A stretch of 30,577 nt of DNA from a virus. The position numbers were made by a program, and so were the translations under genes. Where the stretch lies: the IMG/VR virus record IMGVR_UViG_3300036781_000128, positions 1-30,577 of that record. The stretch is one strand, 5' to 3'. How positions within the stretch are numbered: position 1 is the first letter of the stretch; each line of letters opens with the position of its first letter. Below are positions 1 to 30,577 of this stretch, one piece after another. The notes under the pieces were generated by a model. It was not told where the DNA came from, ran no database searches, and saw only the letters and a program-made list of their open reading frames with translations.

Positions 1-1
1 C

Positions 2-49
2 GCGCGCACCCCGGCCTGGATGCCGGTCATGACGGAGCACCTGCTGTGA
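2..49 (+). CDS. 3' end of an upstream gene (partial)
   Basis: A reading frame open from the window edge ends at a TGA at 47-49 and encodes about 15 residues (ending TEHLL). It sits just before a chain of short co-directional phage genes, so it may be the tail of the previous gene. Too little is visible to name it, and chance openness in GC-rich DNA is a real alternative. Confidence 0.3.
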   Translation, partial: ARTPAWMPVMTEHLL

Positions 50-71
50 ACCCCGTGAGAGGACTTGAGCG

Positions 72-236
72 ATGAGTGCGGCTGAGATGGCAGGGGTGCG
101 TGTGGGCGGGAAGGGGTGCGAGACGGCCAGAAACGGGGTTGTGAGCGCCGCAGAGGTCGGAAAGGCGGAATCCCTCGTCCGGCGTGGTGACGGGGCTGGA
201 GAATGCCAGCGGTGTGATTCGGGGGTGGGTGGATGA
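72..236 (+). CDS. Small hypothetical protein, 54 aa
   Basis: An ATG at 72 follows a purine-rich GAGAGGA stretch and reads to a TGA at 234-236. That stop overlaps the next gene's ATG (ATGA), the coupling used throughout this region. The protein is Gly/Val-rich, has a CQRC pair near its C-terminus and no recognisable domain. The overlap is the main support; function unknown. Confidence 0.4.
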   Translation: MSAAEMAGVRVGGKGCETARNGVVSAAEVGKAESLVRRGDGAGECQRCDSGVGG

Positions 237-427
237 GCGAGGTTCGCGTGATGCTGGCTGACGGCACACCCATGAACATCCAGTCGGAGGAGCCGCTGCC
301 GGACGGACTGAGGGCCTACATCGAGACCCACACACGCCCTGAGCTCGAAGCGACCATGGCGTTCTGGGCGGCCGTCTGGGCCGAGGCGGGCGAGGCGCGC
401 TTGGCTTGGGCTGAGGAGAACGAGTGA
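233..427 (+). CDS. Small acidic hypothetical protein, 64 aa
   Basis: The ATG at 233 overlaps the preceding stop and the TGA at 425-427 overlaps the next GTG, so translation is probably coupled on both sides. The protein is strongly acidic, with a Trp/Ala/Glu-rich helical C-terminal half (residues about 35-64). No catalytic motif or membrane segment is visible. Function unknown; it belongs to the left-end small-gene set typical of actinophages. Confidence 0.6.
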   Translation: MSEVRVMLADGTPMNIQSEEPLPDGLRAYIETHTRPELEATMAFWAAVWAEAGEARLAWAEENE

Positions 428-615
428 GCGCCATCTGTGGACGTGACGCGGTTGACGGCTACGTGTGGCTCTACGGGCCGAGCCTCGTCAAGGGCGGCGG
501 ACCGGAGCGCGTGGTCAGCGACGAGCCGGACCCGGACTTCAAGCCGCGGCCAGTGGGGTTCACGGCACCGCTGGTTGAGGCCGAGCCGGACCTGTGGGAG
601 GGCGACCAGGCATGA
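424..615 (+). CDS. Small hypothetical protein, 63 aa
   Basis: It starts with the GTG at 424 in a GTGA overlap and ends in an ATGA overlap with the following zinc-ribbon gene at 612. The product is acidic and Pro-rich in its second half, with no transmembrane segment or known motif. The double overlap argues that this is the real frame, although other long frames cross the same bases. Confidence 0.55.
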   Translation: MSAICGRDAVDGYVWLYGPSLVKGGGPERVVSDEPDPDFKPRPVGFTAPLVEAEPDLWEGDQA

Positions 616-1496
616 GCACCGACAGCATCACCAAGGCGGCCGGTCACCTGACCGAGATCACCAAGCTCGCCACCTGGCTCGAAGACCAGGCGCTCAACCG
701 CAGCGACGACAGGCTCATGCCCGGCGGACGCGCGACCGTCGCACTGGCCCACGTCGGAAGCCCCCGCGCATGGGCCGAGAACATCAACGCCGACGAGGTC
801 TACCACCTGAGCACCTGCACCAAGCCGAACCACGTCAGGTGCCGGTACGCCGAAGCTGCTGCCGACGAGGACAACGACGGGCCCGTGCTGCAAGACCTGC
901 TGTTCTGGTCCGAGGCGTGGCGCGACGAGCACGGCTACCAGCTCGACCGGCGGCCCACGATCGGCAGCGAGGCGGCATTCCTGCGCAACTCGCTGGAGTG
1001 GGCATGGGTCAACGAGCTCCACTGGGACGACTTCGTCAACGACCTGGAGGCGGCCCAGACGAAGCTCGAGAACCTGCTGCTGAGTGGCATCCGGTCCGAG
1101 CGTGGCGTGCCGTGCATGTACGACGAGTGCCGAGGCAAGCGGGTGGTACGCAAGATGGTGCCCACTCGCGACAAGGTGTCCGGGCTCAAGACGTGGGCGC
1201 TCACCAACTGGCACTGCCCGCGCTGCCACCGGGAGTGGAACGAGGACGCCTACCGCCGCAGCGTCGCCGCCGCCGCGTGGAGTGCCCAAGCCGAGCACAT
1301 CGACGGCGAGGTGTGGTGCACCGCCAAGTACGCCGCGCGCCAGGTCGAGCGCACCGAGGGCTGTGTGCGCGTCTGGATCGCCAAACACGGGTGGCCCACC
1401 GCCTGCATGGTGCGTGGGCGCAGGCTGGGGTTCGTCCGGCTGGCTGACGTGGAGGGACACGCAGAGAAGGCCAAGCGCAGGAAGCGAGCGGCCTGA
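612..1496 (+). CDS. Zinc-ribbon / helix-turn-helix DNA-binding protein
   Basis: A 294-aa protein. The start at 612 is chosen for its ATGA overlap with the upstream stop; an ATG at 594 is in frame but less likely. Residues 168-173 hold a CX4C pair and 202-205 a CPRC pair, together resembling a zinc ribbon. After them, residues 237-282 (AARQVERTEGCVRVWIAKHG, then RGRRLGFVRLADV) read like an excisionase/MerR-type winged HTH with its recognition wing, followed by a basic tail. An upstream CSTC-like pair is absent, so one zinc site is expected. It probably binds phage or host DNA, perhaps as a regulator, but the target is unknown. The N-terminal 160 residues are helical and unrecognised. Confidence 0.7.
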   Translation: MSTDSITKAAGHLTEITKLATWLEDQALNRSDDRLMPGGRATVALAHVGSPRAWAENINADEVYHLSTCTKPNHVRCRYAEAAADEDNDGPVLQDLLFWSEAWRDEHGYQLDRRPTIGSEAAFLRNSLEWAWVNELHWDDFVNDLEAAQTKLENLLLSGIRSERGVPCMYDECRGKRVVRKMVPTRDKVSGLKTWALTNWHCPRCHREWNEDAYRRSVAAAAWSAQAEHIDGEVWCTAKYAARQVERTEGCVRVWIAKHGWPTACMVRGRRLGFVRLADVEGHAEKAKRRKRAA

Positions 1497-1612
1497 GTGG
1501 CTGGTGTGTACCCTGTGGCTTGTTACAGCCCTGAGTTGTTGGCGCGCCCCGAGCCTGATGGCCGGGGCATCGTGGTCTCAGGCGCCGGTCAACGGTGAGA
1601 GGATCTGTCCTC

Positions 1613-1768
1613 ATGAGCGCCCACCATCCCAGCCGATCATGGCGAGGCTGCGCGCTGTGCAAGCCACACAAGCGCCGCGGCACTGGGCGCCGCGAGAGAG
1701 ACCCCATCGCCGTCCGCCGCAAGCTCGGCAAGTCTCAGCGACTCACGAGGCGCGACCTCGGCGATTGA
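1613..1768 (+). CDS. 51-aa CxxCKPHK small basic protein
   Basis: The ATG at 1613 is preceded by GAGAGGA, and the frame reads 51 residues to the TGA at 1766-1768. The product has GCALCKPHKRRG followed by a basic region ending RLTRRDLGD. Short proteins with this CxxCKPHK...RRDLGD pattern recur in actinobacteria and their phages, as far as I recall, without an assigned function. The Cys pair plus His could bind one metal ion, and the high Arg/Lys content suggests nucleic-acid or ribosome contact; both are inference. It lies 22 bp before the methyltransferase-like gene. Confidence 0.65.
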   Translation: MSAHHPSRSWRGCALCKPHKRRGTGRRERDPIAVRRKLGKSQRLTRRDLGD

Positions 1769-1789
1769 GGGATGTGTCGGGAGGCTGAT

Positions 1790-2359
1790 GTGACGGGTCT
1801 CGCGGGGTTCGACCTCGGACCGGACTACTCCGGCGGTCCTGAGGGTGTGGATCGGTCACTCCTCGCGCACGTGCTCTCGCTGAAGCCGCAGGGTTGGGCG
1901 GTCGAGTTCGGCGTCGGGTCGGGTGGCACGCTCGCGATGATCGCGGCGGTCATGCCGGTGATCGGCTTCGGGAACACGACCGGGCTCACGGAGCGGTGGG
2001 GTAGTCGCTACAAGGCGGGCTCGTTCAAGTACCCGACACCCGAGGTGGTCGGCGCGACGGTGGTCCCCGGCGACTTCGCCAACACGGTGCCCGGCTATGA
2101 CTGGCCGGACGAGATTGGGCTCATCCACTTCGATGCCGACACCTACGGCGCGACGAACCTCGCGCTTGACTCACTCCCGCCGATCGAGCCGAACACACTC
2201 CTGGTCTTCGACGAGTGGGACACCAGCGACGACGGCGACCCTGAGCGCGGCATCGAGCATGAGCAGCGCGCGTTCGGTGAGTACGTCGCACGGACCGGCC
2301 TGAGGTTCGAGGTCATCGGCCACGGTCGACAGCAGGCGGCGTTCAGGGTGATCGCGTGA
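1790..2359 (+). CDS. TylF-like class I methyltransferase-like protein
   Basis: A 189-aa protein. The GTG at 1790 is preferred because GGGAGG lies 8 bp before it; an ATG at 1772 is the alternative. The glycine-rich SAM loop EFGVGSGGT is at residues 39-47, and IHFDADTYGAT at 112-122 resembles the acidic metal/substrate region of TylF/macrocin-type O-methyltransferases. Where relatives carry GFDxFxGL after strand 2, this one has GFGNTTGL, so the acidic residue that usually binds the SAM ribose is missing. It starts a coupled run with three glycosyltransferase-like genes (GTGA overlap at 2356), which suggests methylation of a transferred sugar. The substrate is unknown, and reduced activity is possible. 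Confidence 0.7.
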   Translation: MTGLAGFDLGPDYSGGPEGVDRSLLAHVLSLKPQGWAVEFGVGSGGTLAMIAAVMPVIGFGNTTGLTERWGSRYKAGSFKYPTPEVVGATVVPGDFANTVPGYDWPDEIGLIHFDADTYGATNLALDSLPPIEPNTLLVFDEWDTSDDGDPERGIEHEQRAFGEYVARTGLRFEVIGHGRQQAAFRVIA

Positions 2360-3255
2360 CCCGCATCGTCTTGTTCGTGTTCGCCGGCCGTGAAGCCAAT
2401 ATGCGCATCCAGCGGCCATTCCTCGACCGCCTGCTCGAGGAGCACCCCGAGGCCGAGCTACACCTCTGGGACTTGACGCGCACCCCCGAGGATGCCGAGT
2501 ACGTCCGCGCGCAGGCCTCGGACCGCATCGTGGTCCATACCCACCTCCACCCGGGTCACCCGATCGCCTGCAACGTGCCACCTGGGGCGAAGGGCCGCCG
2601 TGGCTGCCGGTGCTTCGCCCATCGCCCGCCCTACGAGCAGCCCTATCGCTGGTATGCCGAGCGTGACGAGTGCGCCGATGCGGTATTCGTGAAGCTCGAC
2701 GACGACGTGGTGTTCATGGAGACCACGGGGTTCGGCAACTTCATTGGCGCCCTTGAGGCACACCCCAGCGCGGTCATCTCGGCGAATGTCATCAACAACG
2801 CCGTGTGCGCCAAGCATGACCCGTGGTTGGCACCTGAGGTGCTCCGGCTGTTCGACGTCGGGGGCGTGGGCGACCCAGCAGCCGACAAGGCTTGGTGGTG
2901 GCTCCACGCTGACCCGCAGTTTGCCCGGGTGGGCCATGAGTGGTTCCTCGACCAGTGGCAGGACCTAACCCTGGGCACCTCCAAGAACCTGATGCGCTCC
3001 CGGCCTGGCGAGCGCCTAAGCATCAACTGCATCGCGTTCACCCACTCGACCATGAAGCGGCTGGCGGGCATGTTCGCTCGTGAGACGAAGCTGGGCGACG
3101 AGGGTGCTGTCGACAGGCTCCTCCCCCGCATCGCGCTGGGGTTCCGGGTGGCGCACCTGACGTTCGGGCCGCAGGACAAGGCGATGACACTGCGCGAGTT
3201 GGATGACCTGCGAGCGAGGTACGCGGCGATGGGCAAGGAGTACCTCGGTGCCTGA
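2356..3255 (+). CDS. Glycosyltransferase-like protein (GT-A, DDD motif)
   Basis: A 299-aa protein starting with GTG in a GTGA overlap. It opens with a beta-strand-like RIVLFVFAG. Residues 112-120 (VKLDDDVVF) form the hydrophobic-DxD-hydrophobic signature that binds the metal and nucleotide sugar in GT-A glycosyltransferases. A Cys/His cluster (about 72-89: CNVPPG..GCRCFAH) is unusual and could bind metal. It is the first of three adjacent transferase-like genes, which suggests sequential sugar addition to a phage structural protein or host envelope molecule. The acceptor and sugar cannot be told from sequence. Confidence 0.7.
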   Translation: MTRIVLFVFAGREANMRIQRPFLDRLLEEHPEAELHLWDLTRTPEDAEYVRAQASDRIVVHTHLHPGHPIACNVPPGAKGRRGCRCFAHRPPYEQPYRWYAERDECADAVFVKLDDDVVFMETTGFGNFIGALEAHPSAVISANVINNAVCAKHDPWLAPEVLRLFDVGGVGDPAADKAWWWLHADPQFARVGHEWFLDQWQDLTLGTSKNLMRSRPGERLSINCIAFTHSTMKRLAGMFARETKLGDEGAVDRLLPRIALGFRVAHLTFGPQDKAMTLRELDDLRARYAAMGKEYLGA

Positions 3256-4033
3256 GCGCTACCCCCTCGTTGTGCTGGATCATCTGGAGCGACGGACTGA
3301 TGACCCTGCAGCCCTGGCGGAGATCCACCGTCTGAGGTCGGCCCAAGTCCCGTCAGTCGCCGTCGTCATCCCCTTCCGGGACCGTGGCGCCGACCCACTC
3401 CGCAAGGCCAACCTCGAGACAGTCCTGCGGATGCATCAGGTCTATCCGGTGCATGTGGTTGACGACGGTCGCAGCGGGCTGGAGCAGTTCTCGCGCAGCG
3501 CGGCCTACAACCGCGGCGCCCGCCTGACTGACGCCGAGGTCATCATCTACCTCGAGTCCGACATGTTGGTGCCGTTCCCACAACTGCTTGCGGCAGTGCA
3601 GATGGCCGCAGAGACTCCCGGTCTGGTTGTCCCGTTCGACCTGTACGCCTACCTGTCCCCTGAGGACTCAGAGCGGGTCCGAAACGACGCCGACCCGGCC
3701 GGGTTTACACCGGAGAAGACGATCAGCAACGGTCGCAGCATTGGCGCTGTCAACGTCGTGTCACGCGAGACACTCGCCCTCGTGGGCGGCTACACCGAGC
3801 GCACCGAAGGCTCATGGTGGGACGACCGGATCATGCACCACGCGTTCGATGTGTGTGCTGGGCCGACTCGGTGGGTCAGTGGGCCGGGCTACCACCTGTT
3901 CCACCTGCCTGGCTTCCGTGGCGAGCACCTGAGCGACGAAGACCGGGCCGCGACGGCGCGGAACAAGGCGCTGTGGCAGAAGGTGCGGCGGCTGAGCGAC
4001 CCCGAGCGGGTCCGAGCCGCTCTGCACGGATGA
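3248..4033 (+). CDS. Family 2-like glycosyltransferase
   Basis: A 261-aa protein. The GTG at 3248, overlapping the previous gene by 8 bp, removes an implausible Arg-rich extension and is taken as the start. VAVVIPFRDRG at about 37-47 is the first strand of a GT2 fold, HVVDDG at 69-74 the second, and YLESDMLV at 101-108 supplies an ExD in place of DxD. Residues from about 175 (GAVNVVSRETLALVGGYTE) through the following WWDD resemble the C-terminal galactosyltransferase-type region that contacts the acceptor. It ends in an ATGA overlap with the next transferase-like gene. Likely role: adding a sugar to the same acceptor as its neighbours. Confidence 0.75.
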   Translation: MPERYPLVVLDHLERRTDDPAALAEIHRLRSAQVPSVAVVIPFRDRGADPLRKANLETVLRMHQVYPVHVVDDGRSGLEQFSRSAAYNRGARLTDAEVIIYLESDMLVPFPQLLAAVQMAAETPGLVVPFDLYAYLSPEDSERVRNDADPAGFTPEKTISNGRSIGAVNVVSRETLALVGGYTERTEGSWWDDRIMHHAFDVCAGPTRWVSGPGYHLFHLPGFRGEHLSDEDRAATARNKALWQKVRRLSDPERVRAALHG

Positions 4034-4647
4034 GCCTCCACGTCGCGGTTGTCGCACACGTCGCTCGCACCGAGCAGGCCAAGCGGCTGACCGACGAGCT
4101 CGGGGCTGAGCTGTTCATGGACGACGGCAGCATCGGCGAGTGGTTCAATCACCGCCGAGCGCTGGCCTGGGCTGCCACCCAGGACGGCCACGCGGTCATC
4201 GTGCAGGACGACGCGCTACCGGTTGCGGGATTCCTCGAGCACGCCACCCGCGCCGCCTCAGAACGGCCCGCTGACATGATCGGGCTGTACGTCGGTAGGC
4301 AGCGACCCAAGCGGGCAGCAGCCCAGCGGGCAGTACGGCAAGCTGACCGAACGGGAGCCTCGTGGCTGACGGCTCCCGGGCTGTGGTGGGGTGTCGCGAC
4401 CATCGTGCCGTGCGCTGCCATCCCAGCCCTGCTCGACGCCGCAGACGCCATGCACAGCAACTACGACATCAGGCTAGGACGGGCGTGGCTCGCAACCCAG
4501 CGCCGGCCAGTGACCTACACGTGGCCGTCGCTGGTCGACCACGCCGACAGCCCCAGCGTCATCGAGCGCAACCGCGAACGACCCAGCGGCCGAGTGGCCT
4601 GGCGGGTCGGCGTACCCAACTGGACCGGTGGGACGGTGGCGATGTGA
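4030..4647 (+). CDS. Glycosyltransferase-like protein (QDDA motif)
   Basis: A 205-aa protein starting with the ATG of an ATGA overlap. The core pattern is WFNHRRALAWA (about 38-48) followed by HAVIVQDDALPVAGF (54-68), as in small phage glycosyltransferases and LPS-type family 25 enzymes where E/QDDA binds the metal-nucleotide sugar. A later NYDIRLGRAWL segment fits the second half of that fold. It is the third transferase-like gene in the cluster. Classification rests on one motif and on context, so the exact family is uncertain. Confidence 0.6.
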   Translation: MSLHVAVVAHVARTEQAKRLTDELGAELFMDDGSIGEWFNHRRALAWAATQDGHAVIVQDDALPVAGFLEHATRAASERPADMIGLYVGRQRPKRAAAQRAVRQADRTGASWLTAPGLWWGVATIVPCAAIPALLDAADAMHSNYDIRLGRAWLATQRRPVTYTWPSLVDHADSPSVIERNRERPSGRVAWRVGVPNWTGGTVAM

Positions 4648-4648
4648 C

Positions 4649-5044
4649 ATGCGCAGAGTCGTCGCCATCTACGGGCCACCAGGTGCGGGCAAGTCCACAC
4701 ATGCAGCCACCCTCGGCCTGACGGTCTACGACCTCGACGAGTGGGCAGGTACACCAGCCACCTTCCGCTCGGCACTCAGCGCCCTCGCAACCGACCCCCA
4801 CGCACAGGCTGCGGTCATCAGGTGCGACCCGTACTCAGGTGCCGCCGCCCTGTGTGGTGCTACCGACCAGATGGTGCTGGCTACCCCGCTCGCCGAGTGT
4901 GTGCGCAGGATCAAGGCCAGGGGTAGGACCACGCCACCCATCAAGGTGCAGGTAGCAGCAGCACAGGCATGGTGGCGTGAGTACGAGCGGCATTGGCACG
5001 TACTGCCCGCCCTGCCCGGCGGTGCACGCAGGCGGGCGCTGTGA
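4649..5044 (+). CDS. P-loop kinase-like protein
   Basis: A 131-aa protein. The ATG at 4649 lies just after the previous TGA (4645-4647). A perfect Walker A motif GPPGAGKST spans residues 9-17, followed by a short domain with YDLDEW (about 29-34), which may provide the acidic residue of small nucleoside/sugar kinases. ECVRRIKARGR (about 87-97) resembles their lid arginines. At about 130 aa it is shorter than most kinases. Its place after the glycosyltransferase-like genes and before the HNH gene allows either a sugar/nucleotide-phosphorylation role or a DNA-related one. GTGA overlap with the next gene. Confidence 0.7.
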   Translation: MRRVVAIYGPPGAGKSTHAATLGLTVYDLDEWAGTPATFRSALSALATDPHAQAAVIRCDPYSGAAALCGATDQMVLATPLAECVRRIKARGRTTPPIKVQVAAAQAWWREYERHWHVLPALPGGARRRAL

Positions 5045-5328
5045 CCAAGGCCAAGTACTCAGGCGCCAGACACAGGGGCACGCGAGCCAAGCTCAAGCCC
5101 ACCGTGGACGCAGGGCAGGCCATGTGTGCCGAGACGCTGTGCCTCGAGCAGCGCGACGGACGCACACGCTGGATAGCACCGGGCACACCGTGGGACCTCG
5201 CTGAGACCGACGACGGGCTCGAGTTCAAAGGACCCGCTCACAGACGCTGCAACCGTGCCGATGGTGCGCGTAGGGGCAATCAGATGCGGGGCAAGCGCGG
5301 GGTGAGTGTGCGTCGGCGAGTGCTCTGA
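5041..5328 (+). CDS. HNH-type endonuclease, degenerate first His
   Basis: A 95-aa protein starting at the GTG of a GTGA overlap. It follows the small actinophage HNH pattern: Cys29-X4-Cys34, a PGTPWDLA segment (47-54), then GPAHRRCNRA (64-73) with His67, Cys70 and Asn71. Relatives I recall read DLAH or DLGH at the first HNH histidine; here residue 55 is Glu. It lies directly upstream of the terminase genes, where HNH proteins of cos phages cooperate with terminase in genome cutting. The His-to-Glu change may lower or abolish cleavage or alter the metal used. Confidence 0.75.
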   Translation: MTKAKYSGARHRGTRAKLKPTVDAGQAMCAETLCLEQRDGRTRWIAPGTPWDLAETDDGLEFKGPAHRRCNRADGARRGNQMRGKRGVSVRRRVL

Positions 5329-5427
5329 AAGTCGAGTAGGCCGGTCGTTTTTGGAGGGGCCTAACCCACTGCCGCCGGAGTGGCCCGGTCTATCTACAGC
5401 ATTTTCCACTTCCACCGAGGGGGCGTG
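5329..5427 (+). promoter_or_regulatory. Intergenic segment before the terminase genes
   Basis: A 99-bp gap breaks a run of overlapping genes. It holds a T5 run inside GC-rich DNA (about 5348-5352), a small CCACT/AGTGG inverted repeat and an AT-richer patch around TCTATCTACAGCATTTTCC. The small terminase RBS (GAGGGGG) is at its right end. In cos phages the packaging site often lies just here, and a late promoter would also fit, but I cannot define cohesive ends or clear -35/-10 boxes. Confidence 0.3.
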
Positions 5428-5745
5428 ATGGCCGTGCGCAAGACCCCCCTTCGTTCCGTCGCCCCGGACGAGAAGCCCGAGCCCGAAGCCAAGGTTGAAA
5501 GGCAGACGGTGGCTGAGGCTGCCGCCACCGGAGACCACCGCGCGTTGCTGGTCTCCATGCGTGAGCGGATCGCGCAGACGGTGAGCAACCCCGACTGTCC
5601 GCCGCGTGACCTCGCCGCCCTAACCCGTCGACTCCAGGACATCGCGAAGGAGATCGACGCGATCGATCTCCGCGCTCGGCAGGAGTCCAAGGAGGACGGC
5701 GATGACGAAGCGCCCGACGAGAGCTGGGACGAGGAAGCTCTCTGA
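5428..5745 (+). CDS. Terminase small subunit
   Basis: A 105-aa protein. The ATG at 5428 is chosen because GAGGGGG lies just upstream; the earlier ATG at 5380 has no such site. The central motif MRERIAQTV...CPPRDLAALTRRLQ followed by IAKEIDAID is characteristic of actinophage small terminases and is likely the DNA-recognition and oligomerisation helices. The C-terminus is very acidic. It recognises the packaging site and hands DNA to the large subunit, whose ATG lies inside this gene's last 44 bp. Confidence 0.85.
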   Translation: MAVRKTPLRSVAPDEKPEPEAKVERQTVAEAAATGDHRALLVSMRERIAQTVSNPDCPPRDLAALTRRLQDIAKEIDAIDLRARQESKEDGDDEAPDESWDEEAL

Positions 5746-7201
5746 GGTTGCCCGCCACATCGTCAAGCCGAGCGGCATTGTCGCCACGGGTTGGCCGAAG
5801 GTCGAGAAGACTGCTCGCGAGAAGCTCGGGATCGCGTTCGATGAGTGGCAGTGTGGTGCTGGCCGACTGACTCTGGCCCGCCGCGCTGACGGCAAGTTGG
5901 CCGCGATGGTCGGCGGCGTCGGGATGTCGCTGCCTCGTCAGGTTGGGAAGACCTACCTACTCGCCGGTCTACTCTTCGCGCTCTGTGTCGACAACCCGGG
6001 CCTGCTGGTCATTTGGTCGGCGCACCACTCGAAGACGCACAACGAGACGTTCTTGGCGATGCAGGGTTTCGCGAAGAGGCTCAAGGTCGCGCCTTACGTC
6101 GAGCAGGTGTACACCGGCTCGGGCGACGAGGCTGTCGTGTTCGTCAACGGGTCCCGCATCCTGTTCGGCGCCCGGGAACGTGGCTTCGGTCGAGGCATTC
6201 CCGGTGTTGACGTGCTGGTGATGGACGAGGCTCAGATCCTCTCCGACAAGGCGCTGGAGAACATGCTGGCGACTCTCAACACGTCGCAGCTCGGGTTGGC
6301 GCTCTATATCGGCACCCCTCCGCGACCGGAGGACAACTCGGAGGCGTTCACGCGCATCCGGACCGAGGCGCTGTCGGGCGATTCGGATGATCTGGTCTGG
6401 ATCGAGTGTGGGGCTGATCCCGACGCCGATCCCCACGACGAGAAGCAGTGGGCCATGGCGAATCCGTCGTTCCCTCATCGCACTCCCCGCGAGTCCATCC
6501 TGCGGCTGCTTCGGCGGCTCAAGGAGGACGGCTTCCGCCATGAGGGCCTCGGCATCTGGGATGAGGTTGGCGCCGGCATCCTCCCGGGATGGTCCGGCCT
6601 GTTCCTCGACGTCGATGACGACGAATTCGAGTGGGAGCTTCCACAGCCGTCGGCGGTTGGCATCGCGGTTGGCATAGGTGGTTCTCACGGCTCCATCGCC
6701 TCGGCTGACGCCTGGCCCGACGGCGTGCTGATCGGCGAGCCTTCGATCGACACCCTCGATGGGCCAACCGATAGTCAGACGGACCTCACTGGCGCAGTCA
6801 ATCTCTCGGCGGTCGACAGGCGATCGGGCACTGACTGGATCCCGGCCGAGGCGAAGCGCATCCAAGACCTGTACGGCTGTGACGTGGTGATCGACGAGAA
6901 GTGTCCGGACGGCACGCTCATCGAGCGGCTGGAACAGGCCGGGGTGTATGTGACCGTCATGGCGCTGACCGACGTCGTGCAGGGCTGCTCGGAGCTGGTG
7001 AACCGGGTCCGCGAGGGTCGCGTCACCCACCAGCGCACCACCGAGCTCGACGACGCGATCGAGGTTGCCATCTGGCGCTCGGTAGGCGATGGCCGCCAGG
7101 TCTTCGGCCGCCAGAAGTCATCCGGCCCGATCGACATGCTCGAGGCCGCCACTGCCGCCCTATGGGGCGCACTGAACCCGCAGACACCTGCGATCTACTA
7201 G
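5702..7201 (+). CDS. Terminase large subunit
   Basis: A 499-aa packaging motor, the usual length. The ATG at 5702 has a strong GGAGG 7 bp upstream. The Walker A variant SLPRQVGKT is at 76-84 and Walker B VLVMDEAQ at 171-178, with IGTPPRP near 203-209 as motif III. The C-terminal nuclease domain keeps VVIDEKCPDG (395-404) and ELDDAI (448-453). Where related terminases have the first catalytic Asp (AVDV or SVD), this one reads GIAVGIGGSHGSI (320-332), so that Asp is Gly. The ATPase should translocate DNA; the nuclease may be weak or use another residue. Portal and protease genes follow directly. Confidence 0.93.
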   Translation: MTKRPTRAGTRKLSEVARHIVKPSGIVATGWPKVEKTAREKLGIAFDEWQCGAGRLTLARRADGKLAAMVGGVGMSLPRQVGKTYLLAGLLFALCVDNPGLLVIWSAHHSKTHNETFLAMQGFAKRLKVAPYVEQVYTGSGDEAVVFVNGSRILFGARERGFGRGIPGVDVLVMDEAQILSDKALENMLATLNTSQLGLALYIGTPPRPEDNSEAFTRIRTEALSGDSDDLVWIECGADPDADPHDEKQWAMANPSFPHRTPRESILRLLRRLKEDGFRHEGLGIWDEVGAGILPGWSGLFLDVDDDEFEWELPQPSAVGIAVGIGGSHGSIASADAWPDGVLIGEPSIDTLDGPTDSQTDLTGAVNLSAVDRRSGTDWIPAEAKRIQDLYGCDVVIDEKCPDGTLIERLEQAGVYVTVMALTDVVQGCSELVNRVREGRVTHQRTTELDDAIEVAIWRSVGDGRQVFGRQKSSGPIDMLEAATAALWGALNPQTPAIY

Positions 7202-7212
7202 GGAGGTTTGCC

Positions 7213-8448
7213 TTGGGCATCTGGTCGAACCTCTTCAATGGTCCGGGAGTGGTGGAGGTCCGAGACGCCCCGGCGCTGGCACCCACCGAGTGGGACCCGC
7301 CTGCGCCGCTGGTGAACCGTCCCGAGAACCGTGCCGCCATGACCGGGCTGGGCAACATCGTCCCGTCGTCGTGGCCGGGTTGGCCTGGCGACTGGGGTGA
7401 CCCTCAGTGGGAGGGCGCTCGGCCGTTCGCGGGGCTGGTCGACACGGCTTGGGCGTGCCTGGACCTGAACTCGTCGGTTCTGTCCACGATGCCGGTCTAT
7501 CGGCTGCAATCGGGCCGGATCGTGAACCCGACGTCGTGGATGGTGAACCCGGACCCAGAGATGTACGCCTCGTGGTCGGAGTTCGCCTCGGAGTTGTTCT
7601 GGGACTTCATGCTCGGCGAGGCGTTCGTCTTCGCCGCCGAGTACGACTTCAACAATCGGCCCTCGCGGATGCGGGTGGTGCCGCCGTGGATCGTTCAGCC
7701 TGAGTGGCAGGACGGCCTCGTCGGCTCGAAGCGTCGGTACCGCATCGGCGGTCTGGATGTGACGGACCAGATTCTGCACATCCGCTACCACTCGCGCATG
7801 GACACGCTGCGTGGCATCGGACCACTGGAGCTCTCGGGCGCGCGGATGGTCGCGGCGTCGGTGTTGCAGCGGTTCGTGGCCGAGGTCGCGAACACGGGCG
7901 GTCGGCCGATCTATTGGATCGAGAATCCCCGCCGGCTCAACAAAACCGAGGCTGACGACCTGCTGGACCAGTGGGTGGAGTCGCGGTCGCGGAACCTGGG
8001 GAAGCCTGCCGTGATGTCCGGGGGCGCGACGCTCGGGCACATGGAGGTGCCGAACGCCAAGGACATGGCACTGGTCGAACTGTCGCAGTTCACCGAGTCG
8101 CGAATCGCCGTGATGCTGGGCGTGCCGCCCTTCCTGGCCGGCCTGCCCTCTGGTGGCGACTCGATGACGTACAGCAACGTCTCGTCCCTGTTCGACTTCC
8201 ATGACCGGGCGAGCCTGCGACCGAAGGCCACCCGGGTCATGTCGGCGCTGTCGAACTGGGCGCTCCCCCGCGGCACGAACATCGAGATGAACCGGGACGA
8301 CTACACGCGACCCGACCCCAAGACGCGGTCCGAGTACTACGTGAACCTGCACGGCATCGGTGCCATCGACAAGACCGAGGTTCGCACCATGGAGCGTCTG
8401 CACGGCGATGCCGCTGCGGGTGCACTGACAGGAGGGACCGACGCATGA
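7213..8448 (+). CDS. Portal protein
   Basis: A 411-aa HK97-type portal. TTG at 7213 is the likely start: GGGAGG sits at 7201-7206 and no ATG/GTG is better placed, while upstream codons in frame overlap the terminase. Recognisable portal features are the DTAWACLDLNSSVLS region, LFWDFMLGEAFVF, HIRYHSRMDT, SGARMVAAS and the C-terminal TMERLHGD. The dodecameric ring forms the DNA entry vertex, docking terminase outside and connectors later. It ends in an ATGA overlap with the protease. Confidence 0.9.
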   Translation: MGIWSNLFNGPGVVEVRDAPALAPTEWDPPAPLVNRPENRAAMTGLGNIVPSSWPGWPGDWGDPQWEGARPFAGLVDTAWACLDLNSSVLSTMPVYRLQSGRIVNPTSWMVNPDPEMYASWSEFASELFWDFMLGEAFVFAAEYDFNNRPSRMRVVPPWIVQPEWQDGLVGSKRRYRIGGLDVTDQILHIRYHSRMDTLRGIGPLELSGARMVAASVLQRFVAEVANTGGRPIYWIENPRRLNKTEADDLLDQWVESRSRNLGKPAVMSGGATLGHMEVPNAKDMALVELSQFTESRIAVMLGVPPFLAGLPSGGDSMTYSNVSSLFDFHDRASLRPKATRVMSALSNWALPRGTNIEMNRDDYTRPDPKTRSEYYVNLHGIGAIDKTEVRTMERLHGDAAAGALTGGTDA

Positions 8449-9080
8449 GCGACACCATCGAGCAGGTGGCGCGGATGAGGACCGGGCTCTCGCTCCCCGC
8501 CGACATCCCCGTCGAGATCCGTAGAGCGGTCGAGGTGGAGGGGGTCGACTTCGCCAACCGCGAGATCAAGCTCATCGCCGTGCCGTACAACGAGACGGCG
8601 GTTGTGGAGTACCGGGGCGAACTCCTCCAGGAGCACGTCGAGCCGGGTGCGTTCACAGGAATCGACACCAGTGCCGGGGATGTCACCGTTAACCGCGACC
8701 ACGACCCCAAGCGAGTCGTCGGCATCGTCACCGGCTATGACACGCTCGACGAGCGTGGCTTGATCTCCACCATCAAGGTCTCGCGCACCCCGCTGGGCGA
8801 CGAGACCCTGGCGCTCGCCGCCGACAAGATCCTCAAGGCTTCCGTCGGGATGCTCGTTCGACGCTCCGATCAGGTCATCCGGAACGCCGTCCATGCTGGC
8901 GGCCTCGGGACGCGTGCCATCAAGCGCGCGTATCTCGACCACATCGGGATGCTTCCCAACCCCGCATACTCGGGTGCAGCGGTGCTGTCTGTGCGGCAGG
9001 CACAGGCCATCGCCACGACCACTGAAGGTGTGTCGGCAACACCCAACCTCGACGCCATCCTCGCTCTCCTGAGCGAGTAG
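8445..9080 (+). CDS. Prohead maturation protease
   Basis: A 211-aa HK97-type (S78-like) prohead protease. The early strand REIKLIAVPYNE and the EHVEPGAF segment precede NRDHDPKRVVG with the catalytic His at 86; LKASVGML supplies Ser133. It would remove the N-terminal delta domain of the capsid protein and then degrade itself. It is translated from an ATGA overlap with the portal gene, the canonical order in this phage type. The gene ends about 110 bp before the capsid gene, a gap that contains a hairpin. Confidence 0.9.
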   Translation: MSDTIEQVARMRTGLSLPADIPVEIRRAVEVEGVDFANREIKLIAVPYNETAVVEYRGELLQEHVEPGAFTGIDTSAGDVTVNRDHDPKRVVGIVTGYDTLDERGLISTIKVSRTPLGDETLALAADKILKASVGMLVRRSDQVIRNAVHAGGLGTRAIKRAYLDHIGMLPNPAYSGAAVLSVRQAQAIATTTEGVSATPNLDAILALLSE

Positions 9081-9119
9081 TCGTCACGCGGCGGCAGGCC
9101 GCTCTCGCAGTACCGCGCT

Positions 9120-9149
9120 GGCAGGGCGCTCACCCATCCGAGCCCTGCC
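9120..9149 (+). terminator. Hairpin between protease and capsid genes
   Basis: GGCAGGGC (9120-9127) and GCCCTGCC (9142-9149) form a perfect 8-bp stem with a 14-nt loop. There is no T-run, so full termination is unlikely. It could stabilise a processed capsid mRNA or attenuate read-through, explaining how capsid is made in excess over protease. Confidence 0.5.
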
Positions 9150-9192
9150 GCCCTTCTGTGCGCGTGGGGCTCCTTCCAACAGGAGCACATCA

Positions 9193-10422
9193 ATGTCTGA
9201 CAACACGTCTGACGCGATGATTGCCCGGCTGGAGGGCGAGCTCGAGGAGCGCAACGCCTTCATCCAGGGAGTCATCGCCGGAGCCGAGGACGCAGGACGC
9301 GACCTCACCGACAACGACACGGAGCTGATCAAGGGCGCCAAGGGTCGCATCGACTCGCTCAAGGGCCAGCTCGACACCCTCCACGACACCCGGTCGACCA
9401 CCATGGCCGCCCGGACCCGGGCCCGTGAGGTCGCCACCGAGATGACGCGGATGCGTCACGAGGCCGACAGGGGTCCCGTCGAGTACCGCTCGGCCGGCGC
9501 CTACATCCTCGACCTCTACCAGGCGTCGCTCGGCGACTCCGGTGCGAAGTCGAACCTGGAGATGTTCCACCGGACCGCGGCACACCAGAAGACCTCCGAC
9601 AACACCGGCGTCATCCCCGACCCGGTCATCGGCAACGTCATCAACTTCATCGACTCGGCGCGTCCGCTGGTCTCATTCCTGGGGCCGCAGAGCATGCCGT
9701 CCTCGACGTGGCACCGGCCGAAGGTCACCCAGCACACCTCGGTGGCCGTCCAGGGCTCCGCGGGTGCGGCTGCGGACGAGAAGTCCGAACTCGTCTCCCA
9801 GAAGATGACGATCACCCGTCTGAACGCGAACGCGGTCACCTACGGCGGCTACGTCAACGTCTCCCGGCAGAACATCGACTTCTCCTCGCCGCAGGTGCTC
9901 GACCTGGTCATCAACGACCTGGCGGCGCAGTACGCGATCGAGACCGAGGCTGCTACGGCGGCGCTGCTGGCGACGACCAGCGCGGATGAGATCGAGTACG
10001 ACGCCGACGATCAGGACTCGGTCGCGGCTGCCGTCTGGTCGGCGGTCGCTGCCGTCTACGCCGCCACCCGCGGACAGGGTCGCCTCGGTATCGCCGTGGC
10101 CCCCGACGCGCTGGCCGCGTTCGGTCCGCTGTTCCAGCCCTACGCCCCGCAGAACCAGCAGGGCACCGGGTTCACGGCCGCGAACTTCGGGCAGGGTGTC
10201 ATGGGCTCCATCTCCGGGGTGCCGGTCCTCATGTCCTCGGGTCTGGCTGCCGGGGAGGCGTTCGCGTTCTCCACGGCCGGCGTCGAGGTCTACGAGCAGC
10301 GCGTCGGCGCTCTCCAGGTGGTCGAGCCGTCGGTCCTCGGCGTCCAGGTCGCCTACGCCGGTTACTTCACCCCGCTGGCGGTGGAGCTGACCGCGGTGAT
10401 CCCGCTGGTCGAGGGCACCTGA
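9193..10422 (+). CDS. Major capsid protein (HK97 fold)
   Basis: A 409-aa protein. The ATG at 9193 follows AGGAG with good spacing. Residues 1-95 are charged and helical (delta/scaffold-like coiled coil: LEGELEERNAFIQ, then a second helix). Residues from about 100 carry the shell domain with NVINFIDSARPLVSFLG, the NAVTYGGYVNVSRQNIDF core segment (N-arm to E-loop), GRLGIAVAPDALAAFGP and a C-terminal VAYAGYF. The protease upstream likely cuts between the two parts. The size and order fit the main structural protein of an icosahedral head; the exact cleavage site cannot be read from sequence. Confidence 0.93.
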   Translation: MSDNTSDAMIARLEGELEERNAFIQGVIAGAEDAGRDLTDNDTELIKGAKGRIDSLKGQLDTLHDTRSTTMAARTRAREVATEMTRMRHEADRGPVEYRSAGAYILDLYQASLGDSGAKSNLEMFHRTAAHQKTSDNTGVIPDPVIGNVINFIDSARPLVSFLGPQSMPSSTWHRPKVTQHTSVAVQGSAGAAADEKSELVSQKMTITRLNANAVTYGGYVNVSRQNIDFSSPQVLDLVINDLAAQYAIETEAATAALLATTSADEIEYDADDQDSVAAAVWSAVAAVYAATRGQGRLGIAVAPDALAAFGPLFQPYAPQNQQGTGFTAANFGQGVMGSISGVPVLMSSGLAAGEAFAFSTAGVEVYEQRVGALQVVEPSVLGVQVAYAGYFTPLAVELTAVIPLVEGT

Positions 10423-10604
10423 TGTTCGAGCGCAACGGTCAGCGGCTCGGGTCGCTGCTCGTGGAGGACGCTCGGGCGTCGAAGAGGGCTGCCGCGAAGG
10501 CTGAGCCGAAGTCCGAGGTTGAGGAGAAGGTGCAGGAGGAGACTCCCGCCGCCGAGACCAAGGCTGACGACAAGGCGCCTGCGAGCAGCGCCACCAAGAA
10601 GTGA
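10422..10604 (+). CDS. Small Lys/Glu/Ala-rich protein, 60 aa
   Basis: Starts in a TGATG overlap with the capsid stop. After a short head (MFERNGQRLGSLLVE) the protein is a low-complexity string of Lys, Glu and Ala, ending TKK, probably disordered. Similar small charged proteins often sit between capsid and connector genes in actinophages. A capsid-associated or decoration role is possible but unproven. A second low-complexity gene of similar flavour lies before the tail tube gene (13106-13402). Confidence 0.6.
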   Translation: MFERNGQRLGSLLVEDARASKRAAAKAEPKSEVEEKVQEETPAAETKADDKAPASSATKK

Positions 10605-10629
10605 ACATCGGAGCTCCGGGGAGGTCGCA

Positions 10630-11184
10630 GTGGCCGTGACAAACGACATGGTCGACCCGACGGACCTAGTCGGCTTCCCCGGCGCTCCGTTCACTGATGC
10701 TCAGGTCGACGCCGCTGTGGATGAGGTTCGCACGGCGGCGGGCTGGCATATCGCTCCCCTGCGGACCGGGCAGACTGTCACGCTGGATGTGGAGCGGCGG
10801 GAGTCGTGGCTGCGGCTGCCGACTCGCAAACTGGCCTCTGTCGATGAGGTGCGCGACCCCGACAGCGGTGACGCGATCGACGCCGACACCTACCGGACTT
10901 CGCTGCTGCTGGCACAGGTCAAGCGGTCCGGCTGCTACTGGCCCTGTGGGTATGCCGCGGTCGAGGTCGACATGACGCACGGCTACACGACCTGTCCGGC
11001 CAGCGTCCTCGCCGTGGTGGCGTTGGCCTGCAACCTGGCCAAGCGTGACCCGACGGTGCGGGAGGTGGCGATCGACGACTTCTCGGTCACCCGCAACACC
11101 GACGCCACTCAGGCAGCCCTCAAGGCCGCCCTGGGCATCACCTACGTCCTCGATGACTCGCTGTACGGCATCGGCATCGCCTGA
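10630..11184 (+). CDS. Head-tail connector (adaptor)
   Basis: A 184-aa protein; GTG at 10630 is chosen because GGGGAGG lies 7 bp before it (ATG at 10648 is the alternative). The layout is N-terminal helical (FTDAQVDAAVDEVRTAAGWHI), a beta region with TLDVERRESWLRLP and AVEVDMTHGYTTCP, and a C-terminal helix. This is typical of the gp6/gp15-like adaptor that attaches beneath the portal. Position after the capsid gene agrees. It ends in a TGATG overlap with the MuF-like gene. Confidence 0.8.
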   Translation: MAVTNDMVDPTDLVGFPGAPFTDAQVDAAVDEVRTAAGWHIAPLRTGQTVTLDVERRESWLRLPTRKLASVDEVRDPDSGDAIDADTYRTSLLLAQVKRSGCYWPCGYAAVEVDMTHGYTTCPASVLAVVALACNLAKRDPTVREVAIDDFSVTRNTDATQAALKAALGITYVLDDSLYGIGIA

Positions 11185-11846
11185 TGTCCGCACGTGACCC
11201 CTACGCCTCGGAGAAGGCGCAGCGGACAGCCTCCACGGCCGCGGCGCTCACTGCTGTGTACGTGGCCGCGAAGGGTGCAGTGCTGCGTCAGTTCGCGGCC
11301 GGTGTGGTCCGCGACGCGCTGCCGTCGCTGTGGCGTGGCCGAGTCGAGGCCGTGGTGGCCGAACAGGCGAAGTCGACTGCAGGGCTGCTCGGCGCAACCG
11401 TCGTCACCGACGTAGGTGGCGTGCTGGAGGACTTCGACCCGCACCGCATGGACGCCTACCTCGATGTCTTCGCCGACGAGTTCGCGAAGGCCTGGGACGA
11501 GGCAACCAACCGGGTGCTGAACATGATCGATCTGGCCGAGCCGGACCTGTCCGGCGCCGCCGAGCTGGTGTTGGACGCAATGGTCGAGCAAGCGAAGACC
11601 GACGCTGCCGACATCGGGCAACGGGCGGCCAACTTCGGACTCATCGAGGGCGGCAAGGCTGCCGGCGCCACCACGAAGACGTGGCACACCGGAACCAACC
11701 CGAGGCCGTCACACGCGGCACTGAACGGGGTCACCCTCCCGATCGACGACCGGTTCGCGAACGGGCAGCGATTCCCCGGCTCGCCCGCGCCACCCGCCGA
11801 GGTGGCTGGATGCAACTGCCACATGAGCATCGGGAGGGCATCGTGA
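11184..11846 (+). CDS. MuF-like minor head protein
   Basis: A 220-aa protein with a long helical N-terminal part (1-160). Residues 166-214 are a MuF-type C-terminal domain: TKTWHTGTNPRPSHAALNG, followed by FANGQRFPGSP and a terminal AGCNCHMS pattern with Cys210, Cys212 and His213. MuF proteins are minor head components that may be ejected with DNA. Here the gene lies after the adaptor rather than beside the portal, a placement seen in some actinophages. GTGA overlap with the next gene. Confidence 0.75.
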   Translation: MSARDPYASEKAQRTASTAAALTAVYVAAKGAVLRQFAAGVVRDALPSLWRGRVEAVVAEQAKSTAGLLGATVVTDVGGVLEDFDPHRMDAYLDVFADEFAKAWDEATNRVLNMIDLAEPDLSGAAELVLDAMVEQAKTDAADIGQRAANFGLIEGGKAAGATTKTWHTGTNPRPSHAALNGVTLPIDDRFANGQRFPGSPAPPAEVAGCNCHMSIGRAS

Positions 11847-12283
11847 GCGACCTCCTGGCCATCCGTGACGCCGTACTGGCCGAGGGCCGCGCGCTCTCCG
11901 AAGCGGTACGCCTCACTGACCGCGCGACCGTCCATCGCAAGACCGGACGTGCCACGCAGGACGAATCCACTGGCGAAGAGGTTCCGATCTGGCAGGACCC
12001 GCCGCCGCACAGTGACCTGGCATTCCGCGTCGATGGCTCCTCGAGCAGTGACGGCGGCTCGCACGTGGTCAACGTCGGCGGTGTCGACTACGAGCAGGCG
12101 ACCGCGGTGGGCCAGTTCCCTGCGACGACCGACGACCTGGCTGACGGCGACTTCATCGAGGTCACCTCTGGCGAATGGGCGGGCTCGGTGTTCAGCATCG
12201 TGGCCGCCATCACCGCCGACCAGAAGACGGCCCGCCGGGTGCCCATCCGCGAGGAGCAGCGACCGCAGGAGTGGGACTCGTGA
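11843..12283 (+). CDS. Head-tail stopper (DUF6093-like)
   Basis: A 146-aa protein starting at the GTG of a GTGA overlap. After a helical N-terminus it has beta-rich segments (RATVHRKTGRATQD, FIEVTSGEWAGSVFSIVAAI, KTARRVPIREEQRP). This resembles the actinophage DUF6093 head-closure family. It would close the portal channel after packaging and bind the tail. Assignment depends mainly on this beta pattern and position between adaptor and gp10-like genes. Confidence 0.7.
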   Translation: MSDLLAIRDAVLAEGRALSEAVRLTDRATVHRKTGRATQDESTGEEVPIWQDPPPHSDLAFRVDGSSSSDGGSHVVNVGGVDYEQATAVGQFPATTDDLADGDFIEVTSGEWAGSVFSIVAAITADQKTARRVPIREEQRPQEWDS

Positions 12284-12678
12284 AGGTCTCCGTCTCCAAC
12301 ACCCTCGATGACCTCACCCGCGACACCAAGACCATTGCCCGCACCGCACGTCGCGACATGTCGAGCGTGGTCCGCAAGAACACCCGCGAGGGCAACCGGA
12401 TCGCGAAGGCGTTCGCTTCCGAACAGCACACCATGTTCGGCGACACCGACATCGAGTATCCGCCCTCGTTCACCTCGGAGATGATCTCGCCGCTGGTCGG
12501 CGAGTACGGGCCGGACGTGTCGATCGGCGACGGTTCTCAGGCCTCGGGCTATGAGTTCGGCTCGATGAACTCCCCTCCCCACTTTGACTTGGCCCGGTCG
12601 GTAGACGAGATCAGCCATAAGTTCGTGTCCGGCGTGCAGGAGTTGCCGTCGAAGTGGTTCTGGCCGGGTGTCGAGTGA
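12280..12678 (+). CDS. HK97 gp10-like neck/tail protein
   Basis: A 132-aa protein from the GTG at 12280 (overlap with the previous stop). The helical basic first half and the late segments EYGPDVSIGDG and YEFGSMNSPPHFDLARSVD match the HK97-gp10 family, which binds between stopper and tail terminator during joining. It ends in a GTGA overlap with the tail terminator candidate. Confidence 0.75.
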   Translation: MKVSVSNTLDDLTRDTKTIARTARRDMSSVVRKNTREGNRIAKAFASEQHTMFGDTDIEYPPSFTSEMISPLVGEYGPDVSIGDGSQASGYEFGSMNSPPHFDLARSVDEISHKFVSGVQELPSKWFWPGVE

Positions 12679-13094
12679 GCGTCCTTCTGCTGGACCAGCG
12701 CGCCCACGCCGACGCCATCAAGGCCGCCGTCACTGCCGCGATGGCGCCGAAATGGTCGGCCTACGACTTCGGCGGCGTGCCGGGCTTCGACGACAACACC
12801 GGCGACCAGCCGAACCTGTTCGCGCTGATCTCGGTCGACCTCATTCCCGGCTCAAACCAGCGGATGTCCGCGCAGACCGGTGTCACTCGCTGGCGTGTCG
12901 GCATCCGTGGTGTCGGTCGCACGGTCGATGAGGTCCGGTGGGTGCTGTTCAAGGCTGCCGGCGTGCTGCACGAGAAGTCGCTGACCGTCGATGAGCGTCT
13001 CACCACGCCGCTGCAGTCCGAGCCCGGTCAGGCGCCGAGCAAGGACGCCGAGGGCCGCTACTCCGGACTGTCGACCTACACCTACACGCACTGA
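12675..13094 (+). CDS. Tail terminator protein
   Basis: A 139-aa protein starting at GTG 12675. The helix-strand layout (AHADAIKAAVTAAM, FALISVDLIPGS, GVTRWRVGIRGVGR, VDEVRWVLFKAAGVL, YSGLSTYTYTH) fits the small alpha/beta tail terminator (lambda gpU-like). It caps the tail tube and joins it to the head. Position before the tube gene supports this. Confidence 0.75.
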   Translation: MSVLLLDQRAHADAIKAAVTAAMAPKWSAYDFGGVPGFDDNTGDQPNLFALISVDLIPGSNQRMSAQTGVTRWRVGIRGVGRTVDEVRWVLFKAAGVLHEKSLTVDERLTTPLQSEPGQAPSKDAEGRYSGLSTYTYTH

Positions 13095-13105
13095 GAGGAG
13101 CCCTC

Positions 13106-13402
13106 ATGGCTCAGGAACTGGTCTGGGCGCGCACGCCGAATGGTTGCGCCGCCGTGTCCCGGTCGGCTGCGGTCGCGAAGGGCTACGAGGTGCTCGACGA
13201 GTCGCCGTTCGACGCCAACGGCAACGCGCGGCGCTCGACCCGCGGGAACGGGCGAGCCAGGAAGCCCAGGACAACAGTCGCGAAGGAAGCGGCCAAGAAG
13301 GCTCCCGCAGCCACCCCGGCGGCGGAGAACGCGGCAGACAGGGCGGCTGAGGTCATCGCCGAACCCGCCTCCACCATTGAGAACGAGGAGAACCAGCGAT
13401 GA
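13106..13402 (+). CDS. Ala/Lys-rich protein before the tail tube, 98 aa
   Basis: The ATG at 13106 follows GAGAGGAG. The first 35 residues (MAQELVWARTPNGCAAVSRS...) look folded; the rest is basic then acidic low-complexity Ala/Pro sequence ending NEENQR. Function unrecognised. Its GA-rich end overlaps the tail tube start by four bases, so it may couple expression of the abundant tube protein. A tail-tube accessory or decoration role is only a guess. Confidence 0.6.
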   Translation: MAQELVWARTPNGCAAVSRSAAVAKGYEVLDESPFDANGNARRSTRGNGRARKPRTTVAKEAAKKAPAATPAAENAADRAAEVIAEPASTIENEENQR

Positions 13403-13941
13403 CCCTGCTCAGCACTCCCGAGACGGAGAACGTCTTCGGCTTCCAGTCCATGCTGGTGCTGGAGACCGAGCCGGACGACCCGACCGAGACCACCGACAGT
13501 GAGGCGGCGGCCGGGACCAACATCACCTGTCACCTGATCGGCTCGTGGTTCCCGGCCGCGACGACCGAGAAGGTGGCGGCGCAGCGGAAGATGTGCCAGA
13601 CGAAGACCCGGCAGAAGCTCGGGGCGACGACCTGGGACCCGCCGGCGCTGCAGTACACGATGGTCAACCAGAGCGTCGGGACGCCGGGAGCGCCGGGCAA
13701 CGAGGCGTTCGAGGCGCTGCCTGAGGGTGCGGTCCGCTACCTGGAGCTGTTCACCGGCATCCCGGGCAACGCGGAGCCGGATGACGGGGACGCCTACCAG
13801 CTCCTCGGTGTTCGTCTGGGCCCGCAGGTGCGTGGCGCTTCGGCGGATGACGCGGGTGGTGAGTCCACGGTGACCCAGGAGCTGGAGATCCTCGCGGAGT
13901 ACACCGACGGCCCGATCGACGGCGTCCGCGTCGCTACCTGA
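13399..13941 (+). CDS. Major tail (tube) protein
   Basis: A 180-aa protein whose ATG overlaps the previous TGA. It is beta-rich, with segments such as NITCHLIGSWFP, RQKLGATTWDPPALQYTMV and VRYLELFTGIPG, in keeping with siphophage tube proteins that stack as hexameric rings. It is the last gene before a 14-bp-stem hairpin, and the chaperone and tape measure genes follow. This is the canonical position and size. Confidence 0.85.
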   Translation: MTLLSTPETENVFGFQSMLVLETEPDDPTETTDSEAAAGTNITCHLIGSWFPAATTEKVAAQRKMCQTKTRQKLGATTWDPPALQYTMVNQSVGTPGAPGNEAFEALPEGAVRYLELFTGIPGNAEPDDGDAYQLLGVRLGPQVRGASADDAGGESTVTQELEILAEYTDGPIDGVRVAT

Positions 13942-13952
13942 TCCCCCTCATC

Positions 13953-13987
13953 GACCCCGTCCGGTCTGCCGCGGACCGGACGGGGTC
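13953..13987 (+). terminator. Strong hairpin after the tail tube gene
   Basis: GACCCCGTCCGGTC (13953-13966) and GACCGGACGGGGTC (13974-13987) form a perfect 14-bp stem with a 7-nt loop, starting 11 bp after the tube stop. The following bases (TTCGCGG) are not a T-run, but such stems terminate in actinobacteria. It would make transcription of tape measure and downstream genes lower than of capsid and tube. Confidence 0.8.
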
Positions 13988-14012
13988 TTCGCGGCACGCG
14001 GCAGGAGTAGCG

Positions 14013-14741
14013 ATGAGTGACGCACTGGCGAGGCTTCAGGCTTCGACCGCGGACATGGTTCCGCAGGCGACCGTGGAGACCTGTCTGGCCCAGGGTGTGG
14101 TGAAGCGGGTCCAGGCGTTGGCCGACGAGTTGTCCGAGATGCAGCTTGCCGCCTTCCGTGACGCCGCGGAGGACGCACCCTCGGACAAGCCGGTCCGGAA
14201 GATGAATCAGGGTCATGACCCGCGCATTGACGAGATTCAGGCCGAGCTCGAGTCACTTCAGGATGTGATGCGTGCCCACACGGGCCGGGTCACGGTCGCC
14301 GCAACCATCAGCCAGGGTGAGTGGCGTCGTTGGGCGGATGCGAACCCGGCTCGCGAAGAGGGCCGCGACTCGAAGGGTCGCCCGGTCGTGAGCGCCTACG
14401 ACATCGGTGTCACTGGCGGGTTCTGTGATGGGACGGCGCTGCTGGCTCGGCTCGGTGACTTCGTGACCGAGTGGAACGGCGAGCCACTATCTCCCGGTCA
14501 GTGGGATTGGCTGGCCGAGAAGATGCCGATGGGTGACCAGAAGCAGGCGGCCCGGTCGGTGGTGTCGTTCTATGAGGTTGAGGGGGCCAAGGCGGTCCCA
14601 AAATCGCGGAGCGTCTCGTCCACGACGCCCCCGAAGTCGGCCGCCTCCGATTCGCCCGAGACCGCGGCATCTCCAGAAAGCGGAGCCTCGGATGGGAGCC
14701 CGCCGAGCGACATGAGCACTTCGACGCCGACGGGGTCCTGA
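14013..14741 (+). CDS. Tail assembly chaperone, short form
   Basis: A 242-aa product in frame 0, starting at ATG 14013 after CAGGAG. The folded part (1-197) has helical segments and ISQGEWRRWADANPA (about 98-112), the pattern of first chaperone ORFs. From 198 on it is a Ser/Thr/Pro-rich tail that looks disordered. This matches phages in which most ribosomes stay in frame and a few shift at CCCAAAA to make the long form. It helps assemble the tail tube on the tape measure and is not in virions. Confidence 0.85.
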   Translation: MSDALARLQASTADMVPQATVETCLAQGVVKRVQALADELSEMQLAAFRDAAEDAPSDKPVRKMNQGHDPRIDEIQAELESLQDVMRAHTGRVTVAATISQGEWRRWADANPAREEGRDSKGRPVVSAYDIGVTGGFCDGTALLARLGDFVTEWNGEPLSPGQWDWLAEKMPMGDQKQAARSVVSFYEVEGAKAVPKSRSVSSTTPPKSAASDSPETAASPESGASDGSPPSDMSTSTPTGS

Positions 14742-15136
14742 CCGGCTGGACCATCGTCACCCGCGAGCCCGAGTGGGACGACGCGGAACGTGACGCGATG
14801 GTGGCGCTGGACATGTACGAGGCGGACCTGTGCGGCGGATGCAGGCTGCCGACGTCGATACGTCAGGACCCGTCGAACCTGTTTCGCATCCGGCACGACG
14901 TCTGCCCGGTGTGCGCCCAGATGGCACCAGCGGGACGAGCTCAGGCCGACGCCGACAAGAAGGCCCATGAGGCGCTGGGCAAGGACCCGTCACCACTGGC
15001 CAAGCTGCCCGGAGACGGGCGGACGTCGTTGCTAGTGCGGGTCGGGTCAGAAGCCCGCGATGCTGCCGTACCAAGCAATGCTGGCGACGATCGCGACAAC
15101 CATCATGGCGACACCGTGACTCGGGCGTCTGGTTAG
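14013..15136 (+). CDS. Tail assembly chaperone, frameshifted long form
   Basis: Residues 1-197 come from frame 0 and 177 more from the -1 frame (14603-15136), giving about 374 aa. The added part holds RGISRKRSLGWEPAERHEHF, VTREPEWDDAERDAMVALDM and a zinc-like LCGGC (near 14830) with CPVC near 14909. These are typical of the second chaperone ORF in actinophages. No good start codon with an RBS precedes the -1 part, so it is made by frameshifting. Its last 90 bp lie opposite the end of the DUF2510 gene, suggesting that the natural C-terminus was replaced when that gene arrived. Confidence 0.82.
14597..14603 (+). other. -1 ribosomal slippery site CCCAAAA
   Basis: In the chaperone frame the bases read C CCA AAA, exactly X XXY YYZ. 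After a -1 slip the next codon is ATC at 14603, and the frame stays open to 15136. The homopolymer stretch is rare in this GC-rich sequence and the two reading frames both encode recognisable chaperone segments, so the shift is well supported. Confidence 0.88.
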
Positions 15137-15361
15137 TAGTACGCAGCCGATGATGAATCCGACGATCGGCAGCAGGATCGCGGTCACCCATCCTGCGGTA
15201 ATCAGTCCCTCGCTGACCGGCTGGTGTCCGGCCGTCTGCATCCTCTGCGGCGCACCGGGGGCCACGTGGTCTGTCCACGTTGCCCCATCCCAGTAGCGCT
15301 GCGTTCCTGCCATCGCGGGGTCTGAGTACCACCCCGCGGGCGCCTGTTCCTGGTCCGTCAC
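15047..15361 (-). CDS. DUF2510 two-TM membrane protein
   Basis: A 104-aa protein on the opposite strand inside the late operon. Start taken as GTG at 15361, with a second in-frame GTG at 15397 as alternative. Residues 8-33 form DUF2510 (APAGWYSDP, then RYWDGATWTDHV). The linker is followed by two hydrophobic segments at 53-76 and 83-102, with an Arg-rich turn (TRRP) between. DUF2510 commonly precedes membrane helices in actinobacterial proteins; its function is unknown. It has no late-operon partner, and its orientation suggests expression from its own promoter in the lysogen, perhaps altering the host envelope or blocking superinfection. Confidence 0.8.
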   Translation of the reverse strand: MTDQEQAPAGWYSDPAMAGTQRYWDGATWTDHVAPGAPQRMQTAGHQPVSEGLITAGWVTAILLPIVGFIIGCVLLTRRPSHGVAMMVVAIVASIAWYGSIAGF

Positions 15362-15397
15362 CTCGGCAGCGTAGACCTCCGGGGCTCCATCTGACAC
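15362..15397 (-). promoter_or_regulatory. Candidate promoter of the DUF2510 gene
   Basis: On the - strand, GTGTCA (15392-15397) resembles TTGACA in four of six bases, and TACGCT (15368-15373) fits the actinobacterial TAnnnT -10 box, 18 bp away. Six bases separate the -10 from GTG 15361, which would make a leaderless transcript. It matches the spacing seen at two other - strand genes here, but short motifs occur by chance, so support is limited. Confidence 0.35.
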
Positions 15398-15415
15398 GCG
15401 TTTGGAGGTGCCCTC

Positions 15416-18400
15416 ATGGCTGTACGCAACGAGTCTGTGCGCCTCTCTCTCGATGATGACTTCACGACCAAGATGGCCCGGGTCGCTGCAGTGACGGCAC
15501 TTGCCAACAAGGAGCTGAAGAACCTCGACGGCACCTCGATCAAGGCCGCGAAGAGCATCGGCCCGCTGGGCAACGAGATCGACAGGGTCGGCACCTCGGC
15601 GCAGCGGACAACCAAGTCCATCGGCCCGCTCGGCAACGAGGTCGAGAAGGTCGGGACCAAGGCGCGCGGCACTGACAGCGACATCAACAAGCTGACCGGC
15701 CGACTCGCGCTGTTCCGGGACGCGGCATTGATTCTCGGTCCGGCCGGTATCCCGCTGGGTGCGGCCGGGGTCGGTGGGCTCATCGGTGTAACAGCGCAGC
15801 TCGGCGCGCTGGCCGGCGGCCTCGGAGTGACACTGCTGGCGGTTCAGGGGCTCGGTGATGGGCTGAAGGCGCTGGACGCCTACCAGCTCGACCCGACCAC
15901 CGAGAACCTCGCCAAGCTGAACCAGCAGATGGAGGCGCTCGGCCCTAGTGGCGAGCACTTCGTCCGGTTCCTCGACTCGCTCGAGCCGGAGTTGAAGTCG
16001 CTACAGCAGGCGGCCCGTGACGGGCTACTGCCCGGCGCCGAGGAGGGCATCGACCGACTGCTCCAGCGTCTGCCCGAACTCAAGTCGCTGATCGGTGGGT
16101 TCGCCGACACCCTGGGTGACCTGTCCGCCGACGCCGGGAAGGCGTTGGGTGGTCCGCGGTTCGATGCGTTCTTCACCTACCTGCGGACCACTGGCATCCC
16201 GATTCTCGACGACACGTCGCGGACCATCGGCAGCCTGGCCGAGGCTGCAGCGAACGTGTTCGTGGGCTTCGGTGGCGTCTCTACGGACTTCAGTGGCGGC
16301 CTGCTGAAGTTCTCGCAGGGGCTGGCCGAGGCGTCACGGAACCTCGACTCGAACGCCGGGTTCCAGGAGTTCCTGGGCTACATCGAGACCAATGGCCCGG
16401 TGGCGTTGCAGACCGTCGAGTCGCTGGCGAACGCGTTCCTCCAGATCGTGGAGGCGGCGGCTCCGCTGGGTGGTCCGGTGCTGAAGGCGGTCGGTCAGTT
16501 CGCGGACGCTATCGCTCGCATCGCCGACTCGGACCTCGGTACGCCCATCTTCGCGGGGCTCGCGGCCCTGGCGCTGCTGAACCGGACGCTGCTTGTCACC
16601 GAGAAGCTGACGGCTTCCACTTTCGGCGGCCCGGCTGTGGTGAAGATGAAGGCGTACACCAGCGGGCTGCTGCAGGTCACGTCCGCGCAGGAACGCGCAC
16701 AGATGACGGCGACCGAGCTGGATGCCGCGAACGCCAAGACCTCCGGGAACTTCGGCAAGCGTGCGGGCCAGGCTGGCTTGCTGGCAGTGTCGCTGTCCGG
16801 GGTGGCTGACTCGGCTGGACTGTCGAACACGGCGATGCTGTCGATGGTCGGTCCGTGGGGTACGGCCGCCGGTCTGGCGCTGGACTTCATGCACGGCACC
16901 GACGACCTCAACGCCTCCATCGAGGCGCTCGACACTGCGGCGGCATCTGGAGACATAGACCAATTTGCGGCGGCACTGAAGAACGCCAATGGCCAACTTG
17001 AGACCATCAAGGCCAACACGGTCCTGGGCACCTCGTTCCTCGGTGACTTCGCGGGCGGCCTCATCAACGCCATCGCACCGGCGTCGAATATCGACAAGTT
17101 CAAGGGCCTCCTGAGCGGCGACACGAAGGACGCCGAGGCGGACGTCAAGAGGCAGCAGGAGGCATACGACCGCCTCGTCGGTTCTCAGGACCGGGTCGCA
17201 GCCGCCGCCCGGGAGACCATCGGCCCGATGCAGGCATTCCGGCGGGCCTCGCTGGACAACACAGAGGCGGCGCAGGCCGAGGCCGACGCTCTCCAGGACG
17301 CCACGGACGCGATGCGCGACAAGCGGTCCGAGGCGCTGCGGGCGGTCAACGCCGAGTTGAACTACCAGGCCGCCATCGACGATGCGAACCAGGCCATCAA
17401 GGACAACGGCAAGGCGTTCGACACCACGACCGAGAAGGGCCGTGCGAACCGGTCGGCGCTCTACGCGCTCGCCGACGGGTGGAACCAGCAGTCGGATGCG
17501 GCGAAGAACGCGAAGGGGTCCCTCAAGGAGGCCCGGGACAACTTCATCGACACCGCGACTCAGATGGGCGCGACCGCGGAGCAGGCGAAGCGGCTGGCGG
17601 ACCGGCTGTTCGAGATCCCGCCGAAGCGCAACACCCAGATCACGGTCGACGGCATCGACAACGCGATCAACAAGGCCGAGGGCCTCAAGGCGATTCTCGA
17701 CAGCCTCAAGAACAAAGACATCAACGTCGCCCTGCACTACCAGACGCTGGGCAACAAGCCGAACGCGCCGCTTCCGGGGGCCTCAGGCAACAGCGCTGAC
17801 GGCGGCAGTGTCCCGAAGTCCGGGCGCCCCTACGCGGACCGTTACCACTACATGCTCGCCGACGGCGAAGAGGTCATCTCCAACCGTCACGGCCAGGCCG
17901 ATCGGCACCGGAGTCTGCTGAAGGCGATCAACGCTGGCGGGCTCGCCGATGGTGGGACGGCGGGACGGGGTAACCAGTCGTTCCTGACCTTCGGGTCCCC
18001 AGCGCTGAACCAGCTACTGGGTGCGGCGACCACTGCGGCCCAGGCGCTCAAGCAGCTCGACAAGCAGTTGGAGAAGTCACAGACGTCGCTGGAGGCCGAG
18101 CGTCAGAAGCGGGACGACGTGGCCTCCCAGATGGCTGACCTCGCCTCGACGGTCGCCTCGGGGTTGCGGTCGGACATCTTCGCTCAGCCAGACAATCCGT
18201 TCACGTCTGCGGTGGGTGGCGTGGCTGGTGCGAACGCGACCCTTCAGTCGGACATCGCCCGTGCGGGTCAGTTTTCCGACCTCACCACACAGCTCCAGGG
18301 CATGGGTCTCCACGGTGGCGCGTTGCAGTCGTTGCTCGAGCAGGCCGCGCAGTCGGGCGACAACTCGCTGCTAACCCAGTTCGTGAACTCGCCTCAGGCC

Positions 18401-18727
18401 GACCTGGGCAAGTACCAGAGCCTCTACGACCAGCGAGAGCAGGGCCTTGCGGCGGCCGGTCAGACGGCCTCCACTGCCGTCTTCCAGCAGTCGTTGGACG
18501 CGGCGAACAAGGCGTATGCCGACCAGCTCGCGGAGACGCGAGGTCTGCGTCACGACGTGAAGGCGGTACAGGCCGCCATCGACCGCATGGACAAGAACAA
18601 CCAGACCGCGACCCACACGGCCGCAAACCAGAGCGCTCACGTCGTGGCTGACGGCGTGACCAAGGGTGTGAACGGCGCGGGCGGCAAGGGCAAGCGCAAC
18701 GGCGTCTATGCAAAGGGGCCTCGGTGA
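15416..18727 (+). CDS. Tape measure protein
   Basis: A 1103-aa protein; ATG 15416 follows GGAGG at 15404-15408. Long helical, Ala-rich stretches include a tandem-like SIGPLGNE motif (about 44-85), a Gly-rich hydrophobic block around 105-150, another hydrophobic patch near 379-395, and coiled coils near 600-660 and 880-920. The C-terminal part has YADRYHYMLADGEEVISNRH, common in siphophage tape measures. It sets tail length: at about 1.5 angstrom per residue, roughly 165 nm. It may also help DNA enter the cell. It overlaps the next gene by 4 bp (GTGA). Confidence 0.92.
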   Translation: MAVRNESVRLSLDDDFTTKMARVAAVTALANKELKNLDGTSIKAAKSIGPLGNEIDRVGTSAQRTTKSIGPLGNEVEKVGTKARGTDSDINKLTGRLALFRDAALILGPAGIPLGAAGVGGLIGVTAQLGALAGGLGVTLLAVQGLGDGLKALDAYQLDPTTENLAKLNQQMEALGPSGEHFVRFLDSLEPELKSLQQAARDGLLPGAEEGIDRLLQRLPELKSLIGGFADTLGDLSADAGKALGGPRFDAFFTYLRTTGIPILDDTSRTIGSLAEAAANVFVGFGGVSTDFSGGLLKFSQGLAEASRNLDSNAGFQEFLGYIETNGPVALQTVESLANAFLQIVEAAAPLGGPVLKAVGQFADAIARIADSDLGTPIFAGLAALALLNRTLLVTEKLTASTFGGPAVVKMKAYTSGLLQVTSAQERAQMTATELDAANAKTSGNFGKRAGQAGLLAVSLSGVADSAGLSNTAMLSMVGPWGTAAGLALDFMHGTDDLNASIEALDTAAASGDIDQFAAALKNANGQLETIKANTVLGTSFLGDFAGGLINAIAPASNIDKFKGLLSGDTKDAEADVKRQQEAYDRLVGSQDRVAAAARETIGPMQAFRRASLDNTEAAQAEADALQDATDAMRDKRSEALRAVNAELNYQAAIDDANQAIKDNGKAFDTTTEKGRANRSALYALADGWNQQSDAAKNAKGSLKEARDNFIDTATQMGATAEQAKRLADRLFEIPPKRNTQITVDGIDNAINKAEGLKAILDSLKNKDINVALHYQTLGNKPNAPLPGASGNSADGGSVPKSGRPYADRYHYMLADGEEVISNRHGQADRHRSLLKAINAGGLADGGTAGRGNQSFLTFGSPALNQLLGAATTAAQALKQLDKQLEKSQTSLEAERQKRDDVASQMADLASTVASGLRSDIFAQPDNPFTSAVGGVAGANATLQSDIARAGQFSDLTTQLQGMGLHGGALQSLLEQAAQSGDNSLLTQFVNSPQADLGKYQSLYDQREQGLAAAGQTASTAVFQQSLDAANKAYADQLAETRGLRHDVKAVQAAIDRMDKNNQTATHTAANQSAHVVADGVTKGVNGAGGKGKRNGVYAKGPR

Positions 18728-20514
18728 CCGAACGCAAGTCTCGTCTGACGTGGGGTTCGGTGGCCCTGATGTCGGAGGGTGCGCCCGCGGGTCTGCCGTA
18801 CACCATCGAGGCGTCGGCGGACGGCAGCAACTTCGGCAACCCGGAGGCTGTGATCGCAGAGGTTCAGTCGCGCCTCCAGGATGGGTCGCTGGCGCAGGTG
18901 ACGTCCTACGGCAACCGGTCGGCCCCGATCTACCTCCAGATCACATCGGACACCTACGACGGTCTCGACGCGGGCGAAGAGGCCCTGGTCGCGGAGGAGC
19001 AGCGGCCGGGCTACAACACCCTGGCGTGGACCCCGGATGAAGACGACGCGGCGGTCACGGTCTTCGATGTGGTGTACGCACAGCTCGACTTCCTTTTCGA
19101 CGACCTGGGCGAGCTGCGCAAGGATCGACGCTTCCTCGCGACGCTGACCTGCTACCCGCACCCGCGCTCGGACACTGAGGTCGTGGCGACGGCGGCGCCG
19201 ACACCGCCAGATGAGCCGACCACTGTGAACGTGAACAATGGGTCATCCACGACCGGTTGGAGCGCCACGCGCAATGGCGCCTCGTTCACTCCAACCAGCT
19301 CCGGTGGAGCGGTCAAGTTTGGGGGGTCCGTCGCCTCCACCTCGCACATCACCGCAGTCCTGACGGGGTCGTTCACCGGTTACGGAACCACCCCCTACGT
19401 CATGGTCAACTGGGCGCGGCTCAACACCGGCCCGGTCGACACTCTGGACTTCCTCGGATTCGCCGATGGCGTCGCGATGCAGCTGGTGAGCGAGGGTCCA
19501 TCTCCGACCACCGGCTACACCCGAAGCACATTCCGGGTCCCGACCGGGACGACCAGTGTGGCGGCGTTCTCGTTCCAGTTCGACGTCGGCTCCTCGGCGC
19601 ATGTGATCGGCTCGATGTCGATCGACTCGATCGACCGCACTGACGCAGCGCCGGGATCGACCGGCACTCGGCGCCAGCTCTACCGAACTCTGCCGGTCGC
19701 AGGCACCATGCGCACACAGGGCCGCCTGGCCATTGAGCACGACACCGACGCGCTCGACGAGGCGCTGGTCTACGTCTACGCCAATGACGGGTCCGGCTAC
19801 CTGCCCTCGCTGCGGCAGTTCTACTACGCGGGCGGCACTGTCACAGCTGATGACACCCTCTATTCCGGTGCCAGGAACATGCTCGACACACAGGTCTCCT
19901 ACCTGATCCAGGCAAACCTTCTCCCTGGTGGCAGCTACCGGATGTACGCCCGCCTGCGAGGGAATTCCGCTGGACCCGTGACCCTGATCGCCGGCTCTCT
20001 CGCCTCGATGGGGGGCGGCTCGGTGCTGGGCAGCTCTGCCGATCTCGCCACCCTGGATATCACCACGGACTGGGCCATCTACGACCTGGTCGGCATGTCG
20101 CTCCCGCCCGTGAAGCTCGTCTCCCCGGCATCGGCATATGTCCTCATTACCTTGCAGGATGGGGATACCTCCGGCATCGACATCGACGTCGATGAGGTGT
20201 GGCTTTTCAACGAGGACATCGGCGGGCTGACCCATGTGGACTGCGGCACGGGGACGGGTGCGACCGGCGGCCCGTCGAACAGACTGTGGCTGGACCCGGC
20301 GACCATCACCAATGACGGGAAGGACGCCGTCTACGTCGGGCACTCAGCGGACCGGTCGGACGCCTTCAACCCCGGGGACAAGCTGAAGGGCTGGACCGCG
20401 CCGGTCTTCGAGCCGAGCAGCGTCAACGTCTTCACGGCTTGCGCTGCTGAGGATGTGGCGGTCGACCTCTCGCACTACCCACGCTGGCGGCACAACGCGC
20501 GCGCGGTGGCCTGA
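18724..20514 (+). CDS. Distal/minor tail protein with inserted beta domain
   Basis: A 596-aa protein starting at the GTG of a GTGA overlap. The N-terminal part (TWGSVALMSEG...YTIEASADGSN) resembles the distal tail protein that follows tape measures. A middle region (about 165-480) is Ser/Thr/Gly-rich and beta-sandwich-like, with repeated GSFTGYGTTPYVMVNW-type strands. These resemble carbohydrate-binding modules, so the tail tip may contact host surface sugars. The end (NPGDKLKGWTAPVFEPSSVN) is typical of the tail-protein core. It is translationally coupled to the next tail gene. Confidence 0.75.
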   Translation: MTERKSRLTWGSVALMSEGAPAGLPYTIEASADGSNFGNPEAVIAEVQSRLQDGSLAQVTSYGNRSAPIYLQITSDTYDGLDAGEEALVAEEQRPGYNTLAWTPDEDDAAVTVFDVVYAQLDFLFDDLGELRKDRRFLATLTCYPHPRSDTEVVATAAPTPPDEPTTVNVNNGSSTTGWSATRNGASFTPTSSGGAVKFGGSVASTSHITAVLTGSFTGYGTTPYVMVNWARLNTGPVDTLDFLGFADGVAMQLVSEGPSPTTGYTRSTFRVPTGTTSVAAFSFQFDVGSSAHVIGSMSIDSIDRTDAAPGSTGTRRQLYRTLPVAGTMRTQGRLAIEHDTDALDEALVYVYANDGSGYLPSLRQFYYAGGTVTADDTLYSGARNMLDTQVSYLIQANLLPGGSYRMYARLRGNSAGPVTLIAGSLASMGGGSVLGSSADLATLDITTDWAIYDLVGMSLPPVKLVSPASAYVLITLQDGDTSGIDIDVDEVWLFNEDIGGLTHVDCGTGTGATGGPSNRLWLDPATITNDGKDAVYVGHSADRSDAFNPGDKLKGWTAPVFEPSSVNVFTACAAEDVAVDLSHYPRWRHNARAVA

Positions 20515-21532
20515 TGGTCCCGCTCACCACCCCACAGGTCTGGGTCGACGGCCGCCCCCTGTCATCACTGGCCTCGTGGGGCGACCTGAAGATCACGCAC
20601 CGTTGGCCCTACGGATGCTGGGCTCTGGACTGGGGGATGGCGCTAAAGCCATACCAGCGTCCGATCGGGCTCAAGGCTGACGTGCCGGTCGAGGCTCGGA
20701 TGGGGTCGGCGGTCATCTGGTCCGGTGTCCTGGTCCGCCCGGATTGGGACGCCGGGACCTTCGAGGCCGACGGTCTGGCCCGTCAGGGCGAGGAGACGCT
20801 GTGTCTGACCTCTGACGGCGAGACCACCTCCACCCCGGACACCGCTATCGACGCGGCTATCGCCCGAGGTGCGGTCGACTGGATCCGGCGTAGCTCGCTG
20901 TCCTCGGCGGCGTTCGCTGACGGCGGCTCCACGGCGGACCTGAACTACGTGACCGCGCTCCTCGACGCCTGGTCATCGGCGCAGGGCAAGCGGTGGGGCG
21001 TCAACGCCCGCCGCGAGGTGTACGCCGTCGCGGACCCGACCACGCCGTCGATCTACATCCGTCCCGGGACCGGCGTGCTGGGTGTCGCGGCCGAGGCGAT
21101 CGCGGGCACTGTCGTCGGCGCCTACTACGACGCCGACCACGTGCCGCACCGGGTCTCTGTCGGGTCCGGGCGCCCCGAGGTCGGGGTGGGGCTGGCGAAT
21201 CGTGGCGCGCTCGACTCGACCTCGGCGACCGCGATCATCACCGGCATCCGCGACCAGCTCCAGGCTGTCACCGGGTGGACCAACGGGATCACCGTCACCG
21301 CCGACCAGGTGACCGCGCCCGGTGGTGAAGGCATGGCGCTGGACCGCGTCGTGGCCGGGGAGATGAGTCGTCTGCTCGGGCTGCGTGACGAGCGCGGCGC
21401 ATCCGCGCAGACCGACATCGTGCTCGGCGAAACCATCTGGGACGTCACCGCCGGCACCGTCCAGTGCAACCCCGTCGGGCTCTCCGATCGGTCCTTGTCC
21501 GGTGTCATCGAAGCTGCGGGGGGCGAGCTGCT

Positions 21533-21536
<4 letters not shown>
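20514..21536 (+). CDS. Minor tail protein (hub-like)
   Basis: A 340-aa protein from the ATG at 20514, sharing its first base with the upstream stop. Early Trp-rich strands ([32 protein letters not shown]) and later [21 protein letters not shown] resemble tail hub/baseplate proteins of actinophages. It likely sits at the tail tip connecting the distal protein with the fibre. No enzyme motif is seen. It overlaps the fibre gene by 4 bp. Confidence 0.7.
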
Positions 21537-23605
<2,069 letters not shown>

Positions 23606-23608
23606 GGC

Positions 23609-23632
23609 GGGGTCCCGGGGAGCCGGGACCCC
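23609..23632 (+). terminator. Hairpin after the tail fibre gene
   Basis: GGGGTCCCGG (23609-23618) and CCGGGACCCC (23623-23632) form a perfect 10-bp stem with a GGAG tetraloop, three bases after the fibre stop. No T-run follows. It probably ends or slows tail transcription before the lysis genes. Confidence 0.65.
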
Positions 23633-23805
23633 TGACCCACCGCGACCGACTGGTACTCGGCGCGCTGGGCTGATTGCAAGGAACCACACCCGGGCGGCTG
23701 GATACATCGGCCGACCGGGGGATTTCCGCCAGGGAGCAGGCGGCGCTCGAGACCGCTCCGTCAGGGCTGGGGGGCCACACATCGGGGACGGGGAGGGACC
23801 AAGCC
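23633..23805 (+). other. Untranslated gap before the lysis genes
   Basis: A 173-bp stretch between the fibre hairpin and the first lysis-region gene. A TTG-started extension from 23674 is open but has low-quality sequence and no RBS. The RBS of the next gene (GGGGAGGG) is near its right end. A lysis promoter may lie here; no convincing -35/-10 pair was seen. Confidence 0.4.
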
Positions 23806-24048
23806 TTGACTGAGCAGCCCACAGGCGGGGGCCCGCCCGAGCCGCAGGCCAAGACTCCGTGGTCACCGAAGCCCACGAATCTGTTCGCCGCGCTCATCCT
23901 CGCGGCGGTCATCATCTGGAACATCACGCTGGATGCTCACAGCGACACCTACGACGGGTCTTACGTCACCTACGGGCTGGTCATCGGCTTGTGCGGTGTC
24001 CTCGGATTCGACCTGTCTCGTTTCTGGCCAGGAGGACGCGACAAGTGA
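23806..24048 (+). CDS. Small membrane protein, holin candidate
   Basis: An 80-aa protein; TTG 23806 is chosen for GGGGAGGG upstream. After a Pro-rich head, residues about 23-40 (FAALILAAVIIW) and 52-68 (VTYGLVIGLCGVLGF) form two transmembrane segments separated by an acidic loop (SDTYDGS). Similar two-TM proteins occupy the start of actinophage lysis cassettes. Holin activity is possible but not shown. GTGA overlap with the next tiny gene. Confidence 0.65.
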   Translation: MTEQPTGGGPPEPQAKTPWSPKPTNLFAALILAAVIIWNITLDAHSDTYDGSYVTYGLVIGLCGVLGFDLSRFWPGGRDK

Positions 24049-24149
24049 TTGCACTGCTCTGCCCCATGGTGTTCGCCGCCCTCGTCGGCTTCCTCCTCGG
24101 CTTCATGGTCGGGATCGCATACCACCAAGGTCTCGGGAGGCGATTGTGA
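24045..24149 (+). CDS. 34-aa single-TM protein
   Basis: GTG at 24045 in a GTGA overlap, ending in another overlap at 24146. It is almost entirely one hydrophobic helix (MVFAALVGFLLGFMVGIAY) with a basic C-terminus. The tight coupling on both sides supports translation. It could be a small holin-like or lysis-regulating peptide; no family recognised. Confidence 0.6.
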   Translation: MIALLCPMVFAALVGFLLGFMVGIAYHQGLGRRL

Positions 24150-24565
24150 ACGTCAATGGACGGGTGCAGCGCTCACCGCTGTACCGGCGGGCGGCTCCGG
24201 TGATCGTCGTGATCACCGCGCTCATCGCGATCGGCGCCGTGGTGTTCTCGGCGCACACGTCGCGGGAGAGCGACCGTCAGAAGGCGGACCTGCTCTCGTG
24301 CTTCGACCGGTTCGCCACCGACCTGGCGGGCGGGCTGCCTCCGGTGCGGGACGCCACGGCCGAGCGGGACGCCGCGAACGCTGCAGCGATGGGCTCGCTC
24401 GGTGACGGGCTGGTCAAGGTCGGCGCCGGGACGTTCAAGGAAGCCGACCTCAAGGCCATTGTGGCGGCGTTCGCTGCCTACCGCGAGGCCAACCAGAAGC
24501 TCGACCAGGTGCGGGCCGCGAATCCCTACCCGCCCGCACCCTCGACGTTCTGTGCCGATGACTGA
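24146..24565 (+). CDS. Membrane-anchored lysis-region protein
   Basis: A 139-aa protein from GTG 24146 with a GGGAGG RBS. A basic N-terminus is followed by one TM segment at about 18-36 (VIVVITALIAIGAVVFSA). The outside part has helices and ends ANPYPPAPSTFCADD, a tail common to many actinophage lysis-cassette proteins. The topology (N-in, large external coil) resembles spanin-like or antiholin-like proteins, but the exact role is unknown. It overlaps the endolysin start by 8 bp. Confidence 0.65.
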   Translation: MNVNGRVQRSPLYRRAAPVIVVITALIAIGAVVFSAHTSRESDRQKADLLSCFDRFATDLAGGLPPVRDATAERDAANAAAMGSLGDGLVKVGAGTFKEADLKAIVAAFAAYREANQKLDQVRAANPYPPAPSTFCADD

Positions 24566-25163
24566 GTTCCGAGGCCACCCCTGCTGCACCTGTCAGCTCG
24601 CATGGCTCCCCGTCCTCGAGGCCGAAGCTCAGCGCCGGGGTCTGGTCGACGGCCAGCTCCCGATATCGCAGCTCATCGGAGGCGCTCCCCAGTCGGGCGG
24701 CACCCACACCAAGGGCGGCGCGTCCGACTTCTACCCGCTGGGCGCCATCAGCGACGTCACCGCGTTCGTGCGCCTGTGTCGCGACATGGGCGCCGATGCG
24801 ACCTGGCATCGACTTTTCAACTGGGATGGCCAAAACGGCGTGGAGCACGTGCATTCGGTGCTGACGAGCTGCCCGCACTGCGTGACGACGGCGGCCTACC
24901 AGACCGCAGCCGTGCGCGCCGACCAGAACGGGTTGGCGAACCACGGCAAGGACGACGGGCCACGACCGCTCTCGGGGCGGACCTGGCAGCAAGGCATCAC
25001 ATGGGCGCGCGAGCAGGAGGACATCGTGACCGAGGACGACATCAAGGCCATCGCCGCCGAGGTACTGAGCAGCAAGGTGCCCGGTGGCGCGCCGAACCTC
25101 ACCGTGCTGGAGGTGTTGGAGCGGCTGGGCAAGGCGTTCGACAAGGACGGCAAGCCGAAGTGA
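24558..25163 (+). CDS. Endolysin, M15-type peptidase
   Basis: A 201-aa protein from ATG 24558. The zinc site of peptidase M15/VanY-like enzymes is visible: GGTHTKGGASDFY gives His50 and Asp57, and GVEHVHS gives Glu96 and His97/His99. Such enzymes cut peptidoglycan peptide bridges. No cell-wall-binding repeat is seen; the end (TEDDIKAIAAEVLSSK...) is helical. The N-terminal CCTC and a later CPHC could bind a further metal or form disulfides. It is flanked by membrane proteins, as in a lysis cassette. Confidence 0.78.
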   Translation: MTEFRGHPCCTCQLAWLPVLEAEAQRRGLVDGQLPISQLIGGAPQSGGTHTKGGASDFYPLGAISDVTAFVRLCRDMGADATWHRLFNWDGQNGVEHVHSVLTSCPHCVTTAAYQTAAVRADQNGLANHGKDDGPRPLSGRTWQQGITWAREQEDIVTEDDIKAIAAEVLSSKVPGGAPNLTVLEVLERLGKAFDKDGKPK

Positions 25164-25426
25164 GCGAACTCGTCTACGCCGCGACTGTCCGGTGCCCGTG
25201 TGGCGCGGGCATGGCCTACCCCAAGGACGGCAAGTACCCCGACGGCGGGCCTGAGGGGCCGATGCGCTGGCCCCACAACGGCTACTGGGACTGCTCGGCC
25301 ATCCTGCTCGGCACCGCTGACCCCAACGTGAAGCACGAGGCTCGACTGCCGTTCGCGTTCTACGAGATCAAGGGCGAGGGCCAGCCTTCCGTGAAGGGCG
25401 CGACGACGAGGCCGGACCAATCGTGA
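25160..25426 (+). CDS. Conserved actinophage protein, 88 aa
   Basis: GTG 25160 in a GTGA overlap with the endolysin. It contains RCPCGAGMAYPKDG, MRWPHNGYWDCSAILLGTA and PFAFYEIKGEGQPS, a pattern I recall from many actinophage lysis regions. Three Cys and a His could bind metal. It may be a cytoplasmic accessory, but function is unknown. Confidence 0.7.
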   Translation: MSELVYAATVRCPCGAGMAYPKDGKYPDGGPEGPMRWPHNGYWDCSAILLGTADPNVKHEARLPFAFYEIKGEGQPSVKGATTRPDQS

Positions 25427-25488
25427 ACTTCCCGCCGCCCGCCACTGAGTCCACGGGCGCAGGCGCCAACTTCCGGGGCGCGTGGTGA
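25423..25488 (+). CDS. Possible 21-aa peptide gene
   Basis: GTG 25423 overlaps the previous stop and its TGA (25486-25488) overlaps the next GTG. It has Pro-rich sequence with no TM segment. Overlaps alone support it; it may be just a coupling leader for the next gene. Confidence 0.3.
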   Translation: MNFPPPATESTGAGANFRGAW

Positions 25489-25676
25489 GTGCCACCGAGG
25501 ACACCTTCCCTGGTCCTCGGCGGACGCTCCTCGTGATGTCCGAGCTGCTCTCGATCGAGCACGGTCTTTGGTGCGACGCGTGCGCCCTGCCCTCCGCCCA
25601 TCGGGTCACATTCGCCATGACCATCGGCGGCAGGACCGACCTACATCAGCGCGTCGTCTGCGAGGACCACCGATGA
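25485..25676 (+). CDS. Small Cys-rich protein, 63 aa
   Basis: GTG 25485 (or 25482) is the start. LWCDACALPSAHRV and RVVCEDHR place a CxxC and a Cys/His pair that resemble a treble-clef or zinc-finger. Small proteins of this shape are common in actinophages with unknown role. It ends in an ATGA overlap with the next gene. Confidence 0.6.
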   Translation: MSATEDTFPGPRRTLLVMSELLSIEHGLWCDACALPSAHRVTFAMTIGGRTDLHQRVVCEDHR

Positions 25677-25765
25677 GCAGGCGCCTCTTCTGGCTCGGCG
25701 TCGCCCTTGAGTGGGCGGGGCTGGCTGGGATGGCGTGGCGATGGCGGCGGGGAGCTTGGGGCTAG
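25673..25765 (+). CDS. 30-aa single-TM peptide
   Basis: ATG 25673 in an ATGA overlap. A hydrophobic stretch (LFWLGVALEWAGLAGMAW) is followed by a basic end (RWRRG). It resembles very small phage membrane peptides of lysis regions. Length and overlap fit, but no homolog is recognised. Confidence 0.5.
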   Translation: MSRRLFWLGVALEWAGLAGMAWRWRRGAWG

Positions 25766-25784
25766 ACGTCGTTCGCGAATCGCT

Positions 25785-25967
25785 CTAGCTCAACGGCACC
25801 CTCGGCGATGTAGCGGCCTTCCCAGGGAAGGCCGCATTGATGGCGGTGGCCGCCTGCTGCGCTAGCGCAGCGAGGTGCGTCGACCGTCGCCGCAGGTCGC
25901 GGATCCGTTCTGTCGCCGCCGCGTAATCGACCTTGCCGTCCGGCTTCAGATACCACTCGCCCGCCAT
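25785..25967 (-). CDS. Antisense 60-aa helical protein
   Basis: On the - strand between two + strand genes. ATG at 25967; six bases upstream lies TAGGCT (25974-25979), a TAnnnT -10 match placed for leaderless translation, though no -35 is evident. The product (MAGEWYLKPDGKVDYAAATE..., then basic helices) is amphipathic with no known domain. It fits the theme of lysogen-type - strand genes, but chance openness remains possible. Confidence 0.45.
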   Translation of the reverse strand: MAGEWYLKPDGKVDYAAATERIRDLRRRSTHLAALAQQAATAINAAFPGKAATSPRVPLS

Positions 25968-26112
25968 CCCCGCAGCCTAGACCGCCCCACCGACAGAGCT
26001 GCTGGTGCCGGGCGGGCTACCTAGCGCCTTCATCCCTACCGCCCCCGGTCTTCTCTGGTGCTCGACCGCAGCTTGCCCATCGTCCCACGCCGCACCGACA
26101 GGAGGCTCGACC

Positions 26113-26838
26113 TTGACCGACGTCTTAGCGATGAACGAGAAGGACACCCTCTCGGTCGTCACCTCCATCGCCGACCTGCGCGACGTCCTCATTGCGGCCG
26201 ACCCCGACGTCGGCGCACTCCAGGAGTGGCCCAAGTCCCGCGACGCAGCCACCAAGGCCATGTGCGCCCGACTCGGCTACGGCTACGGCCGACCCGCGCG
26301 CGGTGGAGGTCCCGTCATCTGGAAGCTCTCCAAGTACCGGCCGCGGTCGCTCAAGGCCATCCGTCTCGTCCGCGGCGAGTTCGTCGGACACCTCCTCGGC
26401 CGCCGATCGCGACTCGGCCCGAGCTGGTGCACCGAAGCGATCTTCGACGAGCTGCCCGGCGACAAGCCCGACGGCTCCAAGTCGGCCATCCTCGGCTACC
26501 ACTTCACCGCCGAAGTCCAGGACATGAAGGGCGGAGGCGGCTATAAGAAGGGCCTCCAGTACCTCCTGCGCGTCCGCCGGCACAAGAAGGAGAAGCGCCG
26601 CCTTGGACGTCGAGCTCGCCGCAACGAACGCCGTGGCATCGAGACCTACGCGGGCGGCGACTCGAACTTCTCGGGCATGGAACTCGGCGGCTTCCGCAAC
26701 TGCTGGGACGGCTACGAGGGTGGCGACCTCGGCGGGCGGGCCGTGACCATCGTGTTCGCCGCCAAGAAGCCCGCCAAGAAGCCGCAGACGTTCAAGACCA
26801 AGAGCGACCACCTCGCCGTGGTCGTGACCTACCCCTGA
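26113..26838 (+). CDS. Endonuclease/exonuclease/phosphatase-family protein
   Basis: A 241-aa protein from TTG 26113, with GGAGG at 26101-26105. The EEP fold signature is complete: DVGALQEW (Glu38 binds metal), ILGYHFT (His130), GGDSNFSG (Asp183, Asn185) and KSDHLAV (Ser231, Asp232, His233). A very basic stretch at 154-173 (RVRRHKKEKRRLGRRARR) could bind nucleic acid. EEP enzymes cut DNA or RNA or remove phosphates; the substrate here is unknown. It sits between the small lysis proteins and the holin candidate. Confidence 0.8.
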   Translation: MTDVLAMNEKDTLSVVTSIADLRDVLIAADPDVGALQEWPKSRDAATKAMCARLGYGYGRPARGGGPVIWKLSKYRPRSLKAIRLVRGEFVGHLLGRRSRLGPSWCTEAIFDELPGDKPDGSKSAILGYHFTAEVQDMKGGGGYKKGLQYLLRVRRHKKEKRRLGRRARRNERRGIETYAGGDSNFSGMELGGFRNCWDGYEGGDLGGRAVTIVFAAKKPAKKPQTFKTKSDHLAVVVTYP

Positions 26839-26907
26839 CCGGCCATCTCACTCAACCGGCCCATCAGTGACATGACCCCTGCCGACGTTTCACCAAAGGA
26901 GAAACCT

Positions 26908-27129
26908 GTGAGGAAGTACCTGCCCAGCAAGCGCACCGCCAAGGCCATCGCGGGTGCCGCTGTCGGAGCTGCCGCGTACCTCGTCGGCATCCTCCACGGC
27001 GACGAGACGCTCGGCGACGTCACCACCGTCGGATGGCTCGGACTCGTCGTGTTCCTCGGCGGCGGCTACGGCATCACCTACGCCGTGCCGAACGCCGACG
27101 CCACGCCCGCGACGCCGCCGCAGGAGTAG
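26908..27129 (+). CDS. Holin-like protein
   Basis: A 73-aa protein from GTG 26908, with AAAGGAG upstream. KYLPSKRTAKAIAGAAVGAAA gives a basic start and first TM segment (about 10-25), and TVGWLGLVVFLGGGYGITYAVPN the second (about 41-62). It resembles actinophage holins. It is the last + strand gene before a strong terminator and would release or localise the endolysin. Whether this or an upstream membrane protein is the real holin is open. Confidence 0.65.
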   Translation: MRKYLPSKRTAKAIAGAAVGAAAYLVGILHGDETLGDVTTVGWLGLVVFLGGGYGITYAVPNADATPATPPQE

Positions 27130-27175
27130 CCTCAGGAGCGCGATGCCCTTCCCGGTTCGCACTGGCTCCAGCACA

Positions 27176-27211
27176 AAGCCCCGCTCATCGCTTCGGCGGT
27201 GGGCGGGGCTT
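27176..27211 (+). terminator. Bidirectional terminator with UUCG loop
   Basis: AAGCCCCGC (27176-27184) pairs with GCGGGGCTT (27203-27211). The inner bases extend the stem through CA/TG and CGC/GCG, with two G-U wobbles, to a TTCG tetraloop (27192-27195). The 16-bp stem separates the convergent + strand lysis genes and - strand cargo genes, so it can stop transcription from both sides. Confidence 0.88.
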
Positions 27212-27221
27212 CTTGCTGTGC

Positions 27222-27572
27222 TCAGGGACGCCACTCCTCGCGGTAGTCCGGGTGGTCGGCGTAGACCGCGGCGAGCGCCTCGACGACCGCCGGGTTGTCG
27301 TCCTTCGCGGACATTTGCTCCCGGCTCCGACACATCCCCCACTCGCCCTCGATCCGCTCGTGGTCTGCCCACGCGGCCTCGATTGCTAACCGCTTGGCCT
27401 CGCACTCGGCCAGCACGCGATCCGATTCGCTCATGAGGTAATCGGCGGTCGTGGTGTGTCCTTGGCTGCGCATCGCTTCGGCAAGATCCCGCAGGGCGCG
27501 CGCCCTACCGTCCTCGTCAACGGCGATGCGTGCCAGCAGAAAGTCAGTGAGCGTGAGCGTGGCGGTGGTCAT
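27222..27572 (-). CDS. DUF6221-like protein
   Basis: A 116-aa protein; ATG 27572 follows GGGAGGA on the - strand. The helical start LTDFLLARIAVDEDGRARALRD and the ending YADHPDYREEWRP are typical of the DUF6221 family found in actinobacteria and their prophages. It overlaps the upstream HTH gene by 4 bp (ATGA), so it is the third gene of the operon. Function unknown. It could be an accessory of the toxin-antitoxin-like pair or separate cargo. Confidence 0.7.
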   Translation of the reverse strand: MTTATLTLTDFLLARIAVDEDGRARALRDLAEAMRSQGHTTTADYLMSESDRVLAECEAKRLAIEAAWADHERIEGEWGMCRSREQMSAKDDNPAVVEALAAVYADHPDYREEWRP

Positions 27573-27826
27573 GGCTGTCCTCCCTTGCCGAACCGCTGAA
27601 AGGCGTTCTGCTTGCTCGTGCCCAGCGCGGCCCCGATGACCACCCAGGTCTCCCCCGCCTCCCGGGCAGCCTCGACCGCGGCGCGCAGCTCTCCCTCGGC
27701 GTCGTCGATGCCCTGCTGTGCCGCGACGATGCGGCGGAAGTGCCGCGCGTCCTTCGCCCGATGGGTCGCCGGGTCGACCTGCTCGAGCCCGGCGTCGTCG
27801 TGAGTGGTCTTGGTCTTGTTCGTCAT
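27569..27826 (-). CDS. HTH protein, antitoxin candidate
   Basis: An 85-aa protein; ATG 27826 is preferred, 8 bp after GGAGG, over ATG 27832 that lies too close. Acidic helices (30-58) are followed by ETWVVIGAALGTSKQNAFQRF (59-79), a clear helix-turn-helix of the WxxIGxALGxSxQxAxQRF type. It is cotranscribed behind the BrnT-like gene and is the likely repressor of the operator at 28095-28140. It could neutralise the toxin, though it is not a classical BrnA. Confidence 0.72.
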   Translation of the reverse strand: MTNKTKTTHDDAGLEQVDPATHRAKDARHFRRIVAAQQGIDDAEGELRAAVEAAREAGETWVVIGAALGTSKQNAFQRFGKGGQP

Positions 27827-27855
27827 GTTCATCACCTCCAGGGTCCCCCGCCACA

Positions 27856-28092
27856 TCAGCGGAGGAAGTCGTAGAACTTCGGGCGGAGCACGTCCGCGTG
27901 GATGATGCGGTCCGGGTCTGCAGCGGGGACCGCGACCAGCTCCAGCAGGCGGCCGGTGGTGTCCGGGCCGATGACGAGGAGTCGGTCTTCGCCGTCGTAC
28001 TCGAACTCGACCAGCCGCAGGGCGTTGGTCCACGCGTGCTCGATGTCCGTGTCGCTGACACCGTGCTTGCGGGCCGACTCCCTGATCTGCAT
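27856..28092 (-). CDS. BrnT-like toxin candidate
   Basis: A 78-aa protein; ATG 28092. It has KHGV (9-12), DRLLVIG (36-42), GRLLELVAV (47-55) and [13 protein letters not shown] (62-74), the same order as BrnT (KHGV, R..LAIG, grlLvV, RIISAR), a RelE-fold ribonuclease. The usual BrnT ending differs. No SD precedes the start, but a strong promoter places the transcription start at the ATG, so it should be leaderless. It leads the toxin-like/HTH/DUF6221 operon. Toxicity is inferred from this resemblance only. Confidence 0.65.
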
Positions 28093-28140
28093 GAGTAAAT
28101 CATAGGTTTACCATCAGGGATTGTCAACTACCGATTTACC
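28093..28140 (-). promoter_or_regulatory. Consensus promoter with operator repeats
   Basis: On the - strand TTGACA (28122-28127) and TATGAT (28099-28104) are separated by exactly 17 bp. The start point would be about 28092, the A of the ATG. GTAAAYC-type elements occur three times: 28095-28101 (over the -10), 28105-28112 (inverted, in the spacer) and 28133-28140 (inverted, upstream of the -35). Such repeats are expected for an autorepressing HTH protein. Confidence 0.85.
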
Positions 28141-28348
28141 CAACTGCGGGCCGGACCAGATGCGCCGGCACCCACGACTGCCTGACCGTCACCTCGTCCC
28201 CGTTGCCAGTCGAGTGCGCCGAGGCCCACATCACGTAGGCCTCCCACTCGCCCCGGTCGGTCTGACGCCACGCCAGCAGGACGCCAGGCGCTGGGTAGGA
28301 CCAGACGCCAGTGACGTCCACGTGGACATGGAAGGGGGGTGGGCGCAT
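28136..28348 (-). CDS. Conserved small protein, 70 aa
   Basis: ATG 28348 on the - strand; the stop overlaps the next operon's operator. The sequence is beta-rich with Trp and Pro (VHVDVTGVWSYPAPGVLLAW, QSWVPAHLVRPA), resembling small actinobacterial proteins with a WxxPxxLLxW pattern of unknown role. No SD; a TAACCT -10-like box six bases upstream suggests a leaderless message. A LexA-like box overlaps that promoter. It may be induced by DNA damage. Confidence 0.65.
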   Translation of the reverse strand: MRPPPFHVHVDVTGVWSYPAPGVLLAWRQTDRGEWEAYVMWASAHSTGNGDEVTVRQSWVPAHLVRPAVG

Positions 28349-28354
28349 ATGGGG

Positions 28355-28374
28355 AGGTTAGAACAGGTGTTCGA
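28355..28374 (-). promoter_or_regulatory. LexA/SOS-like box over a promoter
   Basis: On the - strand the bases TCGAACACCTGTTCTA (28359-28374) match the actinobacterial/Bacillus SOS pattern CGAAC-N4-GTTC with one arm mismatch at the end. It overlaps TAACCT (28355-28360), the putative -10 of the 70-aa gene. LexA bound here would block transcription until DNA damage. Other readings, such as chance, are less likely given the position. Confidence 0.6.
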
Positions 28375-28379
28375 AGGGG

Positions 28380-28874
28380 CTACAAGCCCTCGAGTATCTC
28401 TAGTTGCGGGTCCCCATTCGGCTCCCTGACGGAGAGACCAGCGACTTGCGTGCCCACCTTGAGTAGAGGGCCGTCGTAGGTGTGGAGCTCGTCGCAGCCG
28501 CTCGTCTTCGCGAGCGCCAGGTGCAAGGCGTCCGGACCCTTCAATTGAAAGCCCACGGCGAACTCCATCGCTAAGGTGCTCGCTCGCTGCGTGATGTCGA
28601 CGAACCGGAACTGGGTCGCCAGGAAGTAATCACGCGCTTGGTCAAGACGCTTGGCATGCTCGAGCGAGGGTGGACCCTGTGGCGCGCGAAGGTTGGGAGC
28701 GCCGACCGCCTCCGCCACGGTCAATGCAGACAAGTGCCCCTGGGAGATGCGCTGCTCAGCCGCTCGAACGGCCGCCGACGCAGGTTCCAAGCGCCCCTCT
28801 TCCTCGAGGAAGACCGCAAGGAACACGCAGGCGTCGAAGTAGACCTTCAGCGCCGGGCTCGCCTTACTCGCCAC
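28380..28874 (-). CDS. PIN-domain nuclease (VapC-like)
   Basis: A 164-aa protein; GTG 28874 overlaps the partner gene by 11 bp. The PIN acidic residues are in place: VYFDACVF (Asp14), LTVAEAVG (Glu55), GPDALHLA (Asp115) and HTYDGPLLK (Asp134). Such proteins are Mg-dependent ribonucleases, often toxins. The usual partner is a small VapB; here it is a 248-aa protein, so a non-classical pair. Both are encoded on the - strand near the attachment site, where temperate phages carry cargo. Confidence 0.85.
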   Translation of the reverse strand: MASKASPALKVYFDACVFLAVFLEEEGRLEPASAAVRAAEQRISQGHLSALTVAEAVGAPNLRAPQGPPSLEHAKRLDQARDYFLATQFRFVDITQRASTLAMEFAVGFQLKGPDALHLALAKTSGCDELHTYDGPLLKVGTQVAGLSVREPNGDPQLEILEGL

Positions 28875-29610
28875 GCGCAGCCTGCCATTCGCCCAAGGTG
28901 AACCACGGCTCTCCGCTCTCGTCGGCGAAGATCCCAGACACCTCGGAGATGGACACCAGTCGCCTGTCAGGAAGCACCTCGAAGTCCTCCGCCTTCAACT
29001 CGATGGCGGATCCGAGCGCATCCCGACTCACCAGACCCCACATCTCGACTCTCCGGCCGATGGCCTCGTCGCGGATGCGGTCCGAGAGCGCCGCCCTATA
29101 GCTGACGGTCACGCTCGAATCGTCGTCCAGCTTCATCTTGACCTCGCGTCGACCGTGCTCGTTCCATCGGTCGACGACGCCGCGGGCGGACCCGTAGCTG
29201 ACCGTCGCGGCCCCGAGTGCACGGTCCGCGTGAGTGACGATCTCCGGCGTGACGACCAGGCCGCCAGCGTCCAGACCCGTGAACGTCATGCCTGTGGCGC
29301 CGCCGCGACCCACGCGCTGACCGATGCTGCGGACGCGCTCGACCATGCGTCTCGTCCAGGTCGCCGGCACCTCTGCGCGCTCCGTGAGGGCAGCGAGGCC
29401 ATCTCGCAGCACGACGGCTACGGGAGACTCGTTCGGCGCCGCTACCGCGAAGATCGCCGACCCGATCGCCAGGTTATCGACCGTCCACGCCTGCTGCCCG
29501 GCATCGGCGACGACAGAGGCGTCATTGAGCAGCGTCAGCAGATCATCCAGCGAGTCACGCAGGGTCGCAGCCGAGATCGCCTCGCCGCCGATATTCAGCC
29601 CGATAGCCAC
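28864..29610 (-). CDS. Partner of the PIN nuclease, 248 aa
   Basis: GTG 29610 follows GGGAGGAGG on the - strand. The N-terminus (LDDLLTLLNDASVVAD, then AWTVDNLAIGSAIFAV) looks like an alpha/beta domain. The middle has ATVSYGSARGVVDRWNEHG and KMKLDDDSSVTVSY, with GRRVEMWGLVSRD, an OB-like beta pattern. It ends FTLGEWQAARGE. I recall similar proteins beside PIN genes in other bacteria, but no accepted function. As it is translated first, it is a likely antitoxin or a sensor that controls the PIN enzyme. Confidence 0.7.
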   Translation of the reverse strand: MAIGLNIGGEAISAATLRDSLDDLLTLLNDASVVADAGQQAWTVDNLAIGSAIFAVAAPNESPVAVVLRDGLAALTERAEVPATWTRRMVERVRSIGQRVGRGGATGMTFTGLDAGGLVVTPEIVTHADRALGAATVSYGSARGVVDRWNEHGRREVKMKLDDDSSVTVSYRAALSDRIRDEAIGRRVEMWGLVSRDALGSAIELKAEDFEVLPDRRLVSISEVSGIFADESGEPWFTLGEWQAARGE

Positions 29611-29772
29611 CGCCCAGCCTCCTCCCGGTCAGTGTGGCAGATCGTCCACGCGACCACCGACAACCGGCGGCAACCGATAGGCGATCTCCCCCCTCACCCC
29701 GCCCGGTACAGCTTGCGCACCGTGGCGGCGTGGGGGGGTTGGTGTGGAAGCAAAGGTCTCCCTGATTGACCG

Positions 29773-29787
29773 GGGTACGCCGTACCC
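29773..29787. repeat. 15-bp palindrome, arm-site candidate
   Basis: GGGTACG-C-CGTACCC is a perfect inverted repeat with a single central base, about 95 bp from the att core. Its right half starts the CGTACCCTG repeat seen again at 29968. It may bind integrase, excisionase or a regulator. Confidence 0.5.
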
Positions 29788-29823
29788 TGCCGGGGTTCAT
29801 CTGGTTCCACAACTTGCCGTTTC

Positions 29824-29852
29824 ATGCAAGCGACTGCACACACCGTTTGCAT
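29824..29852. repeat. Inverted repeat near the att core
   Basis: ATGCAAGCG (29824-29832) and CGTTTGCAT (29844-29852) are inverted copies with one mismatch, 11 bp apart. It lies 29 bp before the core. It could be an arm-type or regulator site. Confidence 0.4.
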
Positions 29853-29880
29853 TTCCGCAGGTCAAAGGGCAAAGCGTGAG

Positions 29881-29906
29881 GGGTTCAAGTCCCGTCACTC
29901 ACCCCA
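29881..29906 (+). other. attP core matching a tRNA-His 3' end
   Basis: The 26 bases from 29881 to 29906 form a T-loop TTCAAGT with its closing GGG/CCC, a CACTCAC acceptor strand, discriminator C and CCA. C73, which pairs with G-1, is the hallmark of tRNA-His. The bases before (GCGTGAG) do not continue a tRNA, so only the 3' end is present. A phage integrating there would restore the tRNA. The integrase follows 76 bp downstream. Confidence 0.8.
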
Positions 29907-29908
29907 AT

Positions 29909-29953
29909 GAAACCGCCAGGTCGCCGCGAATAATCGGTGAGCCTGGCGGTTTC
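29909..29953 (+). terminator. Hairpin between att core and integrase
   Basis: GAAACCGCCAGG (29909-29920) and CCTGGCGGTTTC (29942-29953) form a perfect 12-bp stem with a 21-nt loop. It would act as a terminator for the tRNA-His gene after integration, or insulate the integrase from upstream transcription. Confidence 0.7.
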
Positions 29954-29982
29954 GCGTTTACCCACTGCGTACCCTGAGGGCC

Positions 29983-30577
29983 ATGCGGACACCCAAGAAA
30001 CACGTGGCCGAGGACGGCTCGACGACATGGCGCGTCCGCTACCGGCTCGGCAGTACCGAGACCTCGGAGACCTTCCCGCGTGAGACCGACGCCGACACGT
30101 TCGCGCGCATTCTGGGCCGAGGGCGTGACGCCGACGTGGCCGATGCGCTCGCTTGGCTGGCCAGCAAGAAGGTCGAGCGCGAGATGGCGACATTCGGCCA
30201 GTGGTTCGAGACATGGGTGTCACAGCTCACCGGCATCACACCTCGCACCCGAGACGACTACCGCGCCATGCGGCGCCGCTACCTGACCGACCTGGACTTA
30301 CTGCCGCTGACCCTGGTGTCCCGAGCTCACGTCGCCGCGATCGTCAACCGACTGGAGGCCGACGGTAAGGCGCCCAAGACCATCAAGAACGCGGTCAACA
30401 TGCTATCCACGGTCATGGCAACCGCCGTCGACGACGGCCTGATACCGCGCAACCCCGTGCGCCGGGTCCGCCTACCTCGCCCACATCCCGACGAAGACGC
30501 CGTGCTGTTCCTTACCCACGAAGAGGCGGCGCTCGTCATCGCCCACACCGCCGAGCGCTACCGGCCGCTGGTGACGT
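29983..30577 (+). CDS. int: Tyrosine integrase, N-terminal part (truncated by the window)
   Basis: ATG 29983 opens a frame that runs off the end: 198 residues seen. Residues 13-45 (STTWRVRYRLGSTETSETF) are an AP2-like arm-binding domain, and 70-160 (TFGQWFETWVSQLTG, TPRTRDDYRAM, KTIKNAVNMLSTVMATAVDDGLIPRNP) the core-binding SAM-like domain of phage tyrosine recombinases. The catalytic R...HxxR...Y part lies beyond the window, with only its first helix (LTHEEAALVIAH) visible. Being beside the core it is the likely integrase for that site. Confidence 0.9.
   Translation, partial: MRTPKKHVAEDGSTTWRVRYRLGSTETSETFPRETDADTFARILGRGRDADVADALAWLASKKVEREMATFGQWFETWVSQLTGITPRTRDDYRAMRRRYLTDLDLLPLTLVSRAHVAAIVNRLEADGKAPKTIKNAVNMLSTVMATAVDDGLIPRNPVRRVRLPRPHPDEDAVLFLTHEEAALVIAHTAERYRPLVT

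What the first reader, a model, noticed from the sequence alone, without database searches (positions are those of the whole stretch)
15047..15397. Antisense DUF2510 membrane gene buried in the tail operon
A two-TM DUF2510 protein is encoded opposite the late genes between chaperone and tape measure, overlapping the frameshifted chaperone's last 90 bp. Phage genomes rarely interrupt this place. It looks like a moron with its own promoter, possibly a superinfection-exclusion or envelope-altering factor.
Basis: partly seen in the sequence, partly recalled or inferred. Interest (0 to 1): 0.7.

Follow-up and report, generated by a model that had tools for sequence, protein, structure and literature searches.

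The report
Antisense membrane gene in phage tails
A temperate phage of actinobacteria carries, back-to-front inside its tail genes, a small membrane-protein gene with its own promoter-like signal; many related phages keep a different small membrane-protein gene, or none, at exactly this spot, so it is probably an add-on gene used by the dormant phage, perhaps to keep rival phages out.

Summary
A minus-strand ORF ending at 15047 encodes a DUF2510 domain (Pfam E = 1.5e-12) plus two TM helices, between the frameshifted tail chaperone and the tape measure protein (TMP); the chaperone frame overlaps it by 90 bp. The likely start is GTG at 15361, not 15397, because a TACGCT box lies exactly 6 nt upstream.

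The spot is not rarely interrupted in this tail lineage. Of 57 IMG/VR contigs with a related chaperone, 32 have a slot that, wherever translated, holds an antisense two-TM ORF; 21 have no gene; 4 are undetermined. Flanks of occupied and empty contigs are up to 91% identical, so the gene is an accessory cassette. 25 of 31 slot genes, the window's included, have TANNNT 6-7 nt before the start, a leaderless-promoter signature. Slot genes have dN/dS of roughly 0.1-0.3. The DUF2510 protein is not homologous to the other occupants. Phage DUF2510 genes elsewhere sit beside the integrase; Sbash 39 and Butters gp36 are expressed in lysogens.

Closest functional precedent: HK97 gp15, a superinfection-exclusion moron at the same spot. 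Reverse genes here were already noted in Gordonia cluster DN. Moron status is well supported. Exclusion is plausible but untested, and deleting Sbash 39 caused no defence loss.

The parts
15047..15361 (-). DUF2510 + two-TM membrane protein gene, 104 aa, probable GTG start at 15361 (an alternative start at 15397 gives 116 aa)
   Evidence: PF10708 E=1.5e-12; TM segments at residues 59-77 and 84-102 of the 104-aa form; start supported by the TACGCT box 6 nt upstream
15368..15373 (-). Predicted -10 box TACGCT, 6 nt upstream of GTG 15361 (leaderless-mRNA promoter signature)
   Evidence: Same spacing of TANNNT in 25 of 31 slot genes; background 0.29% per position. No sigma-70 consensus match at the stricter threshold
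14963..14980 (-). Weak terminator-like hairpin with a T-rich tail downstream of the antisense gene, inside the chaperone T frame
   Evidence: 5-bp stem; 2 sites found in the region against a shuffle mean of 0.3; weak
14013..14741 (+). Tail assembly chaperone G (upstream flank)
   Evidence: Position after the tail tube protein (PF25595); CCCAAAA slip site at 14597-14603
14603..15136 (+). Chaperone T frame reached by a -1 frameshift; its last 90 bp run into the antisense gene
   Evidence: tblastn to Brevibacterium and Arthrobacter phage chaperones; T homologues from L028, L030, L031 align to about residue 141 and then diverge; GC3 drops in the last 90 bp
15416..18727 (+). Tape measure protein (downstream flank)
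   Evidence: PHROG tape-measure hit; 48% identity to L030 over the first 300 aa, where the slot is empty
29983..30576 (+). Tyrosine integrase N-terminus, cut by the contig end (indicates a temperate phage)
   Evidence: PF22022 E=3e-6

Best explanation
The gene is an accessory (moron) cassette occupying a recurrent antisense slot between the frameshifted chaperone and the TMP of temperate actinobacteriophages. It is most likely transcribed from its own host-RNA-polymerase promoter as a leaderless mRNA, so it can be made from the repressed prophage while the surrounding tail operon is silent. The product sits in the cytoplasmic membrane through a two-helix hairpin, with a small DUF2510 domain at its N-terminus. 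Its most likely role is to act in the envelope of the lysogen to hinder DNA entry by phages with a related TMP, as HK97 gp15 does from the same genomic spot. Shown here: gene, position, accessory status of the slot, promoter-like signal, purifying selection on the slot family. Inferred: expression in lysogens (about 0.7). Inferred by analogy only: exclusion at DNA entry (about 0.35).
For: Domain and TM. The slot is bimodal in 57 viral contigs: 21 without a gene, 32 occupied; every occupied slot that was translated has an antisense ORF with two TM segments. Annotated and unannotated equivalents in Persistence, Bridgette type (17 records), Hestia, Seahorse, Auxilium, RadFad, Isolde and Footloose. 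Occupied L055 and empty L044: 91% nt identity in T, 85% in the TMP start, with the TMP leader TAACACAGGAGGCCTC kept. TANNNT at 6-7 nt in 25 of 31 genes; the first gene of the Persistence integrase operon, gp40, has the same TAGACT-6-ATG arrangement. dN about 0.04-0.32 against dS about 0.33 to above 1. Phage DUF2510 genes lie next to the integrase in Charlie, Butters, Sbash, Manu, Babsiella and YungMoney; Sbash 39 is transcribed in the lysogen and Butters gp36 is reported expressed. HK97 gp15 sits between the frameshifted chaperone and the TMP, blocks DNA injection, and HK022 tail tube/TMP hybrids escape it (PMC10883804).
Against: No expression data exist for this phage. The window's -35 is poor, and the -10 box keeps only the TA...T bases. 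The DUF2510 protein has no detectable homology to other slot proteins or to HK97 gp15, and its charge pattern (N-terminus -4, loop +2) predicts the opposite topology from the other occupants. Deleting Sbash 39 left the susceptibility profile unchanged against the phages tested. The cluster DN occupant Periwinkle gp17 has no predicted TM segment.
Confidence: 0.6

Rival explanations
1. A lysogenic-conversion gene without antiphage function: a host-type DUF2510 two-TM protein captured from an actinobacterial chromosome that adjusts the envelope or fitness of the lysogen.
For: DUF2510 query hits in 84 of 397 actinobacterial genomes, including a host DUF2510 plus membrane-helix protein (L098). The Sbash delta-39 lysogen had normal phage susceptibility.
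Against: Other slot occupants are phage two-TM proteins without DUF2510. The position next to the TMP matches a known exclusion moron.
Confidence: 0.35
2. The antisense transcript is the functional part: it dampens chaperone/TMP expression, or leaky late expression in the lysogen, by RNA pairing or transcription interference.
For: Transcription from 15361 would cross the T 3' end and run against the late operon.
Against: Slot genes are under strong purifying selection at the protein level. Close relatives without the gene keep the same T/TMP arrangement. A transcript starting near 15361 begins 55 nt short of the TMP start codon and runs away from it, so it would not cover that start.
Confidence: 0.1
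3. A lytic-cycle membrane protein (holin, antiholin or lysis timer) that happens to be on the opposite strand.
For: Small two-TM proteins can be holins (general knowledge).
Against: Antisense to the late operon, with its own host-type promoter signal; presence/absence polymorphism. The DUF2510 relatives sit in integrase operons, apart from the lysis cassette.
Confidence: 0.05
4. A shadow ORF or decaying insertion with no function.
For: The T frame runs 90 bp into it, an untidy junction compared with the 4-nt stop overlap of most slot genes.
Against: Intact DUF2510 domain, intact TM hairpin, GC3 of 0.77 in its own frame, promoter-like box at the family spacing.
Confidence: 0.05

Closest known systems
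HK97 gp15 moron (superinfection exclusion)
   Same: Same genomic spot, between the -1-frameshifted tail chaperone and the TMP; small membrane protein; accessory (annotated as moron product)
   Different: HK97 gp15 is on the late-gene strand with a putative terminator, has one TM helix and 62 aa, and shows no sequence similarity to the window protein
Antisense two-TM genes at the chaperone/TMP junction of Arthrobacter phages (Persistence gp17, Bridgette gp17, Hestia gp18, Seahorse gp19, Auxilium gp18) and Microbacterium phage Footloose gp15
   Same: Position, strand, two TM helices; in Bridgette, Isolde, Footloose and most IMG/VR occupants the same leaderless promoter signature
   Different: No sequence homology to the window protein; no DUF2510; positive N-terminus, so opposite predicted topology; T and antisense stops usually overlap by 4 nt instead of 90; Persistence, Hestia, Seahorse and Auxilium have a TATGAT box further upstream
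Reverse genes between chaperone and TMP in Gordonia cluster DN (Periwinkle gp17-19; PMC9476921)
   Same: Position and strand; gp17 also overlaps the chaperone stop by 4 nt
   Different: gp17 is 142 aa without a predicted TM helix; up to three genes in the slot
DUF2510 membrane proteins of mycobacteriophages (Charlie gp33, Butters gp36, Sbash gp39, Babsiella gp32, Manu gp35)
   Same: N-terminal DUF2510 followed by TM helices, minus strand, lysogeny-associated
   Different: They lie next to the integrase, not in the tail operon; similarity is largely limited to the DUF2510 domain (Butters gp36: 59% over 27 aa)

Membership tests
DUF2510 (Pfam PF10708) | Score above the curated cut-off | tested here: met
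   47.4 bits against a cut-off of 24
Phage moron | Inserted between genes that are adjacent in related phages | tested here: met
   Closest relatives L028, L030, L031 have no gene at the junction; an occupied/empty pair with up to 91% identical flanks exists for the slot family
Phage moron | Own promoter | tested here: inconclusive
   TACGCT-6-GTG matches the slot-wide pattern, but no strict sigma-70 consensus and no transcript data
Phage moron | Own terminator | tested here: inconclusive
   Weak hairpin at 14980-14963 on the minus strand
Phage moron | Expressed from the prophage | not testable with these tools
   Only indirect: Sbash 39 and Butters gp36 are reported expressed in lysogens
HK97 gp15-type superinfection exclusion | Position next to the TMP and predicted membrane location | tested here: met
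HK97 gp15-type superinfection exclusion | Sequence homology to gp15 | tested here: not met
   No alignment with E <= 100
HK97 gp15-type superinfection exclusion | Blocks DNA entry of related phages | not testable with these tools
   Needs an experiment
Antisense two-TM slot family (Arthrobacter and IMG/VR phages) | Position, strand, two TM helices, TANNNT 6-7 nt before the start | tested here: met
Antisense two-TM slot family (Arthrobacter and IMG/VR phages) | Sequence homology with other members | tested here: not met
   blastp and an HMM of 30 slot proteins find nothing significant; positional analogue only

The most novel reading that the evidence does not exclude
The chaperone/TMP junction is a dedicated, swappable exclusion locus: unrelated small membrane proteins are exchanged behind a leaderless prophage promoter, each kept next to the tape measure gene it acts against, so that target and exclusion factor travel together. 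HK97 gp15 and these actinophage genes would then be convergent solutions in the same spot.
Probability: 0.25. Interest if true: 0.7.

Novelty: new variant of a known kind. Interest (0 to 1): 0.48.

Why it matters
If the slot encodes exclusion factors, it gives a simple rule for finding new superinfection-exclusion genes across actinophages (look for the antisense small ORF between the frameshifted chaperone and the TMP), and it offers matched occupied/empty phages for a direct test of whether exclusion factors are linked to the TMP they act on. The leaderless promoter signature also gives a way to spot prophage-expressed genes hidden in late operons.

Tried and rejected
Close relatives of the window's TMP, minor tail protein and DUF2510 protein in IMG/VR: none by single-protein pattern scans; a chaperone-T alignment was needed. 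Head-module relatives (prophiGD91-2, MooMoo) have a different tail module and no gene at the junction, so they were not used to judge the slot. DUF2510 in 17 records of related contigs: one hit (L094, from L034's contig), outside the slot and without a TM helix in the listed ORF. PDB sequence search: nothing significant. AlphaFold2 model of the protein: pLDDT 60, pTM 0.26, three short strands and a helical hairpin; too weak to search structure libraries with. PHROGs for slot proteins: nothing significant. A sigma-70 consensus scan found no promoter; the signal was found only by comparing slot genes. A shared motif upstream of Arthrobacter slot genes (TTGAGTTGTCGGG) occurs once in the Persistence genome, so it is not a series of repressor sites. 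Chromosomal search for the chaperone T part: one hit in 397 actinobacterial genomes, not followed. Literature search for DUF2510 found no paper. The original HK97 gp15 paper is not held.

Full report
Observation. The minus-strand frame ending at 15047 is open to 15958 and carries GTG codons at 15397 and 15361. The product has a DUF2510 domain (E = 1.5e-12) and two strong hydrophobic segments. It lies between the tail chaperone and the TMP. The chaperone is a G/T pair: a CCCAAAA heptamer at 14597-14603 lets ribosomes slip by -1 into a frame that ends at 15136, and 90 bp of that frame lie inside the antisense gene. Third-position GC in the T frame falls from 0.84 to 0.53 over those 90 bp, and homologous T proteins align only to about residue 141 of the T frame, after which their tails of about 17-23 residues diverge. 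The overlap is therefore best read as run-on of the T frame, not as conserved double coding.

Is the spot special? Tail relatives were reached through the T part of the chaperone. In GenBank, Arthrobacter phages Persistence, Bridgette and 16 like records, Hestia, Seahorse, Auxilium and RadFad and Microbacterium phage Footloose carry an annotated reverse gene here. Isolde has an unannotated one. All of these that were translated have two TM segments. Among 57 IMG/VR contigs, 21 have no gene (gap up to 41 bp, or overlapping frames), 32 have an occupied slot, and 4 could not be scored. Every occupied slot that was translated has an antisense ORF with two TM segments; L038 was recovered by reading the frame, while L039-L041 share its 301-bp gap and were not translated one by one. 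Several contigs are near-duplicates, so these counts are not independent. As a control, composition-preserving shuffles of the slot genes gave no two-TM ORF in 3100 trials, and the plus strand of the slots has none.

Accessory status. L055 (occupied) and L044 (empty) share 91% nt identity in T and 85% in the first 900 bp of the TMP. The TMP ribosome-binding leader TAACACAGGAGGCCTC is kept in both, and the cassette is what differs. L051 and L055 share the promoter region but have different ORFs behind it. The window's own closest relatives by T and TMP (L028, L030, L031) have no gene at the junction.

Promoter. In 25 of 31 slot genes a TANNNT hexamer lies 6 or 7 nt before the start codon (23 at exactly 6), against a background of 0.29% per position. 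For nine genes I set the start codon myself, mostly from the conserved N-terminus of homologues. This spacing is what a leaderless mRNA needs (general knowledge of bacterial promoters). Persistence gp40, first gene of the leftward integrase operon, has the same arrangement, TAGACT-tgcggc-ATG. In the window, TACGCT lies 6 nt before GTG 15361; only 5 of 1134 candidate starts in the window have such a box, and three of the other four lie at 28.1-28.3 kb, towards the integrase end. The window box keeps only the TA...T bases, and no strict sigma-70 promoter was found, so this part rests on the comparison.

Selection. Slot gene pairs have dN about 0.04-0.32 with dS of 0.33 to above 1: these are real, conserved proteins. 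The window gene itself has no close relative to test.

What the protein is. The window protein is not detectably related to other slot proteins nor to HK97 gp15. Its relatives are DUF2510 proteins: detectable in 84 of 397 actinobacterial genomes sampled and in 206 phage records at a permissive threshold. In six phages examined (Charlie, Butters, Sbash, Manu, Babsiella, YungMoney) the DUF2510 gene lies next to the integrase. Sbash gene 39 is transcribed in the lysogen, and its deletion changed neither lysogeny nor susceptibility to the phages tested (PMC6426596). Butters gp36, which has a DUF2510 domain, is reported as expressed from the prophage (PMC7542560). A low-confidence AlphaFold2 model shows three short strands and a helical hairpin. 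Charge distribution suggests the opposite topology from the other occupants, which argues against an identical mechanism.

Mechanism. The genome of HK97 carries Gp15, annotated 'moron product', precisely between the frameshifted chaperone and the TMP. It is a predicted inner-membrane protein that blocks DNA injection, and hybrids with the HK022 tail tube and TMP escape (PMC10883804). The exclusion lipoprotein of TP-J34 is likewise overcome by changes in the TMP (same source). By analogy I propose that the window gene is a prophage-expressed membrane factor acting at DNA entry. Accessory membrane gene: about 0.9. Lysogenic expression: about 0.7. Exclusion at entry: about 0.35. A plain lysogenic-conversion role is about as likely.

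Novelty. Reverse genes at this junction were already noted for Gordonia cluster DN (PMC9476921), and HK97 gp15 is a known moron there. In the papers I could search I found no description of the recurrent two-TM cassette, of its leaderless promoter signature, or of a DUF2510 protein in this spot; most subscription papers were not searchable. I therefore call it a new variant of a known kind.

Noticed in passing
window 14597-14603: CCCAAAA slippery heptamer at the G/T chaperone junction, giving a -1 frameshift into the frame that ends at 15136.
   Followed up: partly
L024 2195-2791: Microbacterium phage Footloose has an HNH endonuclease gene on the plus strand between the antisense slot gene and the TMP, so the slot also attracts a homing-type gene.
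   Followed up: no
L024 2045-2105: An inverted repeat TTACCGCC...GGCGGTAA overlaps the predicted promoter of the Footloose antisense gene and could be an operator.
   Followed up: no
window 28092 and 28348, minus strand: Two further minus-strand starts with TANNNT 6 nt upstream (TATGAT and TAACCT), near a DUF6221 frame and about 2 kb before the integrase; candidates for prophage-expressed genes.
   Followed up: no
window 5702-7201: Terminase is 72-77% identical to prophiGD91-2 and MooMoo over its first 280 residues, while the tail module matches Arthrobacter/Brevibacterium-type phages: a mosaic junction between head and tail modules.
   Followed up: partly
window 21464-23605: Large tail-fibre-like protein with collagen repeats (PF01391).
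   Followed up: no
L020 1896-2075, minus strand: Unannotated antisense two-TM gene in Arthrobacter phage Isolde (MH910037), missing from the GenBank record.
   Followed up: yes

Follow-up and report, generated by a model that had tools for sequence, protein, structure and literature searches.

A PIN-domain gene and its large, predicted OB-fold partner recur together across bacterial phyla and mobile elements as a putative toxin-antitoxin-like module

In the virus record analyzed here (IMG/VR, 30,577 bases, the whole of which is referred to below as the window), a gene for a PIN-domain protein directly follows and overlaps a gene for a 248-aa protein, and the same two genes were found in the same order in several bacterial phyla and on other mobile elements, with divergences that are correlated between the two. 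The reading that we favor, and consider probable with considerable reserve, is that they form a single toxin-antitoxin (TA)-like module made of a PIN RNase and a large OB-fold inhibitor.

Few kinds of bacterial toxin are as abundant as the PIN (VapC) toxins. The PIN gene of the window, predicted to encode a VapC-like nuclease of 164 aa, occupies positions 28380 to 28874 (minus strand), and its product matched PF01850 with an E value of 5.5e-13 (50 bits, above the curated cutoff of 23.6). The four acidic residues that the original prediction had read in this domain were all present (D14, E55, D115, and D134). These catalytic acids were invariant in an alignment of 10 PIN sequences, while in a larger one of 18, which takes in PIN ORFs interrupted close to the end, the first three remained invariant and D134 did not. 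The 11-bp overlap between the two genes was confirmed by the ORF coordinates and the sequence (28864 to 28874, minus strand), with the GTG start of the PIN gene located within the end of the partner gene. Ahead of this GTG, there is a weak AGG at a distance of 6 bases and nothing stronger, and the overlap suggests translational coupling. Measured from the earliest possible PIN start, 28 of 31 pairs showed an overlap of the PIN ORF with the partner gene. Because homologs of both window ORFs stand in the same order elsewhere, neither of them is a chance reading frame.

The partner gene (28864 to 29610, minus strand), delimited by its ORF and supported by held-out family profiles and an AlphaFold2 model, also starts with GTG. 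Seven nucleotides before this codon lies the Shine-Dalgarno sequence GGGAGGAGG (29626 to 29618 as read on the minus strand), so that the strong ribosome-binding site attributed to this gene was indeed there; a scan of positions 27100 to 30000 for promoters of the sigma-70 type detected none upstream of 29610 on the minus strand. The 248-aa protein had no domain or helix-turn-helix (HTH) match in Pfam, PADLOC, or PHROGs, and NCBIfam returned two subthreshold matches (best E value of 0.083, 12 bits versus a required 328). Thus, its description as a large protein with no obvious HTH, absent from curated libraries, held for the four collections searched. Exact-peptide scans yielded no confirmed relative of either window protein in viral_contigs, nor of the partner in genome_contigs, and actinobacterial genomes were covered by peptide-pattern scans alone.

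We measured the recurrence of the pair from each of its two genes. A two-sequence PIN alignment, used to scan genome_contigs, led to 10 loci, in Ramlibacter, Omnitrophota, Methylobacterium (two), Alteraurantiacibacter, Sphingobium, Xanthobacteraceae, Rhodothermales (two), and Rhodothermaceae. Immediately upstream and on the same strand, all 10 had an ORF of 246 to 312 residues, and all 10 of these ORFs matched the partner profile, nine of them having been used to build it. When the plasmid and IMG/VR matches were added, the partner was directly upstream in 12 of 13 cases (10/10 genome loci, 1/2 on plasmids, and 1/1 in IMG/VR). This tally is restricted to search matches, leaving out an additional PIN ORF within the flank of locus L012 (1.5e-16), which is without a partner of the OB-fold family. 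The sole miss was Priestia, which has a different short gene upstream.

In the converse search, whole genomes were scanned with the partner profile, irrespective of the PIN gene. It matched all 10 genomes of the PIN loci but few others: 5 of 398 in Pseudomonadota (one being the centre genome and one the weak match L036 discussed below), 1 of 14 in the phylum to which the Omnitrophota genome belongs (this one being the centre genome), and 2 of 247 in that of the Rhodothermaceae genome (the centre genome included). By order, the values were 5 of 296 (order of G004), 7 of 397 (order of G003), and 2 of 399 (order of G001). A PIN ORF was directly downstream in 17 of the 20 distinct places that were new to the PIN search, with the PIN match split over two ORFs in three of the 17 (L027, L034, and L037). 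The HMM check of whether PIN neighbors recur beside relatives of the 248-aa protein, on which the original prediction depended, therefore did not speak against it. The centre genomes and G006, G038, G278, and G379 appeared in more than one search, and their places were counted once; near-identical assemblies (L026/L027 and L009/L011) were counted separately, so the number of independent events is smaller than these counts. The three exceptions comprised the fragment L029 and the broken gene L030/L032 (two pieces, counted once), both without a PIN gene, and L036. This last, a 598-aa open frame matched at an E value of 1.6e-4, is probably false, since a profile of 21 partners misses it and one of 10 partners reaches it with only 0.0019, and it was nevertheless kept in the denominator. 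For comparison, 16 control regions, with 255 ORFs of 100 aa or more, gave no match to the PIN or the partner profile. Altogether, 30 family ORFs ranged from 212 to 336 aa (from the earliest start), and the partner family spans at least three phyla, as judged by record title or centre genome. One contig, L014, which also contains L025, has two partner-PIN pairs in a face-to-face arrangement (3079 to 5810), their PIN ORFs sharing 80 bp at the 3' ends.

Given that the family-search profiles (the main one and those of the later order-level scans) include the window protein, and match its own gene by construction, its membership was assessed with profiles from which it was excluded. Direct comparison was uninformative: BLASTP of the window protein against the Methylobacterium partner found nothing, and hhalign with thin alignments gave E values of 0.0011 (probability 20.5%) and 0.0049 (7.2%). 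A held-out profile of 21 partners placed it first among the 280 window ORFs (E value of 3.5e-13 with the search space set to 400, the next ORF at 1.9), with a colinear match over residues 19 to 229, and a profile of seven short-type partners matched it at 3e-10. Since a profile containing the window protein had been the first to detect 11 of these 21 partners, a stricter one-round profile was built from the 10 partners reached through the PIN search. The window protein was again first of 280, with an E value of 0.013 (9.0 bits; next ORF, 2.2). The same strict profile recovered 9 of the 11 later members at 1.7e-11 or below, the nine being those with printed scores (L027, L028, L031, L033, L034, L035, L037, L038, and L039, through longer copies), and therefore the 21-member set is independent of the window protein. 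With the two-round profile and the PIN neighbor as basis, the window protein is, by sequence, a divergent member of the family: identity of the window copies to their relatives is 15 to 22% for the partner and 21 to 30% for PIN, and a Cys that 20 of 21 relatives share is missing from the window partner, which also differs at several other common positions.

These values bear on whether the arrangement is mere coincidence or decay, i.e., a VapC-like gene that has lost its own antitoxin and lies beside an unrelated phage gene. Such an accident would agree with the modest E value of the strict one-round profile and with the tblastn searches, in which the partner had no close relative among phages and plasmids and the PIN protein had no match among phages and two remote ones on plasmids. 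The same arrangement in many loci, together with the first rank of the window partner with both the 21-partner and the 10-partner held-out profiles and its score with 21 members, makes it very improbable.

The distance matrices of partner and PIN proteins were strongly correlated over 18 pairs (r = 0.875, with 0 of 9,999 permutations as high). Shared descent contributes to this value; it therefore shows joint travel of the two genes, not contact between their products. A regularly kept pair would also fit an obligate two-subunit ribonuclease or RNA-processing complex, in which the OB-fold partner would be a substrate-binding adaptor guiding the PIN nuclease to certain RNAs, with no toxin-antidote relation, and the OB fold is common for nucleic acid binding. 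We regard this alternative as rather unlikely, because sporadic occurrence (as in Pseudomonadota) and carriage by phages and a plasmid fit an accessory mobile module better.

The OB-like character of the partner, proposed in the original prediction, was supported by modeling. AlphaFold2 models were built on 10 or 11 sequences; that of the window partner (10 sequences) had a mean pLDDT of 72.8 and combined an alpha/beta region at the N terminus with a C-terminal region showing the order of elements of an OB fold (E136-150, E156-161, E166-171, H173-182, E187-196, and E202-212), that is, in the model, a five-stranded barrel with a helix between strands 3 and 4. Among the 50 VIA-align matches listed for residues 136 to 216 (28963 to 29205, minus strand), Z scores ranged from 8.9 to 10.4 over 71 to 84 residues with rmsd values of 2.5 to 4.5, the top one having a Z score of 10.4 over 79 residues (rmsd 3.7), and the matches listed were mainly OB proteins: SSB, PriB, anticodon domains of aminoacyl-tRNA synthetases, and RPA. 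Foldseek was weaker on this region (best E value of 8.2e-4, the one match at 0.001 or below), and the Pfam OB family PF01336 was weakly matched by 1 of 20 family members (0.0025). Thus, the partner shares a predicted OB fold with SSB, PriB, and the LysRS/AspRS anticodon-binding domains but differs from them in that it matches no sequence family. The N-terminal alpha/beta domain (residues 1 to 116; 29263 to 29610, minus strand) appeared weakly ferredoxin-like; with residues 1 to 135 modeled alone, pLDDT was 74.4, and the best structural matches of the domain were a VIA-align Z score of 5.2 (79 residues, rmsd 3.1), below the informative level of the tool, and a Foldseek E value of 0.075. Foldseek against the viral models of BFVD listed as long matches A0A8S5T657, A0A8S5QA00 (DUF6575), and Q6NE06 of Leptospira phage LE1. 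No member of the family alignment matched DUF6575 in Pfam at an E value of 1 or below, and for that reason, we claim no link between the two families.

Across the family, the partners are predicted to end in a C-terminal OB fold that is usually followed by a conserved tail. Long relatives mostly finish with a tail of the FTGGLS..EYL..LR type, and short relatives stop sooner. In the window partner, which ends with PWFTLGEWQAARGE, the counterpart of the long tail is the segment comprising residues 217 to 248 (28867 to 28962, minus strand). In VapB and FitA antitoxins, a C-terminal segment reaches the PIN active site. By analogy, and from the tail comparison, we infer a similar role for the partner tail, which would block PIN; antitoxins that obstruct the active site, and the effect of VapB5 on the metal site of VapC5, are described in the available passages of a review (PMC4803016).

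The order of the genes, with an antitoxin-like gene first and provided with a strong ribosome-binding site, an overlapping nuclease gene second, a sporadic spread over several phyla, and carriage by phages and a plasmid, amounts to a type II TA-like arrangement. The module that we infer would work as follows. The downstream gene would encode a metal-dependent RNase whose activity would be toxic to the cell. The upstream gene would be translated first and, given its strong Shine-Dalgarno sequence, probably in excess, and the OB-fold protein would bind the PIN protein during translation and keep it inactive, most likely through its C-terminal tail, placed in the acidic active site or close to it. 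Nucleic acid would probably be bound as well by the OB fold, whether operator DNA, the mRNA of the module itself, or a signal. For a temperate phage, the use of such a module could lie in lysogen stability or the exclusion of other phages.

The likeness to VapBC systems is clear in that a PIN RNase gene with its acidic catalytic residues lies directly downstream of the partner gene, overlapping or abutting it (here by 11 bp). The difference lies in the partner, which has 248 aa and a predicted OB fold instead of being a small RHH, AbrB, Phd, or HTH antitoxin. A small antitoxin with a known DNA-binding domain was sought in the window partner and 19 relatives and was not found, and therefore we have not filed the pair as VapBC. 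Among these same 20 proteins, no known antitoxin domain was detected with Pfam, NCBIfam, and PADLOC, they had no Pfam or NCBIfam family in common, and PADLOC gave two weak families (best E value of 0.011, one family with two members).

In the available passages of Makarova et al. 2009 (PMC2701414), the PIN antitoxins described are mostly small DNA-binding proteins. The PIN-associated antitoxin families named there are COG2442/DUF433 (DUF433 having ca. 70 to 80 aa), COG2880, COG1753, UPF0175, and a truncated MerR. They were predicted by the same logic, as recurring neighbors of PIN genes, yet where a fold is given it is of a DNA-binding type (3-helical bundle, AbrB-like, RHH, or MerR HTH), and the term “ob-fold” has no occurrence in the main text of that article. 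The partner family is absent from its list of PIN antitoxins and from the new-antitoxin table of PMC6504116, whose groups are summarized from 24,377 sequences, as far as the available text of both goes. Likewise, the accessible parts of PMC2701414, PMC6504116, PMC6078989, PMC10440598, PMC12076904, and PMC4803016 contain no description of a PIN gene with an OB-fold partner. Literature searches, within the papers available, turned up no account of the family. It thus looks absent from the catalogues searched, while the PIN TA theme itself is already known.

Several mobile elements carry the pair. The best plasmid relative of the PIN protein is encoded on Methylobacterium oryzae plasmid pMOC1 (32% identity over 76% of the query), where it is annotated as “type II toxin-antitoxin system VapC family toxin”; its gene overlaps by 17 bp an upstream 288-aa “hypothetical” gene, which is the partner. 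In the temperate Pseudomonas phage vB_PaeS_AV001 (PQ349086), genes 054 (278 aa) and 055 (177 aa) also overlap by 11 bp and adjoin 053, annotated as a repressor. They are annotated as “hypothetical protein” and “repressor protein,” respectively, but Pfam identifies 055 as PIN (2.1e-8; L040, 3659 to 4192), and the family profiles matched both (partner, 1.9e-13; PIN, 2.1e-14). This partner had first been met at an E value of 0.3, not significant alone, and the claim is carried by later profiles, including the 10-partner profile free of the window protein (1.8e-13). In the available passages of PMC12076904, AV001 is classed as lysogenic, and three of its genes (7, 55, and 59) are named as lysogeny-related matches. 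The second of these is presumably the PIN gene 055, in which case a PIN gene annotated as a repressor appears, from those passages, to have been used as evidence of lysogeny. In the IMG/VR contig L041 (1594 to 7615), the pair lies between a gene for a NOV_C-domain protein and genes for a DUF4435 protein and an ATPase, ca. 0.6 kb from the DUF4435 gene (6.3e-19) and the ATPase gene, which resemble AriB/AriA of PARIS. Of the neighbor proteins scanned with PADLOC, a single one matched AriA and a single one AriB, presumably the ATPase and DUF4435 proteins of L041.

This neighborhood, the presence of the pair in two phages (window and AV001), and the resemblance of the predicted OB fold to SSB, PriB, and anticodon-binding domains are the arguments for a sensor-effector anti-phage module (abortive infection or superinfection exclusion), in which the OB-fold protein would recognize either a phage protein or single-stranded nucleic acid of foreign origin and, in response, release or activate the PIN RNase. 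This proposal overlaps with the TA-like module and places the function in sensing. We consider it unlikely, although less so than the other alternatives, since neither window protein matched a defense model (PADLOC-DB 2.0.0) and the neighbors showed no clear excess of PADLOC matches over control regions. At an E value of 1e-15 or below, 129 neighbor proteins gave 37 families versus 13 from 125 control proteins, counts in which several models can match one protein; among the 25 neighbor families listed, many are single-member methyltransferase models related to one another, which may represent the same few proteins. The original prediction had left the choice between a TA and a defense module. 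The recurrence of the pair and the large OB-like partner with no recognized HTH support the module, and because the neighbor scans did not clearly separate pair loci from controls, “TA-like” is better supported than “defense,” a role that we treat as possible.

As for the virus itself, the major capsid protein of the window shares 67% identity with its counterpart in Mycobacterium phage prophiGD91-2, which on sequence similarity makes an actinobacterial host likely. An integrase ORF (PF22022, 3e-6) starts at 29983 and runs off the end of the window, and between it and the gene pair, a stretch resembling a tRNA 3' end was read by eye at ca. 29880 to 29906. The claim that the pair adjoins attP is made plausible by this stretch and goes no further, since ARAGORN found no tRNA. 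Scans of viral_contigs found no relatives of the integrase fragment and of a 277-aa protein of the phage, and a scan with short-type partners gave no match. The same cargo region holds a second TA-like module, made of a 78-aa BrnT-like protein (27856 to 28092, minus strand; PF04365 at 7.1e-7, 29.9 bits, under the cutoff of 34.5) followed by an 86-aa ORF (27569 to 27829, minus strand) that is HTH-like by eye only, with a sigma-70 promoter match of 11/12 ahead of the BrnT-like gene (28127 to 28099, minus strand). Further along, at 27222 to 27572 (minus strand), there is a gene for a DUF6221 family protein (PF19730, 1.6e-16), and the 70-aa ORF between the PIN and BrnT-like genes (28139 to 28348, minus strand) had no match in Pfam or NCBIfam.

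If the TA-like reading is true, a large OB-fold partner would add an antitoxin architecture to the PIN theme, one that is sparse but extends over several phyla, and the module would explain hypothetical and misannotated gene pairs, such as the one in AV001 with its PIN gene called a repressor. A bolder extension, which we put forward as speculation with a small chance of being right, is that these OB-fold proteins are a new class of phylum-crossing regulators of PIN toxins that couple single-stranded nucleic acid binding to RNase release and would provide temperate phages with a self-contained sensing kill switch against competitors. The TA-like reading would also mean that, within a compact system, a toxin may be controlled by a nucleic-acid-binding fold.
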